Assembly (NCBI RefSeq): GCF_000316645.1
Contig: NC_019684.1
Span: 5,901,501 to 5,965,500 of the forward strand
Source of the DNA: Nostoc sp. PCC 7524
GTDB lineage: Bacteria; Cyanobacteriota; Cyanobacteriia; Cyanobacteriales; Nostocaceae
Direction: 5' to 3'
Length of the DNA: 64,000 bases
The translations under genes were made by a program, and so were the position numbers. The notes under the pieces were generated by a model. That model was not told the DNA's origin and made no database searches. It saw only the letters and a list, made by a program, of their open reading frames with translations. How positions within the stretch are numbered: position 1 is the first letter of the stretch; the number at the start of each line of letters is the position of its first letter. Shown piece by piece: positions 1 through 64,000 of the stretch.

Positions 1-944
1 AAAACTCGATTACCTTTGCGAGTGCCGTCACAAAGCTTCTTACCGCCACTTTCATAGTTTCCAGGGGCAACCCCAGCCCAAGCAGCCAAATGTTCGGCAC
101 TTGGGAAGCGACTCATATCCGTGCCAATTTCCGAGACAATGATCTCAGCAGTTCGACGAGCAACACCAGGTATGGTGTCAACTAACTCAACCGCTTGGTC
201 GAAAGGGCGGCAATATTCCTCAATTTGTTGGTCAAAACATTTAATTGTTTCGTCTATGCTATCAATTTGACACAGTAGCTGTGCAAGAATGAATCGTTGA
301 TGAGGACGAACTCTACCCTCAAGTGCTTGAATCAGTAAATCGTGCTTTTTTCGCATGGTTCCTTTTGCCAAGTCCGCCATCAGTTCAGGACTAGCGCTAC
401 CTTCAACAATCGCAGCTAGCATTGCTCGTCCTGACACACCCATTACGTCACTGGCAACTGAGGCAAGTTTGATATTAGCAGCTTCCAGCACTTTTTGGAC
501 TCGATTCACTAAGTTAACTCTTTCGCGAATAAAATTGCTACGATGACGAGTTAAATCGCGCAAATCTCTTTGCTCCACAGGGGGAATAAAACTCGCACGT
601 AACAACCCATGTTGTAGTAGTTCGGCAATCCACTGCGAATCTTTGATGTCTGTTTTGCGTCCTGGCACCGCTTTTATATGACGGGCATTAACTAACATAA
701 CTTCAAAGTTTCCTTCTAGGATATTAAATACAGGTCGCCAGTACTCTCCAGTACTCTCCATTGCTACATGAGTACAATTGTGACTTGTTAACCAGTCAGA
801 AAGTTTTAACAAGTCCTGAGTCATTGTAGTGAATGTGCGTATTTCCTTGTGCCATCCGGACGAAGACTTCGGGGTAATTACACAAGCTACCACCGTCTTT
901 TTGTGTACATCTAGTCCTGCACAACGATTGTAGACTACCTGCAT
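1..944 (-). CDS. IS110-family transposase (partial, runs off the left edge)
   Basis: DEDD-type transposase of the IS110/IS116/IS902 family; these enzymes recombine circular IS intermediates into target DNA. The visible 314 residues begin MQVVYNRCAGLDVHKK with Asp12 in the first catalytic motif. Glu63 follows in MESTGEYW, then Asp99 and Asp102 in GRKTDIKD. Near the window edge is the C-terminal Transposase_20 segment with the PGNYESGGKK motif carrying the conserved Ser. The ATG at 944 is preceded by a purine-rich AAGAGA. No frameshift is seen in the visible part. The missing C-terminus lies before base 1, so I cannot say whether the element is complete. Family assignment is secure from the motif order; the subgroup is not resolved. 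Confidence 0.93.
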   Translation of the reverse strand, partial: MQVVYNRCAGLDVHKKTVVACVITPKSSSGWHKEIRTFTTMTQDLLKLSDWLTSHNCTHVAMESTGEYWRPVFNILEGNFEVMLVNARHIKAVPGRKTDIKDSQWIAELLQHGLLRASFIPPVEQRDLRDLTRHRSNFIRERVNLVNRVQKVLEAANIKLASVASDVMGVSGRAMLAAIVEGSASPELMADLAKGTMRKKHDLLIQALEGRVRPHQRFILAQLLCQIDSIDETIKCFDQQIEEYCRPFDQAVELVDTIPGVARRTAEIIVSEIGTDMSRFPSAEHLAAWAGVAPGNYESGGKKLCDGTRKGNRV

Positions 945-1120
945 ATCTCTTGAGCTACTACAACTTTCAAAATTGATAGGGGGCTAATACGTGGATATCT
1001 AAATAGTAGATTCTGACTTGCGTGCTCACTAAAACCAAAAAATTGCTCAGTGGCGACAATTGGTAATTCCTCTCGATATCCAGGTTAGACTGCCCTTCAG
1101 GCTCTGATGCTCTAATAAGG
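945..1120 (-). other. Non-coding flank of the IS110 element, possible bridge-RNA end
   Basis: About 175 non-coding bases lie upstream of the transposase start. In the IS110 group the long non-coding left end is known to carry a structured bridge RNA whose loops match target and donor DNA. I see no ORF here, and no clear terminal inverted repeats, as is normal for the family. The outer boundary cannot be placed from one copy, so the end coordinate is approximate and the RNA is inference. Confidence 0.3.
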
Positions 1121-1132
1121 AAACAACCTCGC

Positions 1133-1384
1133 TTGTATCAGCCTTATCTTGGAAGTTACCACATTTTCATTCATGGTGATGAAATTTTTTCATTGGGACT
1201 GCCCTCTGCCTTCCCCCGGCTAAGATCACCAAAAGTTGCCAAGAACCCATTACTTAGTCTTAAACTTGGTGATGCAACTCGAAGCAAAAGACCCTTAGAG
1301 GAAATAATGAGTGAGATTAGCCGGAATGCTCAAGCGCGAGGATTAACACCAGAAATTTTGGACTCAATTCTGAATGAAGAATGA
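1133..1384 (+). CDS. Small hypothetical protein, antitoxin-like C-terminal tail
   Basis: An 83-codon frame starting with TTG at 1133. Only the last 35 or so residues look protein-like: EEIMSEISRNAQARGLTPEI followed by an acidic end, resembling the C-terminal tail of small cyanobacterial type II antitoxins. The first half is low in recognisable features and may be non-coding. No toxin gene follows; the next gene is a convergent glycosyltransferase. The simplest reading is the 3' remnant of an antitoxin gene whose front was lost, perhaps through the adjacent IS110 element. I could not name the family with certainty, and the whole frame may be spurious. Confidence 0.3.
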   Translation: MYQPYLGSYHIFIHGDEIFSLGLPSAFPRLRSPKVAKNPLLSLKLGDATRSKRPLEEIMSEISRNAQARGLTPEILDSILNEE

Positions 1385-1406
1385 AGTAAGCTACGTTTTT
1401 GATACC

Positions 1407-2555
1407 CTATGCTCCCCAACTGAGTTTTACAGGGCGCTGTGCTAAAACTTCCCGATACAGTTCTTCTAATTGAGTAATATTTTTACTCAGAGTATATAAA
1501 TCTAGTACACGCTTTCTAGCTTTTTGTCCCAGTAATGTTGTTAACTCAGCATGGTCTTGAAATAATGGAAGAAGAGTTCTCAGTTGCGATCGCACTGTCT
1601 TGGGATTTAAGACTACTCCTGCACCTTTTTCTAATACTTCACCATCTGCACCCACATCTGTAGCGATACAAGCTAACTCACAGGCCATAGCCTCTAGTAG
1701 TGATAGCGATAAACCCTCTACTAATGAAGGCAAAATAAATACATCTGCACCCCGTAAAATTTCGATCCGTCGGGCTTCATCTGCCACAAATCCCAACCAA
1801 ATAATGTTGTATTCAGCACCATAAAATGGTTCTAAAGAAGTTCTTAAGGGGCCATCACCAACAATTAACAATTTACTATTTGGCCCCATGCCTGCCTGCT
1901 TCCAAGCACGTAGCAATGATTCTACGTTTTTCTCTGGAGCTAGTCGTCCTTGATAAACAAACAGACGTTCAGCTTGAAATTCAGCTTTAATTGTGGAATA
2001 GCCAGGGGAATATTTGACAGTATCGACACCATTGGGAATCACAGCCACATTTTCTTCTCGTACACCCATTCGTCCCAACAGTTCACGCTGGATTTGAGAG
2101 AATACAATCACGCGATCATAATTACCCAAAAAAGGCGCATATAGTTGATATGCTAAAAGTTGTGTGCCTGAAATTAGTTTTGCCCCCTTACCTGCAAATG
2201 GGGTGTGAAATGTCGCAATGAGGGGCAAATTTAATTGTTCACAGATTTCTGGTAGTACAAAGTCAAGGGGAGATAAAGTCAAGGAGGCGTGGACAATATC
2301 TGGCTTAATTTCCTTGAGTGACTTAGTTAAAACCTTAGTTGCTTTGAAAGTGGGGATGGTGTAAACCTGCGACTTGTAAAGGAAAGGCAGGGAAACCTCT
2401 TGAAAATTCGGCCAGTTGTCTACTTCAGGTTCTTCTTGAGCAAAGTGGAGAAAGCTAACTTGATGCCCTCTGTCTAGCAAGGCGTTTGTGATTTCTCTAC
2501 TGTAAGTGACGTTGCCACAAAAGGGTGATTTTTTTCCAATCCAGGCTATACGCAT
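1407..2555 (-). CDS. Glycosyltransferase family 4 (GT-B fold)
   Basis: A 382-residue retaining glycosyltransferase that would transfer a sugar from a nucleotide-sugar to a glycolipid or polysaccharide acceptor; donor and acceptor are unknown. The N-terminal half resembles the GT4 acceptor domain, with a glycine-rich start (GKKSPFCGNVTYSRE) and the HASLTLSPLD region. The C-terminal Glycos_transf_1 domain begins near IPNGVD (173-178) and carries the E-x7-E signature VEGLSLSLLEAM (Glu280 and Glu288). There are no membrane segments. It stands alone on the minus strand, not in a sugar operon. The ATG at 2555 follows a purine-rich GAAAGA. Length is normal for GT4. Confidence 0.9.
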   Translation of the reverse strand: MRIAWIGKKSPFCGNVTYSREITNALLDRGHQVSFLHFAQEEPEVDNWPNFQEVSLPFLYKSQVYTIPTFKATKVLTKSLKEIKPDIVHASLTLSPLDFVLPEICEQLNLPLIATFHTPFAGKGAKLISGTQLLAYQLYAPFLGNYDRVIVFSQIQRELLGRMGVREENVAVIPNGVDTVKYSPGYSTIKAEFQAERLFVYQGRLAPEKNVESLLRAWKQAGMGPNSKLLIVGDGPLRTSLEPFYGAEYNIIWLGFVADEARRIEILRGADVFILPSLVEGLSLSLLEAMACELACIATDVGADGEVLEKGAGVVLNPKTVRSQLRTLLPLFQDHAELTTLLGQKARKRVLDLYTLSKNITQLEELYREVLAQRPVKLSWGA

Positions 2556-2897
2556 TCTTTCTCAGCTATCAGAAGAGTGGGTTTAATTATTTATTTTGAA
2601 TTTTTTTTATCAGTTTTTACTTGCTGGCTGTTTATTTAGCATATATTCCCACCCTAAACTAGCCATCATGCCAAACTTTAGGTTTACTAAAGTAGATAAT
2701 TCATGGGCTTATTTATCTTGTTTTTCTATTGTACATTAACGTACATTTGCAACAGCTTTATCTGGCTCAATTTAACCCGATACCCAGCAAGTTGGCGATA
2801 AAATTTTCCTGAAATAAGTTTAGCATGAAAGCTTTTGCTTTCAGTCAGTTAGTAGTGATGTTGAGGCAGTAGATAAATCTGCCTGGGAAGATGATAA
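2556..2897. other. Intergenic, no gene seen
   Basis: AT-rich stretch of about 340 bases between two minus-strand genes. It should hold the promoter of the glycosyltransferase and the 3' end of the MFS transcript. I see no convincing ORF, tRNA or strong terminator. Confidence 0.5.
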
Positions 2898-4550
2898 TTA
2901 ATCACGGGAGTTATACCAAGAGAAGATACCTCCAGAAAAGACGATCGCCGCTAATCCCATAAATACAGCCTTTAAACCGACAAAAGTCTCAGCTACACCT
3001 GCTAATGCTAAAGGTAGAGACAGGGCAATATTAATCACATTATTTTGTAAACCGAATACCTTACCACGCATTTCTGGTAAGGTTTGTGTTTGAATGGTAG
3101 TCTGCATCGGGATACCTACCAATGAACCGAAAACACCTAGCAGTGTTACGAATAGCAAGACTAGCCAGAGTTGAGTAGTGAACAGAGAAAGACCCATCAA
3201 AGATGCTGCCATACCCAAACATCCACACAAACTGAGTTGAGTATAAGAGAAACGCTGACCAAACTGACCCAAAATCGTAGCTCCAGCTGCAATTCCCACA
3301 CCGCCTGCCGCTAATAAAAAGCCGAATTGGGAAGCTTTCAGGTTAGGTATGATTTCTGCCATGCGAACTGCTAAAACAGTTAAAGCTGCAAACACTGAAA
3401 ACAAAATCATCAGTTGCAGTAAAGCATTACGGACATGAGAGTTATCTTTCAGGTAGCTTAAACCATCGCGCAGGTCAGAAAATACGTGAGGAAACTCGGT
3501 TTCCGGTGCGTGGGTTTTTTCGTTGGTGACTAATAGTAGCAAGATGATACTAGCGATCGCATAACTACCACCAACTAAAATTTCTTTACCCAAGCCATTA
3601 CTACCACCCAGTTGCGCCCAAATAGTATCAGCCAGTGCCAATAACGGTTCTCCTACTGCAAACCCTATGATTACCGAAGCCATCATTGTTGTTGTATAGA
3701 GGGAGTTGGCCGATAGTAAATCCTGTTCCTTCACCACCAAAGGAATTGCCGCCTGTTCTGCTGGTGCAAAAAACTGGGTTAATGTGGAGACTAAAAAAGT
3801 CACAGCTAAAATAATGGCAAAACCTACAGGTATCATCCCTATGGGTTGCCAATCATGAGTTAACCACAATAGAGCGGGAATGGCTAACACTAAAATGCCA
3901 CGCCAAGCATTGGTGGCTACTAACACAGTCTTTTTTGACCACCGATCTACAAATACACCAGCTACCGAACCAAACAGCACGGCAGGAATAGTAAAAGCCA
4001 TCATTAAAGCTGATACCCAACCACTGATACTTTGATTACTGCCCTGAAACTGAGTATTAATCAAGGCAATCATCAGTACCAAATAGACTTTATCTGCCAA
4101 TTGGCAAAAAACTTGACCACCCCAAAGCGCCAAAAAATTAGGGTTACTAAATACAGGTGCAAACCCCTGCTTTTGCGTAGTACCTGATGCTGCTTCCCCA
4201 CCAGAACCAGAATCATCTAATAATGATGTAGATTCTTGGCAGGGAGTAGAAGTTACTGGTATACCTTTGGCGTTGTCTTCACTTCTGGTATCACTATGAG
4301 TTAATTGCTCTGGGAATTTTGTTGCTGATGGTTCTGGCACATCAGTTTTTGGTATTTCCGATGTCCAACTTTTCCCATTTGGAGAAATATTTGGTGCAGA
4401 CTTGTCTTCACTATCAATGTGACTAGGAATAGACTGAGGAACAGCACTCAAATAATTTGATGTAGTAGGATCTGATGCCCTATTCGGTTTTCTGGGATGA
4501 GTGGGTGACAACGGCAGAATTTTTGTATCCAAATCAGACGGTTGTATCAT
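2898..4550 (-). CDS. MFS transporter with a long disordered N-terminal extension
   Basis: Major facilitator family protein of the MFS_3/EntS-like type, predicted to export a small molecule across the inner membrane; the substrate is unknown. The first 130 or so residues are Ser/Thr/Pro/Glu-rich and look disordered. The membrane domain begins near [19 protein letters not shown] and has the conserved loop [10 protein letters not shown] between helices 2 and 3. A TTG codon at 4562 extends the frame, but ATG at 4550 is the more usual start. Either start overlaps the 3' end of recO (stop at 4534), so the two genes are likely co-transcribed and translationally coupled. The cytoplasmic extension is unusual for the family. 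Confidence 0.88.
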
Positions 4551-5514
4551 GGTTGGCAGCAAAATAAGAATCGATTAAAGTAGCAGAGCGAATAGGGCGA
4601 CCTAAATGATACTGAGCATACTGGCGCAAAATCTGCTCCACAGATAACCAGCTTTGATAGCTGGTGTTATTAATTTGCATTATCTCTGGTTGTGACATCT
4701 GTTGGAGCATGGCAAGTTCTTGAGCATTCAAACGCACAGAAATGACAGGAAGTTCTTGCCGATGTACAACTGTTTGGTAGTCAGGTTTTGGGGACTGGGG
4801 ACTGGGGATTGGGGACTGGGGATTTGGGACTGGGGACTGGGGACTGGGGACTGGGGATTGGTTAACAGTTCTTCTCCCCTGCTCTCCTGCTCTCCCTTGT
4901 CTGCTTGCACTTCTGTTGGCTTCTTTTCGTAAATTTTCCCAAGCTTCTAAACAAATAATTCCACCACATGGGATGCTAAAACCTACCTGCCAGTTGGGGT
5001 TGCTGGAGTCTGGCATGAGAGGGCGTTGGGTTAAACAACAGGTTTGAACTTGGGGGGTGAGTCCTGCTAAGGCTAAGAGGTGAAAAACGGCATGAGCTAG
5101 GCAGGCTAAGATACTAGATGGCTCTGTTCTAGGCAAAGCCTCTAATCGCTGAAGATGTTCATTGAGTAACTCATAGAGTTCTTCTTGGGGATGTTCACTC
5201 AAAGCCTGACAAAGAACTATTTCGGCTAGATACTGACTAGCAGCTAATTTTCCTAAATCTTGAGACAAACCCGGATAAGTTTTGACTGTTTGAGCTTGTG
5301 TAATTTTATCGAGCGATCGCCCTTTAGCAATCAGTAGCTCGTTGACGACGAACATCCCGCTTCTACCGCCAAGGCTAGAATTATGCTTACGTGCGCCTGG
5401 GGCAACTGCTCGAATCAAACCGAATTCTCGTGTCAAAATAGTCACTATTTTATCTGATTCTCCTAGCACTTGGGTTTTGAGATTGATACCCGTTGCTTTA
5501 TAGGTTTTACTCAT
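4534..5514 (-). CDS. recO: DNA repair protein RecO
   Basis: Recombination mediator that works with RecF and RecR to load RecA on SSB-coated single strands. The N-terminal OB fold is clear ([20 protein letters not shown], then [19 protein letters not shown]). A helical and Cys-containing C-terminal domain follows, with Cys159/160 and Cys183/188 as possible metal ligands. At 326 residues it is longer than most RecO proteins. Residues about 218-245 are a Pro/Ser/Gln heptapeptide repeat encoded by a seven-base DNA repeat (4790-4860), which appears to be an in-frame insertion. The preceding residues 201-217, rich in Arg and Gly, may belong to the same insertion. The MFS gene overlaps its 3' end. 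Confidence 0.93.
4790..4860. repeat. Seven-base tandem repeat (STRR) inside recO
   Basis: About ten copies of a GGGGACT/GGGGATT unit on the plus strand. Because three units make 21 bases, the array encodes a seven-residue repeat (PSPQSPV-like) on the recO strand and keeps the frame open. The same motif family occurs between genes at 58.7 and 60.4 kb. Confidence 0.93.
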
Positions 5515-5551
5515 TAGTTATTAGTTATTAGTCCTTAGTCATTAGTCATTA
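5513..5551. repeat. Short heptanucleotide repeat between deoC and recO
   Basis: Degenerate copies of a TTAGTCA/TTAGTTA unit in the short gap between deoC and recO. Similar patches at 16410-16463, 23531-23562 and 25674-25698 also lie in short intergenic gaps. Confidence 0.8.
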
Positions 5552-5586
5552 TGTGAAGACAAAAAATAAATGACAAATGAGTGAGA

Positions 5587-6267
5587 CTAGCTACCTTTTT
5601 CCAGGTTATCGCGCTCTCGGATCAAATCAATACTCCGAGATGTGCCTAACCTCGTAGCACCCGCCAATATTAAGTCTAAAGCTTGCTCTAGAGTCCGAAT
5701 TCCCCCAGAGGCTTTAATTCCTACTCTGTCTCGTGCTACTTCCTTCAACAGTTTGACATCCGATACACTAGCCCCACCATTCCAACCTGTACTGGTTTTT
5801 AAGAATGCTGCTCCTGCGTCCATAGCAATTTCGGCGGCTAGTTTTTTTTCTGCATCCGTCAACAGGTTGGTTTCCAAAATCACCTTCACAGATTGCCCTG
5901 TTTCCTCACAAATTTCAGCAATTTCTCGGTGAATGGCATCGGTTTTACCAACTTTTAGCCAACCTAAGTTCATGACTACATCTAACTCTGTAGCCCCGTT
6001 TTCTACTGCTTCTTGAGCCTCATACAACTTGACAGCCCTAGTTGTCGCCCCCGTAGGAAAACCAATTACTGTACAAACTTTAGGCTTTTTACCGTGTAAG
6101 AGTTCTGCGGCTTGTTTGACATAAGCAGGATACACACAAACCGACGCGAAATTAAATCTATCTGCTTGTTGACACCATTGCTCAACCTGCTCTGGAGTAG
6201 CTGTTGGCGTTAACAGCGCATGATCGATCAATGGCGCAATATCAATATCTGGATAGTCTGCTGCCAT
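5587..6267 (-). CDS. deoC: Deoxyribose-phosphate aldolase
   Basis: Cleaves 2-deoxyribose-5-phosphate to glyceraldehyde-3-phosphate and acetaldehyde in deoxynucleoside catabolism. The 226-residue TIM barrel has the DeoC signatures IDHALLTP (14-21), ELDVVMN (94-100), the Schiff-base lysine in FLKTSTGW (Lys157) and the second lysine in [10 protein letters not shown] (Lys185). The length is typical of the bacterial short form. It lies just upstream of recO on the same strand, separated by a short repeat-bearing gap. The ATG at 6267 is the only sensible start. Confidence 0.95.
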
Positions 6268-6520
6268 CGTATTTTTACCAAACTAATTGAACTATAAGTC
6301 TTTATAAAAAATTAAGATTCTGATAATTAATTAAACCATATCTATTCCGAGTCTAACCTGAAAACTCACTACAGGCTCAGTCGTATATACCGAATATTGA
6401 GTACAAGCAGCTAAGATAGGTATTTTACTTAACATTGAACCAAAATATTTTCAGTAATACTTACCCTCCAGCATCAAGAAAAATATACTATTCCCATCAT
6501 CTAGATGATATTTGATTACC

Positions 6521-7684
6521 TTAATTTAAAATTGGGAATTTTTCCCGACCAGATACTAAAAAATCCAGAATTTTTTGAGCTAATGCTTTTGATGCCAAAT
6601 ATGGTACACCATTGCCTATAGTTTTAAACATATTGGTTAAGGACATATTTTCTGGCAAAACAAAATTTGCAGGTAAAGATTGTATTGCTAAAGCTTCTGC
6701 TACAGAAATTCGCCTAGCTTTGTAAGGATGTAAATGCACTTCATTATTACCATAGCAAGCTGTGGGAGAGTAACGCCAGCGATGTAGACGTTTAAAAGAT
6801 TTTTTTGTATCATCACCTTCCGCAATACTGGCGAATTTTTGCATACCTGCTCTGGGTTGAAAGTAATGGTGAGCGTTAGGATGTGCTGAAACAGCATTTT
6901 TTCTAAACCAATATTCCACTGTCAGTGCTTGCGGAATACCATCAGGACAAGGAATTACAGAATCCTCACGAAATGGTTCGCATTGACTCCAAGGATAAGT
7001 AAAAACCTTGTTTTGAGGATACAAAATATGATTCAACCAGGGAAAATTAATAGATGATAATCCAGAATCACTAATAACCTTGATGCCAATATCATCCAAA
7101 AAATTTTTTTGAAATCCCAATAAAATAATTCTTTCTCTATCTTGAGGTACACCATACTCAATCGCATTAATTAAATTTTCTGTTAGTATATAATCTGCTT
7201 TTTGTAACTGAAGTTTTAGCGATTCAAAAAATTGACGGTGTTTCTTCGTGCGCCACAAACCCTTAACGTTCTCAAATAAAAAAAAATCTGGTAAATTTCG
7301 ACAAATTAATTCCACATAAGCAGCCGAAAGTTTACCCTGATCTCCTGCATCACCCCTATTTTTACCTCCAATGGAGAAATCAGGACAAGGCGGGCCACCA
7401 ATAAAACCAACAATATTATTTGAATGCCGACAATCTTTAACTAATTCTTGAAGCTGCTGTGCTTGTACACCTGCGAACAGTTGAGTTATATCTCCTGTTT
7501 CTCCATGATGATATCCATATTCTGGCGACGGTAATTTCAGCATCTCGCGTGAATAACGATATGCAGCCATAAACGGAGAAAAGATTTCATTGACATAAAA
7601 GATATTAAAACCGCTTGCTTCAAAACCTAAATCTAAAAAACCTGAACCAGAAAAGAACGAGAAAATACGAGGAATAAAAATCAT
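6521..7684 (-). CDS. C5-cytosine DNA methyltransferase (first copy)
   Basis: Transfers a methyl group from S-adenosylmethionine to cytosine C5 in a specific DNA sequence. The motifs appear in canonical order: motif I FSGSGFLDLGF (11-21), motif IV GGPPCPDFS with catalytic Cys100, motif VI FENV (137-140), motif VIII QDRER (181-185) and motif X TIGNGVP near the C-terminus. Motif IV reads PCP where many family members have PCQ. The protein has 387 residues, normal for the family. No restriction endonuclease gene is recognisable beside it, so it may be a solitary methylase. Its target cannot be read from sequence. The divergent mrp operon lies upstream across a 437-base gap. Confidence 0.94.
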   Translation of the reverse strand: MIFIPRIFSFFSGSGFLDLGFEASGFNIFYVNEIFSPFMAAYRYSREMLKLPSPEYGYHHGETGDITQLFAGVQAQQLQELVKDCRHSNNIVGFIGGPPCPDFSIGGKNRGDAGDQGKLSAAYVELICRNLPDFFLFENVKGLWRTKKHRQFFESLKLQLQKADYILTENLINAIEYGVPQDRERIILLGFQKNFLDDIGIKVISDSGLSSINFPWLNHILYPQNKVFTYPWSQCEPFREDSVIPCPDGIPQALTVEYWFRKNAVSAHPNAHHYFQPRAGMQKFASIAEGDDTKKSFKRLHRWRYSPTACYGNNEVHLHPYKARRISVAEALAIQSLPANFVLPENMSLTNMFKTIGNGVPYLASKALAQKILDFLVSGREKFPILN

Positions 7685-8121
7685 TTGTATATTTTCGTCT
7701 CACTTATAAAATTTATTAATTACTAGACGGTAAATATGGAAAAGGGGTTGCAAATAACTCTGAAATCATCAAACATGACTACATAGGATTCATCAAAGCC
7801 AAAGCGATTTTCCAGACTCCTGGTGAAATTCAATGATTGACATAAGATATTCTTATGATAACAGGTATACCGGTTGATAGTAAGATTATTGAATGTTTAG
7901 GTTTATTTAAATTTTTTTAGAATAATTGCAACTCCTGGATTTAAATGTCTCAGAAAAACAATTTTGAGTCTGAATTTTTTTAATTTCTCGTTCTTAACAA
8001 AATCAAACAATAACAAGGAATGAATCAAAAAACATATAAGTGCAATTAATTTCAACTAAAACAAGCCACTATCTTTTCTACCTAGATATTACTGCCTACC
8101 CTTACCCAACCCATACTTCCT
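7685..8121. other. Divergent promoter region, methyltransferase / mrp operon
   Basis: AT-rich 437-base gap between a minus-strand methyltransferase and the plus-strand mrp operon. It must hold both promoters. I see no ORF, riboswitch or clear operator. Confidence 0.5.
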
Positions 8122-8457
8122 GTGTTAGAAGCCTTTGTATTCGCAACAATCTTGTGCGGCTTTTTCGGCATCATTCTTAAAAAGAACCTGTTGATGAAAA
8201 TCATCTCTATGGATGTGATGAGTACCGGGGTGATCGCTTACTACGTACTGATTGCGTCACGAGATGGTTTATTTTCACCAATTGTTGGCAAAGTTGAAAA
8301 TCCCGCCTATTCCGATCCAGTTCCCCAAGCGGTGATTTTGACAGCGATTGTGATTGGCTTTTCGATTCAAGCATTAATGCTAGTTGGGGTGATGAAACTA
8401 GCACGAGATAATCCCACCTTGGAAACCAGTGAGATTGAGAAGAACAATACGCCATGA
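8122..8457 (+). CDS. mrpC: Mrp Na+/H+ antiporter subunit C
   Basis: MrpC/MnhC subunit, related to NuoK of complex I, in the membrane-embedded multi-subunit cation/proton antiporter. The 111 residues form three hydrophobic helices; helix 2 carries the conserved MDVMSTGVIAYYVLIA. The start is GTG at 8122, because the frame closes upstream at a TAG (8083-8085) and family members begin at this MLEAF position. It is first in a seven-gene operon and shares an ATGA overlap with mrpD, implying coupled translation. Confidence 0.92.
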   Translation: MLEAFVFATILCGFFGIILKKNLLMKIISMDVMSTGVIAYYVLIASRDGLFSPIVGKVENPAYSDPVPQAVILTAIVIGFSIQALMLVGVMKLARDNPTLETSEIEKNNTP

Positions 8458-9890
8458 TGAACACGATCACGATCGCTTGGATTGCACTACCATTTTTTTT
8501 GGGGTTCTTGATTTTTTTAGTCCCCAAACTCAATCGCTATCTCACCTTGTTGGGGTCACTAGCTTCCGCCGCCTATGCGGTACAGTTATTTGTAGAGCAG
8601 TCGCCCATCAGACTAAATTTACTCGACAATTTCGGCGTGACATTAGTAGCCGATGAGTTAAGTGGTTACTTCATCTTAACTAATGCCATAGTCACTGCTG
8701 CGGTGATTATCTACTGTTGGTACAGCGATAAGACGGCTTTTTTTTATGCTCAGACAATTCTTGTGCATGGTAGCTTGAATGCGGCCTTTGTCTGTGCGGA
8801 TTTTATTAGTTTATACGTAGCTTTAGAGGTAAGCGGCATTGCTGCCTTTTTGTTAATCGCTTATCCCCGCAGCGATCGCTCCATTTGGGTAGGGTTGCGT
8901 TATCTGTTTGTCAGCAACACAGTAATGTTGTTTTATCTAGTAGGCGCGGTACTGGTTTATCAAACCCATCATTCCTTTGCTTTTGCAGGCTTAAAAGGCG
9001 CACCACCAGAAGCTATTGCCCTGCTATTTCTGGGACTATTGGGGAAAGCGGGAATATTTGTTTCTGGCTTGTGGCTACCCTTAACCCACTCGGAATCAGA
9101 AACCCCAGTGTCGGCTTTACTATCGGGAGTTGTCGTCAAAGCCAGCGTTTTACCCCTGTTGCGTTGCGCTGCCATTTCGGAAGAAATTGAAATCATCGTC
9201 AGGATTTTTGGTGTGGGGACAGCTTTGATGGGAGCATCCTGTGCCGTTTTGGAAAAAGATACCAAGCGGACACTAGCGATGAGTACGATTTCCCAATTGG
9301 GTTGGATAATGGCCGCACCGGCAGTAGGGGGTTTTTATGCCTTGGCACATGGACTAGTCAAATCAACACTGTTTCTGAGTGCAGGCTCATTACCTAGCCG
9401 CAAATTCCCAGAACTGCAACAAAAGCAGATGGATACAACTCTTTGGATCGGCTTAGTCATAGCGAGTCTATCTATTTCCGGCTTGCCCTTATTGTGTGGT
9501 TTTGGGGCGAAGATATTGACTATGAAAAATCTGCTACCTTGGCAAGCGATCGCCATGAATACCGCCGCCGTAGGTACAGCTATTACCTTTGCCAAATTCA
9601 TCTTTTTACCCCATAAACCCCAGGGAGAACAGCTAGTTAAACCAGGTTTTTGGCCAGCCGTCACACTGTTGATTGGGGGACTATTTGCCACCAATGTCAT
9701 CTATCTTCAGGCGTATAACCCCAACGACATCATCAAAGCGATCGCCATCATTGCTGGAGGGTGGTTAGCTTATAAGTTGATTTTCCAACGGTTAAATGTC
9801 TATATACCCCGTGTATTAGAACAATTTGACCATTTGATTGGGATGATGAGCTTGATTTTAATCCTACTATTTTGGATGGCTTTAGCATGA
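8454..9890 (+). CDS. mrpD: Mrp Na+/H+ antiporter subunit D
   Basis: MrpD/MnhD, a NuoN/ND2-like proton-conducting subunit. The 478 residues form about 12-14 transmembrane helices. Conserved landmarks include a lysine-bearing GLLGKAGIFVSGLWLPLTHS helix, followed by VKASVLPLLR, KRTLAMSTISQLGW and AHGLVKSTLFL. It is the only large antiporter-like subunit in the operon. Translation starts at ATG 8454, overlapping the mrpC stop. Length is standard for MrpD. Confidence 0.94.
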   Translation: MMNTITIAWIALPFFLGFLIFLVPKLNRYLTLLGSLASAAYAVQLFVEQSPIRLNLLDNFGVTLVADELSGYFILTNAIVTAAVIIYCWYSDKTAFFYAQTILVHGSLNAAFVCADFISLYVALEVSGIAAFLLIAYPRSDRSIWVGLRYLFVSNTVMLFYLVGAVLVYQTHHSFAFAGLKGAPPEAIALLFLGLLGKAGIFVSGLWLPLTHSESETPVSALLSGVVVKASVLPLLRCAAISEEIEIIVRIFGVGTALMGASCAVLEKDTKRTLAMSTISQLGWIMAAPAVGGFYALAHGLVKSTLFLSAGSLPSRKFPELQQKQMDTTLWIGLVIASLSISGLPLLCGFGAKILTMKNLLPWQAIAMNTAAVGTAITFAKFIFLPHKPQGEQLVKPGFWPAVTLLIGGLFATNVIYLQAYNPNDIIKAIAIIAGGWLAYKLIFQRLNVYIPRVLEQFDHLIGMMSLILILLFWMALA

Positions 9891-10270
9891 TTGGGTATTT
9901 CATATTACGACTGGTAATTTGGTTACTACTCACAGCTAATGTGAGTTGGACAAATATTATTATCGGTGTAGCCATTGCTCTGTTATTGCCACGCGTTTAC
10001 ACATCACCAGATAAATTAAAAGATTGGCTACAGGTAATCGTCAAAATCATCGTAGCTATTCCCGTCGCTTATCTGGAAGCCTTTGAAATTATTTTCCGTC
10101 CCCATCAACACGAAGAAATCATTCTCGAACACGTCAAACTCAAGCGATCGCCTAATCTCGTTTTCTTGGATATTTTCATCATTACCTTTACACCCAAAAC
10201 CATAGTCACCAATTACCGCGAAGAGGGTTGGTATGAAGTCCACCAGATTCAACCGAGGAAAAAACCATGA
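9887..10270 (+). CDS. mrpE: Mrp Na+/H+ antiporter subunit E
   Basis: MrpE/MnhE subunit, required for assembly of the Mrp complex. The 127 residues have two N-terminal hydrophobic segments (GYFILRLVIWLLLTANVSW and IIIGVAIALLLPRVY) and a polar C-terminal domain, as in the family. A TTG at 9872 would add five residues, but ATG 9887 forms the ATGA overlap with the mrpD stop used throughout this operon, so I prefer it. Confidence 0.92.
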   Translation: MIGYFILRLVIWLLLTANVSWTNIIIGVAIALLLPRVYTSPDKLKDWLQVIVKIIVAIPVAYLEAFEIIFRPHQHEEIILEHVKLKRSPNLVFLDIFIITFTPKTIVTNYREEGWYEVHQIQPRKKP

Positions 10271-10524
10271 ACCTGGAAATCATCATCATTGCCATGATTG
10301 CAGCCTTGCTCATCCCCATCTATGAAACCTGGAAAAGTGATGATATCTGGCAGATCATGTTGGCTTTTGGCAGCATCTCTAGCAAGATAGCCATTATGAT
10401 TTTGTTCGTCTCCGTTCTCCGCGATGATTGGATGATTGGTGTAGTGGGAGTGATTATTTTGAGTGTGGGTAACGCTGGCTTCATGCTACTAGCGCAAATA
10501 TTAAAACGATTGAGTGACGTATGA
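10267..10524 (+). CDS. mrpF: Mrp Na+/H+ antiporter subunit F
   Basis: Small MrpF/MnhF membrane subunit, 85 residues with three hydrophobic helices and a short polar loop containing ETWKSDDIWQ. Assignment rests on size, topology and its position between mrpE and mrpG. It is coupled to both neighbours by ATGA overlaps. Confidence 0.87.
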   Translation: MNLEIIIIAMIAALLIPIYETWKSDDIWQIMLAFGSISSKIAIMILFVSVLRDDWMIGVVGVIILSVGNAGFMLLAQILKRLSDV

Positions 10525-10802
10525 TCAACATTTTGAGTTATATCTGTATATTCATCGGTCTGATTTTCTGGTTTTGGGGAACGGCTCATTTAGTTAGCGA
10601 TCGCTCAGTCTTATTTAAACTACATGGTCTTTCCGTCGCTGATACTCTCGGCTCAATGCTGATGGTTGTCGGCTTGCTACTCAAAATACCCAGTGAATGG
10701 CCGCTACTCATCTTGGGGATTATTTCCTTAGCGGTCTGGAACACCATGCTGGGTTACGTAATAGCTCACTGTTCCTATGAAGAGGAAAATCATGAAGGAT
10801 AG
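10521..10802 (+). CDS. mrpG: Mrp Na+/H+ antiporter subunit G
   Basis: MrpG/MnhG (PhaG-like) subunit, 93 residues with three helices. The HGLSVADTLGSMLMVVGLLL segment matches the family hallmark around H-x-x-(S/T)-x-A-D-T-L-G. It overlaps mrpF by ATGA at its start and mrpA by 11 bases at its end. Confidence 0.9.
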   Translation: MINILSYICIFIGLIFWFWGTAHLVSDRSVLFKLHGLSVADTLGSMLMVVGLLLKIPSEWPLLILGIISLAVWNTMLGYVIAHCSYEEENHEG

Positions 10803-11376
10803 CTATATCTATATAATTATTGCCTTATTGCCCTTAGCGGGTGGGATGTTAGTCACTCAAACCAATCCCTACCATGCTTTAGTAATTCGTGGGGTATTGG
10901 GTGCAGTCGCCGCCTTGGTAGATGCCATTCTAGGCGCGGTGGATGTAGCTTTAACTGAAGCCTTGATGGGGAGTATGTTGGCAACTACTCTCTATGCAGT
11001 GGCGGTACGCTCATCAATGGTGATGCGGTTGGGGGTAATTCAAGATGAGTCAAGAGAGGAAGAGAGCGATCGCCATTTCAGCACAATTATTGATGATATA
11101 CGTGCTACTTTTAACAAACACTATCTGCGTTTAGAAATCGTTCCCTATACCAATACCCAAGCTTTGGAGAGGGCGTTAATAGATAAAGAAATTCACGCTA
11201 CTTGTATCCCCACAGCAGACAGTGGACAAAATAGCGTAGTCGATGGCGCGGAAATTCCACCCTATCAAACGACAACCAGAATCCCACGCCTCTATGAAAT
11301 CATGCAAACCGAACTTGCCACACCAGGCACAATCCTGTCCTATGTAAACGTTTCCGACTTACAGGAGCAACATTGA
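10792..11376 (+). CDS. mrpA: Mrp subunit A-like, MbhD/DUF4040 domain plus soluble tail
   Basis: Takes the mrpA position of the cyanobacterial operon order. The 194 residues hold only about three membrane helices resembling the MbhD/DUF4040 part of MrpA, with GVLGAVAALVDAILGAVDVA and GSMLATTLYAVAVRSS. They lack the large NuoL-like antiporter domain of other bacterial MrpA proteins. The last 100 or so residues, from about ESDRHFSTIIDDIRATF, are predicted soluble and I do not recognise them. ATG 10792 has an AGAGGA ribosome site; an earlier ATG at 10777 is less well placed. The gene symbol follows cyanobacterial usage and is uncertain. Confidence 0.78.
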   Translation: MKDSYIYIIIALLPLAGGMLVTQTNPYHALVIRGVLGAVAALVDAILGAVDVALTEALMGSMLATTLYAVAVRSSMVMRLGVIQDESREEESDRHFSTIIDDIRATFNKHYLRLEIVPYTNTQALERALIDKEIHATCIPTADSGQNSVVDGAEIPPYQTTTRIPRLYEIMQTELATPGTILSYVNVSDLQEQH

Positions 11377-12038
11377 TGAAATGGGTCTACATCTTAGCAG
11401 GGATAGCATTGTTCATCAAAATGCTGGTTCTACAAAATCCTGAACTTGCTCCCACAGAGATTTCTATTGTGGAAATGGTGGTTAAAGATAGTGGCGTTCC
11501 CAATGCAGTCTCAGGGATAATTTTCCGTAATCGCCTCTACGACACCATATTTGAGGTAATTGTTTTTACTATCGCCATCTTAGGTGTAAACTATCTGCTA
11601 GCCAATGAAAATTCATCCTGCACCATCTATCAATTTAAAGACCAACCATCAATTATATTGGCGCGTTTAGGTGCAACAATTACCGCTATAGTAGGTATTG
11701 AGCTAGCAATTCGCGGACATCTTAGCCCTGGTGGTGGTTTCGCGGCTGGTGTCGCCGGTGGAACAGCGATTGGACTGATAGCGATTACCTCATCCTACCC
11801 CTGGATGCAGGAAATCTACCAACGTTGGCGCGCCGCCACCTGGGAGAAAGTTTCGGTACTGCTGTTCATCGTTCTGGCGGTAATTACTTTGGCGGGAATA
11901 GAGTTACCACATGGAGAATTAGGAACACTATTCAGTGGTGGCGTTCTCCCCATTTTAAATATCATTGTCGCTATCAAAGTCGCCTTGGGTTCTTGGGCGG
12001 TAGTGTTGATTTTTATTCGCTATCGGGGGCTGTTGTAG
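11376..12038 (+). CDS. mrpB: Mrp Na+/H+ antiporter subunit B
   Basis: MrpB/MnhB domain protein of 220 residues. The N-terminal half has two helices; the C-terminal half carries the MnhB signature RGHLSPGGGFAAGVAGGTA and the later GGVLPILNIIVAIKVALGSW. ATG 11376 overlaps the mrpA stop by one base (TGATG) and has ACAGGAGC upstream; the TTG three bases before it is not needed. It ends the operon. The N-terminal part may supply MrpA-type helices missing from the short upstream subunit, but that is inference. Confidence 0.9.
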   Translation: MKWVYILAGIALFIKMLVLQNPELAPTEISIVEMVVKDSGVPNAVSGIIFRNRLYDTIFEVIVFTIAILGVNYLLANENSSCTIYQFKDQPSIILARLGATITAIVGIELAIRGHLSPGGGFAAGVAGGTAIGLIAITSSYPWMQEIYQRWRAATWEKVSVLLFIVLAVITLAGIELPHGELGTLFSGGVLPILNIIVAIKVALGSWAVVLIFIRYRGLL

Positions 12039-12261
12039 AGCGATCGCATTATCTGCTTGTACACACAAAAATCTATATTAGATTATGAGGTGTTGTAGAA
12101 ATCAAAACGCGACTTAATTCGGCAACACCCATAAAATTTATACACGCGGAATACATTGCAAAAAAATTCTAAACATTGCTGTAAATAAAATTTACTTCTG
12201 AGTCGGGCAGAAAACATTTCATGCTACTGTCTGACTAGTTTTATAGGAAATTTCATATAAA

Positions 12262-12636
12262 ATGGATGAAGATGAGGACATTCTAGAAATTCCTTTACGA
12301 CCTCTGGTTTGGATGGGAGACTCTCTCAAAAATATCCGTTCATTTCCTGAAGAGGTGCGTGCATCAGTAGGTTACGCGCTGCAATTGGTTCAAGCAGGGG
12401 AAACACCAACGGATGCCAAACTTTTTAAGGGGGTTGGAAGTGGCGTGTATGAAATCGTTAAACGCTACGATACCGATACTTACAGGGCTGTTTATGCAGT
12501 AAAGATTGGAGAAAAAATCTATGTTCTGCACGCTTTTCAAAAGAAATCAACGCGGGGTATTAAAACTCCACAAGCGGATGTTGACCTGATTAAACAACGC
12601 TATAAGGATGCAGTAGCAAGGGAGAAACAAGAGTGA
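12262..12636 (+). CDS. higB: HigB-like toxin (phage Gp49-type, RelE superfamily)
   Basis: 124-residue member of the RelE/HigB toxin superfamily, expected to be a ribosome-dependent mRNA interferase. Features are the helix region SFPEEVRASVGYALQLVQAG, the basic strand GVYEIVKRYDTDTYRAVYAV and the C-terminal FQKKSTRGIKTPQADVDLI, matching the Gp49-like family. Toxin precedes antitoxin, as in higBA loci. The downstream gene overlaps its stop by four bases. Activity is inferred from family membership. Confidence 0.9.
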   Translation: MDEDEDILEIPLRPLVWMGDSLKNIRSFPEEVRASVGYALQLVQAGETPTDAKLFKGVGSGVYEIVKRYDTDTYRAVYAVKIGEKIYVLHAFQKKSTRGIKTPQADVDLIKQRYKDAVAREKQE

Positions 12637-12959
12637 CACAAGAACCCGTTTTTGAAGAAAGCAATGGTAACGTATTCGCTGACCTTGGGTTATCAGATGC
12701 AGATGAACTGTTTACGCGGGGTAAGATAGGTATTCAGGTACTGCGCCTTTTGAAACAACGCAACTTGAAACAACGAGAAATCAGCGAACTTCTTGGTATT
12801 TCCCAGCCAGAAGTATCTCATCTTATGAAGGGAGAGTTTCAACGGTTCAGCGAAGGCAAACTCCTGATTTTCCTGAAGCGACTTGATACAGAAATCACTT
12901 TACATCTTCGCCCCCGTCACGCACCAGAGCAATCTGCTGAAACTGTGATATCGCTATAA
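12633..12959 (+). CDS. higA: HigA-like antitoxin, XRE-type helix-turn-helix
   Basis: 108-residue antitoxin partner of the upstream HigB-like toxin. It contains an HTH_37/XRE DNA-binding domain, with the helix-turn-helix at about residues 49-66 (QREISELLGISQPEVSHLMKG). Such antitoxins neutralise the toxin and usually repress their own operon. The start is GTG at 12633, overlapping the toxin stop, so the pair is translationally coupled. An acidic N-terminal arm likely contacts the toxin. Confidence 0.91.
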   Translation: MTQEPVFEESNGNVFADLGLSDADELFTRGKIGIQVLRLLKQRNLKQREISELLGISQPEVSHLMKGEFQRFSEGKLLIFLKRLDTEITLHLRPRHAPEQSAETVISL

Positions 12960-13030
12960 GGACGGATAAAAGGCATATAGGATATGAGTTGAGAAAAATC
13001 GGCTTTTTCGATTCACAAAAATAAATATAG

Positions 13031-13072
13031 TCACGCAAAAGCGCAAGGACTTGTGTTTGCGCCTTTGCGTGA
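13031..13072. terminator. Hairpin between higA and the convergent GTPase gene
   Basis: Inverted repeat TCACGCAAA / TTTGCGTGA (13031-13039 with 13064-13072) plus an inner GCGCAA pairing. It sits between convergent genes and abuts the GTPase stop, so it could end transcription in both directions, although there is no long T-run. Confidence 0.6.
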
Positions 13073-13074
13073 AA

Positions 13075-14502
13075 TTAACCCACAACTTCTGGCACTAATC
13101 GCTTCACCCCTTGCTTCACAAAACCTTGCAGAAAAGCTAACTGCTGATTTTGTTGGAAGACATTTTGTAAGGTTTGACGCAATTTATCTAAATTCAAATT
13201 ATTACCAGAATCTAAAGCAATTTCTTGCTGTTCAAAATATGCAATTAGACTCAAGCCAGCGACTCTAGTCAGATAAGCTGCACTCACACCTTGCACTAAA
13301 CCACCAGCGACAAAGGTAACAGCGTTACTTTTGAGAACTGTACTAATAGCTTTAGTCGAAAGTTCCACTAAACCTAATTTCAGCATCAAACTTCCCATTG
13401 TTCCCGCTACAGTTTGCGCTTGTTCTAGGGAGAATTTCTGCTGATAGATATTACCCAAATCCATTACCATTTGAGCATTAATCGCCGCCGTTGCCAAAAT
13501 ATCCAGTGCTGGAACTGGGTTAGCAAAAGCAGCAGCCGCAGCTATCCACTGATATTGTTCAATAATTGGGGTAGCGCGATCGCATCTCACCCCATTCAAA
13601 TAATTTTTCGCCTCAGCTTTCAACAGCAGAGCCTGTCTAGTAGTAGTTGTCCACACCAATTGTTGACTTTGCTGTACTAAAATCTCATTCAATTGCTGTG
13701 TCAACTGCTGAATATCTGCTGCTGGCTGTTCCATCCATTCTTGCACATTCCCATCAGCCTGATGTTTCCGCACTTTCACCGCCACAGGAGCAGCTGAAAC
13801 CGCGACTACATGATCCTGCTGACGTTGTTTTAATGACTGCAAAATACTAGCACGCTCATCAGGCAAATATTGGTCTTGTTTGTTGAAAACTAAGACTTGT
13901 GGCTGATTAGTTGCTGTTAACTGTTTTAAGGCTTGAAATTCCGAATCAGTTAAATCACCGTTAGTTAAGAACAAAACTAAGTCTGATTTTGCTGTTTCTG
14001 TGAGAATAGCCGCATCAGAGGATTCTACCTCTCGAAACAAAGGTGCTGTTTCTTGGAAGCTAACTCTTTGCTGTGTTTCTTGCCAATTACTAGACTCTAG
14101 CACCTGAATTAAGGTACTTTTACCAACGAATTTACCGCCAGTGACAGCTAATCTCAAATCTTGTCTGTCTAACTCTACAGGTAATGCGGCTAGCTGTGTT
14201 TTCAGTGTGTCTAAAGCTGGATGGGTTGCAGCTTCTTGCGCTAACTGATTAATCACAACTTCAGTTTTAGCGATCGCATTCACTGCTGTTTCCCGATCAG
14301 TAATGATACCACTCGGTTGTTCTGCATGGTCATGGGGGAAGTTACGCTTCCACAGCCACAAACCACCACCTACAGCTAAGAGACTGACTAAACTTAGCTC
14401 ACCTACCTGCATAATTGAATGATGCCAACTTTGCACCATCCATAAGGAAAAGGATAATCCTAATCCTCCTATTAAAATGGGTCGCTGTAACTTCACAACC
14501 AT
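13075..14502 (-). CDS. Membrane GTPase, DUF697 (YcjF-like) family
   Basis: 475-residue protein with two N-terminal hydrophobic segments (residues about 8-25 and 33-51), then a Ras-like G domain and a C-terminal hydrophobic DUF697 region. The P-loop GGKFVGKST lies at 122-130, and NKQD, which gives guanine specificity, at 207-210. The C-terminal part has alternating hydrophobic stretches from about residue 315. The family is common in cyanobacteria but its job is unknown; relatives are linked to envelope stress. ATG 14502 overlaps the end of the upstream endonuclease pseudogene by ten bases and has GGAGAG as ribosome site. Confidence 0.85.
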   Translation of the reverse strand: MVVKLQRPILIGGLGLSFSLWMVQSWHHSIMQVGELSLVSLLAVGGGLWLWKRNFPHDHAEQPSGIITDRETAVNAIAKTEVVINQLAQEAATHPALDTLKTQLAALPVELDRQDLRLAVTGGKFVGKSTLIQVLESSNWQETQQRVSFQETAPLFREVESSDAAILTETAKSDLVLFLTNGDLTDSEFQALKQLTATNQPQVLVFNKQDQYLPDERASILQSLKQRQQDHVVAVSAAPVAVKVRKHQADGNVQEWMEQPAADIQQLTQQLNEILVQQSQQLVWTTTTRQALLLKAEAKNYLNGVRCDRATPIIEQYQWIAAAAAFANPVPALDILATAAINAQMVMDLGNIYQQKFSLEQAQTVAGTMGSLMLKLGLVELSTKAISTVLKSNAVTFVAGGLVQGVSAAYLTRVAGLSLIAYFEQQEIALDSGNNLNLDKLRQTLQNVFQQNQQLAFLQGFVKQGVKRLVPEVVG

Positions 14503-14991
14503 GACTCTCCGAACTTTTTGGAATATTCCAACTCAACAATAAACCAAAACCCTGCTGCACCGACTTGTAAAGGTAAGATTAACTCCCAAGCCTCACGATA
14601 TTTTGCCGAACGGGGTTGACGCTGGCGTTTTTCGGTTTCGACAAGGTGTATTTCGCTACCATAGCTGATAAACACATCTACCGGAAAGACATAGAAAACA
14701 TCAAGTGGTTCTATGTAGGCTAGGGCAAAATCAAAGTCTGATGGTTGATATGTTGCTCTAAGCATGAGTCGGCGATTTGTTTTAGTGCGGCGATTGTCTA
14801 CAACATAATTACCAGATGGCTCATGCAACCAAGCATACTTGACTTGGATTTTAACTAAAGTTCCCTCTATATCAAATACTAAATCGTATGGCAGGCGATC
14901 GCCAATTGTGTTTTAAAACTCCCCAGCCACGCTTTAAAGCATGAAGCACAGCAGCTTGCTCTGCTATGTCTCCCCTCAGCTTTGTGTCCAT
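14493..14991 (-). pseudogene. Frameshifted PD-(D/E)XK endonuclease, I-Ssp6803I-like
   Basis: Group I intron-associated PD-(D/E)XK endonuclease family gene broken by one frameshift. From ATG 14991 the frame reads MDTKLRGDIAEQAAVLHALK and GWGVLK, then loses phase at about 14909. The second frame continues IGDRLPYDLVFDIEG, TLVKIQVKYAWLH and 100 further residues to 14493. Deleting one T at plus-strand 14909 restores GVLKPIGDRLPYD and a 165-residue frame. The Asp in LPYDLVFD and the QVK triad fit a PD-(D/E)XK active site with Gln replacing Glu. It lies about 80 bases beyond the 3' end of the intron-bearing tRNA gene, on the same strand. A sequencing error is the alternative to true decay. Confidence 0.85.
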
Positions 14992-15025
14992 TGGTCAGAC
15001 GGAATAACTTATATCAGCATAAAAC

Positions 15026-15060
15026 AAAACCCCATAATCTTTAAAGATTACAGGGTTTTA
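15026..15060 (-). terminator. Rho-independent terminator after tRNA-fMet
   Basis: Long near-perfect inverted repeat pairing AAAACCCC with GGGTTTT and TAATCTT with AAGATTA. Read on the minus strand it follows the tRNA CCA end by ten bases and runs into GTTTTGTTTT. It would end the tRNA transcript before the endonuclease pseudogene. Confidence 0.85.
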
Positions 15061-15069
15061 TTTTAAATT

Positions 15070-15390
15070 TGGTGGCGGGAAGTGGATTTGAACCACTGAC
15101 CTTCGGGTTATGCTTACCATCTACAACTTTCGTTGCCCAGTTTTACTGGTTTGTGGTCTGGACTGTCCCTTCACCCTCGGCGTTATCGTTAGGGTGCCTG
15201 CCTTCCAGTCTCTACACCTTCTCTGTTTCCAGAGCTTGGTTCGGGATTACCGCGCTGTTGGCTTCCCCGAGTTTGACAGGTAATCGCACATGAGTTTCTC
15301 CATGTACCGCCCACTGCAAAACAAACTAATAAGCGCGTAATTAGTTTTGCTAGTTGAGCCCGACGAGCTACCAGGCTGCTCTATCCCGCG
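15070..15390 (-). tRNA. Initiator tRNA-Met(CAU) interrupted by a group I intron
   Basis: The 5' half (15390-15357) and 3' half (15112-15070) join to a 77-nt tRNA with a CAU anticodon and an encoded CCA end. Initiator hallmarks are visible. Bases 1 and 72 do not pair (C opposite C), the anticodon stem has three consecutive G-C pairs (GGG with CCC), and the D-loop is the AGCAGCCUGGUAGCUCGUC type. The T-arm is AGUGG-UUCAAAU-CCACU. The halves are separated by 244 bases inserted between U33 and C34. A strong terminator follows. Cyanobacterial fMet tRNA genes with group I introns are documented, notably in Synechocystis. Confidence 0.95.
15113..15356 (-). ncRNA. Group I self-splicing intron in tRNA-fMet
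   Basis: 244-nt intron. The preceding exon base is U33 and the last intron base is G, as group I splicing requires; no other placement gives both. A candidate internal guide AGUGGGC (plus 15309-15315) pairs with exon GCU and places a U-G wobble at the 5' splice site. P7 forms between GACUG (15206-15210) and CAGUC (15161-15165). A P2-like hairpin GCAAAAC...GUUUUGC follows the 5' end. A Q-like AAUCCCGAACC is also present. There is no ORF inside. Confidence 0.9.
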
Positions 15391-15436
15391 TCGCTCTCGA
15401 CTTTTCAAGTATAACTCAAAAGCTTAAGTTTGGCAA

Positions 15437-16390
15437 CTACAAAAATGATAATTCTCCGACAACCTCTAGACGTGTGTATTTGCCTGGGTTCATAAACTTT
15501 TCTGCCAAGCTTTCAGCGACGCTAGGAGTAATCCAGCCCATCTGTTGCAGCAAGTGAATTGCCACAGCATATTTTGCTCGTTTAGCACCATCCATGACTT
15601 TAATTGCCAAACCCATGCCTTCACCGAGTCTGCCAATACACTGGACTCCTTCCGCTCCAGATTTACTTACCAGTTCCCCTGGAGTGAGACGCATTAATTC
15701 TGTATCGAATTCTCCATCACCTGCCACCATTGCTGGGTGATGAGTCATGGCGCGGACAATGCGCTCCATATCTAAGTTACTACTAGAAGCTAACAGCGCA
15801 TATAAAGAAGCTATTTGACCTAGTTGCATGAGATACGTCGGTGCGCCGCAGTCGTCATGGGCGCTGATGAATTCTTCGGCGGGCATTCGCAGTAACTCAG
15901 CTACCTTACCAACAATTAATTGCTGTACTGGGTGCTTGCGTTCCAAGTAATTATTCAACGGCCAATGGCGTTGTTGACAAACAGCCAACATCCCTGCGTG
16001 CTTACCAGAACAGTTGTATTCTAGAGGACTGCGCTTACCTTTGGGAATTGGACATTGCAGGACAGAAGGATCAAGATCGGCTCGCCACAGGATGTTAAAT
16101 ACCTGTCGTACTTGTTCGATAGTTCCCTTGTGAGAACTGGTGATGATGGCTAAGTCGCGATCGCTGAGATCATAACGTTCCAGTGTGCCTGTAGTAGTGA
16201 CAGCTAGTGCCTGAAATGGTTTCAATGCTGAACGGACAAATGTAGCTGTTTCTGCATTACCTGCAACAGTTAGCACCCGTCCCCGTTCGTCGCATACAAC
16301 CGCCTGGACTATATGCCTCGATTCAATAATACCTTCTCGCAACAACCGGACTTCCAGTGCTGCTGCTTGAGTTCGTTTTCCCATTGTCAT
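15437..16390 (-). CDS. Asparaginase (L-asparaginase II family)
   Basis: 317-residue protein of the asparaginase II family (rhizobial AnsA type), expected to hydrolyse L-asparagine to aspartate and ammonia in the cytoplasm. Family landmarks are VRSALKPFQALA, the ITSSHKGTIEQVRQV block, CSGKHAGMLAVC and SAHDDCGAPTYLMQL, then SKSGAEGVQCIG. There is no signal peptide. A start at either of two nearby methionines (MTMGKR) is possible. It lies downstream of CGLD27 and rsfS on the same strand. Substrate specificity is inferred from the family. Confidence 0.9.
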   Translation of the reverse strand: MTMGKRTQAAALEVRLLREGIIESRHIVQAVVCDERGRVLTVAGNAETATFVRSALKPFQALAVTTTGTLERYDLSDRDLAIITSSHKGTIEQVRQVFNILWRADLDPSVLQCPIPKGKRSPLEYNCSGKHAGMLAVCQQRHWPLNNYLERKHPVQQLIVGKVAELLRMPAEEFISAHDDCGAPTYLMQLGQIASLYALLASSSNLDMERIVRAMTHHPAMVAGDGEFDTELMRLTPGELVSKSGAEGVQCIGRLGEGMGLAIKVMDGAKRAKYAVAIHLLQQMGWITPSVAESLAEKFMNPGKYTRLEVVGELSFL

Positions 16391-16466
16391 GGGTTAAATC
16401 TATCACTTTTTAGTTATTAGTCATTGATCATTAGTTATTAGTGATTAGCTAATGACTAATGAGTAT

Positions 16467-16967
16467 TTAAAACAAATGCCAAACTATAGTACCAGTAAGA
16501 AACATTCCCGCCAAGCTAGCGAATGTAAATTGTAACCGTTGAAGAATGGGTTTGATTTCGTAGGTGACAATCAAGCGATCGCGATTTAACACTTCTTGCG
16601 GCTTGAGCCATGTTTGTCCGTCATACCACCCTGATTCTTCATAAAATACAGTTGTACTATATAGGCGATCGCGTACATAAAGCCAGCCTAAATATAAGCG
16701 TAATAGTCCTAAGACTACCCCCACACTGGCCCCAGCAGATCCACAGAGGATAAAATGTGCCATTTGTTTGGTAGGTGAGAAACTGGCTGCGGCTACTGGT
16801 CCCGCCACTAACCAAGATAAACTCCAAATCCAAACCAGCTTTTTGACATACTCCTGCGAATTCAAGACGCAATCCCGAAATAGCCAGGATGTTCTTAGCT
16901 GTTCATACTCATTAAGCGGTTGTTGTTCTGTGGGAACTGGGCAATTTGCCAGTGAGGAATTCATCAT
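16467..16967 (-). CDS. CGLD27 family membrane protein (DUF1230)
   Basis: 166-residue protein of the CGLD27/DUF1230 family, conserved in cyanobacteria, green algae and plants. It has two central hydrophobic segments (WIWSLSWLVAGPVAAAS and GSAGASVGVVLGLLRLYLGWL) and one at the C-terminus. Between them is the conserved DRLYSTTVFYEESGWYDGQT block. Plant homologues are plastid proteins linked to iron homeostasis; the cyanobacterial role is not settled. Its ATG overlaps the rsfS stop by four bases, so the two genes are co-translated. Confidence 0.92.
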   Translation of the reverse strand: MMNSSLANCPVPTEQQPLNEYEQLRTSWLFRDCVLNSQEYVKKLVWIWSLSWLVAGPVAAASFSPTKQMAHFILCGSAGASVGVVLGLLRLYLGWLYVRDRLYSTTVFYEESGWYDGQTWLKPQEVLNRDRLIVTYEIKPILQRLQFTFASLAGMFLTGTIVWHLF

Positions 16968-17422
16968 GTTGGCTTACCACCACCTTCTTCAACATTGGGA
17001 AGGGAAATACGTTCTGCATGAACCCAGAATGCTTCTAAATTATAAAATTCCCGTTCCTTTGGCATCATTATGTGGACAATCACGTCGCCGTAGTCTTGTA
17101 GCACCCAGTTTCCTTCGCCTTTACCTTCTGTCCGCAAAGGACGGCGTTGCCACTCTGTTTCTACTTTATCTTCTATTGCTTGAGCGATCGCCCTAACTTG
17201 CACCCTAGAATAGCCAGTCAACATCACAAAATAATCTGCCAAGTAAGAGACATCTGCTACCTTCAACACTAGAATATCACCCGCTTTGCGGTCTGATGCA
17301 GCTTCAGCGATAGTTACAGCTAAATTTCCACTCAATTCAGTGTCACTCTCTGAATTTCTGAGTGCGCTCTTGGTAACTGAGACGGATTGTAATGGTAAAT
17401 TTCCTTGGAAATAATCAGACAT
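16964..17422 (-). CDS. rsfS: Ribosome silencing factor RsfS
   Basis: RsfS/RsfA/Iojap protein, which binds ribosomal protein uL14 and blocks subunit joining when nutrients are low. The domain covers about residues 33-145: DILVLKVADVSYLADYFVML, GYSRVQVRAIAQAIEDKV and WVLQDYGDVIVHIM are all family signatures. The first 30 residues are a poorly conserved extension. It is the first gene of a short minus-strand unit with CGLD27, and asparaginase follows. Length is normal for cyanobacteria. Confidence 0.95.
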   Translation of the reverse strand: MSDYFQGNLPLQSVSVTKSALRNSESDTELSGNLAVTIAEAASDRKAGDILVLKVADVSYLADYFVMLTGYSRVQVRAIAQAIEDKVETEWQRRPLRTEGKGEGNWVLQDYGDVIVHIMMPKEREFYNLEAFWVHAERISLPNVEEGGGKPT

Positions 17423-17998
17423 TCAACCTCAGGTGCTTTATCCCTTTGATTACGGTTTTTGAGAATTAATTACAAACAACAATCGAACCAGAACTGTATA
17501 TCTTGGTTTTTTTGAATACTAACAAAAAAATCGGTGTTTATGGCATAGGCTCAGTGATTGACTAATATATCGCAACATTACTGGGGCTGCATTGCAGGAG
17601 GTCTTTTTGTAGCGTTCCATCCCACAACGGCTATTTTCACCGTACAAAATTCAATATGGTCATTCCACTTAGCCCAGCAGTCATATCTTCTTGGAGACGG
17701 ATCACAAAGCCGTAAAGTTGATAACTCACAACTATACACTGCCGTTTAACTCTATAAATCTGCTAAAAGATAGTATATAGCATAGCTGACGACTGTGCAT
17801 TCTGCCTAAAGTGTGACTAATAACAATTACTAATAACTTTTCGTATGCCTAGCATCTGCTGCATCTTAACTCTAGGCAGTCCTTAATATACAAAAAATAG
17901 GGCATAGAAAATAATTTTTTGAATATCTATACCCTCAGATATTTGATTTTTTTTAGCTCTATAATGTTTTGGTTTCTAGTGCAAACTAACGTTAATAC
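17423..17998. other. Intergenic, no supported gene
   Basis: 576 bases between two minus-strand genes. A TTG-started 63-codon plus frame (17558-17749) has no recognisable domain and no good ribosome site. AT-rich, with T-runs around 17500 and 17945. I see no RNA gene. Confidence 0.5.
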
Positions 17999-19270
17999 CT
18001 AGACTTCTTGTTTAGAAACTACTTTGGCTGCGATTGGTTGACTTTCCGCAGTGACTGAGTAGAATAATTTTTCGTATTGATTTAAAGCCTGCTCGAAAGC
18101 ATATTGTTCAGTAGCGTATTTCCGGCTATTATAACCCAATGTTTTAGTTTTTTCTGGGTGTTTGTATAGGTCTAAAGTTGCCTTTGCTAAAGCTTCGGGG
18201 TCTTCTGGAGGAACTACAATACCACCTCCACTTTGTCTCACAGCTTTGGCGGCTGTACCGTTGCGGGGTACGGATGCTATTAATGCTCTACCACTAGCCA
18301 GTAAAACTTGGATTTTTGATGGCATATTGAAAGAGATGACGTTTTTCTTTTGTACCACCAAACCAACATCTGCTGCTGCTAACATCTGAGGCAAATGTTC
18401 ACGGGGTTGAAATGGTAGTAACAAAACATTATCAGCGCCGCAGTCTAAACAATACTTTTGTAATCTCTGCAAACCTTTAGCTTCACCAACAATCACAAAG
18501 GCTATTTCTGGAACATGACGCAACATGGCAGCTGCTTTGATCACAGTTTCTAACCCTTGTGTCAAAGCAATGTTTCCTGAATACAGCACTACAAATTTGC
18601 CATTTAGGTTGTGTTCGTCCCGGAAACTATTGTTGACTTTTGGTAAGGGACGAATGAAATTCACATCTACCCAATTAGGGATTTGCTCTATTTTGTGGGG
18701 TGATACGCCTTTAGATAGTAGATTTTCTACAAAACCATCAGCAATGACACTAATTTTTGTGGCACTCTTGTAAGCAAACTTTTCTAATACTGAAAACACT
18801 TTGATCAGCCATTTGTTTTTCAGTAATCCCACATGGATAGCTGCTTCCGGTAATATATCTTGAAGATTTAACACTACAGGACAGGCACGTAACCATCCTA
18901 ACAAGGCAGCAGGTACACACACAGGTAGTGATGGCGACGTTGAGAGAATCACATCAGGCCGCCAGCCGAAAAGAGCAGGTAAAAAGCTAGTAGTGACAAA
19001 ACTAGCATCAAGCAATATTCGATCTAAAAGCTTAGGTTGTGGGCGAATCCAAACATAACTACGCTGGATTTGCACACCATTTTTATATTCTGTGAGATAC
19101 CATTTGCCACGATATCCTTCGTAAATTTGACGCTCAGGATAGTTAGGCATGGCTGTAATGACACGTACTTGATGTCCTCGCTTAACCAGTCCCTCTGCTA
19201 ATTCTGTCATTAGCGGGGCAATCCCAATTGGTTCTGGATAGTAGTTGTAGGAGTAGATTAAAATCCGCAT
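17999..19270 (-). CDS. WcaI-type glycosyltransferase family 4
   Basis: 423-residue GT4 protein of the WcaI (colanic acid) subfamily. It opens with MRILIYSYNYYPEPIGIAPL, where the YPE-P-x-GI-A signature defines the group. The Glycos_transf_1 domain follows IPNWVD near residue 202, with MPSKIQVLLASGRALIAS in place of the usual E-x7-E region. Donor and acceptor are unknown. It stands alone, flanked by long gaps, so its pathway is not shown by context; the exopolysaccharide cluster at 48-57 kb is a possible partner. Confidence 0.9.
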   Translation of the reverse strand: MRILIYSYNYYPEPIGIAPLMTELAEGLVKRGHQVRVITAMPNYPERQIYEGYRGKWYLTEYKNGVQIQRSYVWIRPQPKLLDRILLDASFVTTSFLPALFGWRPDVILSTSPSLPVCVPAALLGWLRACPVVLNLQDILPEAAIHVGLLKNKWLIKVFSVLEKFAYKSATKISVIADGFVENLLSKGVSPHKIEQIPNWVDVNFIRPLPKVNNSFRDEHNLNGKFVVLYSGNIALTQGLETVIKAAAMLRHVPEIAFVIVGEAKGLQRLQKYCLDCGADNVLLLPFQPREHLPQMLAAADVGLVVQKKNVISFNMPSKIQVLLASGRALIASVPRNGTAAKAVRQSGGGIVVPPEDPEALAKATLDLYKHPEKTKTLGYNSRKYATEQYAFEQALNQYEKLFYSVTAESQPIAAKVVSKQEV

Positions 19271-19922
19271 AACAAATTAGTCAGAAGTCCCTGGCTGTTT
19301 AGTTCATACAAGAAAATATCTGTCTTACAGATGATTGCTTCTTACTCAAAAGCATTTGTTAAGACATATATTTAATTTTGTCTTTATACTATTGATGTGT
19401 CAGTGCTTTTTCGTTGAAGATTTAGTAAATATTGGTGGAGCTTGCTTAGGTAAGACATGAGATTTTTTTTACTTTATAACTTGTAATTATTACTTATTGT
19501 CTAATGATTTAGTATAGGCATAAACTCCGGTGTAATTAATTAAAGTTTCTAGCAATCATTGGGAGTAATTTGTAAAATGTCAGTGAAATTGAGGTGATAT
19601 ATGAAAAATATTTTGTTTTGATACTAAAAATAAGACATTCACGACGCAAAACTTTTTCTTTTTTTCTCAGTAATCATCTGGGTACGAGCTTTTTCATATT
19701 TTTAAAGTTTTAAAATTGCTGTGTTTGATTGTTGGCGAGAAATCAAACTGCAAATAATATAGATACATAGTTATATAAAGATAAATAGTTGAAATATTGA
19801 TGAGCGAAGGCTGCTGTACATAGCATTCCTACAACCCTTACAGTGGGAATATGAATATAAAATTTACCTTTGTAGCCATGAACCAAAAGTAATTTTTCTG
19901 AGTGTAGTTGTGATTACTTTTC
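19271..19922. other. Long AT-rich intergenic region
   Basis: 652 bases with no ORF above a few codons in any sensible frame, no tRNA and no obvious repeat. It contains the promoter of the WcaI-type gene and the 3' end of the lysR transcript. Confidence 0.5.
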
Positions 19923-20807
19923 TCACCTGTAAAAACTTTTCACAACTTGTAAGAAGTTTTGTAGGATAGCAGTCTCCATCTCAGAACGCCAGACAATGGC
20001 TGTTTCTATGAGTGGGGTTTGCTCGATCACAGCGCGATAGACTACACCAGGTCTTTGGAGGTTCTGTAAAGAAGAAGGTGCGATCGCAATTCCCATTCCT
20101 GCTGATACTAGACCAATAATAGTTTGCATCTGGATTGCCTCCTGAGTAACTTTAGGGCTGAAATTTCCTTGTTGGCAAAGATTGATGATGTGATCGTAAA
20201 GTCCTGGTGCTAGATAGCGAGGAAACATGATGAAAGATTCAGGAAAAAGCGATCGCACTGATATACATTCTTGGTGAGCTAGGGGATGATTTGACGGTAA
20301 AGCCACAATTAAAGGCTCTCGGTGAATGCACTCTTGAGAGAGTGTGTTGTCTTCTAGAGGAGGATGGGCAAAGCCTACATGAATCCGATAATCTCTTAAC
20401 GCCTGCTCCTGTTGAGTTGTAGTCAACTCCAGTAAAACTAATTCGATTTCCGGAAAATGCTCCCGAAATTGACGCAAAATCACAGGTAGCAAATCATAAG
20501 TTACCAAACTGGTAAAGCCAATTCTGAGTTGACCGATTTCACCCCGTCCAGTTATTTGAGTTAACACTACTGCTGCTTCTAATTGCGCCAGTAGTTGATA
20601 AGCCTCCTGCAAAAACACTTTTCCAGCTGCTGTTAGTTGTACCTGTCGCTTAGTTTTGCGCTGAAACAGTTCTACCCCCAGTTCCGCCTCTAGCTGCTGG
20701 ATTTGTTGGCTGAGAGGCGGTTGAGCAATATGCAGTCTTTCTGCGGCTTTACTGAAATGTAATTCCTCCGCTACAGCAATAAAGTAGCGTAGGTGTCGTA
20801 GTTCCAT
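19923..20807 (-). CDS. LysR-family transcriptional regulator
   Basis: 294-residue LysR-type regulator. The N-terminal winged helix-turn-helix spans residues 1-60 (HLRYFIAVAEELHFSKAAER and AQPPLSQQIQQLEAELGVEL). A two-lobed effector domain follows from about residue 90 (GQLRIGFTSLVTYDLLPVIL). It is divergent from ilvD across 110 bases, the typical layout for a LysR protein controlling its neighbour, so it may respond to a branched-chain amino-acid intermediate. The effector is not shown by sequence. Confidence 0.93.
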   Translation of the reverse strand: MELRHLRYFIAVAEELHFSKAAERLHIAQPPLSQQIQQLEAELGVELFQRKTKRQVQLTAAGKVFLQEAYQLLAQLEAAVVLTQITGRGEIGQLRIGFTSLVTYDLLPVILRQFREHFPEIELVLLELTTTQQEQALRDYRIHVGFAHPPLEDNTLSQECIHREPLIVALPSNHPLAHQECISVRSLFPESFIMFPRYLAPGLYDHIINLCQQGNFSPKVTQEAIQMQTIIGLVSAGMGIAIAPSSLQNLQRPGVVYRAVIEQTPLIETAIVWRSEMETAILQNFLQVVKSFYR

Positions 20808-20917
20808 ATTTTTAATATTTTATAAGTCTCAATTTTGAATAAATATATATTGGACATCTAAAAGCAGTCTACCTATGATACTCGTACAGATTAGTTGACG
20901 ATACGGAAGGAACAAAG
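20808..20917. promoter_or_regulatory. Divergent lysR-ilvD control region
   Basis: 110 bases containing both promoters and the likely LysR operator. Several short T-N11-A type dyads are possible in the AT-rich part, so I do not single one out. A GGAAGGAACAAAG ribosome site precedes ilvD. Confidence 0.5.
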
Positions 20918-22606
20918 ATGACGGAGAACTTCAGAAGTAAAGTAGTCACACAAGGAGTGCAGCGATCGCCAAATAGAGCCATGCTGCGAGCAGTAGGATT
21001 TCAAGACGAAGACTTTAACAAAGCAATTGTCGGCATATCCAACGCCTACAGCACCATCACCCCCTGCAATATGGGGATCAATCAACTAGCACAGAGAGCC
21101 GAAGCCGGGATTAAAAAAGCCGGAGCCATGCCGCAAATGTTCGGCACAATTACCATTAGTGACGGCATTTCTATGGGAACAGAAGGAATGAAATACTCCC
21201 TAGTCTCCAGAGAAGTCATTGCCGACTCCATCGAAACCGCTTGTAACGGACAAAGTATGGATGGAGTCATAGCCATCGGTGGCTGTGATAAAAATATGCC
21301 AGGGGCAATGATTGCCATGGCACGAATGAACATCCCAGCCATCTTTGTCTACGGTGGCACCATCAAACCCGGACACTACAACGGTAAAGACTTAACAGTT
21401 GTCAGTTCCTTTGAAGCCGTCGGAGAATACAGCGCCGGCAAAATTGACGAAGACGAACTATTAGCAGTCGAACGGCAAGCTTGTCCTGGTGCTGGTTCCT
21501 GTGGTGGGATGTACACCGCCAATACCATGTCCTCAGCCTTTGAAGCGATGGGCATGAGTTTACCCTATTCCTCTACAATGGCAGCAGAAGATGATGAAAA
21601 AGCCGATAGCACCGAAGAATCAGCCAAAGTATTAGTCGAAGCCATTCGTCATCAACTCTTACCCCGGCAGATTATCACCCGCAAATCTATAGAAAATGCT
21701 ATTTCCGTGATTATGGCGGTAGGTGGTTCTACCAATGCCGTGTTACATTTTCTGGCGATCGCCCGCGCGGCTGGTGTAGAACTCAATTTAGATGACTTTG
21801 AAACTATCCGTGGTCGTGTCCCCGTTTTGTGTGATTTAAAACCCAGTGGTCGATATGTTGCCACCGATTTACATAGAGCTGGTGGTATTCCCCAGGTGAT
21901 GAAAATGCTGCTAGTGCATGGTTTACTCCACGGTGACTGTATGACTATTACAGGGAAAACCATTGCCGAAGTCTTAGCGGCAGTACCGGATGAACCACCC
22001 ACTAATCAAGATGTGATTCGTCCTTGGCATAACCCCATGTATGCCCAAGGACACTTAGCCATCCTCAAGGGCAATTTAGCCACAGAGGGGGCGGTAGCCA
22101 AAATCACCGGGGTGAAAAAACCCACCATTACTGGCCCCGCACGGGTATTTGATTCGGAAGAAGAATGTTTAGATGCTATTTTAGCGGGTAAGATTCAAGC
22201 TGGTGATGTGATTGTCATCCGCTACGAAGGACCCAAAGGTGGCCCTGGGATGCGGGAAATGTTGGCTCCCACCTCGGCTATTATCGGTGCTGGCTTAGGG
22301 GATGCAGTGGGATTAATTACTGATGGGCGATTTTCTGGAGGGACTTACGGTATGGTTGTGGGTCACGTTGCACCGGAAGCTGCCGTTGGCGGTAATATTG
22401 CTCTGGTAGAAGAGGGTGATAGTATTACCATTGATGCGGATTCTCGCCTGTTGCAAGTTAATGTCTCAGATGAAGAATTAGCCCGTCGTCGTACCAATTG
22501 GCAACCTCGTCCGCCCCGTTACACTAAGGGTATTTTAGCGAAATATGCCAAGTTGGTGGCTTCTAGCAGTGTTGGCGCTGTCACTGATTTGGATTTGTTT
22601 AATTAG
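20918..22606 (+). CDS. ilvD: Dihydroxy-acid dehydratase
   Basis: Iron-sulfur enzyme that dehydrates 2,3-dihydroxy-isovalerate and 2,3-dihydroxy-3-methylvalerate to the 2-oxo acids of valine and isoleucine synthesis. The 562 residues match the short IlvD form. Cluster cysteines are Cys50 (TITPCNMG), Cys123 (GGCDKNMPG) and Cys195 ([15 protein letters not shown]). The C-terminal domain has [20 protein letters not shown]. It is monocistronic, with a hairpin after it, and faces a divergent LysR regulator. Confidence 0.97.
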
Positions 22607-22660
22607 GGGTAAAGCTGATGCAGAGCGGAGCCGGAGTTTCTCCGCCTCCGGGGTGAGGAC

Positions 22661-22695
22661 TGTCTAATCGGGTAGATTCATTCCCCGATTAGACA
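22661..22695. terminator. Hairpin between convergent ilvD and bgtA
   Basis: Perfect 12-base inverted repeat TGTCTAATCGGG / CCCGATTAGACA with an 11-base loop, placed between converging genes. A GC-rich inverted-repeat patch (about 22627-22652) lies just before it. There is no long T-run, so bidirectional termination is likely but not certain. Confidence 0.65.
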
Positions 22696-22745
22696 ACCGC
22701 TAGAATCACCTCCGCTTTTAGCTGGCGTGAGTGTCAAACGAAGTT

Positions 22746-23501
22746 TTAGAGAATTTGGGAGAGAAACTTGCGGGTTCGTTCCTCTTGAGGTTGGGTGAAA
22801 AAGGTTTGTGGGGTGGCTGATTCGACTAAGTGACCACTATCCATTAACACAACTCGGTCGGCGACTTCACGAGCGAATCCGACTTCATGGGTAACTACTA
22901 CCATTGTCATGCCTTCAGTGGCTAGGTTTCGCATCACATCTAAAACTTCTCTGACCATTTCTGGGTCTAATGCCGAAGTAGGTTCATCAAATAACATAAT
23001 TTTAGGCTGCATAGCCAAAGCACGAGCGATCGCTACCCGTTGTTGCTGTCCCCCAGATAACTGTCCTGGGTATTTGTGCGCCTGTTCTAAAATTCCGACT
23101 CTTTCTAATAGCTGCATCGCCAATTCTTCAGCTTTGGCTTTCTTCCATCGACGCACCCAAACTGGAGCTAAGGTGATATTTTGCAGCACTGTTAAATGGG
23201 GAAATAAATTAAATTGCTGAAATACCATCCCCACCTCCCGCCGAATTGCATCAATATTTCGCAAGTCGTGACTGAGGGTAATTCCATCAATATTAATTTT
23301 TCCTCGTTGGTATTCTTCTAGAGCATTAAATGTGCGGATAAAAGTTGATTTTCCTGAGCCAGAAGGTCCCATCAATACTACCACTTCTCCGCGATAAACT
23401 GTTAAGCTAACACCTTGGAGAACATGAAATTTACCATACCATTTATGAACATCTTCAGCAATAATTATTGGTGTTTGTTCGTTCACAGATTTTAACCTCA
23501 A
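22746..23501 (-). CDS. bgtA: Amino-acid ABC transporter ATPase, BgtA-like
   Basis: 251-residue polar amino-acid ABC ATPase (GlnQ/HisP type). It has Walker A GPSGSGKS (45-52), the Q-loop in [13 protein letters not shown], signature LSGGQQQR (148-155), Walker B IMLFDEP (168-174) and the switch His in VVVTHEVGF. It ends a four-gene minus-strand operon whose order matches natF-natG-natH-bgtA of Anabaena sp. PCC 7120, a system for acidic and neutral polar amino acids. The symbol is given by this synteny. In Anabaena, BgtA also energises a second permease, so it may be shared here too. Confidence 0.9.
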
Positions 23502-23555
23502 TTTTTAAGTAGTTGGGAGAGCCAGTTAGATTAACTAATAACTAATAACTATTGA

Positions 23556-24704
23556 CTATTGATGCAACTGTTTCTCTAATCGCCGAGAAGCTAAGGATAT
23601 AGAGTAACAAAACAGCCAGTAAATGAAACCAATAAATAAATATACTTCTGCATAACGACCAATAAATTGAGGTTGTGCCAATATGGAACGAGCAATACCT
23701 GTCAGTTCCACTAAGCCCACAAGAGATAATAGAGAAGTATCTTTAAATAAGCCGATAAATTGTCCCACAATAGCAGGAATAACAGCACGTAAAGCTTGAG
23801 GCAAGACAATAAATATAACTGTGAAAGGAGTATTTAATCCTAGTGCTTTGGCTGCTTCGACTTGTCCACGAGAGATGGCTTGGAGTCCACCGCGTACATT
23901 TTCGGCCATGTAGGCAGCACTGAACAATACTAAACCTGCGATCGCTCTTAAAACCCTATCTAGGCGTATATCTGCTGAAAGAAATAAAGGTAACATGACT
24001 TGCGCCAGGAATAAAATCCCAATTAGGGGAACTCCTCGGATGATTTCAATATAGAGAATAGAAAACCAACGGACTACAGGTAAATTGCTAGTTCTTCCTA
24101 ATGCCAGTAAAACTCCAATTGGAAAAGAAAGCACAATACTAACTGCGGCCATTAGTAATGTAAGTAGCAAACCATTCCACAACGTTGTAGATACAGGTTG
24201 TAAATTAAATCCACCACCAATTAGCCAGAGAATTAGGAGAAAAGATAATAACCATACTAAAGAAAGCCAAGGTGCTATAACTTGAGCAAACTTTTTCCCT
24301 AACCAGAGACTAGGAATTAGTACAGACACAATTAAAAATGACCAAAGGCGAGATATTAAATCTACAGGTAAGATAATAATTCCCAAGGTGGTGATAACGG
24401 CGAATATTCCCATACTCCGCAATTTCAACTTTGGCTGACTAAATAAAATACCTGTATTTATAGCAGCCAAAGTAGTAGTAATTGCTAATACAATCCAAAT
24501 CCGCCAATATTGGCTTTGCGGATATCTCCCAACTAAAAATAAACGTAAGTTGACTTGAATTACTTGCCATTGTGCTTGAGTGGTTGCCCAAATTACTATT
24601 CCCTGCACTAGCCAAAATAGCAATATCAAGCAAATAACAGTTAACAAACTATTATACCAAGTGCTAAATAAGTTTTTACGTAACCAAGTTAGTTGTTTAG
24701 TCAT
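23556..24704 (-). CDS. natH: Amino-acid ABC permease, NatH-like
   Basis: 382-residue inner-membrane permease of the His/Glu/Gln/Arg ABC type. An N-terminal block of helices precedes the BPD_transp_1 domain (about residues 175-375), which bears the ATPase-docking EAA loop EAAKALGLNTPFTVIFIVLP. The long N-terminal region is usual for NatH-type subunits. It is separated from bgtA by 54 bases with a heptanucleotide repeat. It should form a heterodimer with the preceding permease. Confidence 0.9.
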   Translation of the reverse strand: MTKQLTWLRKNLFSTWYNSLLTVICLILLFWLVQGIVIWATTQAQWQVIQVNLRLFLVGRYPQSQYWRIWIVLAITTTLAAINTGILFSQPKLKLRSMGIFAVITTLGIIILPVDLISRLWSFLIVSVLIPSLWLGKKFAQVIAPWLSLVWLLSFLLILWLIGGGFNLQPVSTTLWNGLLLTLLMAAVSIVLSFPIGVLLALGRTSNLPVVRWFSILYIEIIRGVPLIGILFLAQVMLPLFLSADIRLDRVLRAIAGLVLFSAAYMAENVRGGLQAISRGQVEAAKALGLNTPFTVIFIVLPQALRAVIPAIVGQFIGLFKDTSLLSLVGLVELTGIARSILAQPQFIGRYAEVYLFIGFIYWLFCYSISLASRRLEKQLHQ

Positions 24705-24752
24705 TAGTTATTAATCATTCTCCCCTACTTAGTTTCTAGTCTCCAGTCCCTA

Positions 24753-25673
24753 TTATCTTTCTTTGATCTGAACTCTGCGGTTGAATAAGTTCATGATTAA
24801 AGAGATAGTTAAACTGAGGGTGAGATAGGTGAGAGTCAGTAGTAACATTACCTCTACAGCTTTCCCGGTTTGGTTAAAGGTGGTGGAGGCGACAAAATAG
24901 AGATCAGGGTAGCCGATCGCGATCGCTAAACTCGAATTCTTGGTGAGATTCAGATATTGGCTAGTCAGTGGGGGAATTATTACCCGTAAGGCTTGAGGTA
25001 GAATCACTAGCCGCATAATTAAGCTTGGTTTTAATCCTAGCGATCGCGCTGCTTCCCATTGTCCTTGAGATACTGACCCAATTCCACCTCTGACAATTTC
25101 GGCAATGAAAGCGCCTGTGTAAAAAGTTAATCCCAAAAGTAAAGCGGAAAACTCTGGAGATAAGTTAAACCAGGGTAATTCTATGCCATTTTGACTCAGA
25201 CCCAAGAATCCCCAAAGGGTGATTTTATTTTGGATTTTGGGAAAACTTAAAAAGACGGCGAAGTACCAAAATAACAACTGTAATAGTAAAGGCGTATTGC
25301 GGAATACCTCTACATAAACCAGCATAATATTCCTAACTAGCCAGTTGTCTGAGAGTCTCCCGATACCTGCTATAACTCCAATAATTGTTGTGAAGATGAT
25401 TCCTAAAACTGCTACCCTTAATGAGTTAGTTAGCCCTACCCAAAAGGCACGAATATAAGCATCAGTTGGTTGATAAGGAATTGGTGTTTCGCCAATATCA
25501 AAAGATGCTTGCTGGTTAAGAAAATCAAAGCCAAACTGAATCCCTAACTGCTGTAAGTTGCGGTTGAGATTATTCCAAATAATTGCCACTATAGCTAAGG
25601 CTAAAAACACAGCAATTAATTGTCCAGCTATTCGCCAAAAGCGATCATCACGCCATAAAGGGGGTTTAGTCAT
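24753..25673 (-). CDS. natG: Amino-acid ABC permease, NatG-like
   Basis: 306-residue permease partner. It has an N-terminal helix (IAVFLALAIVAIIW), a periplasmic segment containing FGFDFLNQQASFDIGETPIP (typical of this family), and a BPD_transp_1 domain from about residue 85. The EAA loop reads EAARSLGLKPSLIMRLVILP. It is the second gene of the operon, between the binding protein and natH. Confidence 0.91.
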   Translation of the reverse strand: MTKPPLWRDDRFWRIAGQLIAVFLALAIVAIIWNNLNRNLQQLGIQFGFDFLNQQASFDIGETPIPYQPTDAYIRAFWVGLTNSLRVAVLGIIFTTIIGVIAGIGRLSDNWLVRNIMLVYVEVFRNTPLLLQLLFWYFAVFLSFPKIQNKITLWGFLGLSQNGIELPWFNLSPEFSALLLGLTFYTGAFIAEIVRGGIGSVSQGQWEAARSLGLKPSLIMRLVILPQALRVIIPPLTSQYLNLTKNSSLAIAIGYPDLYFVASTTFNQTGKAVEVMLLLTLTYLTLSLTISLIMNLFNRRVQIKER

Positions 25674-25735
25674 TGGTCAATAGTCAATAGTCAATAGTTT
25701 TTCTCCCCTGCTTCCCCGGCATTTCTCAGTTCCCA

Positions 25736-26788
25736 TTACCTGAAAGGTGGTGAATACAACAGTCCGCCTTTTGTCCACTGTTGATTTTGACCGCGAGGTA
25801 AGTTGAGTTTTGTTTTTGGGCCGAGGTTGCGATCGTAAATTTCATCATAGTTACCAACGTGCTTAATCACTCTGGCAGCAAAGTCATTGGTTAAACCAAG
25901 TCCTTGTCCGAGATTGCCTTCAGTTCCTAAAAACCGTTTAATCTCTGGATCATTACTGGTAGCAAATTGTCCAACATTTTGAGAGTTAATGCCTAACTCT
26001 TCAGCTTTGATTAAGGCATAAACTACCCAAGTGAGAGTATCACGCCATTTGCTATTTCCTTTAGCTACTGCTGGTGCCAGGGGTTCGGAAGAAATGACTT
26101 CATCTAAAATGACGTGATCTTCTGGTTTGGGGAGAGTTGTACGTCTGGATACTAAAGCGGAGCGATCGGCGGTGACAGCTTCACAACGTCCTTCTGCATA
26201 AGTGGCAAAGGTAACGTTAACATCTTCAAAGACAACTGGTTTGTAAGTAATACCTCGTTTCCGCATTTGGTCTGCTAGGTTCTGTTCTGTGGTAGTACCA
26301 GTTTGTACACAGATGGCTTTGTCTTTGAGATCTGTTAAAGATTTCAGTCCGCTATCTTTGCGAACCATAACTGCTTGACCATCGTAAAAAACTACAGGTG
26401 CAAATTCTAAACCTACTGATGTAGCACGGCTGAGTATCCAGGTGGTGTTGCGGCTGAGGATGTCTACTTCGCCAGTTTGTAAAGCTGTAAACCGTTCTTT
26501 GGCATTGAGGTTACGGAACTCTACTGCGTCTGGGTTGTCAAACAAAGCTGCGGCTACAGCGCGACAAATATCTACATCAATCCCACTATATTTACCATCA
26601 GTGCCTACAAAGCTAAACCCTGGAACTTCGCCACTGACACCACAAATTAATTGACCACGGTTTTTGACAGTTTCCCAGCGATCGCCTGCTGAGGTATTAC
26701 CTGCATTTGGTGTTGTTGCTGAGTTGCCACCACAAGCTGTAGTAGTAAAAATTAAGGATGCTGCCAATATTAAACCTGATTTCCGCAT
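25736..26788 (-). CDS. natF: Amino-acid ABC periplasmic binding lipoprotein, NatF-like
   Basis: 350-residue family 3 solute-binding protein. A lipoprotein signal precedes Cys19 (SLIFTTTACGG). The binding domain includes RGQLICGVSGEVPGFSFVGT, SGIDVDICRAVAAALF and the DLKDKAICVQTGTTTEQNLA block. The C-terminal GNYDEIYDRNLGP is typical of the polar amino-acid group. First gene of the operon. An NtcA-type palindrome lies 28 bases upstream of its start. Substrate range is inferred from the Anabaena N-II system. Confidence 0.91.
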   Translation of the reverse strand: MRKSGLILAASLIFTTTACGGNSATTPNAGNTSAGDRWETVKNRGQLICGVSGEVPGFSFVGTDGKYSGIDVDICRAVAAALFDNPDAVEFRNLNAKERFTALQTGEVDILSRNTTWILSRATSVGLEFAPVVFYDGQAVMVRKDSGLKSLTDLKDKAICVQTGTTTEQNLADQMRKRGITYKPVVFEDVNVTFATYAEGRCEAVTADRSALVSRRTTLPKPEDHVILDEVISSEPLAPAVAKGNSKWRDTLTWVVYALIKAEELGINSQNVGQFATSNDPEIKRFLGTEGNLGQGLGLTNDFAARVIKHVGNYDEIYDRNLGPKTKLNLPRGQNQQWTKGGLLYSPPFR

Positions 26789-26816
26789 AAAATTCCTGGA
26801 TAATTGACTTTAAAAT

Positions 26817-26830
26817 GTATTGGTGAATAC
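26817..26830 (-). promoter_or_regulatory. Candidate NtcA-binding site upstream of natF
   Basis: Matches GTA-N8-TAC exactly (GTATTGGTGAATAC on the plus strand; the motif is symmetrical). NtcA is the cyanobacterial global nitrogen regulator, and natF encodes a nitrogen-source transporter. The site is only 28 bases from the ATG, too close for a standard activated promoter, so it could repress or belong to an unusual promoter. Such a motif also arises by chance several times in 64 kb. Confidence 0.4.
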
Positions 26831-27094
26831 AATAGTTTGGTTAAACCGAAATAGATGCTTGTAATATAAATCTTTTTGAGTACCTATGTGGCAATTTCAT
26901 TAACTGCAAAGTTTATGGATATTTTTTCTGAGTGATTGAAAGTAAAAAATATTTATTTACGCTATCTTGAGTTACCTTCTACTTTAGAAAAGGGCAGGTT
27001 TGTACAATAATTTCTCAACTATAAAACTGAATTTACTAATTAAGATAATGTTTTTGAAGTAAGTGAGGTACATCATGAGTAATGAGCAAGAAAT

Positions 27095-27155
27095 TTACTC
27101 ATTACTTATTACTCATTACTTATTACTTATTACTCATTACTCATTACTCATTACT
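27095..27155. repeat. TTACTCA-type heptanucleotide tandem repeat
   Basis: About eight consecutive units alternating ATTACTC and ATTACTT. It is non-coding and lies between natF and the YbjN-like gene. Confidence 0.92.
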
Positions 27156-27403
27156 TTTTTCAATTAGTTGCTGTACCTCATAAAAATCGAATCTGCTGTA
27201 TATCTTGAAACTCTGTTGACAAATAAAAATTACTGGAAGTTAAGGAATTTGGATATATCAGTCAACAAACTCATCTGATGTGCAACAACTTATTGCATAC
27301 TTCTAAAAGAAGATAATTAACTACACCAACTTCAGCACCTGCCACTAAAAGGTTAAACTATATTCTGGTGACAGATGCTTCACCGTTGCTTAAAGAGGCT
27401 TTT

Positions 27404-27961
27404 ATGGGAGCTAATCTACAACAGATTGCTAATTACTTAGATAAGATAGGTTGGGACTACCGTTTCGATGAAGACGAAGACCAGATCATCACAGGTGTAG
27501 AAGCTGATAACGTAGAAGATTTTCTAATAGTTGTCCAATTAGATGAAGGGGGAAAATTTTTCCGGGTATTTGCGCCTCAAGTTATAGCTATAGTTCAAGA
27601 TCATCCTCACAAGGAAGCTATTTTACAGACAATCTTGACAATTGCCTGGGAAACGAAAATGCTGCACTGGGAATATGACCCGCTTGATGGTGAAATCCGT
27701 GCCATGATTGAATTCCCTTTAGAAGACTCAATTCTCACGGAGAGGCAATTTCATCGCTGTTTGAGTGGATTAATTCAGATTGTAGACAATATAGCAATCC
27801 CACGTTTAAAAGCGGTAATGGCAACAGGTCACGATCCAGGGAATATAGAACTTGGGGAAAGAATTTTACTGAGTATTCAGGAAGAAGCACCTGGATTACT
27901 GGAAATCCTAGAAAAAGCAATGCAAGCTAGGAAAAAGCGAGGAAGTTTTCCTACAGAGTGA
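27404..27961 (+). CDS. YbjN-like protein of unknown function
   Basis: 185 residues resembling the YbjN / type III secretion chaperone-like fold. It has an N-terminal NYLDKIGWDYRFDEDEDQI segment, a beta-rich middle (FLIVVQLDEGGKFFRVFAPQ) and a helix-rich C-terminus with many acidic residues. No catalytic motif is visible. A GTG at 27368 would add 12 residues, but ATG 27404 has an AGAGG ribosome site at the right spacing, so I prefer it. It is followed by a DUF3318 gene on the same strand. Confidence 0.8.
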   Translation: MGANLQQIANYLDKIGWDYRFDEDEDQIITGVEADNVEDFLIVVQLDEGGKFFRVFAPQVIAIVQDHPHKEAILQTILTIAWETKMLHWEYDPLDGEIRAMIEFPLEDSILTERQFHRCLSGLIQIVDNIAIPRLKAVMATGHDPGNIELGERILLSIQEEAPGLLEILEKAMQARKKRGSFPTE

Positions 27962-28038
27962 GACGAAACATCACTTAAATAGCTATACTCCAAAGTGATA
28001 CCCTCACAATATACTGAAATTTTCTAGGGCTGGATTTT

Positions 28039-28683
28039 ATGACATCCTATGCAACCTCCTCTGCCAAAGCGGAAATGAGTGAACTCCGGCGGTTAAAAGG
28101 CTTACTACCGCCAGAATTGCAGAGCTGGGTCACGGTTGAAGGTACAACTGAGGTCAATCCACCCCTGATCCGTTGCGAAGAAATTGGTAAAGACCAAGTA
28201 GAAATTCAAATTGACTTGGTGAAATGGGACACCTTAGCAATGGATCAGCGTAATCTGCTGTTCTGGCATGAAGTCGCCCGCATTCAAAATGACACAATTC
28301 CCAAAGATGGTTGGGAAATGGCAGCATTAGCCATCGGCTTAGGTGGTGCTGTAGGTGAGTTGTGGGTACAGGATGGATTGTTGTTAGTGTTGGCTTTGGC
28401 GCTGTGTGGCGTTTCCGGCTGGCGACTATATCAAAAAAATAATGGAGAAAAGCAACTCAGAGAATTAATTGATGCTGATGATAAGGCGATCGCACTAGCA
28501 ACTCGTTTTGGTTATAGTCTTCCTAACGCCTACAAGAGTCTAGGTAGTGCCTTAAAAACCCTCATCGATAACACTCCTAGCAAGCGCCAACGCTCTCGCT
28601 ATGAAACGCGGCTTTCTGCTCTTAAGCGTAGTGCGAATAAAGCCAAAGCTAAATCTAGAGCAACAGATGAAGGCGAATTGTAG
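28039..28683 (+). CDS. DUF3318 protein
   Basis: 214-residue cyanobacterial protein of the DUF3318 family; function unknown. The N-terminus has SAKAEMSELRRLKGLLPPEL, then IDLVKWDTLAMDQRNLLFWHEVARIQ. Two adjacent hydrophobic stretches (MAALAIGLGGAVGELWV and GLLLVLALALCGVSGW) suggest a hairpin in the membrane. The C-terminus is basic (KSRATDEGEL preceded by Lys/Arg). It is close to the YbjN-like gene, possibly co-transcribed. Confidence 0.88.
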   Translation: MTSYATSSAKAEMSELRRLKGLLPPELQSWVTVEGTTEVNPPLIRCEEIGKDQVEIQIDLVKWDTLAMDQRNLLFWHEVARIQNDTIPKDGWEMAALAIGLGGAVGELWVQDGLLLVLALALCGVSGWRLYQKNNGEKQLRELIDADDKAIALATRFGYSLPNAYKSLGSALKTLIDNTPSKRQRSRYETRLSALKRSANKAKAKSRATDEGEL

Positions 28684-28700
28684 TCACCAAAAATAGATTT

Positions 28701-28724
28701 GGGTGGGCAAGTATTGCCCATCCC
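28701..28724. terminator. Hairpin between DUF3318 gene and queE
   Basis: GGGTGGGCAA / TTGCCCATCCC with one bulged base and a three-base loop, between convergent genes. No strong T-run follows on either strand. Confidence 0.55.
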
Positions 28725-28815
28725 ATGATTTAAATTTGATTTATCTTCATCAAAATTTTACACAAAAATTTGTGCGCGTGAAGCCTGATCAAGAACAGAC
28801 CGATATGCTGTTGGC

Positions 28816-29610
28816 TTATAGCTGATTGAGCATTTTATGAGTCTGGGGTACAACGCGAACCTGTTTTAAGAACCGCTTCATCAAAGCTTGCCATGTCAAA
28901 ACCTGTTCGGGAGTAGGAGCCAGCACAGGAGTTTTAGTAAATTGTTCAGATTCAGCCAAAGGTGTAACAGGTTGTAAAAATAGGGGAATCTCAGGACTGA
29001 CATCTGCGACTAACAAAGCAGCCTGTTCCAATTCCGCCACATCAGTTTGATCAGAAATAATTATTTTGATGAAAGTTTCTAAATTTGGATAACAAATTTG
29101 CAGAAACTTCATATGCTCTTGCCAATGAGATTCACCACTGACACTGGGTAGTTTCCAATCCATACCCACCAAGTCGAGATAGGGTAATATCATTGCTAAT
29201 TGTTCTGGGCGATGTCCGCCAGTTTCGAGATATATGGGTAGGCCAGTGAGCGATCGCACTTGTGGCAAAAATTCCTTTAAGAAACCTGCATGAAGAAGAG
29301 GTTCTCCACCAGTTAAGCTAATGCTATCGTGTAGAGAAGGTAAATTCTGCCTTTCAATCCATTCGAGTAAGATTGGTATTGGGACAGGATTGGGATGAGT
29401 TTCAAAGTCTCGTAATCCGGGCGATCGCTCTATCCTACAATTAGCAGGTGCATTCCAAGTATGGACACTATCGCAAAAGTGGCAACGCAAGTCACAAAAA
29501 GCAAAGCGAATAAAAATTTGACGTGTCCCGACATTCAGTCCTTCCCCTTGAATAGCAGAAAAGACCTCGATCAGGCGTGCAGTAGGTTCGGCTGTAGTCT
29601 TAGCAGTCAT
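28816..29610 (-). CDS. queE: 7-carboxy-7-deazaguanine synthase
   Basis: Radical SAM enzyme that converts carboxy-tetrahydropterin to 7-carboxy-7-deazaguanine, a step towards queuosine. The cluster motif CDLRCHFC (Cys39, Cys43, Cys46) is the C-x3-C-x2-C form. It is preceded by the family signature FSAIQGEGLNVGTRQIFIR and followed by SLTGGEPLLHAGFL. I use ATG 29610 (264 residues) rather than the ATG at 29664: the 18 extra residues are Cys-rich and unlike the family. The next gene is divergent. Confidence 0.94.
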   Translation of the reverse strand: MTAKTTAEPTARLIEVFSAIQGEGLNVGTRQIFIRFAFCDLRCHFCDSVHTWNAPANCRIERSPGLRDFETHPNPVPIPILLEWIERQNLPSLHDSISLTGGEPLLHAGFLKEFLPQVRSLTGLPIYLETGGHRPEQLAMILPYLDLVGMDWKLPSVSGESHWQEHMKFLQICYPNLETFIKIIISDQTDVAELEQAALLVADVSPEIPLFLQPVTPLAESEQFTKTPVLAPTPEQVLTWQALMKRFLKQVRVVPQTHKMLNQL

Positions 29611-29802
29611 AGGATAGTAGCAACGCGATCGCGCTGCATCGGCGCAATAACAAGTATGTTTCACTTCTTGTTCTATTGTGAACCGTTACAGGCAGTCTGT
29701 GATCTTATCCTATACAACTAGCGATGAGTCATTATTCCTACTTATTAAATATGAGGTTAGGTGATTTTTTAGGACAAAATAAGTTTGGCAGATTAAATTT
29801 AT

Positions 29803-30852
29803 ATGGCAACGAAAGTGCAGAGCTTCATGACTAGCCAACCCACAGAGGTAAATTTCCCAGTTACTACCTTAGATGAAATGGTAATAGTGCAGGTATCTGC
29901 GCGTCTTAGCGTGCTTGAAGCAGTAGGCTTTAAGCAAACCTGCCAAGAATTAACTCAAAAAAATCCCCATCCTAAACAAATCATTATTGATTTTCAGCAA
30001 ACTACTTTTATGGATAGTAGTGGTTTAGGAGCTTTGGTTAGTAGTTTTAAAACTACCCAAGAGAAAGAAATTACTATGACTCTGCGGAATGTCACTCCCC
30101 AGGTCATGGCAGTGCTAAACCTCACAGGACTAGATAAAGTTTTTTCTATTGAGTCTAGTAGCGATACACTGCCAATAGAAGCTGATAATTTGACTGATAT
30201 CCAGAAGGGTAATTCTCGTAAAGTTGAGCAACTACCAACTACTCATCCATCGGTAGCATCGTGGATGAAAAGATTTTTAGACATTATTGGTGCTGTGGTA
30301 GGTTTGGTAATCACGGGAATTTTGTTGATTCCCATTATGATTGCTATCCAAATAGATGATCCCGGCCCTATTTTCTTTGGACAAATTCGCTGTGGTTGGA
30401 TGGGGAAACGCTTCAAAATTTGGAAATTCCGTTCCATGTGTGTAGATGCAGAAGCGAAAAAGTCTCTAGTCAAAAATCAAGTAGAAGGTGCATTTTTTAA
30501 AAATGAAAATGATCCCAGAATCACAAGAGTAGGCAAGTTTCTACGCCGTACTAGCTTAGATGAATTTCCGCAGTTTTGGAACGTCTTGAAAGGGGATATG
30601 AGTTTAGTTGGAACTCGACCACCTACACCGGATGAAGTAGAACGTTATGAAGTCCCAGAGTGGCAGCGTTTGGACGTAAAACCAGGTATGACCGGCGAAT
30701 GGCAAGTTAACGGCAGGTCTAAAGTCCGCAGTTTTGAAGATGTGATTAGGCTAGATTTGCTATATCAGAAAAACTGGAGTCTGATGTACGACTTGAAGTT
30801 AATTTTCAAGACTATTGCCATTATCTTTAATAGAAATAGTGGTGCTTATTAA
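29803..30852 (+). CDS. STAS domain fused to a bacterial sugar transferase
   Basis: 349-residue two-domain protein. Residues about 20-120 are a STAS (anti-sigma-factor antagonist) domain with the phosphorylatable-serine motif FMDSSGLGALV (Ser72 or Ser73). After a linker, residues 154-349 form a polyisoprenyl-phosphate hexose-1-phosphate transferase: a membrane segment at 158-182, then DPGPIFFGQIRCG, KIWKFRSM, DEFPQFWNVLKGDMSLVGTR and PGMTGEWQVNGRS. It would load the first sugar phosphate onto undecaprenyl phosphate for exopolysaccharide synthesis. The STAS part suggests control by a phosphorylation switch. Monocistronic, with a terminator after it. Confidence 0.94.
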   Translation: MATKVQSFMTSQPTEVNFPVTTLDEMVIVQVSARLSVLEAVGFKQTCQELTQKNPHPKQIIIDFQQTTFMDSSGLGALVSSFKTTQEKEITMTLRNVTPQVMAVLNLTGLDKVFSIESSSDTLPIEADNLTDIQKGNSRKVEQLPTTHPSVASWMKRFLDIIGAVVGLVITGILLIPIMIAIQIDDPGPIFFGQIRCGWMGKRFKIWKFRSMCVDAEAKKSLVKNQVEGAFFKNENDPRITRVGKFLRRTSLDEFPQFWNVLKGDMSLVGTRPPTPDEVERYEVPEWQRLDVKPGMTGEWQVNGRSKVRSFEDVIRLDLLYQKNWSLMYDLKLIFKTIAIIFNRNSGAY

Positions 30853-30917
30853 CAAATTAATTTGATTTGTAATTTGTTAAAAAATCCTAACTACCAAATG
30901 AATATTTATCTTTATAA

Positions 30918-30945
30918 ATGCCCAAGCTGATTTTAGTTTGGGCAT
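30918..30945 (+). terminator. Terminator after the STAS-sugar transferase gene
   Basis: ATGCCCAA / TTGGGCAT inverted repeat with a 12-base loop about 65 bases after the stop, followed by ATTTCTT. Confidence 0.7.
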
Positions 30946-31139
30946 ATTTCTTGATGATTTAAATTAAAAATAGCAATCCTATCTGATTCGTGACAATTTG
31001 CAGTGTTCAGATCCGCGACTTCTTTGGGAATTCGCGTATCTTGTTTCTACTAATGATTTGTGCGATCGCTTCCCTTTGCTGGGTGCATTTATTTCAAAAA
31101 ACTTAGTTCCTGCATCTATATATGCTTTATATTTTTTGA

Positions 31140-31406
31140 TTATTCATAATGATATTTACATGACAGAATAATTATTAAATCTTCTTCTACTTTGTAGACT
31201 AATCTATGTTCATCTGTAATCCGCCTTGACCAATAACCCTGTAATTCATACTTAAGGGCTTCAGGCTTACCAATTCCTGAAAATGGTTCTCTTTGGATGT
31301 CTTTAATCAATTCTAATATTTTTTTAAAAATTTTCTTATCTTCTATTGTCCACAGACCTAATTGTTCAAAAGCTTCTGGTTCAAATGCTATTTTTTTCAT
31401 ATTCAT
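31140..31406 (-). CDS. yoeB: Txe/YoeB-type toxin
   Basis: 88-residue YoeB family mRNA interferase. The family signature runs through KIAFEPEAFEQLGLW, ILELIKDIQREPFSGIGKPE, ALKYELQGYWSRRITDEHRL and the C-terminal CKYHYE. The conserved Glu, Arg and C-terminal His-Tyr residues are all present, so it should be active. The start overlaps the antitoxin gene by about 26 bases (ATG 31406; a second ATG at 31400 is possible). Confidence 0.94.
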   Translation of the reverse strand: MNMKKIAFEPEAFEQLGLWTIEDKKIFKKILELIKDIQREPFSGIGKPEALKYELQGYWSRRITDEHRLVYKVEEDLIIILSCKYHYE

Positions 31407-31632
31407 CTAATTCGACATAGATTAGATTTCCTTTATTTACATTTTCTAAAGCTTGAAGTAGATGTTTTTTATTGGCTTCCGATTTTAAAAGGTACGTAGT
31501 TTCATCTTCCTCAGTTTCCTGTTCCACTAGAACAATGACTTCTACAACAGTTCCTTCTGCTAGTTCGGTTGTAGACAATTCAATTTTGCCATCTTTACCG
31601 ACAATAACCTTTTTTTTAATACCACTCAGCAT
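31381..31632 (-). CDS. Antitoxin of the YoeB-type pair
   Basis: 83-residue partner of the YoeB toxin. The C-terminal half (YLLKSEANKKHLLQALENVN) is the YefM-type toxin-binding segment. The N-terminal half (KKVIVGKDGKIELSTTELAE) looks like an AbrB/DUF104-type strand region, not the usual Phd/YefM fold, so it appears to be a hybrid antitoxin. It precedes and overlaps the toxin gene, the normal order for yefM-yoeB. Autoregulation is expected but not shown. Confidence 0.85.
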   Translation of the reverse strand: MLSGIKKKVIVGKDGKIELSTTELAEGTVVEVIVLVEQETEEDETTYLLKSEANKKHLLQALENVNKGNLIYVELDEYEKNSI

Positions 31633-31889
31633 AGATTTTAGTTACTCCTTTCATAACTGGGACTTAGACAGTATTTTAGACTTTATTTTAAGTTTATCGA
31701 AATAATGGCATTTTAGTGCGATCGCTCCCTGTATTCCCTGATCTACTTTAGTGAAAAAAGAGCGATCGCTAGTTAATTAGATACACTCTAACCCAAACTG
31801 GGAATACTATCTAAAGCACAGCTACCTGCTACATACAAGCAAAGCTGATACTTCATTGCTCACTGAGTTCTAGCAACTAGGAGAATATC

Positions 31890-33170
31890 ATGAGTTTACC
31901 AATTCAAATTGCATTTGCACTTGCACCACATATTGCTAAAGGTTTATCTGATGGAAGCCTCTTAAGAGTTGGGGGTGTAGTCGTTGATGCTACTACAAAA
32001 CAAGTTGTCACTTGGTTAAAAGAGATAACCCCTAATTCTCTAAAACCAACGTTAAATCAATCCTCTAATAGTGTCCTCAATCTTGCTGTTTCAGGAGCAA
32101 ATCTAGTTGCTTCAGGGGCTAACGCAGCTGTGATAAGAAAAGGTTTATCTGATGTCAATGAGCGTTTAGGTGGTATTGAGTATCAGTTAGAAGAATTAGG
32201 GCAGAATTTACGATTAACTCAAGGAATTTTACAGGTAACTACAGCTGCTAGCATACTGAATCTAGGCGTTTCAGTGATGGGCTTTGCTGTGATAGCGCAA
32301 CGACTTAAAGAACTAGAAGAACGCTTACAAGAAGCACAAGAGTTATTAAATAAGATTAACCGGAAAATTGATCTCAGTTTTTATGCTAATTTTCGTGCAG
32401 CTATTGAATTAGCAATTAATGCTTTTACGATGACCAAATTAGAAAATCGTAGAAGTAGCGCGTTACAAGCTATCAACCGATTTTTAGAAGCAGAACATAT
32501 TTATACTGATTTTACTGATATTGAAATTGAGCAGCAAAGCCAAATTGCTGATGAATACCTGCTCACCTTATCCTTAGCATATCTAGCTGAAACACGTTGT
32601 TATTTAGAATTAGAAGAACATGAAACAGCACTGCGCCGCTTTCAAGAAGGGGCAAGAGTTATTCGTTCTCGTACTCAAAAGTATGTTGAAATTCTTCTAA
32701 CTTCTAACCCAGCAGCTTATCTGCAACCTCACTTTAAAGACCAGATTGACTTGAGAAGATTAACCAAAGTTTACCAATGGATTGATCACAATTTGGAAGA
32801 AAATGCAGTGTTTGAAATGCAACGCGAAAATTTATATAAAATGGCGCAAGACCCTAATAAGTGGGTGGAATCTCTGCCAGTAGCTATTCTAAGTCGTGTT
32901 GAAGTTCAAGGAGGTTGGCTAGGTCCTAATGTTGGTGATTTGAAGCGAGAAGCTGATAAACGCCTTCCTCAAGTATTAGAAGTAATAGAATCTATGGTAG
33001 AAACCCACCGTCGTTTTGAATCATATCAAACAGAAATACAAGCAATATCTCAATTAGGTATCAGCTTTCATGAATGGCTCAAATTAACTCCTACAGAGAA
33101 TCAACCAGAAGGTTCAGAATTAATGTATATAATGCCAAAAACACCCTTACAAATATCACTATCTACTTAA
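31890..33170 (+). CDS. Unrecognised helical protein with two hydrophobic segments
   Basis: 426 residues; I do not recognise the family. The N-terminal 150 residues hold Ala/Gly/Val-rich amphipathic or hydrophobic stretches (VLNLAVSGANLVASGANAAV and TAASILNLGVSVMGFAVIA). These flank a coiled-coil-like segment (about 90-110), with a second coiled coil following (RLKELEERLQEAQELLNKIN). The rest is helical with a repeat-like pair LLTLSLAYLAETRCYLELEE and ALRRFQEGARVIRSR. The layout recalls alpha-helical membrane-active proteins, but this is only a resemblance. It stands alone beside a toxin-antitoxin pair. A TAGGAG ribosome site supports ATG 31890. Confidence 0.85.
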   Translation: MSLPIQIAFALAPHIAKGLSDGSLLRVGGVVVDATTKQVVTWLKEITPNSLKPTLNQSSNSVLNLAVSGANLVASGANAAVIRKGLSDVNERLGGIEYQLEELGQNLRLTQGILQVTTAASILNLGVSVMGFAVIAQRLKELEERLQEAQELLNKINRKIDLSFYANFRAAIELAINAFTMTKLENRRSSALQAINRFLEAEHIYTDFTDIEIEQQSQIADEYLLTLSLAYLAETRCYLELEEHETALRRFQEGARVIRSRTQKYVEILLTSNPAAYLQPHFKDQIDLRRLTKVYQWIDHNLEENAVFEMQRENLYKMAQDPNKWVESLPVAILSRVEVQGGWLGPNVGDLKREADKRLPQVLEVIESMVETHRRFESYQTEIQAISQLGISFHEWLKLTPTENQPEGSELMYIMPKTPLQISLST

Positions 33171-33258
33171 AATTACTTCTTTCCTTTGCGTCTTCCTTGC
33201 GGGACGCTCTGCGAATGTGCCTACCCTGCGGGAACGCCAAGGGCGAATGTGTGAAACA

Positions 33259-33284
33259 TAAAAAAGGCGAACAAAGGTTCGCCT
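33259..33284 (-). terminator. Rho-independent terminator of chlN
   Basis: AGGCGAAC / GTTCGCCT with a four-base loop; on the minus strand the hairpin is followed directly by a TTTTTT run. It lies 28 bases after the chlN stop. Confidence 0.88.
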
Positions 33285-33311
33285 CTAAAATAATTATTTA
33301 AAACCCAAATC

Positions 33312-34769
<1,458 letters not shown>

Positions 34770-34900
34770 TCATACCAATTCAAAATTCAAAATACCCTTC
34801 CGGGAAGGCTTGCGCCTACAAAATTCAAAATTCAAAAGAATAGATATCACAAGGGTTTAAGCGTGTGTATCTGTCATATTCTTTTTTCAAATTGGTATGA
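34770..34900. mobile_element. MITE-like element between the DUF5331 gene and chlN
   Basis: 131-bp non-coding segment bounded by perfect 11-base inverted repeats TCATACCAATT / AATTGGTATGA and flanked on both sides by the tetranucleotide GTAG, which looks like a target duplication. Inside are AAAATTCAAAATT-type tracts and a GC-rich CTTCCGGGAAGG core. No ORF. It resembles small non-autonomous elements common in cyanobacteria. Confidence 0.65.
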
Positions 34901-34966
34901 GTAGTAAATCCTACATACTATTCCTTATTCCCTACTCCCTATTCCCTACTCCCTGATTACTAATAT

Positions 34967-35692
34967 TTATGCGTTGGGGAAGAGACGGGCAATTTCTGAT
35001 TCATCAAAAACGCCAGCTGGTAATTCTTCCCCCAAGAAATCATTATTTTCTTCACCCTTTTGTAAGGATGTTTCATCACCCCAGACATCTGATAACACGT
35101 CACTGAAAGCATTTTCATCTGGTGTGTTCAGATCATCCAGAATTTGCTCTTCCAGTTGTTCTACAGATGCAGCTGCGACATCAAAAGAAACATCGCCAAA
35201 ATCATCTTCTTCCTGGCTCATGGCTGCAACAGACTCATCCTTGAGTTGTTGGATAGTTTGTTCCATGTCTCCGACTATCAGCGTTTGAGACTCAACATCT
35301 CCCCCAAAACCATTGGTATGAGAATCTGCAAAAGTTTCATCTTCGATGTTTTCATCGACTTCAGCAGTCGGCTCGTATTGGTGAGTTTCTGGTTCTGCTT
35401 CGGGAATTGTACTGTTACCAAGGGCAATGTCTGGGTCAAAATGTAAATCCAGTACCTCAATTAAAGTATCGGCATCAGGATTTAATTTGGCAAAGGGAAA
35501 CATTAACTGTGCTAATTTTGGTTCTAGCGCATTCACTACTCCCAGGATGAGGTAAGAAGGTGGACGTTTTCCACCATCAGGCGTATAGACTGATTCCACC
35601 TGCATATGGAGTTTGATCCAATCACGATTGGCTTGGAAAAATTGCAACCACTTCTGTCTAATCGAATCTGTAAAGCTATTAAAGAAAGCCAT
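34967..35692 (-). CDS. DUF5331 protein between chlL and chlN
   Basis: 241-residue protein with an N-terminal DUF5331 domain (MAFFNSFTDSIRQKWLQFFQ, then VESVYTPDGGKRPPSYLILG). A long acidic, Asp/Glu/Ser-rich tail follows that looks disordered and ends EIARLFPNA. Genes of this family lie between chlL and chlN in heterocystous cyanobacteria, so a link to protochlorophyllide reduction is plausible but unproven. An earlier start at 35728 overlaps chlL by eight bases; I chose 35692 because the domain begins there. Confidence 0.87.
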   Translation of the reverse strand: MAFFNSFTDSIRQKWLQFFQANRDWIKLHMQVESVYTPDGGKRPPSYLILGVVNALEPKLAQLMFPFAKLNPDADTLIEVLDLHFDPDIALGNSTIPEAEPETHQYEPTAEVDENIEDETFADSHTNGFGGDVESQTLIVGDMEQTIQQLKDESVAAMSQEEDDFGDVSFDVAAASVEQLEEQILDDLNTPDENAFSDVLSDVWGDETSLQKGEENNDFLGEELPAGVFDESEIARLFPNA

Positions 35693-35720
35693 ATTGACCC
35701 CCATCCTGAAACTAGATGAT

Positions 35721-36587
35721 TTATACAATCATCAAGTCTAATTCCTCTTCAGGATTAGCAACCTGTGGTTTACGCGGATTTAAATAAAAATCTGACAATA
35801 AAGAAAATAATTCCCGGTCTGGGGAATCGTTAGGTACAACTCCTTCAGGACGTGCGAGAATTTGGTCAGCGATGTTGAGGTAGTAATCGCAAACGTAGTT
35901 TAAAGATGGGTCAGACTCTGCCATTTCAAACAAAGTTTTCCCCTTGACGCGAGACACCCGGATATCTTCTATTAATGGTAAGACTTCCAGCACAGGCATA
36001 GGAACTGCTTCCACATACTTCTCAATCAAGTCGCGCTTGGAGGTACGGTTGCCGATTAACCCAGCTAGACGCAGTGGGTGAGTCCGTGCTTTCTCCCGCA
36101 CAGAAGCGGCAATGCGGTTAGCAGCAAACAAGGCATCAAAGCCATTATCAGTCACGATCATGCAGTAATCTGCATAGTTGAGTGGTGCTGCGAAACCACC
36201 ACAAACAACGTCACCCAATACATCAAACAAGATTACATCATACTCATCAAAAGCGTTGAGTTCTTTCAGTAATTTTACGGTTTCACCAACAACATAACCA
36301 CCACAGCCAGCACCCGCAGGTGGGCCTCCAGCCTCAACGCAATCTACACCACCATAGCCTTTGTAAATTACGTCTTCTGGCCAAACATCTTCGTAGTGAT
36401 AGTCTTTTTCTTGCAGAGTATCAATAATTGTTGGAATTAAAAATCCAGTTAGGGTAAAGGTGCTGTCGTGTTTGGGGTCGCACCCAATTTGCAGCACCTT
36501 CTTGCCGCGTTTGGCTAGGGCGACGGATATATTACAGCTAGTTGTGGATTTGCCTATCCCACCTTTTCCGTAAACTGCTAATTTCAC
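35721..36587 (-). CDS. chlL: Light-independent protochlorophyllide reductase ATPase
   Basis: NifH-like iron protein that donates electrons to ChlN-ChlB with ATP hydrolysis. It has the P-loop GKGGIGKS (7-14), the inter-subunit [4Fe-4S] ligands Cys95 (AGAGCGGY) and Cys129 (DVVCGGFA), and [11 protein letters not shown] switch residues. The 288 residues are standard. First gene of the chlL-DUF5331-chlN unit, behind a long AT-rich leader. The protein is oxygen-sensitive by family. Confidence 0.97.
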
Positions 36588-37127
36588 TGTTGTTTGCCTC
36601 TTATCGTTTTTTTATCAAACTCGTGGCTAAAACATTGGCCTTCACCTAACCGTCGATGGCGATGTGTGAGGTATGTGAATGTGATTATTGACGAAATTTC
36701 ACGGGAAATAAAGGGGGTGTAAATCTAAAAAATAAAGCTAAACAGCTTTATAAATAAAAAATTAGAAAAAATAGATAAAAATAATCGAAAAAACCTCTAT
36801 TTAATGCAAAAACCTTTTTTTTGCAAAATTTAAAAATAACTAATTATAAAAATAGTTACAAAAAACAAAATTACAAAATAACGTAATATCAATATTTTTA
36901 CTAGATTTAGCTGACTTGGATTGTCAGTGTGATATGGGTGATGGGAGATGCTGGGGGCGATCGCAAATCAGCCAGTGATTACAGGGGATTTTAGTCACAG
37001 AAGAGACAAAATTTCAGAGATCACCCTCTTTTTACCTCTATCTCAACCTTGGTAACTAAGGGGATATTAGCCAAATAGAACTTTTTTGTAAAAAAATATT
37101 AATTTTTCAAATAGTATCTAAGCTTGA
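36588..37127. other. Long AT-rich chlL upstream region
   Basis: About 540 bases with poly-A and poly-T tracts, no ORF and no tRNA. It contains the chlL promoter and possibly a long 5' leader. A GGCGATCGCAA (HIP1) site is at about 36957. Confidence 0.5.
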
Positions 37128-37385
37128 CTAAAATCCTGAGTGGGTTTCAAGTGCCTCAATTTCTTTGAGGGATTGCCATCCGGCTTGCCACTGGGAATTA
37201 TCTTGTAATAATTTGGCGTTGATCCAAAACCGGACATTAGGATCACAAGCGGCAACCATTTCTGCATAAACCCACTTACCCTGATTTTTGCGGTTGACAA
37301 CCTGGAAATGTCGCCAACCATCTATTTTTTTTGTGGTTGTCCACTTAGAACCGACTAAATAAGGAAATTTTTGTTTTTTAGCCAT
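37128..37385 (-). CDS. TIGR02450-family Trp-rich small protein
   Basis: 85 residues with six or more tryptophans, matching the TIGR02450 Trp-rich family: PYLVGSKWTTTKKIDGWRHF, GKWVYAEMVAACDPNVRFW and the W-x3-W motif QWQAGW. Function unknown. Monocistronic, divergent from clpB. ATG 37385 begins MAKKQKF as in relatives. Confidence 0.9.
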   Translation of the reverse strand: MAKKQKFPYLVGSKWTTTKKIDGWRHFQVVNRKNQGKWVYAEMVAACDPNVRFWINAKLLQDNSQWQAGWQSLKEIEALETHSGF

Positions 37386-37595
37386 CGGTGAATAGTTATT
37401 AGTCGATAGTCAACAGTCATTAGTTATTTTCCCCTACATCCCCACTCGCTTTTCCCAGAATATGGAGAATACTACTACTTGCTGAAGACGTGAAGACCGA
37501 TCCAGCAATTGGTGCCACTCTTCTTAAAATGACGATATGAGAACAATTTGTTCTATCTGCACTTTTGCGTCTAGAGTGGTAGCCTGAATTAGCCT

Positions 37596-40214
37596 ATGCA
37601 ACCAACTAATCCAAACCAATTTACAGAAAAAGCCTGGGAAGCGATCGCCCACACTCCTGAGATTGCTAAACAGCATCAACAGCAGCAGATAGAAAGCGAA
37701 CACCTGATGAAAGCACTGCTAGAACAAGAAGGTTTAGCTAGCGGGATTTTGACTAAAGCAGGTGTGAACTTACAAAAAATCAACGATCGCACTGAACAAT
37801 TTATCCAACGCCAGCCGAAAGTCTCAGGTAGTAGCACCTCTGTATACTTGGGGCGGAGTTTGGATACACTCTTAGACCGCGCTGAAGGTTATCGTAAAGA
37901 TTTTAAAGACGAATATATTTCTATTGAACATTTATTTCTGGCTTACGCTAAAGATGATCGCTTCGGCAAAGGTTTATTTCAAGAATTCGGTTTAGACGAA
38001 AACAAACTCAAAAATATTATTAAACAAGTTCGTGGGAGTCAGAAAGTGACCGACCAAAATCCAGAAGGCAAATACCAATCGCTGGAAAAATACGGGCGTG
38101 ATCTCACAGAAGCAGCCCGCAAAGGTCAACTTGATCCAGTCATTGGGCGGGATGATGAAATTCGCCGCACCATCCAGATTTTGTCTCGTCGTACCAAAAA
38201 TAACCCCGTGTTAATTGGTGAACCAGGTGTTGGTAAAACTGCGATCGCCGAAGGATTAGCACAGCGTATCGTGGCTGGTGATGTTCCTCAATCCCTCAAA
38301 GACCGCAAGTTAATTTCCTTAGATATGGGTGCGATGATTGCGGGGGCAAAATTCCGGGGAGAATTTGAGGAACGCCTGAAAGCTGTATTAAAGGAAGTCA
38401 CAGAATCTGGCGGCAATATTGTTTTATTTATTGATGAAATTCATACCGTTGTCGGTGCAGGTGCAACTCAAGGCGCAATGGATGCGGGTAACTTGTTAAA
38501 ACCCATGCTAGCGCGGGGTGAGTTGCGTTGTATCGGGGCGACAACTTTAGATGAATATCGCAAATATATCGAAAAAGATGCAGCTTTAGAAAGACGCTTC
38601 CAGCAAGTTTATGTAGATCAGCCCAGTGTTGCAGATACAATTTCTATTTTGCGGGGCTTGAAGGAACGCTATGAGGTTCACCACGGGGTGAAAATCTCTG
38701 ATAGTTCTTTAGTTGCAGCCGCTACCTTGTCTAGCCGTTATATTAGCGATCGCTTCCTACCAGATAAAGCCATTGATTTGGTAGACGAAGCTGCCGCTAG
38801 GTTAAAAATGGAGATTACCTCTAAACCGGAAGAACTAGACGAAATCGACCGCAAAATTTTGCAGTTGGAAATGGAGAAGCTATCTTTGCAAAAAGAAAGT
38901 GATGCCGCTTCCCGCGAACGTTTAGAAAGACTGGAAAAAGAACTGGCGGATCTCAAAGAAGAACAAAGAACTCTCAATGCTCAATGGCAGTCTGAAAAAG
39001 ATATTATTACAAAGCTTCAGTCTGTCAAAGAAGAAATTGACCGAGTAAACTTAGAGATTCAACAAGCAGAGAGAAACTACGACCTCAATCGGGCTGCTGA
39101 GTTGAAATATGGTAAGTTAACGGACTTGCATCGGCGATTAGAAGGCACAGAAAGAGAGTTATCCCAAGCCCAAGGTACAGGTAAATCCTTGTTGCGGGAA
39201 GAAGTAACCGAAGCTGACATTGCGGAAATTATTTCTAAGTGGACGGGAATACCCATCAGCAAGTTAGTGGAATCAGAGAAAGAGAAACTCCTGCACTTAG
39301 AAGAAGAACTGCATCACCGGGTAATTGGACAATCGGAAGCTGTAACAGCTGTCGCCGATGCGATTCAGCGATCGCGTGCTGGATTAGCTGATCCGAATCG
39401 TCCCATTGCTAGTTTTGTTTTCCTCGGCCCCACTGGTGTAGGTAAAACCGAGTTAGCCAAGGCATTAGCGGCGTATATGTTCGACACCGAAGAAGCACTG
39501 GTGCGGATTGATATGTCGGAATATATGGAGAAACACGCCGTTTCTCGGTTAATCGGTGCGCCTCCCGGATACGTGGGTTATGAAGAAGGGGGACAACTGA
39601 CTGAAGCGATTCGTCGCCGTCCTTACGCCGTGATTCTCTTTGACGAAATCGAGAAAGCCCACCCCGATGTGTTTAATATTTTCCTGCAAATTCTCGATGA
39701 TGGTCGCGTTACCGATGCCCAAGGTCATACCGTGGACTTTAAGAACACGATTATTATTATGACCAGCAACATCGGTTCACAGTACATTCTGGATGTAGCT
39801 GGGGATGACTCCCGCTATGATGAAATGCGTCATCGGGTGATGGAAGCGATGAGAAATAGTTTCCGGCCTGAGTTTCTCAACCGGATTGATGAGATTATCA
39901 TCTTCCACGGTTTGGATAAGAAGGAACTGCGGCAGATTGTGCAGTTGCAAGTGGAAAGATTAAGGGATAGGTTAGGCGATCGTAAGATGTCATTGCGACT
40001 TTCTGAGGCTGCACTTGACTTTTTGGCTGAGGTAGGATACGACCCAGTATTTGGAGCGCGTCCACTGAAGCGGGCGATTCAGCGCGAGTTAGAAACGCAA
40101 ATTGCTAAGGCGATTTTGCGCGGAGAGTTTAACGATGGGGATACTATTTTTGTTGATGTGCAGAATGAAAGGTTGTCTTTTAGTCGTTTACCTGTTGAGG
40201 TATTTAGTAGTTAG
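37596..40214 (+). CDS. clpB: ATP-dependent chaperone ClpB
   Basis: 872-residue disaggregase of the Hsp100 family, which with DnaK re-solubilises aggregated proteins. Order: Clp N-domain (1-150), AAA+ module 1 with Walker A GEPGVGKT (208-215) and [10 protein letters not shown], the long coiled-coil middle domain (about 405-530) that separates ClpB from ClpA/C, then AAA+ module 2 with GPTGVGKT near 611 and the D2-small domain. The tail lacks an obvious P-loop for ClpP, as expected. No CIRCE element is visible upstream. A strong terminator follows. Confidence 0.97.
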
Positions 40215-40567
40215 TTAAAGATTGGTTCGCGCAAAGGCGCAGAGACGCAAAGGGGTAAAAGTGCCTCTTTGCGTTTTTTTTGTCAGTTATTGTCAGGCGG
40301 ATTTTTTAGCACTATCAGGACTTTTACCTTGTGCTAGATATTTCAATGTGATACATAAAATAACGAAAAAGGAATATAGCGTCATGATTTTGAAGTAATG
40401 TAGTTCAATTTCAATCCCAATAGAATATTTACCTAAAAATTCTATATAAATACCCAAAATAAGGTAAATATTGATAAGGATAAATTCACTGTTTTCAATC
40501 TAAACAGTAGCATCAAAAAAATTGACAAGAATAAATTAAGGCTTACTCTTGGCTCAGGAGGAAAATC
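40215..40567. other. Intergenic with clpB terminator
   Basis: 353 bases. The first 70 hold a repeat-like GCGCAAAGGCGCAGAGACGC tract and the clpB terminator; the rest is AT-rich with no ORF, up to the ribosome site of the next gene. Confidence 0.55.
40245..40281 (+). terminator. Rho-independent terminator of clpB
   Basis: ACGCAAAGGGG / CCTCTTTGCGT hairpin followed by eight Ts. Confidence 0.9.
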
Positions 40568-41119
40568 TTGACTGACAATCACCCACCACTATTACCCTTA
40601 AACAATATGGCTGAACGACATTAGGCTCTGACACCCTCAGTAGCTGGTAGTTATCTTGAAGCTGCAAGAGTGTGTCTTGATAGACATCATATTTCACCCA
40701 AAGAGTTTACTTTAGAAAATGATAAGGTTGAATCTATTGCAAAAGTTGACTGGGACATAACAGATAATAGGATCAGAGGAGCTTGGGCAAACATAGATGA
40801 TGCAACAAGGGATGGAGCATATGCTGTTGCAATTGCAGCCACCGAGCTTTCGAGAGGTTTATTTGCTGTACGACGTGCAGAAACACGTACAGGCGCAGAT
40901 TACTACATCGCTCCAATAAATGAAGATTTAGAGGATTTAGAGAATTGTTTTCGACTAGAAGTTTCTGGGACACATTCTGATAAATCCGAAGTCAAAAAAC
41001 GACTACGTATAAAGATTGAGCAGACAAAACAAGGTAATAGTAACCTTCCTGCTCTAGCAGCAGTCATAGGTTTTAAAGTACAGTTGATATTAATTCAAAC
41101 AGTCGATCAAGCATCATGA
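40568..41119 (+). pseudogene. Unrecognised gene with in-frame amber codon
   Basis: The gene has an ideal AGGAGG ribosome site before TTG 40568 and would read MTDNHPPLLPLNNMAERH, then a TAG at 40622-40624, then ALTPSVAGSYLEAARVCLDR and 145 or so further residues. The segment after the stop is clearly protein-like, so codon 19 appears to be a nonsense mutation, for example from CAG. A GTG at 40670 could allow a 149-residue product but has no good ribosome site. The protein has an N-terminal helix, a VDWDITDNRIRGAWANIDDA segment and a basic C-terminus; I do not recognise it. It overlaps the next gene by four bases, implying a coupled pair. Confidence 0.7.
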
Positions 41120-42270
41120 GTTGGTTAGTGCATCATACTCGCAGTGAAGAGTATGCGAGCCAAGCAGAGCAGATGTATCGCCAGCAAGACCTTATACGTG
41201 CTGCTGAACTCTATCGTTTAGCTGCTGAAGCAGAGGTTAATGCACTAGAAAATCTAACTCCCGACAAAAAACGAACCATTGGAATAACCGCAGTTAGTGC
41301 TGCATCTCTTTATTATAAAGCCCAAGAATTTCTACAAGCAAAGCGAGTGGCTCATAAATGGTTAGCTACTGAGGTTTTACCCTCTTTTGCAGTGGAAGAG
41401 TTAGAGGAACTTCTACAAGTTATTCGTTATCAAGAGTCCCGTGCAAAATCTGGTATTCAATTCATAGAAGGCGAAGTCTTAGTTTCTGTTAGTGGTGGAG
41501 AAATATTATATGGTGCGGCTCCCTTAGAACTGGTTTTAGATAAAGTAGAAAAAATTAGAAATATTTTCTACCGAACAACAGAATTTCTTCTTGATTTAGA
41601 CTTACGAAAGCGAGGCAGTCCAAACCAAGTTGTAAAGAACCAGTGTGATCCTTGGTTGCTACAGGCTCCCCCTGGAAGTTATCAATTTGCTGTAAGAGTG
41701 CGTAAGCCTAATGAACAGCTAACTATACCAGGTTTACCTGATTTTGAGTTACGTGTAGAACAAATTACTAAGAAATTTCTTGAAATTATTACAGCAACCA
41801 CGCAAGATCCAGAGGGAGAGCTAATAGAAGTTGTACCTAAAGAAGATTATCGAGAGGCTTTTTTGAAGTTAACTCGTGAACTTGCACCACCAGCAACAGG
41901 TAAGTCTTTTAATCAAATGGAAATTAAATCAACTGTTGATATTGAACCACGTCCTGTAATTCTCAGTCCTCATACTCGTGATGTTATTAATCATGCTCTC
42001 AAAAAAACAGATCCAGTAGTACCAGAACTACACGAACACAGAGTGATTCAATTGCGAAGTACTTTGCGTGGCTTGCAGTTGGATAAGGATTGGATTGAAG
42101 TTAATATTGATGGTGAAAATAAAATAATTTACGATGCAAAAGAAGAAATTGATGATGTTATTGGACGCATGGTCAATCGCCCAGTGGTAGTGGAAGTTCT
42201 TGAAAGACGTGATAAATCAGCAGACAAAAGATACTCTTTCCGTGACATTCAACTTCAGGAAAATGTATAG
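41116..42270 (+). CDS. Unrecognised protein with TPR-like N-terminus
   Basis: 384 residues; family unknown to me. Residues 1-110 look like tetratricopeptide-type helices (QAEQMYRQQDLIRAAELYRL, AASLYYKAQEFLQAKRVAHK). The middle has a beta-rich block, GEVLVSVSGGEILYGAAPLE. The C-terminal 130 residues contain a strand-rich domain (EHRVIQLRSTLRGLQLDKDW). There is no nuclease, NTPase or transmembrane motif. It overlaps the upstream gene by ATGA and is followed at 177 bases by a C5 methyltransferase, so a modification or defence role is possible but only inferred. Confidence 0.88.
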   Translation: MSWLVHHTRSEEYASQAEQMYRQQDLIRAAELYRLAAEAEVNALENLTPDKKRTIGITAVSAASLYYKAQEFLQAKRVAHKWLATEVLPSFAVEELEELLQVIRYQESRAKSGIQFIEGEVLVSVSGGEILYGAAPLELVLDKVEKIRNIFYRTTEFLLDLDLRKRGSPNQVVKNQCDPWLLQAPPGSYQFAVRVRKPNEQLTIPGLPDFELRVEQITKKFLEIITATTQDPEGELIEVVPKEDYREAFLKLTRELAPPATGKSFNQMEIKSTVDIEPRPVILSPHTRDVINHALKKTDPVVPELHEHRVIQLRSTLRGLQLDKDWIEVNIDGENKIIYDAKEEIDDVIGRMVNRPVVVEVLERRDKSADKRYSFRDIQLQENV

Positions 42271-42446
42271 AAAATCTAATATTTTTCTATACATTTGCTT
42301 AATAACAATTTTTGTAGGGTTGGTATTATTTGTCAGTTGCTAATATCATGAGTTTTATATTGTTGGCCATGCCCACCTTACGCTTATTGAGAATGCTGCA
42401 AGATATGACTTAGTAAATTACCAACTCTCTACTTAGCTACTCAGAG

Positions 42447-43391
42447 ATGAAAGCAATAGATTTATTTGCGGGTTGTGGAGGTTTGTCACTAGGATTTCAA
42501 AATGCTGGCTTTGACATTGTAGCAGCTTTTGATTATTGGCCTTCAGCTATTGAAGTTTATAGAGAAAATTTCCAACATACTATCTTTGAAAAAGACCTGT
42601 TGAGAGAAGATGTATGTGCGTTAATCGCTAGTTTTAATCCAGAAATAATCATTGGTGGTCCTCCATGTCAAGATTTTTCAAGTGCAGGCAAACGAGATGA
42701 AAATCTGGGGAGAGCAGACTTAACTTTTGTATTTGCTAACATTATTTCTCAAGTAAAGCCTAATTGGTTTGTGATGGAGAATGTTGAGAGAATTTCTAAA
42801 AGCAAAGTTTTAAAAACAGTCTTAGAAATATTTAAAAAAAGTGGATATGGTTTAACTTCCTCAATTTTAAATGCTAGTTACTGTGGAGTTCCGCAAGCTA
42901 GAAGACGATACTTTTTAATTGGTCAGCTTCATGGAAAGGATGATGCTCTCAACCATTATCTAATAAAACACCAATCTAAAAAACCTATGACTGTTTTTGA
43001 CTACCTAGGTAATCAGCTAGGAATTGAATATTTTTATCACCACCCTAGAAGCTATAAAAGAAGGGCTATCTTCAGCATACATGAACCTAGTCCAACGGTT
43101 CGGGGAGTCAATCGACCTATCCCTAAAACCTATAAAAAACATGAAGGAGATGCCTGCGATATTAACGAGAAATTGCGACCCCTATCTACAATTGAACGAA
43201 GCTACATTCAAACTTTTCCAAAAACGTTTAAGTTTAAGGGGAATAAATCAGATTTAGAACAGATGATTGGCAATGCTGTTCCTGTAAATCTGGCTGAATA
43301 TGTAGCTCGTTGCATACTTGAATATATTGAAGATGACTCTTCTAATAGCATTTCATATCAGTTACCTAACATCTTGCTTTTAAAACAATAG
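42447..43391 (+). CDS. C5-cytosine DNA methyltransferase (second copy)
   Basis: 314-residue enzyme with motif I DLFAGCGGLSLGF (5-17), motif IV GGPPCQDFS with catalytic Cys74, motif VI ENV (111-113), motif VIII QARRR (150-154) and motif X QMIGNAVPVNLAEYVA near the end. The small target-recognition region between VIII and IX suggests a simple palindromic target. No endonuclease gene is recognisable beside it; the neighbours are two unrecognised genes upstream and a Nif11-like gene downstream. It differs clearly from the methyltransferase at 6.5 kb. Confidence 0.95.
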   Translation: MKAIDLFAGCGGLSLGFQNAGFDIVAAFDYWPSAIEVYRENFQHTIFEKDLLREDVCALIASFNPEIIIGGPPCQDFSSAGKRDENLGRADLTFVFANIISQVKPNWFVMENVERISKSKVLKTVLEIFKKSGYGLTSSILNASYCGVPQARRRYFLIGQLHGKDDALNHYLIKHQSKKPMTVFDYLGNQLGIEYFYHHPRSYKRRAIFSIHEPSPTVRGVNRPIPKTYKKHEGDACDINEKLRPLSTIERSYIQTFPKTFKFKGNKSDLEQMIGNAVPVNLAEYVARCILEYIEDDSSNSISYQLPNILLLKQ

Positions 43392-43657
43392 TGATAATGG
43401 CAGTCATTATTGCTTTATGGAGTCGATATTGTAGCAGAATAAACATAAATCTTTAATGAAAAATATAATTTCTTAGTAAAAAATACCAACTTTATACAAA
43501 AATTCCATCTGTAGCGAGATGATTAATTATCAGATTAATTTTATTTTTCTAAATAAATAAAGACTCTTTAATGCTGGACTATGCAACCCGGAATACTCTG
43601 GCTATTTAATGTAGGTCTTATTAGATACAAAAATAAAATTTTCGGGGATAAACTTTT

Positions 43658-43927
43658 ATGTCGTTACAGCAAGTGAATGCTTTTTATGAAGTTTTGATGT
43701 CAGAAAAATCTATTTATGAAGAATACTTTAATAATTGCTGTAGTAGAGGTTTGTTGAGCAGTTGGCATTGGGACAAAACCAAGATAGTGAACTTTGCAGC
43801 TAGTATTGGTTATCAGTTCAATGAATATGAATTAGCTTATGTATGGTTTGAAAGTGAGCCTAGCTATTCTCATAACTCGTTGAGTTTATCCAAACAAGAT
43901 AAATTGCTGGAATTAACTCAAGCCTAG
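43658..43927 (+). CDS. Nif11-family small protein
   Basis: 89 residues with a Nif11 domain: MSLQQVNAFYEVLMSEKSIY, then FAASIGYQFNEYELAYVWFE. In other loci this domain serves as a leader for ribosomally made peptides, but here no Gly-Gly cleavage site, core peptide or modification enzyme is seen. The role is therefore open. It is followed by a hairpin shared with the convergent DUF924 gene. Confidence 0.86.
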   Translation: MSLQQVNAFYEVLMSEKSIYEEYFNNCCSRGLLSSWHWDKTKIVNFAASIGYQFNEYELAYVWFESEPSYSHNSLSLSKQDKLLELTQA

Positions 43928-43933
43928 TTTTTT

Positions 43934-43963
43934 GACGCTTTCTCTTTTATAGAAGAAAGCGTC
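43934..43963. terminator. Hairpin between Nif11-like and DUF924 genes
   Basis: GACGCTTTCT / AGAAAGCGTC perfect 10-base stem with a 10-base loop between convergent genes. There is no clear T-run. Confidence 0.65.
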
Positions 43964-43979
43964 TTATAAGTTTATGGGT

Positions 43980-44555
43980 TTAAAAATTTGAGCCTGGCTG
44001 TTGCAGAAATTCTTCTTCTTCGGGAGTGGAAACACGTCCTAAAATACTATTGCGATGAGGAAAGCGGCCAAAACGCTCAATAATGTTCAGATGTTGCAAT
44101 GCGGATTCAATTGCTATGGCACTATCAGGATCATCACTCAACTGCTGGAATAACTTCACACACTGATGCTGATCAGCTAGGTTTTCCCTGTGTTCAAAAG
44201 GTAAGTAAATAAACCACCGTTGCACAGGTAGCAAGTCATGATCATAACCTTGTGCAACAGCGTGCTTGGCTACTGACAATGCTTCCCAATCAGTAGCAAA
44301 TGCGTCTGGAGTACCACGAAACATATTTCGGGGAAACTGATCTAAAAGCAGAATCAAGGCTAGACAGGTTGTGGGTAAATTTATCCAGTCGTCTAAATAC
44401 CCTGCTGCGGCTTGTTGATAATCTTTGAAAAATTGATGCTGTAATTCTGCATCAAATTCTGGTTGCTTTTTAAACCAAAAACTTTTGGGTTGCCCGTAAT
44501 CTGGTTCATCACGATGGCCAAACCAAAAGTCTAAAATTGTCTGTGCCTGGGACAT
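43980..44555 (-). CDS. DUF924 family protein
   Basis: 191-residue helical protein of the DUF924 family (TPR-like fold); function unknown. Signatures are ILDFWFG at the N-terminus, LALILLLDQFPRNMFRGTPD, RWFIYLPFEHRENLADQHQC and FGRFPHRNSILGR. ATG 44555 shares one base with the stop of the upstream SRPBCC gene (TAATG), so the two are co-translated. Confidence 0.93.
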   Translation of the reverse strand: MSQAQTILDFWFGHRDEPDYGQPKSFWFKKQPEFDAELQHQFFKDYQQAAAGYLDDWINLPTTCLALILLLDQFPRNMFRGTPDAFATDWEALSVAKHAVAQGYDHDLLPVQRWFIYLPFEHRENLADQHQCVKLFQQLSDDPDSAIAIESALQHLNIIERFGRFPHRNSILGRVSTPEEEEFLQQPGSNF

Positions 44556-45118
44556 TATGTTGCTCTATGTTGACAAATCACTTGTCGCATTTTACGCATA
44601 TTTGCAGGCAACTCAAAGTTCATGGCTTGTTGAATAAAAATAGCAGGTATGGGAATATTCGGGGTAGCTTGGACGCTATAAATGAGTACAGTCCCATTGC
44701 CGCAGTCTTTTAGCTCAATCTTGGCTGCAAAGTCAACAAAAGAGCCTTTTTCCATGTGGAACTGAATTTTTTGACCGATAACTTCCACGACGTTGAGGTA
44801 AATTTCAACTTGAGCCGTGAAAAAAAGGAAAGCTTTTTGTGCTGCTTGGTACAGGCGCTTGACTTCACCTCGCTGCAATACCTCACTTTTGGTGATGTCG
44901 GGAAAGTATTGTACCCAACGGGGGTAATCGGTGATTTGTTGCCATACCTGCGATCGCACCATTGGTAAGTACATACAAGCACTGACAGCACCACCACAGG
45001 CGTTATGCGATCGCGTCTGGACAAAAATTTCACCCTGCATCAGCAAGTGTCGCTGTTCTTGACTCCATGTCAGATCTGAACCTGTGATCACTGGGTTTGA
45101 TATATGGGGTGCAAACAT
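44555..45118 (-). CDS. SRPBCC (START-like/polyketide cyclase) protein
   Basis: 187-residue protein with a helix-grip SRPBCC fold, expected to bind a hydrophobic ligand; the ligand is unknown. Features are PMVRSQVWQQITDYPRWVQY (cyclase N-helix), SEVLQRGEVKRLYQAAQKA and a long C-terminal helix (IFIQQAMNFELPANMRKMRQ). A start at 45151 adds 11 residues; I prefer 45118, which has GAGGAG some distance upstream and starts MFAPHISNPV. Coupled to DUF924. Confidence 0.82.
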   Translation of the reverse strand: MFAPHISNPVITGSDLTWSQEQRHLLMQGEIFVQTRSHNACGGAVSACMYLPMVRSQVWQQITDYPRWVQYFPDITKSEVLQRGEVKRLYQAAQKAFLFFTAQVEIYLNVVEVIGQKIQFHMEKGSFVDFAAKIELKDCGNGTVLIYSVQATPNIPIPAIFIQQAMNFELPANMRKMRQVICQHRAT

Positions 45119-45510
45119 AAATTTTTTTCCGTTACTCCTCAACTTCACCATCTGCTCAGGTTGTCACCATCAACCATCTCTAAATTAATGGAGTACAACC
45201 TCATCAATGTTAGTTCCACTTCAGTACACACGGTTTCCGGAACCAATCACGTCAGCACATTATTCTGAAAATCTACTGGAAAATCCGTGTTTTTAACTAC
45301 AAATACTATTGTCTATGCTCTTGGCAGTAATCATAGCACTACTTATCAAGGAAAAATTTAGCTTAAAAAAGCTAAAATGTTACAAATACAATCTATAAAG
45401 TATTTTATGTAATTGAAGCAATTCATAGAATCCTATTTTTAGTAAAAATTCAGTAAATTTTTGGTTAATTTGTCTATATACAGCTAATTAGGAATTAAGA
45501 GGAAAAAATA
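45119..45510. other. Divergent intergenic region
   Basis: About 390 AT-rich bases between SRPBCC and the small membrane protein. It holds both promoters; no ORF or structured RNA is seen. Confidence 0.5.
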
Positions 45511-45705
45511 GTGAGTCAATCTTCCTTGAACCGCAGATTAACACAGGCGTTTGGTGTGCTACTCGGCATCGGCATAGCTGTCTGGCTACTGAGAGGTTTT
45601 GGCCTGCTGTCATTTATGCCTGGCGGAGTTATTTGGCTATTGTTTCTTGGGGCGATCGCTTTAGGACTGATTGCTTATGCTCAAAGAACTTGGTGGCGTT
45701 TTTAA
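45511..45705 (+). CDS. Small two-helix membrane protein
   Basis: 64 residues with two hydrophobic helices (AFGVLLGIGIAVWLLRGFGL and GVIWLLFLGAIALGLIAYA) and a basic C-terminal QRTWWRF. Start GTG 45511 has an AAGAGGAAAA ribosome site. Function unknown. The rubredoxin gene follows at 200 bases on the same strand. Confidence 0.75.
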   Translation: MSQSSLNRRLTQAFGVLLGIGIAVWLLRGFGLLSFMPGGVIWLLFLGAIALGLIAYAQRTWWRF

Positions 45706-45907
45706 TAATGTGGTGATTTACCACACGATTTAGCAATAAATCATAATCCGACAAAGAAATATACCAATTCTTAATCAAAATCATCTATCCCCAGTCTGGC
45801 TGCTCACAGATATCAGAGAGATATTTTTTTATGCAACCAGTATGGTGTTTTGAGACTGAACTGCTGTTAAAGATATTGATAAGGTGAAGTATTAACCAGG
45901 GGCAACC

Positions 45908-46072
45908 ATGCAAATTTATATATGTAGTGTTTGCGGCTACGAGTATGATCCAGAAGTAGGCGATCCAGATAGCGGCATACTCCCAGGTACCCTTTTTGAA
46001 GCCATCCCAGAGGATTGGGTGTGTCCGGTTTGCGGTGCTACTAAAGATTTATTTGAAGCAGCAGAAGGGTGA
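45908..46072 (+). CDS. Rubredoxin
   Basis: 54-residue electron carrier with the two C-x2-C iron sites: [20 protein letters not shown] at residues 3-22 (Cys6, Cys9) and [18 protein letters not shown] at the end (Cys39, Cys42). Both sites and the intervening [13 protein letters not shown] match classical soluble rubredoxin. There is no C-terminal membrane anchor, so it differs from the photosystem-II-associated RubA. ATG 45908 is the first residue of the fold. Confidence 0.95.
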
Positions 46073-46413
46073 ATATCAAGTCAGCTAATCACGGGAACAA
46101 CCCAGAACTAAAATAAGGAAAAGTCTTGCACTACACCCTTACACACGCTACTTGCACGCCACTTGCTACAACGGGGGGAACCCCAACGGACAGTTTGCTC
46201 AAGTCGGGGAACCCGCCCACGCAACTGTCCTCCGCAACGCAGTGGCTCCTCAAGTCGAGAACCCTTTCGGCAGTGGCTCCCCTACTCCACTCCCTACTCC
46301 CTACTCTCCACTTCCTATTTTCAAGACAGATGGCGTGGGTAAATAATATCTCTATTTTGACGCTGAGTGTACTAGCCTAGAAAGTAGGTGCTATAGAAGA
46401 GATAATTTGTAAA
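46073..46413. repeat. Intergenic repeat-rich tract
   Basis: 341 bases composed of degenerate repeats, GGGGAACCC- and AGTGGCTCC-type units (46170-46280), then CCCTACT heptamers (46279-46317). Two overlapping frames across it (from 46126 and 46152) are repeat artefacts. Confidence 0.65.
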
Positions 46414-47670
46414 TTGCTACCTTTAAAGATTGTAGTTATTGGCGGTGGAGCCGCAGGATTTTTTGGGGCGATCGCCTGTGCCGAAGTTAACCCCCAAGCT
46501 CAAGTCACTTTACTCGAAGCTAGTCGTCAACCATTAGCTAAAGTCCGCATCTCCGGCGGGGGACGCTGTAATGTGACTCATGCTTGCTTTGAACCACAGG
46601 GGTTAGTCCAAAGTTATCCTAGAGGTGGTAAGGCTTTACGGGGCGCTTTTACTCGGTTTCAAGCTCAAGATACGGTAGCTTGGTTTGCTCACCACGGGGT
46701 AAAACTAAAAACAGAAGCCGATGGTAGGATGTTTCCCATTACAGACAGTTCTGAAACGATTGTGGATTGTCTGATGAATACTGCTCAAGCTGAGGGAGTA
46801 GAAATTTGGACGGGTACAGCTGTTGTTGCTGTTAAACGCATTAACACGGAATTTGAAATAATTTTAAAGTCTGGTGAGATCATCAGATGCGATCGCCTGC
46901 TGCTAGCTACAGGCAGCAGCCTCATCGGTTACAAAATTGCCCAACAATTAGGACATCACATCGAAGCACCCGTACCATCATTATTTACATTTAATATTCC
47001 AGAGGCCAAGCTCAGGGCATTAGCCGGGATCAGTGTAAACCCCGTACGTTTAAAATTATTGGTAGGGGAGAAGTCTCAATTAGAACAAACTGGGCCATTA
47101 CTGATTACCCACTGGGGTGTAAGTGGCCCGGCTGTACTGAAGCTTTCAGCTTGGGGTGCCAGAGTTCTACACGAACATCACTATCAAGCGACTTTATTGG
47201 TGAATTGGTTGCCGGAACTGTCCCAAGAACAAGTCCGGCAAAAAATCTTAGCAGTCAAAAATGAATGGGCAAAAAAAGCGATCGCTCTGCACCGTGGCGT
47301 TGATTTACCCCACCGTCTTTGGCAATCTATAATCGCCCGTGTCGGTATTACCACAGATGATCGTTGGGCAGGACTCTCTAATAAAACTTTAAATCTCTTG
47401 ATCCAAGAAATTACCCAGGGCAAATACTTAGTTAATGGTAAGGGAGTCTTTAAAGAGGAGTTCGTCACCTGTGGCGGTGTCAACCTCAAGGAAATTGACT
47501 TCAAAACGATGGAAAGTAAGCTAGTTCCTGGACTCTACTTTGCTGGTGAAATTCTAGATATTGACGGCGTAACTGGTGGATTTAATTTCCAAAGTGCTTG
47601 GACAACAGCCTATTTGGCAGGTAACGCTATGGGAATTGGCGACTCAGAACAATTACGATCACACAGATAA
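46414..47670 (+). CDS. HI0933/YhiN-type flavoprotein oxidoreductase
   Basis: 418-residue FAD-dependent protein of the HI0933-like (aminoacetone oxidase-type) family. The Rossmann motif VVIGGGAAGFFGAIACAE is at residues 7-24, and RISGGGRCNVTHACFE, typical of the family, follows. At the C-terminus are VTCGGVNLKEIDFKTMESK and LYFAGEILDIDGVTGGFNFQ. The reaction is unknown. The start is a TTG at 46414 with no ATG near; the domain begins immediately, so little is missing. Confidence 0.9.
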   Translation: MLPLKIVVIGGGAAGFFGAIACAEVNPQAQVTLLEASRQPLAKVRISGGGRCNVTHACFEPQGLVQSYPRGGKALRGAFTRFQAQDTVAWFAHHGVKLKTEADGRMFPITDSSETIVDCLMNTAQAEGVEIWTGTAVVAVKRINTEFEIILKSGEIIRCDRLLLATGSSLIGYKIAQQLGHHIEAPVPSLFTFNIPEAKLRALAGISVNPVRLKLLVGEKSQLEQTGPLLITHWGVSGPAVLKLSAWGARVLHEHHYQATLLVNWLPELSQEQVRQKILAVKNEWAKKAIALHRGVDLPHRLWQSIIARVGITTDDRWAGLSNKTLNLLIQEITQGKYLVNGKGVFKEEFVTCGGVNLKEIDFKTMESKLVPGLYFAGEILDIDGVTGGFNFQSAWTTAYLAGNAMGIGDSEQLRSHR

Positions 47671-48119
47671 ATTTAGTAGTCAAATTGCATAAACTCCTTA
47701 ACTAGCTCTGATAAATCAAGTGACGATACTCAGCAGATTTAAGGATGCTTGTGGAATTTATGGACAACATCACGCACTTTATCCTTGTTCAAATCCATAG
47801 ATTATGTAAAGTTATTATGAAGTTAGTTTAAGACAACTTTATAAACCCATAGATATCTTCATTAACTGAAGTAGTACAGCCTTTTTATGTAATTGTTATA
47901 AAATCTTGAAGTTTTGTGCAACAGAATTTCTTTTTGAGAATGTAAAACTTTGGTAAAGAGTTTAGTGATTCAGTGACTTTTCAACATAGAGATACTACCA
48001 TATTCCTGTGTGTGTTTAAGTATTCTTGTTTCATAAGATACGTATACTTGTGAGTATCTTCTCTGATTTACAAAATGGTGAGTATTGTATTAGAACAAGG
48101 CTCTTCTAGGGTGTGAGTA
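47671..48119. other. Leader region of the exopolysaccharide cluster
   Basis: 449 AT-rich bases with no ORF. It contains the promoter for the gene cluster starting at 48120; I cannot place it, and no JUMPstart-like element is visible. Confidence 0.5.
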
Positions 48120-49340
48120 ATGCGTAAACCAGTTATCACTATTTTTTACCAGTTCAATCCCTGGCACGCTTCTATAGGAGGTATTCAGACACTCATCAAT
48201 ACGTTTATCAAATATGCTCCGAGTGAGTTTGAGGTACGGCTAGTAGGAACGGCAAGTGATACCAGTCAGCCCCTTGGTAAATGGCAACAAGCAGAATTTG
48301 CAGGTAGAGAAATTAGTTTTTTGCCATTATTTTTACTAGAGAATGATAATAAAAGAAGTCTAATACCCACAACGCTTAGATACACAACCGCCTTACTTGG
48401 GCGTTCTTTTTCTTCAGATTTTATGCACTTTCATAGGCTAGAACCGAGTTTGGCAGCTATGAATTGGCAAGGAGAAAAAACCCTATTTATTCATAATGAT
48501 ATTCACACACAGATGCAAACTGTGAGTGACCGCAAGGCAATACTCTGGAGAAGATTCCCTGCTGCCTATTTTGCTTTAGAAAGATTATTAATTGATCAGT
48601 TTAGTCAAATTCTCTCATGCAATACTGATGCAACACAGTTCTATCGACAACGTTATCCCCACTTACGAGATTGTGTTGAATACATAAAAAATTCCTTTGA
48701 TAATGAGGTTTTCTATCCCTGGAATTGGGAACAAAAACAAGCCAATCGGCGGGAATTAGCAATGCAGATGGGGTTAGATGCAGAAACACGGTTTATTCTA
48801 TTTGCTGGCAGGCTGCATCCCCAAAAAGATCCAATATTATTAATACGTACTTTTGCTAATTTAAAAGAGCGTAATACTCATTTATTAATAGCAGGTGATG
48901 GAGAATTAGCATCATCAGTACGCCAGGAAATTGCACAACTGGGCTTGTCTAATCAGGTAACAATGCTCGGTGCATTGAACCAAAAGGAATTGGCTAAACT
49001 ACATAGATTAAGTAGCGCCTTTGTCTTAAGTAGTGCTTATGAAGGTTTGCCTTTGGTGGTATTAGAAGCACTGGCAAGTGGCACACCAATAGTAACAACT
49101 AAATGTGGTGAAACTCCCAAATTACTTAGAGGTGATACGGGAGTTGTTTGTGAAGAACGTACACCAGAGTGCATAGCGGATGCTTTGCGTCGGATACTGT
49201 TACACCCAGAAAATTATCCTAGCGAGTCTTGTGTCAGGGCTGCACAACCTTATGCGGCTCGTAGTGTTGTCAAAGATGTTTATGGTGAAATGTTTCATCG
49301 CTGGGAATCAAAACAACTCTCAGTAATTGGCTCAGGCTAG
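48120..49340 (+). CDS. Glycosyltransferase family 4, exopolysaccharide cluster
   Basis: 406-residue GT-B enzyme. The N-terminus has the Gly-rich FYQFNPWHASIGGIQTLINT acceptor loop; the C-terminal domain has ILFAGRLHPQKDPILLIRTF and the E-x7-E motif in SAYEGLPLVVLEALASGTPI. First gene of the cluster at 48.1-57.3 kb, all on the plus strand. Sugar and linkage are not predictable. Confidence 0.93.
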   Translation: MRKPVITIFYQFNPWHASIGGIQTLINTFIKYAPSEFEVRLVGTASDTSQPLGKWQQAEFAGREISFLPLFLLENDNKRSLIPTTLRYTTALLGRSFSSDFMHFHRLEPSLAAMNWQGEKTLFIHNDIHTQMQTVSDRKAILWRRFPAAYFALERLLIDQFSQILSCNTDATQFYRQRYPHLRDCVEYIKNSFDNEVFYPWNWEQKQANRRELAMQMGLDAETRFILFAGRLHPQKDPILLIRTFANLKERNTHLLIAGDGELASSVRQEIAQLGLSNQVTMLGALNQKELAKLHRLSSAFVLSSAYEGLPLVVLEALASGTPIVTTKCGETPKLLRGDTGVVCEERTPECIADALRRILLHPENYPSESCVRAAQPYAARSVVKDVYGEMFHRWESKQLSVIGSG

Positions 49341-49402
49341 AAACAAAAATCATCGACTACCAATTCATGTGTTTCCTCATTAATAAATAGAACAACATAA
49401 CT

Positions 49403-50593
49403 ATGAAAATTGCTGTCATTGGTGCCAAAGGTCTTCCTCCCAAACAAGGTGGGATTGAACATTACTGTGCAGAAGTCTACCCTCGGATAGTGGCGCAGGG
49501 TCACACTGTAGACTTATTTGCCCGTTCCTCATACACAGATAGTTCTTGGCGAGAAAGTTACGATTTTCAAGGTGTTCGAGTAATTTCCTTACCAGGATTG
49601 GATGTGAAGGGAGCAGATGCCTTTGTCACCTCTGCATTAGGAGCGATCGCGGCTACTGCTAGCAAGTATGATATTGTTCACTTCCATGCTTTAGGTCCCT
49701 CTTTATTTAGTTTTTTACCGAGAATTGCTCAATCGACGAAAGTTGTAGTGACTTGTCAGGGACTGGATTGGCAACGCGCCAAATGGGGAAGTTTTTCCAC
49801 CCAATTAATTAAGATGGGAGAACAAGCAGCAGTACGTTTTGCTCATGGCATAGTGGTCGTATCAGATGCCCTCAAGACTTACTTCTTACAGAATTATGGT
49901 CGGGATACAGTTTATATTCCTAACGCTCCTGCTAGCTATGGTGAATCAGACCCCAACTTTAGCTATGGTAAACAGTTAGGTCTGGAACAGGGACGCTACA
50001 TGATATTTTTGGGGAGAATCGTCCCAGAAAAACGCCCCGACTTATTGATTGAAGCATTCTCTAAATTAAAGCCATCTGGCTGGAAACTGGTTTTAGCAGG
50101 TGGTGTGAGTGATACTCAATCATATACCGCCAAACTCTTAGAAAAAGTTGCCAATAATCCCAATATTATCTTTGCAGGTGAACTGCGCGGTTCTCGTCTT
50201 TGGGAAATTGTGCGTGGTGCAGGACTGTTTGTTTTACCTTCTGATTTAGAAGGACTGCCCTTAGCTATGTTAGAAGCTATGCAAGAAGGTAGACCAGTAG
50301 TAGCCAGCGATATCCTACCCCATCAACAATTAATCAATGGGGGTATGGGAACATTATTTGAAGCTGGCAACGTAGACTCTTTAGTAAATTCCCTTGATTG
50401 GGCAATTAATCATCCCCAACAAGTCGCACTCATGGCCAAAAACGCCCAAAGAAATGTGCAGACAAATTACAGTTGGGAACATATTACTGCTGAAAATTTA
50501 AAACTATACACAACACTTTTGAACTCATCGGAACCATTAAGTACAATCAAGCCTCATGAAATTAGTCTGGCAAGAGTTGGGAGCAAAAAATAA
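49403..50593 (+). CDS. Glycosyltransferase family 4, second in the cluster
   Basis: 396 residues. An N-terminal GAKGLPPKQGGIEHYCAEVY loop is typical of the DUF1972/rhamnosyltransferase-like GT4 group. The nucleotide-sugar domain has MIFLGRIVPEKRPDLLIEAF and E-x7-E in DLEGLPLAMLEAMQEGRPVV. A HIP1 site lies within. It follows the first glycosyltransferase at 62 bases. Confidence 0.93.
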   Translation: MKIAVIGAKGLPPKQGGIEHYCAEVYPRIVAQGHTVDLFARSSYTDSSWRESYDFQGVRVISLPGLDVKGADAFVTSALGAIAATASKYDIVHFHALGPSLFSFLPRIAQSTKVVVTCQGLDWQRAKWGSFSTQLIKMGEQAAVRFAHGIVVVSDALKTYFLQNYGRDTVYIPNAPASYGESDPNFSYGKQLGLEQGRYMIFLGRIVPEKRPDLLIEAFSKLKPSGWKLVLAGGVSDTQSYTAKLLEKVANNPNIIFAGELRGSRLWEIVRGAGLFVLPSDLEGLPLAMLEAMQEGRPVVASDILPHQQLINGGMGTLFEAGNVDSLVNSLDWAINHPQQVALMAKNAQRNVQTNYSWEHITAENLKLYTTLLNSSEPLSTIKPHEISLARVGSKK

Positions 50594-50749
50594 ATAGTTT
50601 TTGTGAAAGGCAAACACATCAAACTTTCACAATCTCAATTAGTGTGTTTGCTACCAGTATTGTACTAATCGGTGTATGATACCGATTAGTTTAAGATTCA
50701 TGTATCTTATCTACTCACCAATCTTTGTCAGCCTTTTAAATTAACTCAG

Positions 50750-51913
50750 GTGTATGTAATGGGAAAAGGCATTTCAACCTTACTAGCAGTGTTGCGGCGA
50801 AGAAGCTTGCCTGCTTTCACTACTTTTGCTGCCGTCATTGGGGCATCAGTTGCTTATCTGAGTGTTACTCCACGTTTGTACGAAACATCAACACGATTGA
50901 TGGTTAATGACAATCAGGTAAGTATTTCTGAATTGGGTCGTGATCTTACACAGTTACGCTCAAGTGGTGGAATTAAAAGCAGCCCACTGGCAGATCAGGC
51001 AGAGTTAATCAGTTCACAAGCTGTTTTAGAAAGGGCAATTGCCAAAATTGTTTCCCCATCTCACAATGATTCCCATCAAAATACACTGACATCTAACAGT
51101 ATCAGTCCGTGGCTAAGAATCAAAATTGTCCCTGCTACCAATATTCTGGAACTGAGTTATCAAAGCCCAGATCCCAATCTAGCTACCAAAATACTCAATG
51201 CTATTGCTCAAGCAACAGTTGAGGAAAATATCAGAACCATCAATTCCGAAGCTACAAAGGTGCGGGAATTTTTGGAAAAAGAAGTACCATTAGCTCAACG
51301 GAGGTTGCAACAAGCAGAAGTTGCAGAAAACAAATATAGACAACAAAGCGGTGTAGTTGAGATTGATAGCCAGACTAGGAGTTTGGTCGAAAGTTTAGCC
51401 AACACGGAAAATCAGGAACGCACACTACTGGCGCAACTTCAAGAAACGCGATCGCGTGATGCGTCCCTGAGACAAATTACTGATACCAAAACCCTCAATA
51501 ATGCTTACTCATCGGTGCGTGGTGGTCAAGATGAGCAAGTAAAAGTGCTGCGAGCCAAGTTAACGGATTTAGAAACTAAGCTAATTGAGGCTCGGTTGCA
51601 GTTTACAGACAGCCATCCAACAGTTATATCGTTGCTTGGTCAACGAGATTCTATTCGAGCGTTATATGCACAAGAACTTGCTCGCGTATCGTCCGATGGG
51701 CAAACCATTCCTTCAACAGACATTGCAGCCGATCAAATTAGCCAAAATCTCACCTCACAGCTCATCAATAATGAAATTGAGCGTTTGGCAATAGAGAACA
51801 AGCTGAATTTTGTAATTTCTAACTATGCCAAAAGTTTCTGTTATTATTCCAGCATTCAATGCCTTGAAATATCTCCCCGAAACTTTGAAATGCCTTTTCA
51901 AGCAAACTTTTAA
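50750..51913 (+). pseudogene. Truncated polysaccharide co-polymerase (Wzz/GumC type)
   Basis: N-terminal part of a chain-length determinant: first membrane helix (LPAFTTFAAVIGASVAYLSV), the Wzz domain (RLYETSTRLMVNDNQVS) and a coiled-coil arm up to about residue 350 (NNEIERLAIENKLN). The remaining 35 residues are an out-of-frame reading of the next gene. The second membrane helix and any kinase domain are missing. The simplest reading is a deletion joining this gene to the glycosyltransferase at 51825. The truncated product is probably not functional. The start may be the ATG at 50759 (MGKGIS). Confidence 0.85.
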
Positions 51914-52814
51914 TGATTTTGAAGTCATTATTGTTGATGATGGTAGTTCAGATGGAACTGCTGAATGGGCATCCCAAATAGAAGAACCAAGAGTTAAATT
52001 AATTACTCAAGCAAATCAAGGATCAGCAGGGGCAAGAAACACAGGTATCAAACATTCCCAAGGCGAGTTTATAGCTTTTATGGATGCTGATGATTTTTGG
52101 CAATCTACTAAGCTAGAAAAGCAAGTAAAGGTTTTGGAGGCCAATCCAGAAGTTGGCTTAGTCTACAATTGGGTTGCTTATATCAATGACAAAGGAGAAC
52201 CAACAGGTAGAGTTGTCAAACCTGATGCCCAAGGCCATATCTGGGATAAATTTACAGAACGTAACCTAATTGAGTGTGGTAGTGTACCGATGATTCGTCG
52301 CCTTTGCTTTGATGATGTAGGTTTATTTGACACAACTATTGATGCTGCACCAGATTGGGATATGTGGCTACGTATTGCTGCTCGTTATTCTTTTGCTGTC
52401 ATCAAAGAACCCTTAGTTAGCTATCGCCAGCACTCCAATAATAAATCTAAAAATTATCCTAAGCTACTCCACGACTTTCGCACCATTATTGAAAAAGCTT
52501 TTCAAGCTGCTCCATTTGAACTGTTACACCTGAGAAATCGCAGCTATGGTAATCTCAATTTGTTAATAGCATGGAAATGTCTGCAAAGTAAGGATAAAGA
52601 CTATAAACAGGCAGATTTATTTCGTCGGCAAGCTCTGAAGCATGATTATAAATTAATTTTTTCTAGAGAATATATCCGTCTAAGTGTAGCGATCGCCATT
52701 ATGCAATGCTTGGGTGCTGATGGATACGAGAAATTTATCCAGCTATTTTATGCTCTACGTCGGCGCGTTTCGTCTGTTCCTCAATCCAAAGTAGAATTTT
52801 ACGTTGAAAAATAA
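51825..52814 (+). CDS. Glycosyltransferase family 2 (GT-A)
   Basis: 329-residue inverting glycosyltransferase. It has the GT2 start VSVIIPAFNALKYLPETLKC, VDDGSSDGTAEWA (38-50) and the metal-binding DADD at 87-90; a W-x-M acceptor region PDWDMWLRIA follows. It overlaps the 3' end of the truncated co-polymerase gene by 89 bases, in another frame, because of the apparent deletion. It lacks its own upstream spacing. Confidence 0.93.
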   Translation: MPKVSVIIPAFNALKYLPETLKCLFKQTFNDFEVIIVDDGSSDGTAEWASQIEEPRVKLITQANQGSAGARNTGIKHSQGEFIAFMDADDFWQSTKLEKQVKVLEANPEVGLVYNWVAYINDKGEPTGRVVKPDAQGHIWDKFTERNLIECGSVPMIRRLCFDDVGLFDTTIDAAPDWDMWLRIAARYSFAVIKEPLVSYRQHSNNKSKNYPKLLHDFRTIIEKAFQAAPFELLHLRNRSYGNLNLLIAWKCLQSKDKDYKQADLFRRQALKHDYKLIFSREYIRLSVAIAIMQCLGADGYEKFIQLFYALRRRVSSVPQSKVEFYVEK

Positions 52815-52900
52815 GGCTAGAACAAAATACTAAACTTAACGCATAGTCTCAAAGGTCACTTTCACAATTTGTAGGCTAGTTAACCTTAATTCAAAAATTG

Positions 52901-54334
52901 ATGTCAATCAATAATATTAAAAGTAAAGTCATTCAAGGTAGTATTTACTTAACTATCAGGCAATTATTAGCATCAGGATTTTCTCTGGTCAGTGCCTTAG
53001 TAATTGCAAGAATTTTAGGACCTAAAAATTATGGAATTGTCACAACATCTCTAGGAATTTTTTATTTTTTGAAGTGGTCAGGCAGGCTGGGCTTAAGTGC
53101 CTACCTAGTCCGAAAACCTAATCTATCAGAGAATGAAGCTCAACAAGTTCTATGCTTCTATAACGTTGTAGGTATTGCCTTCTGCTTTGTTTCCTGGTTA
53201 GTTGCTCCTGCATTTGGTTGGTGGACTGGACAGGTTGAAGTTGCTCAATTATTGCAGTGGTTAGTTCCAGCAATCTGGTTAGACATGATTGGCAGTGTGC
53301 CTGCCAGTATGCAAGAGCGTGAACTACGTTTTAAGCAGGTTGGTCTGATTGATGCCATAGCACAGATTGCAAACTATTTACTCTCTATTGCTATTGTCTT
53401 GATGTATAAAAATTATTGGGGAGTAATTGCAGGAACTATCCTACAGTTTATGGTCTTTGCCAGCGTATCATTTTGGTGTTACCCCATGTCTTGGCGCTGG
53501 AAGTGGCATTGGCAAGATTTAAAACCTGCAATTCACTATGGTTTAACCTACTATTTTGCTAACTGGCTCTTTACCTTGAAGTCGCTGACTATACCTCTAT
53601 TTGTGAGCCGTTTAGCTGGCATTGAAGCCGCCGGAATTGCAAATATGGCTACTAGAATACTTCAGCAACTTTCACTATTGAGGAATGTTGTCAACCGTAT
53701 GTCATTGAGTGTGATAGCTAAACTTTTGGAAGATCCAAGTGCTACACAACGTGCAATTAGCCGAGGTATGACTTATCAAGCTTTGCTCATGGGAACAATA
53801 TGTGCAAGTTTTGCCTGTTGTGCTTCTTGGTTAATTCCAACATTGTTCGGTGAAAAATGGGTATTGAGCGCACAAATTTTTCCGATGTTGGGGTTTGCTG
53901 CCGTAGTGGGGTCTATTTTTGACTTACATACTTCTGCACTCTACGCAGCTGGCCATAATAGATCTGTAGCAATCTTCAATTTTGGTTATCTAACAGTTCT
54001 GTGGTTAGGTTCTATTTTACTAATACCTATCTTCGGACTTTGGGGCTATGGAGCAGCAGAACTCATAGCATTACCTCGCTATTTTTGGCTGCATAGATCG
54101 CTTACTAAGTTATGTAATTCCCCTAATTACTGGCACGCTTTTTGGATAATTTTTTCATTGATCCCACCCATAATATCCGGAATTTTTTTACCCCCATTAA
54201 TAAATTTTGTTATTCTATTTTCTTGTTATGGATTGCTATTTTTGCTGAATGCCAATATCAGAAAAACTTTCATGGAGCTATGGTCTATATTTAGGTCAAA
54301 GCAGAAACAAGTTGCTCAAGATTTGACAAATTAA
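52901..54334 (+). CDS. Wzx-type oligosaccharide flippase
   Basis: 477-residue polytopic membrane protein (about 12-14 helices) of the polysaccharide transporter family. The N-terminus SKVIQGSIYLTIRQLLASGF and AYLVRKPNLSENEAQQVLCF are typical. It would flip lipid-linked repeat units across the inner membrane for polymerisation. ATG 52901 is used; the TTG just before it is unlikely. No Wzy-type polymerase is recognised in the window. Confidence 0.92.
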   Translation: MSINNIKSKVIQGSIYLTIRQLLASGFSLVSALVIARILGPKNYGIVTTSLGIFYFLKWSGRLGLSAYLVRKPNLSENEAQQVLCFYNVVGIAFCFVSWLVAPAFGWWTGQVEVAQLLQWLVPAIWLDMIGSVPASMQERELRFKQVGLIDAIAQIANYLLSIAIVLMYKNYWGVIAGTILQFMVFASVSFWCYPMSWRWKWHWQDLKPAIHYGLTYYFANWLFTLKSLTIPLFVSRLAGIEAAGIANMATRILQQLSLLRNVVNRMSLSVIAKLLEDPSATQRAISRGMTYQALLMGTICASFACCASWLIPTLFGEKWVLSAQIFPMLGFAAVVGSIFDLHTSALYAAGHNRSVAIFNFGYLTVLWLGSILLIPIFGLWGYGAAELIALPRYFWLHRSLTKLCNSPNYWHAFWIIFSLIPPIISGIFLPPLINFVILFSCYGLLFLLNANIRKTFMELWSIFRSKQKQVAQDLTN

Positions 54335-54372
54335 CAAACTTATAATTTTTGAAACTCATAGGAGTAAAGACA

Positions 54373-55422
54373 ATGAAAAAAGTAGGTATACTAACTTATC
54401 ACCATGCTATTAATTATGGTGCTAATTTACAAGCATACGCTTTATGGAAAACTCTAAAAAACCATGACTATGAGGTAGAAATTATTGACTATAGACCAGC
54501 AAAAGCAATTAAACAGTATTTTTTTGGAAGTAATTTTTTGAGCCATTTAATCAAGGCTCCAAAAGTAGAAAATTTTTTAACAAATAAAACAAAATTGTCC
54601 AAACCTACGGTTTATACACGGTCAAATCTTCTCAAGCAAAATTTTGATTATGATGTGTTAATTACCGGTAGTGATGAAGTTTGGAATATTAATTCATTCA
54701 GAGGATTTGATCCTGCTTATTTTTTGGATTTTATGTCTCAAAGCAGGATAAGCAAAATTAGTTATGCAGCTAGCTTTGGTAGTACCACCACCCTTGGTTC
54801 TTATCAGGAAGAAATCAAAAAGCTAATTCAGCAATTTGATTATGTATCGGTTCGAGATTCAAATAGTTTAAACATAATTCAGGAGGAATGTAAAAGTAAA
54901 GCTATTCAAGTCTTCGATCCAACCTTGATATTAGATGACTACAGTGAAATTACTTCTAATATTAAATATGATAAGAAATATTTGTTAATATATGGTTATA
55001 TTTTAAATAGCCTAGAGGAGAATTTAGTTAAATCTTTAGCTAAACTCAAAAATTTATCCATAATTTCTGTTGGATGTAATAATAAATTTGCAGACAAAAA
55101 TATAGTTGTCGCTAGTATAGGAGATTGGCTTGGTTATTACAAACAAGCATCTTATGTGGTCACTAGCTTCTATCATGGAGCTATATTTGCAGTAATATTT
55201 AGGAAACAATTTACTGTCTTAGAAAGAGGCAATAAGTCAATAAAGGTTAATGACTTATTGGAATCTATAGGATTAGAAAATAGAGTTTTTTCATCTGGTA
55301 ATGCCAATGTTAATGAATTTATTGAGAAAAATTCAGAGATAGATTATAGTTCTAAAATCGATAAATTATCAGCAGGTATATCATTATCTAAGACATTTAT
55401 TTTGGAGGCAGTAAATGGTTAA
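54373..55422 (+). CDS. Polysaccharide pyruvyl transferase family protein
   Basis: 349-residue member of the polysaccharide pyruvyl transferase family (CsaB/WcaK-like), which adds pyruvate ketals to sugars from phosphoenolpyruvate. Signatures are GILTYHHAINYGANLQAYAL at the start, LITGSDEVWNINSF, ISYAASFGSTTTLGSYQEEI, then VVTSFYHGAIFAVIFRKQFT near the C-terminus. ATG 54373 follows AGGAG; the TTG 24 bases earlier is not needed. It overlaps the next gene by eight bases. Confidence 0.92.
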   Translation: MKKVGILTYHHAINYGANLQAYALWKTLKNHDYEVEIIDYRPAKAIKQYFFGSNFLSHLIKAPKVENFLTNKTKLSKPTVYTRSNLLKQNFDYDVLITGSDEVWNINSFRGFDPAYFLDFMSQSRISKISYAASFGSTTTLGSYQEEIKKLIQQFDYVSVRDSNSLNIIQEECKSKAIQVFDPTLILDDYSEITSNIKYDKKYLLIYGYILNSLEENLVKSLAKLKNLSIISVGCNNKFADKNIVVASIGDWLGYYKQASYVVTSFYHGAIFAVIFRKQFTVLERGNKSIKVNDLLESIGLENRVFSSGNANVNEFIEKNSEIDYSSKIDKLSAGISLSKTFILEAVNG

Positions 55423-56254
55423 GATTCAATCCATAGAATCCAATAAACTATCTTATTTTCATACCTTACATCAGTTCGATAAATATGCAGAAGTTACCAC
55501 TTTAGAAGAATTTTGTGAATATTATGAATGGGCAAAAAATAATAATATCAAAGTTTATATATTGGGCAATGGTTCCAACACTTTATTTACCAAAAAAAGA
55601 GTACAATCTTTGATCATTAAAAATAAATTACCCAAATTTATTAACACCTTAGACGATCTCCATCTAGAGGTATCATCATCAGTGCTAGTAATGGACATTC
55701 TTAAATATTGCCAAGAAAAATATCTTGACTCCTTTTATTATCTTGCATCTGTGCCAGCTACTGTTGGTGGCGCTCTAGCTATGAATGCAGGACGTGGTAG
55801 AAAGCATGAATGTACAATTTATGACTACGTAGAAAGTATCACATTTTTGGAAAACGGCTGTGTTAAAACTCTGAAAAATCATGAAGTAGAAAGAAGTTAC
55901 AGGGAAACGATATTTACAGGTAAACATGACAAAATCATCTTGAGTGCTGTCTTTAAGTTTACACCTTTAAATTCTAAAGATAATTTATTAATTGAAAGAC
56001 TCAAGTGGTCAAAAGAAAACCAAGACCATAGTGCGCCCAATTGTGGTAGCGTATTTAAATTATCATATTATCCGATAATGAAAATTATGAAAGGTTTCAG
56101 TATTGGAGAAGCTACTTTTTCCCCAAAAACAGCAAATTGGATCATAAACAAATCCCAAAGTAGTTTGCCAATTCTTATTTTAATTTTAATAGCTAAGATT
56201 TTACATTTTTTGGCTTTCAAAAAAGTAAAACTAGAAATAATTACTATAGATTAA
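55415..56254 (+). CDS. MurB-like FAD-binding protein
   Basis: 279-residue protein related to UDP-N-acetylenolpyruvoylglucosamine reductase. The FAD-binding motif VYILGNGSNTLF is at 47-58, VPATVGGALAMNAG at 113-126, and the catalytic-serine region NCGSVFK at 209-215. The C-terminus is shortened, with LPILILILIAKILHFLAF in place of the normal end and only a weak match to the final glutamate motif. Canonical MurB acts in peptidoglycan synthesis; a copy in an exopolysaccharide cluster beside a pyruvyl transferase may act on an enolpyruvyl sugar. The reaction is inferred. Confidence 0.86.
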   Translation: MVKIQSIESNKLSYFHTLHQFDKYAEVTTLEEFCEYYEWAKNNNIKVYILGNGSNTLFTKKRVQSLIIKNKLPKFINTLDDLHLEVSSSVLVMDILKYCQEKYLDSFYYLASVPATVGGALAMNAGRGRKHECTIYDYVESITFLENGCVKTLKNHEVERSYRETIFTGKHDKIILSAVFKFTPLNSKDNLLIERLKWSKENQDHSAPNCGSVFKLSYYPIMKIMKGFSIGEATFSPKTANWIINKSQSSLPILILILIAKILHFLAFKKVKLEIITID

Positions 56255-56386
56255 TATTCTAGTATTCTGATGGTTAGTAAGTATTTGGATGTATGATATA
56301 AATCATAGATCCTAATAAGCTTAAGTGGAAAACAGTAATGGAATACATAAATGGAATACATAATATTTTGAATAGGAGGTAATGGT

Positions 56387-57313
56387 ATGAAAATTCATAG
56401 TATGTGTATAGTTAAAAATGAATCTGACATAATAGAACAGACACTCAAGGCTGCTATCAAGTGGAGTGATTTTATATATGTTTTGGACAATGGTAGTACA
56501 GATGGCAGTTGGGAAAAGGTTTTAAATCTGGCTGAAGCGTATAAGCAAATTATTCCTTACAAGCAAGATGACTGCCCATTTAATCTTGCTTTATTTGCAG
56601 AAATTTTTTATCATTATCGTTCCAATACTTCTGATGGAGATTGGTGGTGTCGGTTAGATGCTGACGAAATTTATATTGATGATCCTCGAACCTTCTTATC
56701 TCAGGTACATCAAAAATATCAAGCTGTGTGGAATGCTAGCATAACTTATTATTTCACCGACAAAGACTTAGAATTATATAATCAAGATCCTTCGCTATAT
56801 GCAGATGACGTGCCAGTAGAAGAAAAGTTTAGATATTACTTTAATAGGTGGTCAGAAGCACGTTTTTTTAGATATGACCGAAATTTAGTTTGGGACAGAG
56901 ATCAAAGTTGGCCATACTTTGGAGCAGTATATCCTGTTAGAATCAGGTTAAAACACTACCAATATCGTTCACCTGAACAAATTCAAAAACGTATTAATAC
57001 CCGTATTTTAGCTAGACAAAGAGGCAGCGATAGATTTAAGCATGAGGTTAAAAGAACTTTAGAATCTGATGCTGCTAATCTACAGAAAAAAGCCGCCAGT
57101 GCAATTGCAATACAACTCTCTGGAGATGAGTGGAAAGGCAGGATTCAAGAAGCATCACAATTCAATTATGACAATCAGGATGGTAACTATGTACTCAATG
57201 AGGATTTAATGCCTAAGTTGCCATCAGTTCACCCGACCATAGCAAATAGAATGAGGATACTAAAAAGGTATGCAAGAGCTTTGAAAAAGTTAATTGCCCC
57301 CAACCGTTCTTAA
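56387..57313 (+). CDS. Glycosyltransferase family 2-like protein
   Basis: 308 residues with a GT2-type start HSMCIVKNESDIIEQTLKAA, VLDNGSTDGSWE (32-43) and a DADE metal motif at 91-94 in a CRLDADEIYIDDP context. The C-terminal half (YRSPEQIQKRINTRILARQR) resembles other cyanobacterial GT2 proteins. It ends the cluster and follows the MurB-like gene at 132 bases. An AGGAGG ribosome site precedes the start. Confidence 0.9.
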   Translation: MKIHSMCIVKNESDIIEQTLKAAIKWSDFIYVLDNGSTDGSWEKVLNLAEAYKQIIPYKQDDCPFNLALFAEIFYHYRSNTSDGDWWCRLDADEIYIDDPRTFLSQVHQKYQAVWNASITYYFTDKDLELYNQDPSLYADDVPVEEKFRYYFNRWSEARFFRYDRNLVWDRDQSWPYFGAVYPVRIRLKHYQYRSPEQIQKRINTRILARQRGSDRFKHEVKRTLESDAANLQKKAASAIAIQLSGDEWKGRIQEASQFNYDNQDGNYVLNEDLMPKLPSVHPTIANRMRILKRYARALKKLIAPNRS

Positions 57314-57545
57314 CTCTTATCCTGCAAATTAGTTATTACTGACGCACCCTAGGAACAGTCAATTTGAGATAATTTATTTTTTGGTATTCCCTTTGGTTGT
57401 AAATTTAGAAACTATGCAAACCTTTGCCTATGTGAAAAAGTGAGATTTTCGCGTAGTGGGTATCTCCAAAAATCAAGAAAAATAGGCAGGATATCTCATT
57501 GGCAGAAACTTCCTTCTAGGTGTGTTTTATTTTGCATCTCTATGC

Positions 57546-57565
57546 TTCAATCTTTTTAGATTGAA
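57546..57565. promoter_or_regulatory. Hairpin just upstream of lpxD
   Basis: TTCAATCT / AGATTGAA with a four-base loop, ending 14 bases before the lpxD ATG. It may end the upstream transcript or affect lpxD initiation; there is no T-run downstream. Confidence 0.5.
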
Positions 57566-57579
57566 ACACACCCAAAACA

Positions 57580-58623
57580 ATGAAGTTAAGCGACATATTA
57601 AATCAATTAGAAGCTAAAACCAACGATCATAGCCTTGCTATCAATCCAAACAACGACCCAGAAATTACAGGGTTAGCTGCTGTCGATGAAGCTATAACTG
57701 GTCAACTCAGCTATATTGAAGGTGCTAAATTTGCGTCTTTTATAAGTAAGACCAATGCTACTGCTTTAATTTTGCCTCAAGATGCAGCAATACAAGCACA
57801 AGCACAGGAACGGGGGATTGCTTGGGTAGCTACAAGTACACCCAGGCTGTTGTTTGCAAAAGCGATCGCTTTATTTTATCAACCATACCGCCCCGCTCCA
57901 GAAATTCACCCTACAGCCGTCATTCACCCCACGGCAAAAATTGGCAATGACGTTTACATTGGCCCCCATGTCGTAATTCAACCAGGGGTAGAAATTGGTA
58001 ACGATGTAGTTATTCACCCCAACGTCGTGATTTACCCCGATGTCAAAATAGGCGATCGCACCACCCTCCACGCCAACTGTACAATCGAAGAACGCAGCCA
58101 AATCGGTGCAGATTGCGTTATTCACAGTGGTGCTGTCATCGGTGCAGAAGGTTTTGGTTTTGTCCCTACCCGTACTGGTTGGTTCAAAATGGAACAATCT
58201 GGCTATGTAATTTTAGAAGATCGTGTAGAAATCGGTTGTAATACCACCATTGACCGCCCATCGGTAGGCGAAACCAGGATAGGATGTGATACTAAGATTG
58301 ATAACCTAGTGCAGATTGCTCATGGTTGCCAAATTGGTAAAGGCTGTGCGATCGCTGCCCAAACTGGCATGGCTGGAGGTGTAACATTAGGCAATCGTGT
58401 AATTTTGGCAGGACAAGTAGGAATTGCCAATCAAGCGAAACTTGGAGATGGTGCAACTGTCTCGGCTCAAAGTGGTATTCTGCACGATGTTGAGCCAGGA
58501 GAAATTGTATCCGGTACTCCGGCTGTTCCTCATAAGCTATATCTCAAAGTAGCTGGTCTTTATAGCCGCCTGCCAGATATGTATCAATTTTTTAGACAAC
58601 TGCAACGTCAAATGAGGGAATGA
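57580..58623 (+). CDS. lpxD: UDP-3-O-acylglucosamine N-acyltransferase
   Basis: LpxD, which adds the second acyl chain in lipid A synthesis. The 347 residues comprise an N-terminal uridine-binding domain (1-100) and a left-handed beta-helix of hexapeptide repeats (about 105-315). The catalytic His lies in [14 protein letters not shown], and the [13 protein letters not shown] loop is conserved. Length is standard. A repeat array follows. Confidence 0.95.
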
Positions 58624-58757
58624 AGGGAGTAGGGAGTAGGGAGTAGGGAGTAGGGAAGAAGCAGAGGGGCAGAGGAGCAGGGGAGGCAGGGGAAGCAGGG
58701 GGAGAGAAATACCCAATACCCAATACCCAGTCCCCAATCTCCAGCCCCTAATACCCT
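58624..58757. repeat. Heptanucleotide repeats after lpxD
   Basis: AGGGAGT copies (58624-58657), then GC-rich low-complexity tract, then AATACCC/GTCCCC units to 58757. Non-coding and directly before the convergent HdrB-like gene. Confidence 0.85.
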
Positions 58758-59663
58758 TCAAAACCCCAATTTTTCTAACACTGTTTTTGTAGAAACAATA
58801 TGCCGTTCTAAACCCAATTCCTGGGGACTAACACCCAATGCCAAAGCAATTAACTGGGGTAAATGTAGCACTGGTAAACCTAACTTTTTGCCAATGACTT
58901 TTTCTACCTCTGGTTGACGAGAATCTAAATTCAGATGGCAGAGAGGACAAGGTGTTACTAGACAATCTGCACCATTTGCTAAGGCTTCTTGAATGTGCAT
59001 CCCTGCCATTTGGAAAGATTGGGTAGTAGCATAGCTAGACAAAGGCCAACCACAACACTGTGTCCGCCCCCGGTAATAAATTGGAGTTGCGCCCACTGCC
59101 CGAAACATATTTTCCATTGCTTCTGGATTGTATGGATCATCATAGGGCATCAACTTTTGAGCGCGGAGCAAATAACAACCATAAAAAGCTGCACACTTTA
59201 AACCAGATAACTTGCGGGTGACGCGTTTACTAATTTCCTCCAAGCCATAATCCGTCACCAAAGCATATAAAAGATGTTTAACTTCTGTGCTACCACGATA
59301 AGGTGAACAGCCTTCCTTGTGTAACAAACTATTAACTTGCTCAACATAAGCCGGGTTATTTTGTTGATAGTCTTGTAACCGTTCATTCACATGACCAATT
59401 ACACCCTGACAGGTACTGCAATGAGTCAGTAAGGGCAAATTTAATTCTTCTGCTAAGGCAATATTTCTGGCATTAACTGTATCTTCTAACAGTTGAGAAT
59501 CTTCTTTAAAGGTTCCAGAACCGCAACAAGCAGCTTTTTTTAATTCAATCAGTTCAATACCCAATGCTTTAGTGAGAGCTTGAGTTGACTGATACAGTTC
59601 CCGGCAAGCACCTTGAGCAACACAACCGGGGAAGTAAGCATATTTTAACGTCTGAGATAGCAT
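58758..59663 (-). CDS. HdrB-like iron-sulfur protein
   Basis: 301-residue protein of the CoB-CoM heterodisulfide reductase subunit B family. The two cysteine-rich (CCG) domains are AACCGSGTFKED (Cys46-Cys47), with Cys14 and Cys20 before it, and TQCCGWPLSSYATTQSF with CPLCHLNLD. Such CCG domains bind an unusual non-cubane cluster. Cyanobacteria do not make methane, so the natural partner is unknown. Length and both cysteine sets are complete. Confidence 0.9.
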   Translation of the reverse strand: MLSQTLKYAYFPGCVAQGACRELYQSTQALTKALGIELIELKKAACCGSGTFKEDSQLLEDTVNARNIALAEELNLPLLTHCSTCQGVIGHVNERLQDYQQNNPAYVEQVNSLLHKEGCSPYRGSTEVKHLLYALVTDYGLEEISKRVTRKLSGLKCAAFYGCYLLRAQKLMPYDDPYNPEAMENMFRAVGATPIYYRGRTQCCGWPLSSYATTQSFQMAGMHIQEALANGADCLVTPCPLCHLNLDSRQPEVEKVIGKKLGLPVLHLPQLIALALGVSPQELGLERHIVSTKTVLEKLGF

Positions 59664-60105
59664 AAAAGTAAGTTGAGATTGAGGGCAACTGCCCCGATGA
59701 TAACTGTTTTATCATTCCTCACCAGACATACTGAGGAGAGAAGGTAATTTATTTTGGGCATTCATCCCAAAATTTTAGAAGCACCATTTACACAGTGTAT
59801 GCAATCACACAATATAATTTTGTAGCCCCTATCTTTTTGAGATTGTGGTTTGTATTTCCTTCAGGAATGAACAACAAAATTGTCCTAACATGGGATGTAT
59901 AAATAGTGACGCATCCAGACACATAAATCGTGTTTGGACAAGAATGCTGAGTCTGGACACTTACTCAGCACTCATAACTCAACACCTATCCATTTTTAGG
60001 ACTGGAACGTATACGGATGATCGCGCTTTCCGATAAGATGTATATGCTCAAAACCATGTCACCCATAAACAGCAGACAATAGCAATTGCTTAAGGACTTT
60101 TATCT
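59664..60105. other. Divergent region upstream of acpP
   Basis: 442 bases holding the acpP promoter and leader. The GGAAAGC... tract has no supported ORF; a 63-codon frame (59845-60036) has no recognisable features. Confidence 0.5.
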
Positions 60106-60360
60106 ATGAGCCAGGCAGAAATCTTTGAAAAGGTCAAGAAAATTATTGTCGATCAACTCAGTGTTGATGATGCGGAAAAAGTCACACCACAGGCAAGTTT
60201 TGCCAATGATTTAGGTGCTGATTCCCTAGATACCGTTGAATTAGTTATGGCTTTGGAAGAAGAATTTGATATTGAAATTCCCGATGAAGCCGCCGAAAAA
60301 ATTACAACCGTTCAAGAAGCAGTGGATTATATCAACAGCAAAGTTGCCGCATCCGCTTAA
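60106..60360 (+). CDS. acpP: Acyl carrier protein
   Basis: 84-residue ACP. The phosphopantetheine attachment site is Ser40 in [11 protein letters not shown]. The four-helix fold, acidic surface ([16 protein letters not shown]) and length are typical. It carries the growing chain in fatty-acid synthesis. The fabF gene follows at 286 bases across a repeat array. Confidence 0.97.
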
Positions 60361-60365
60361 ACAGC

Positions 60366-60600
60366 GATTGGGGATTGGGGATTGGGGATTGGGTACTAGG
60401 GATTGGGTACTGGGGATTGGGCATTGGGCATTGGGGACTGGGTATTGGGGACTGGGTATTGGGTATTGGGTATTGGTCATAGGGCATGGGATTTCTCTCC
60501 CCCTGCCTCCCCTGCCTCCCCTGCCTCCCCTGCTCCTCTGCCCCTCTGCGCCTCTGCGCCTCTGCCCCTCTGCTTCTTCCCCAGTCCCTAGTCCTGAGTT
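60366..60600. repeat. GGGGATT heptanucleotide repeat array between acpP and fabF
   Basis: About 16 copies of GGGGATT/GGGTACT/GGGCATT units (60366-60485), then CCCTGCCTCC and CTCTGCGCC direct repeats to about 60570. All frames here are repeat artefacts. Same motif family as in recO. Confidence 0.92.
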
Positions 60601-60646
60601 CCTAGTCCCTAATTTTTGCAGCTTTCTCGCCATCTTTTACTGAGTC

Positions 60647-61897
60647 ATGACAGATTATAATCGTAAACGCGTTGTTGTCACTGGTGTTGGCGCGATTACA
60701 CCTATAGGTAATACACCGAGTGAATATTGGGAAGGATTGTTAAGTGGACGCAATGGCATTGATTATATCAGTGCATTTGATGCGTCTAGCCATGATTGCC
60801 GCATTGCGGGTGAGGTGAAAAACTTCGATCCACATGAGTATATGGATCGCAAAGAAGCCAAGCGCATGGATCGCTTTTCCCAGTTTGGAGTCGCAGCCGC
60901 TAAACAAGCTCTTGCCGATGCCAAGTTAGTTATTAATGAACTCAATGCTGAACAGGTAGGAGTTATCATTGGTTCTGGGGTAGGTGGGATTAAGGTCATG
61001 GAAGACCAGCAAACCGTTTATCTCAACCGCGGCCCCGATCGCTGTAGTCCATTTATGATTCCGATGATGATCGCCAACATGGCGGCCGGATTGACAGCAA
61101 TTCATACTGGTGCCAAAGGGCCAAATAACTGTACTGTAACTGCTTGTGCGGCTGGCTCTAACGCCATTGGGGATGCTTTCCGCATGATTCAAGGCGGTTA
61201 TGCCCAAGCCATGATTTGTGGTGGATGTGAAGCGGCTGTGACACCCTTATCTGTAGCTGGATTTGCGGCGGCACGGGCGCTTTCCACCCGCAATGATGAT
61301 CCTGCTCATGCTTGTCGTCCTTTTGATCGCGATCGCGATGGATTTGTCATGGGAGAAGGTGCGGGAATCCTCATCCTCGAAGAGCTGCAACACGCCTTAA
61401 GTCGTGGCGCTCGGATTTATGCCGAAATCGTCGGTTATGGCATGACTTGCGATGCTTACCATATGACTTCCCCAGTTCCCGGTGGTGAAGGAGCCGCCAG
61501 AGCTATGCAACTGGCGCTCAAAGATGCAGGAATAGCACCAACACAAGTCAGCTATATCAACGCCCACGGCACCAGCACCCCGGCAAATGATTCCACGGAA
61601 ACCGCCGCCATCAAAAAAGCCTTGGGCGATCATGCCTATAAAATCGCCGTTAGCTCCACCAAATCCATGACAGGCCATCTGTTAGGGGGTTCTGGCGGTA
61701 TTGAAGCTGTAGCTACAGTTTTAGCTGTGGCTAATGATCAAATTCCCCCTACGATTAATATCGAAAACCTTGACCCAGAGTGTGATTTAGATTACGTTCC
61801 TAACACTAGCCGTCCTCTCAAAGTCGAGGTAGCCTTATCCAACTCCTTTGGATTTGGTGGTCATAATGTCACCTTAGCCTTTAGAAAGTACGTCTAA
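60647..61897 (+). CDS. fabF: Beta-ketoacyl-ACP synthase II
   Basis: 416-residue condensing enzyme for chain elongation. The catalytic triad is Cys167 (TVTACAAGSNAIG), His307 (NAHGTSTPAND) and His344 (SMTGHLLGGSGG). Length is standard for FabF. It follows acpP and precedes tkt; the gap to acpP is entirely repeat. Confidence 0.97.
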   Translation: MTDYNRKRVVVTGVGAITPIGNTPSEYWEGLLSGRNGIDYISAFDASSHDCRIAGEVKNFDPHEYMDRKEAKRMDRFSQFGVAAAKQALADAKLVINELNAEQVGVIIGSGVGGIKVMEDQQTVYLNRGPDRCSPFMIPMMIANMAAGLTAIHTGAKGPNNCTVTACAAGSNAIGDAFRMIQGGYAQAMICGGCEAAVTPLSVAGFAAARALSTRNDDPAHACRPFDRDRDGFVMGEGAGILILEELQHALSRGARIYAEIVGYGMTCDAYHMTSPVPGGEGAARAMQLALKDAGIAPTQVSYINAHGTSTPANDSTETAAIKKALGDHAYKIAVSSTKSMTGHLLGGSGGIEAVATVLAVANDQIPPTINIENLDPECDLDYVPNTSRPLKVEVALSNSFGFGGHNVTLAFRKYV

Positions 61898-62121
61898 AGT
61901 TGTAAGAATTCAGAATTCAGAATTCAGGGGACAGAATCATTCCCAAATCAGGAGATAATTTGAGTAATCAACTTGCTCATAATCCCAAACTTGAGCCAGA
62001 ATTCAGAATTCAGAATCTTAAATTTTTCCATTCTGCATCCTGACTCCTGAGTTCTGAATTCTTCGCCTTGACTTCCCAGTGCTGCGTTTTTCCTGTAATT
62101 AAGACAGGAAAAGTATCATAA
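61898..62121. repeat. Intergenic CAGAATT repeats after fabF
   Basis: Direct repeats of CAGAATT and TTCTGAATTC-type motifs, in inverted orientation at 61910-61928 and 62040-62060. No gene. Confidence 0.65.
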
Positions 62122-62301
62122 ATGTCATTCCCCCATCAGCCAAGGGTTCAAGTTAACCACTATCTTGGCTTGATAAATTACCACAAACTCAGGAGATCCC
62201 GCTTGTCCATGAACAATCGGGAATGGGATGATGAAGATACCGCAGGGGAACCTCAATCAGTAGTTCAGTTATCAGTGACCAGTGATGCAGTTGATGCCTA
62301 G
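62122..62301 (+). CDS. Possible 59-residue protein upstream of tkt
   Basis: Open frame from ATG 62122 to TAG 62301: starts MSFPHQPRVQVNHYLGLINY and ends with an acidic, low-complexity segment (EDTAGEPQSVVQLSVTSDAV). An AGGAAAA lies at about 62107. It resembles nothing I recognise, and codon use is not decisive. It could be a chance frame. Confidence 0.3.
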   Translation: MSFPHQPRVQVNHYLGLINYHKLRRSRLSMNNREWDDEDTAGEPQSVVQLSVTSDAVDA

Positions 62302-62427
62302 GGATTTCAACCCTGACAAATCACACTCATAAGTGTTCGCTGTTAATCTGTTAACTGTTAACTGTTAAACACAACCCCGGTCAGAGTAGCTCAAAGAGTG
62401 CTAACCCGTCGTTAAACACAAGAGATT

Positions 62428-64000
62428 ATGGCTGTTGCAACCCAATCCCTCGAAGAACTTTCTATTAATGCGATCCGTTTCTTGGCTGTTGACGCTATAG
62501 AAAAGGCAAAATCAGGACACCCAGGATTACCGATGGGCGCGGCTCCTATGGCTTTTGTGCTATGGAATCGCTTTATGCGGTATAACCCCAAAAATCCCAA
62601 GTGGTTTAACCGCGATCGCTTTGTCCTGTCTGCTGGTCATGGCTCTATGTTGCAGTACGCCCTGCTCTACCTGACAGGCTACGACAGCGTAACCATTGAA
62701 GATATCAAGCAATTCCGGCAGTGGGAATCCAAAACCCCCGGACACCCGGAAAACTTCGTGACCGCAGGTGTGGAAGTTACCACCGGTCCCCTAGGTCAAG
62801 GTATCGCCAATGGCGTTGGTTTAGCCATAGCGGAAGCTCACCTGGCAGCTAAATTCAACAAACCCGATGCCAAGATTGTTGACCATTACACCTATGTAAT
62901 TCTAGGTGATGGTTGTAACATGGAAGGTGTTTCCGGTGAAGCTGCTTCCCTCGCTGGCCATTTGGGATTAGGTAAACTCATCGCTCTGTACGACGACAAC
63001 CACATCTCCATCGATGGTTCTACAGATGTTGCCTTCACCGAAGATGTTTCTAAGCGGTTTGAAGCCTACGGCTGGCACGTCCTCCACGTTAAAGAGGGTA
63101 ACACCGATTTAGAAGCGATCGCTAAAGCCATTGAAGAGGCTAAAGCTGTCACCGATAAACCCACCATGATTAAGGTGACAACCACAATCGGTTACGGTTC
63201 CCCCAATAAAGCCAATACCGCCGGTGTTCATGGTGCAGCTTTAGGTGCAGACGAAGTAAAACTGACTCGTGAAAGACTGAATTGGGAACACGAGCCTTTT
63301 GTAGTTCCAGAAGATATCCTCAGCTACACCCGCAAGGCAATAGAACGCGGTGCAGGCTACGAAGCTGACTGGAATCAAGCATTTGCTGATTACAAAGCTA
63401 AGTATCCCCAAGAAGCAGCTGAATTTGAGCGTTACCTAAGCGGCAAACTAGCTGAGGGTTGGGATAAAGTATTACCTACCTACACCCCAGAAGATAAAGG
63501 ATTGCCCACCCGTAAGCACTCAGAAACCTGCCTCAACAAATTGGCGGCGGTTGTACCTGAACTCATTGGTGGTTCGGCTGACTTAACCCACTCCAACCTG
63601 ACCGAAATTAAGGGCAAAGGCGACTTCCAAAAAGGACAATACCAAAACCCCAACATCCACTTTGGTGTGCGGGAACATGGTATGGGGGCAATTTGTAACG
63701 GTATTGCCTTACATAGTTCAGGCTTAATTCCTTATGGTGCTACCTTCTTAATCTTCACCGATTATATGCGGGCTGCTATCCGCTTATCTGCCTTGTCTCT
63801 AGCTGGCTCGATTTGGGTGATGACTCACGACTCCATCGGTCAAGGTGAAGACGGCCCCACCCACCAACCTATTGAAACTTTGGCTTCCCTCCGCGCGATT
63901 CCTAACCTGACAGTGATTCGCCCCGCCGATGGTAACGAAACCTCCGGCGCTTACAAAGTGGCAATTGAAAGAGCAAAAGCCAATGCTCCCACTCTGTTGG
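62428..64000 (+). CDS. tktA: Transketolase (5' part, cut by the right edge)
   Basis: First 524 codons of transketolase, a Calvin-cycle and pentose-phosphate enzyme that uses thiamine diphosphate. The ThDP motif [20 protein letters not shown] is at about 169-188; the N-terminal [20 protein letters not shown] and the pyrimidine-domain [18 protein letters not shown] are conserved. The window ends before the C-terminal domain. ATG 62428 has an AGAG ribosome site; GAGTGCTAA, half of a CIRCE site, lies 24 bases before it. Confidence 0.96.

Follow-up and report, generated by a model that had tools for sequence, protein, structure and literature searches.

An initiator tRNA gene split by a group I intron in Nostoc sp. 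PCC 7524, beside a broken homing endonuclease gene that appears to have left the intron

Prediction of tRNA genes in the window (the whole 64,000-nt stretch of Nostoc sp. PCC 7524 DNA analyzed here) with ARAGORN, allowing introns of 0-400 nt, revealed a tRNA-Met(cat) on the minus strand (15390-15070), interrupted by a 244-nt intron between gggct and cataa; when introns are disallowed, ARAGORN finds no tRNA in the window. The 5' exon (15357..15390, minus strand) ends at U33 (GGGCU) and is identical in intronless relatives, while the 3' exon (15070..15112, minus strand; CAUAACCC...CCA) includes an encoded CCA. Joined, the exons match the uninterrupted gene letter for letter in 4 of the 4 intronless same-genus loci checked. 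The original prediction of an initiator tRNA-Met split by a 244-nt group I intron, with halves that join to a complete fMet tRNA, is thus confirmed by ARAGORN, which joins the halves at the junction claimed, by the intronless relatives, and by covariation among 33 introns. The predicted splice junction after U33, with an intron ending in G, is borne out by ARAGORN and the fold alignment. Because intron and 3' exon both start with CA, splicing after U33, C34 or A35 would give the same product; the latter two positions were rejected, since only U33 gives an exon-end U paired with G together with an intron-final G. Downstream, a terminator-like hairpin with a T-rich tail (15026..15059, minus strand), recognized by eye and also found at empty sites, separates the tRNA from the cassette described below; it is not picked up by a simple consensus terminator scan. 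Rfam matches at ~15000-15105 (CopA, ohsC, trpB, Yfr10 and others) fall on this hairpin, all under their cut-offs, and were discarded.

Exon-pattern, anticodon-region and tRNA-Met checks of the genome revealed no second initiator tRNA gene. A 16-nt exon pattern has one exact match in the genome, the other matches carrying 2-3 mismatches at chance level; the uninterrupted anticodon region is absent from this genome in a search allowing ≤1 mismatch; and the tRNA-Met on contig C1, part of an array of 20 tRNA genes, has no GGG/CCC anticodon stem. The group I intron sits in the sole initiator tRNA gene found.

The intron (15113..15356, minus strand) contains no ORF and matches the whole RF00028 (Intron_gpI) model at 15340-15143 (minus strand) with 44.6 bits (E 2.9e-10 with 461 nt searched, E 1.0e-9 in a whole-genome search). 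Since the gathering score is 50, a default Rfam scan calls no intron here; the covariance-model check proposed with the original prediction thus yields a full-length match, but one that fails if the curated cut-off is strictly applied. The fold was independently assessed by comparison, in an alignment (A2) of 33 related introns with their flanking exon ends, from which RNAalifold predicts P1, P2, P4, P5, P6a, P7, P8 and P9; P3 and P6 were added by hand before pairs were counted. Paired cells amount to 98.9% of this alignment versus 94.2% in shuffles and 34-42% with slid partners, and two-sided changes occur in 23 of 67 pairs (shuffled mean 14.3, 0 of 500 shuffles as high), while the number of further pair types in the 33 introns (49) is not above shuffles (mean 50.0).

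The internal guide segment UGGGC (15309..15313, minus strand) forms P1 with the 5' exon end and the first intron bases (A2 pairs 8-12/55-59), and its G at 15311 is the wobble partner of U33 (15357), a U-G pair present in 33 of 33 introns, as anticipated. The anticipated P7 pairing (5' strand GACUG at 15206..15210, minus strand; partner CAGUC at 15161-15165) is likewise recovered by RNAalifold and is invariant in 33 of 33, so that it shows no covariation. P3 (5' strand CUGUC at 15275..15279, minus strand; partner GGCAG at 15198-15202) has one compensatory pair, C-G being replaced by U-A in 2 of 33 rows. P7, P4/P5 and all P1 pairs but one are invariant, and covariation there says nothing for or against them. 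The P1 U-G pair at the 5' splice site, the P3/P7 pseudoknot, P4-P9 and the terminal G together place the intron in group I; introns of this group in tRNA genes are usually classed as subgroup IC3. P10 could form at the 3' junction, because intron and 3' exon both begin with CA. Another RNAalifold helix joins UUAC, close to P3, to GUAA at the intron 3' end (A2 columns 85-88 with 262-265) and is kept in 32-33 of 33 rows; the next pair beyond competes with P3. The genome has a second group I intron, of 277 nt, in tRNA-Leu(UAA) (G000:C2:1858537-1858800, L001; RF00028, 88.7 bits).

A broken homing endonuclease gene of the I-Ssp6803I type lies outside the intron, 78 nt 3' of the tRNA, in a decayed 469-nt cassette (14550..15018, minus strand) placed between the hairpin and the leader of a GTPase gene by comparison with five same-genus empty sites. 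Its N-terminal piece (14911..14991, minus strand), corresponding in frame A to residues 1-27 of a relative, matches PF11645 with E 1.2e-5 and 25.8 bits (cut-off 26.1) and PDB 2ost_A with E 2e-7. The remainder (14493..14912, minus strand) continues in another frame, matching residues 27-140 before a shortened tail and a read-through past the usual stop; it matches PF11645 (PDDEXK_5) with E 8.9e-40 and 136.3 bits, well above the same cut-off, and PDB 2ost_A with E 2.3e-52. PDB 2ost, named "Putative endonuclease" in the match table, we take to be the structure of I-Ssp6803I, a PD-(D/E)XK enzyme to whose sequence family both pieces belong. Annotators recognize the family, as the database entry "group I intron-associated PD-(D/E)XK endonuclease" shows, and a one-frame protein in the protein database (P0003) is 98% identical over 88% of the long piece.

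The frameshift leaves no single ORF able to make the enzyme, in contrast to the one-frame relatives. The tail is in addition ~11 codons short, a deletion shared with near relatives, and the usual stop has been lost. The frameshift could in principle be an assembly error; the missing stop is a further lesion. The claim that this copy has no internal ORF therefore holds for the intron itself but was incomplete, as a decayed I-Ssp6803I-type gene lies just outside, and with an ORF-less 244-nt intron and its nuclease gene 3' of the tRNA the locus is not a mobile intron of the internal-endonuclease kind.

Comparison within the genus revealed the intron in 6 of 13 genomes and its absence in 7. In five of the intronless genomes the tRNA and hairpin are followed directly by TTTGATCTATTC, and the GTPase gene starts 143 nt from the 3' exon start; in five intron-bearing genomes the cassette occupies that point and the GTPase start lies 581-668 nt away. 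The intronless G009 and G010 retain the 3' part of the endonuclease gene, including the tail deletion seen in the window copy, remnants that we interpret as scars of past occupancy. On a tree of the upstream asparaginase (13 rows: 12 from the genus and one outsider) the intron label needs three changes, and the intron-bearing G005 groups with the intronless G002 and G006 (100/100). In 10 of 10 same-genus pairs the introns are more similar than the flanks, a difference that ribozyme constraint alone might explain.

A scan of genome contigs gave 107 confirmed loci, the best 80 of which were kept. Among these best 80 of 107, the endonuclease gene lies inside the fMet intron in 43 (seven of these calls resting on intron overlap, with the 3' exon unmatched) and beyond the tRNA's 3' end, next to an ORF-less intron, in 35; the other two comprise one gene 5' of the tRNA and one unclassified. 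In the 35 flanking loci the distance to the tRNA is 45-130 nt in 30 and 236-2082 nt in five, and the intron, of 240-311 nt, is kept in all 35. The record titles of the inside copies span many phyla; most are metagenome bins, and single labels may be wrong. The reading frames of inside copies start ~16-35 nt downstream of the 5' exon, in the interval separating the two P1 strands, in agreement with Synechocystis PCC 6803, whose endonuclease ORF is described as lying inside the intron, in P1, with a 61-nt overlap with P1/P2 (PMC3073962). Unlike in Synechocystis, the window intron is ORF-less with the gene outside, and unlike I-Ssp6803I the window copy is free-standing and broken.

Individual loci depart from the common arrangements: two tandem endonuclease copies, the second partial, lie 3' of tRNA-fMet in L041:4001-4720, and the gene is 5', not 3', of an intron-bearing tRNA-fMet in L054:766-1188. 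A flanking arrangement also occurs in Arcicella aurantiaca (Bacteroidota; L084), whose tree neighbor is an inside copy titled Saprospiraceae. As to carriers of the endonuclease, no plasmid match was obtained, and no relative was found among 51 pattern matches in viral contigs. Four phage records match it at 30-35% identity; phages of other hosts with distant relatives are MF988720, KY549443 (same phage as NC_047796) and MZ501103.

The direction of movement can be read from the C-terminal tails. In many free-standing endonucleases of the main clade, the last 15-25 residues resemble a translation of the intron segment that spans the 3' side of P1 through P4 (PVQFGEAGF, for example, compares with PVKLGEAN of the translated intron), and inside copies often read through the same intron core. 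The genome's tRNA-Leu intron, too short to hold an endonuclease gene, has by eye a matching core stretch, so the sequence matched by the tails is ribozyme sequence. Tails could be tested at 24 of the 35 flanking loci, the other 11 having a tail of <12 residues or no anchor motif. At the protein level, an intron-only profile scored 17 of 24 tails above 99% of shuffles; at the DNA level, 18 of 24 scored higher than 99% of both shuffles and control windows taken from the same genes, all 18 in one frame; seven (protein) and six (DNA) of the 24 were not above control. Single-locus tests, which are less powerful than the profile tests, reached a level of ≤3 of 300 shuffles for 10 of the 24 tails. 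In most intron-tailed free-standing genes the final codon and stop (TTT TGA) derive from the flank at the 3' junction. Since most free-standing tails tested derive from the intron core, the nuclease gene appears to have moved from inside the intron to the outside.

In a tree of 81 endonuclease rows, from which three broken genes were left out and whose midpoint root is uninformative on direction, 32 flanking rows form one clade (support 98/93) and the inside/outside label needs four changes. The AU test does not reject a single flanking clade (p 0.273, or p 0.435 with cyanobacteria only). We accordingly dropped the claim that the nuclease escaped several times independently, and one to four escapes from the intron are possible. 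The leaders of free-standing genes, inspected by eye, did not clearly show any remnant of the 5' exon or of the start of the intron; such a remnant would have pointed to tandem tRNA duplication.

The linkage of intron and nuclease was examined in a family sample of 192 genomes, 191 of which have an fMet match: 42 with the whole intron and 149 of exon length only (here "intronless"; in 22 of 22 such stretches examined the target proved to be uninterrupted). Near-full-length endonuclease genes, defined as one frame of ≥132 residues starting from residue 9 or before, occur in 31 of 42 intron-bearing versus 0 of 149 intronless genomes (Fisher p 9e-27, a statistic that ignores kinship); all 31 are thus accompanied by the intron. 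Nine of the 31 are flagged with a stop, which lies at or after residue ~140 in six and is not seen in the aligned part of one; the remaining two are interrupted in the nuclease part (G417 at ~residue 128, G523 at ~residue 12). Four more intron-bearing genomes, including that of the window, have frameshifted or truncated pieces, and seven of the 42 have no piece at E 1e-6, among them G463, with only a distant paralogue (35%). A search for the uninterrupted target (≤1 mismatch) detected it in none of the 42 intron-bearing genomes, of which one is only 54% complete, and in 5 of 5 intronless controls.

Among the intronless family genomes, 12 of 149 harbor endonuclease fragments. In every one of the 12, a fragment lies 55 nt-2.2 kb 3' of the tRNA on the same strand, and the retrieved stretch contains a single uninterrupted target; an additional piece occurs on another contig in both G500 and G487, and a more sensitive search revealed short pieces at 2 of 10 other intronless loci. 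Scars are a minority, 137 of 149 having no fragment at E 1e-6, and these genomes were either never invaded or have been cleaned up. Seven of the 12 scar-bearing genomes belong to genus g187 (G489, G500, G510, G519, G525, G534 and G536); two other genomes of this genus, G531 and G539, bear the intron together with near-full-length genes. In a phylum sample of 339 genomes, the endonuclease was found in 16, of which 14 have the intron (seven flanking near-full-length, two flanking broken, five inside) and two are intronless with C-terminal fragments only; the family, order and phylum samples share genomes. Of the genomes with an fMet match, 16 of 118 in the order sample (120 genomes) and 42 of 191 in the family sample have the intron, in keeping with the original description of introns in cyanobacterial tRNA-fMet as sporadic.

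The nuclease part of the free-standing genes has a median dN/dS of 0.088 over 295 overlapping, non-independent pairs (inside copies: 0.11, 6 pairs), and tail dN is higher than nuclease-part dN in 23 of 24 listed pairs with a tail value. This pattern indicates purifying selection on the nuclease part, so the protein would long have been useful to something. Endonuclease divergence tracks that of the flanking genes (r 0.86 and 0.82 over 60 rows, in which the same genomes from two collections are included), a pattern better matched by prolonged vertical inheritance with losses than by frequent transfer. A partial Mantel correlation between intron and endonuclease beyond both flanks (r 0.27, 0 of 2000 permutations as high) was given no weight, as the 60 rows contain duplicated genomes.

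We consider it likely that a ribozyme sits in the sole initiator gene found, that its partner nuclease of the I-Ssp6803I family left the intron, that the intron shields the nuclease's target, and that the window has kept the intron while its nuclease is broken. The guide segment would pair with the end of the 5' exon through the U33-G wobble, and the intron would excise itself and join the exons. The PD-(D/E)XK endonuclease gene, once inside the intron, would have been relocated with a piece of the intron core as its C-terminal tail, usually to a site 45-130 nt 3' of the tRNA and here to the nearby position in the window. A live nuclease is expected to cut intronless tRNA-fMet DNA, and repair from the donor would copy intron, 3' exon and adjoining endonuclease gene together. 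Such trans-homing is the simplest reading of why the free-standing gene persists, and its position and linkage fit a collaborative homing pair.

Because the intron alone would hide the donor's own initiator gene from the nuclease, loss of the intron while the enzyme is alive should carry a penalty, and the intron would not easily be lost until the nuclease is dead. This order of loss is suggested by the occurrence of broken nucleases with the intron, near-full-length nucleases without it not being seen; the window would represent a stage midway to loss. For the Nostocales more generally, we lean toward a scenario in which the endonuclease gene left the intron with translated ribozyme core as its C-terminus and persisted under selection, intron and nuclease forming an addiction-like pair in which the intron alone shields the sole initiator gene, the intron being lost only after the death of the nuclease and scars being left at some intronless loci.

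Several alternatives bear on this proposal. That the split tRNA is a dead gene, with another initiator tRNA serving the cell, is hardly credible: standard tRNA finding does overlook the split gene, but the genome yielded no other initiator gene, the exons are identical to the gene of intronless relatives, and compensatory changes in relatives keep the intron fold. The nuclease might conversely have begun as a free-standing gene next to tRNA-fMet and invaded the intron later, an order (free-standing gene first, intron second) proposed for two phage cases of collaborative homing (PMC3984707) and on which the midpoint-rooted tree is silent. We regard it as improbable here, given that most tested free-standing tails match the ribozyme core in one frame and that the flanking rows form one well-supported clade, the inside copies being titled from many phyla.

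It is also conceivable, if unlikely, that the free-standing nuclease no longer acts on the locus in any of these genomes and is co-inherited with the intron merely as a neighbor. Such passive co-inheritance would account for an endonuclease divergence that follows the flanks and for the 11 of 42 intron-bearing genomes in which the gene is lacking (seven) or frameshifted or truncated (four); against it stand the low dN/dS of the nuclease part and the census, in which no intronless genome has a near-full-length gene beside an open target and 12 of 149 have fragments.

Group I introns in cyanobacterial tRNA-fMet were reportedly described by Biniszkiewicz et al. in 1994, and those introns resemble that of the window in gene, group I class, anticodon-loop insertion and patchy occurrence. 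The homing cycle of gain, decay and loss attributed to Goddard and Burt is said to comprise invasion, nuclease decay and precise loss, as here; unlike in that cycle, a nuclease scar may remain after intron loss, and since a scar can outlast the intron, the order of events becomes readable. Both tRNA-fMet group I introns and I-Ssp6803I are already known cases in the literature, and the fMet gene of Nodularia spumigena CCY9414 is reported as intron-free (PMC3610870). Collaborative (trans) homing, with a free-standing endonuclease and an ORF-less group I intron at one site, has been described for two phages (PMC3984707). The present locus shares with it the ORF-less intron, the separate endonuclease gene and, presumably, a target at the intron site, but differs in lying on a bacterial chromosome, in a tRNA gene, and in carrying sequence evidence for movement from inside to outside. 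Introns and trans-homing are known, whereas for a free-standing nuclease beside the fMet intron no print report was found among the matches listed from the open-licence literature.

The coming together of endonucleases and group I introns has often been argued to start from the free-standing gene (PMC3984707). Here, one endonuclease family shows both arrangements in many genomes, a sequence fossil reveals movement from inside to outside, and natural loci represent every stage: the full pair, the intron beside a broken nuclease, the lone intron, the lone scar and the empty site. The gain-decay-loss cycle of selfish introns thereby becomes testable on a bacterial chromosome and in an essential tRNA gene, and the life and death of such genetic parasites become easier to read from genome sequence.

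Lastly, two further features were noted. The tRNA array mentioned above (L153; G000:C1:1-8000) lies on a 77-kb contig and includes a tRNA with anticodon CTA that ARAGORN names Pyl; tRNA arrays of this kind occur in Anabaena. Within the window, positions 12262-12959 (plus strand) encode a Gp49-like protein (PF05973) together with an HTH_37 protein, a make-up typical of toxin-antitoxin pairs.
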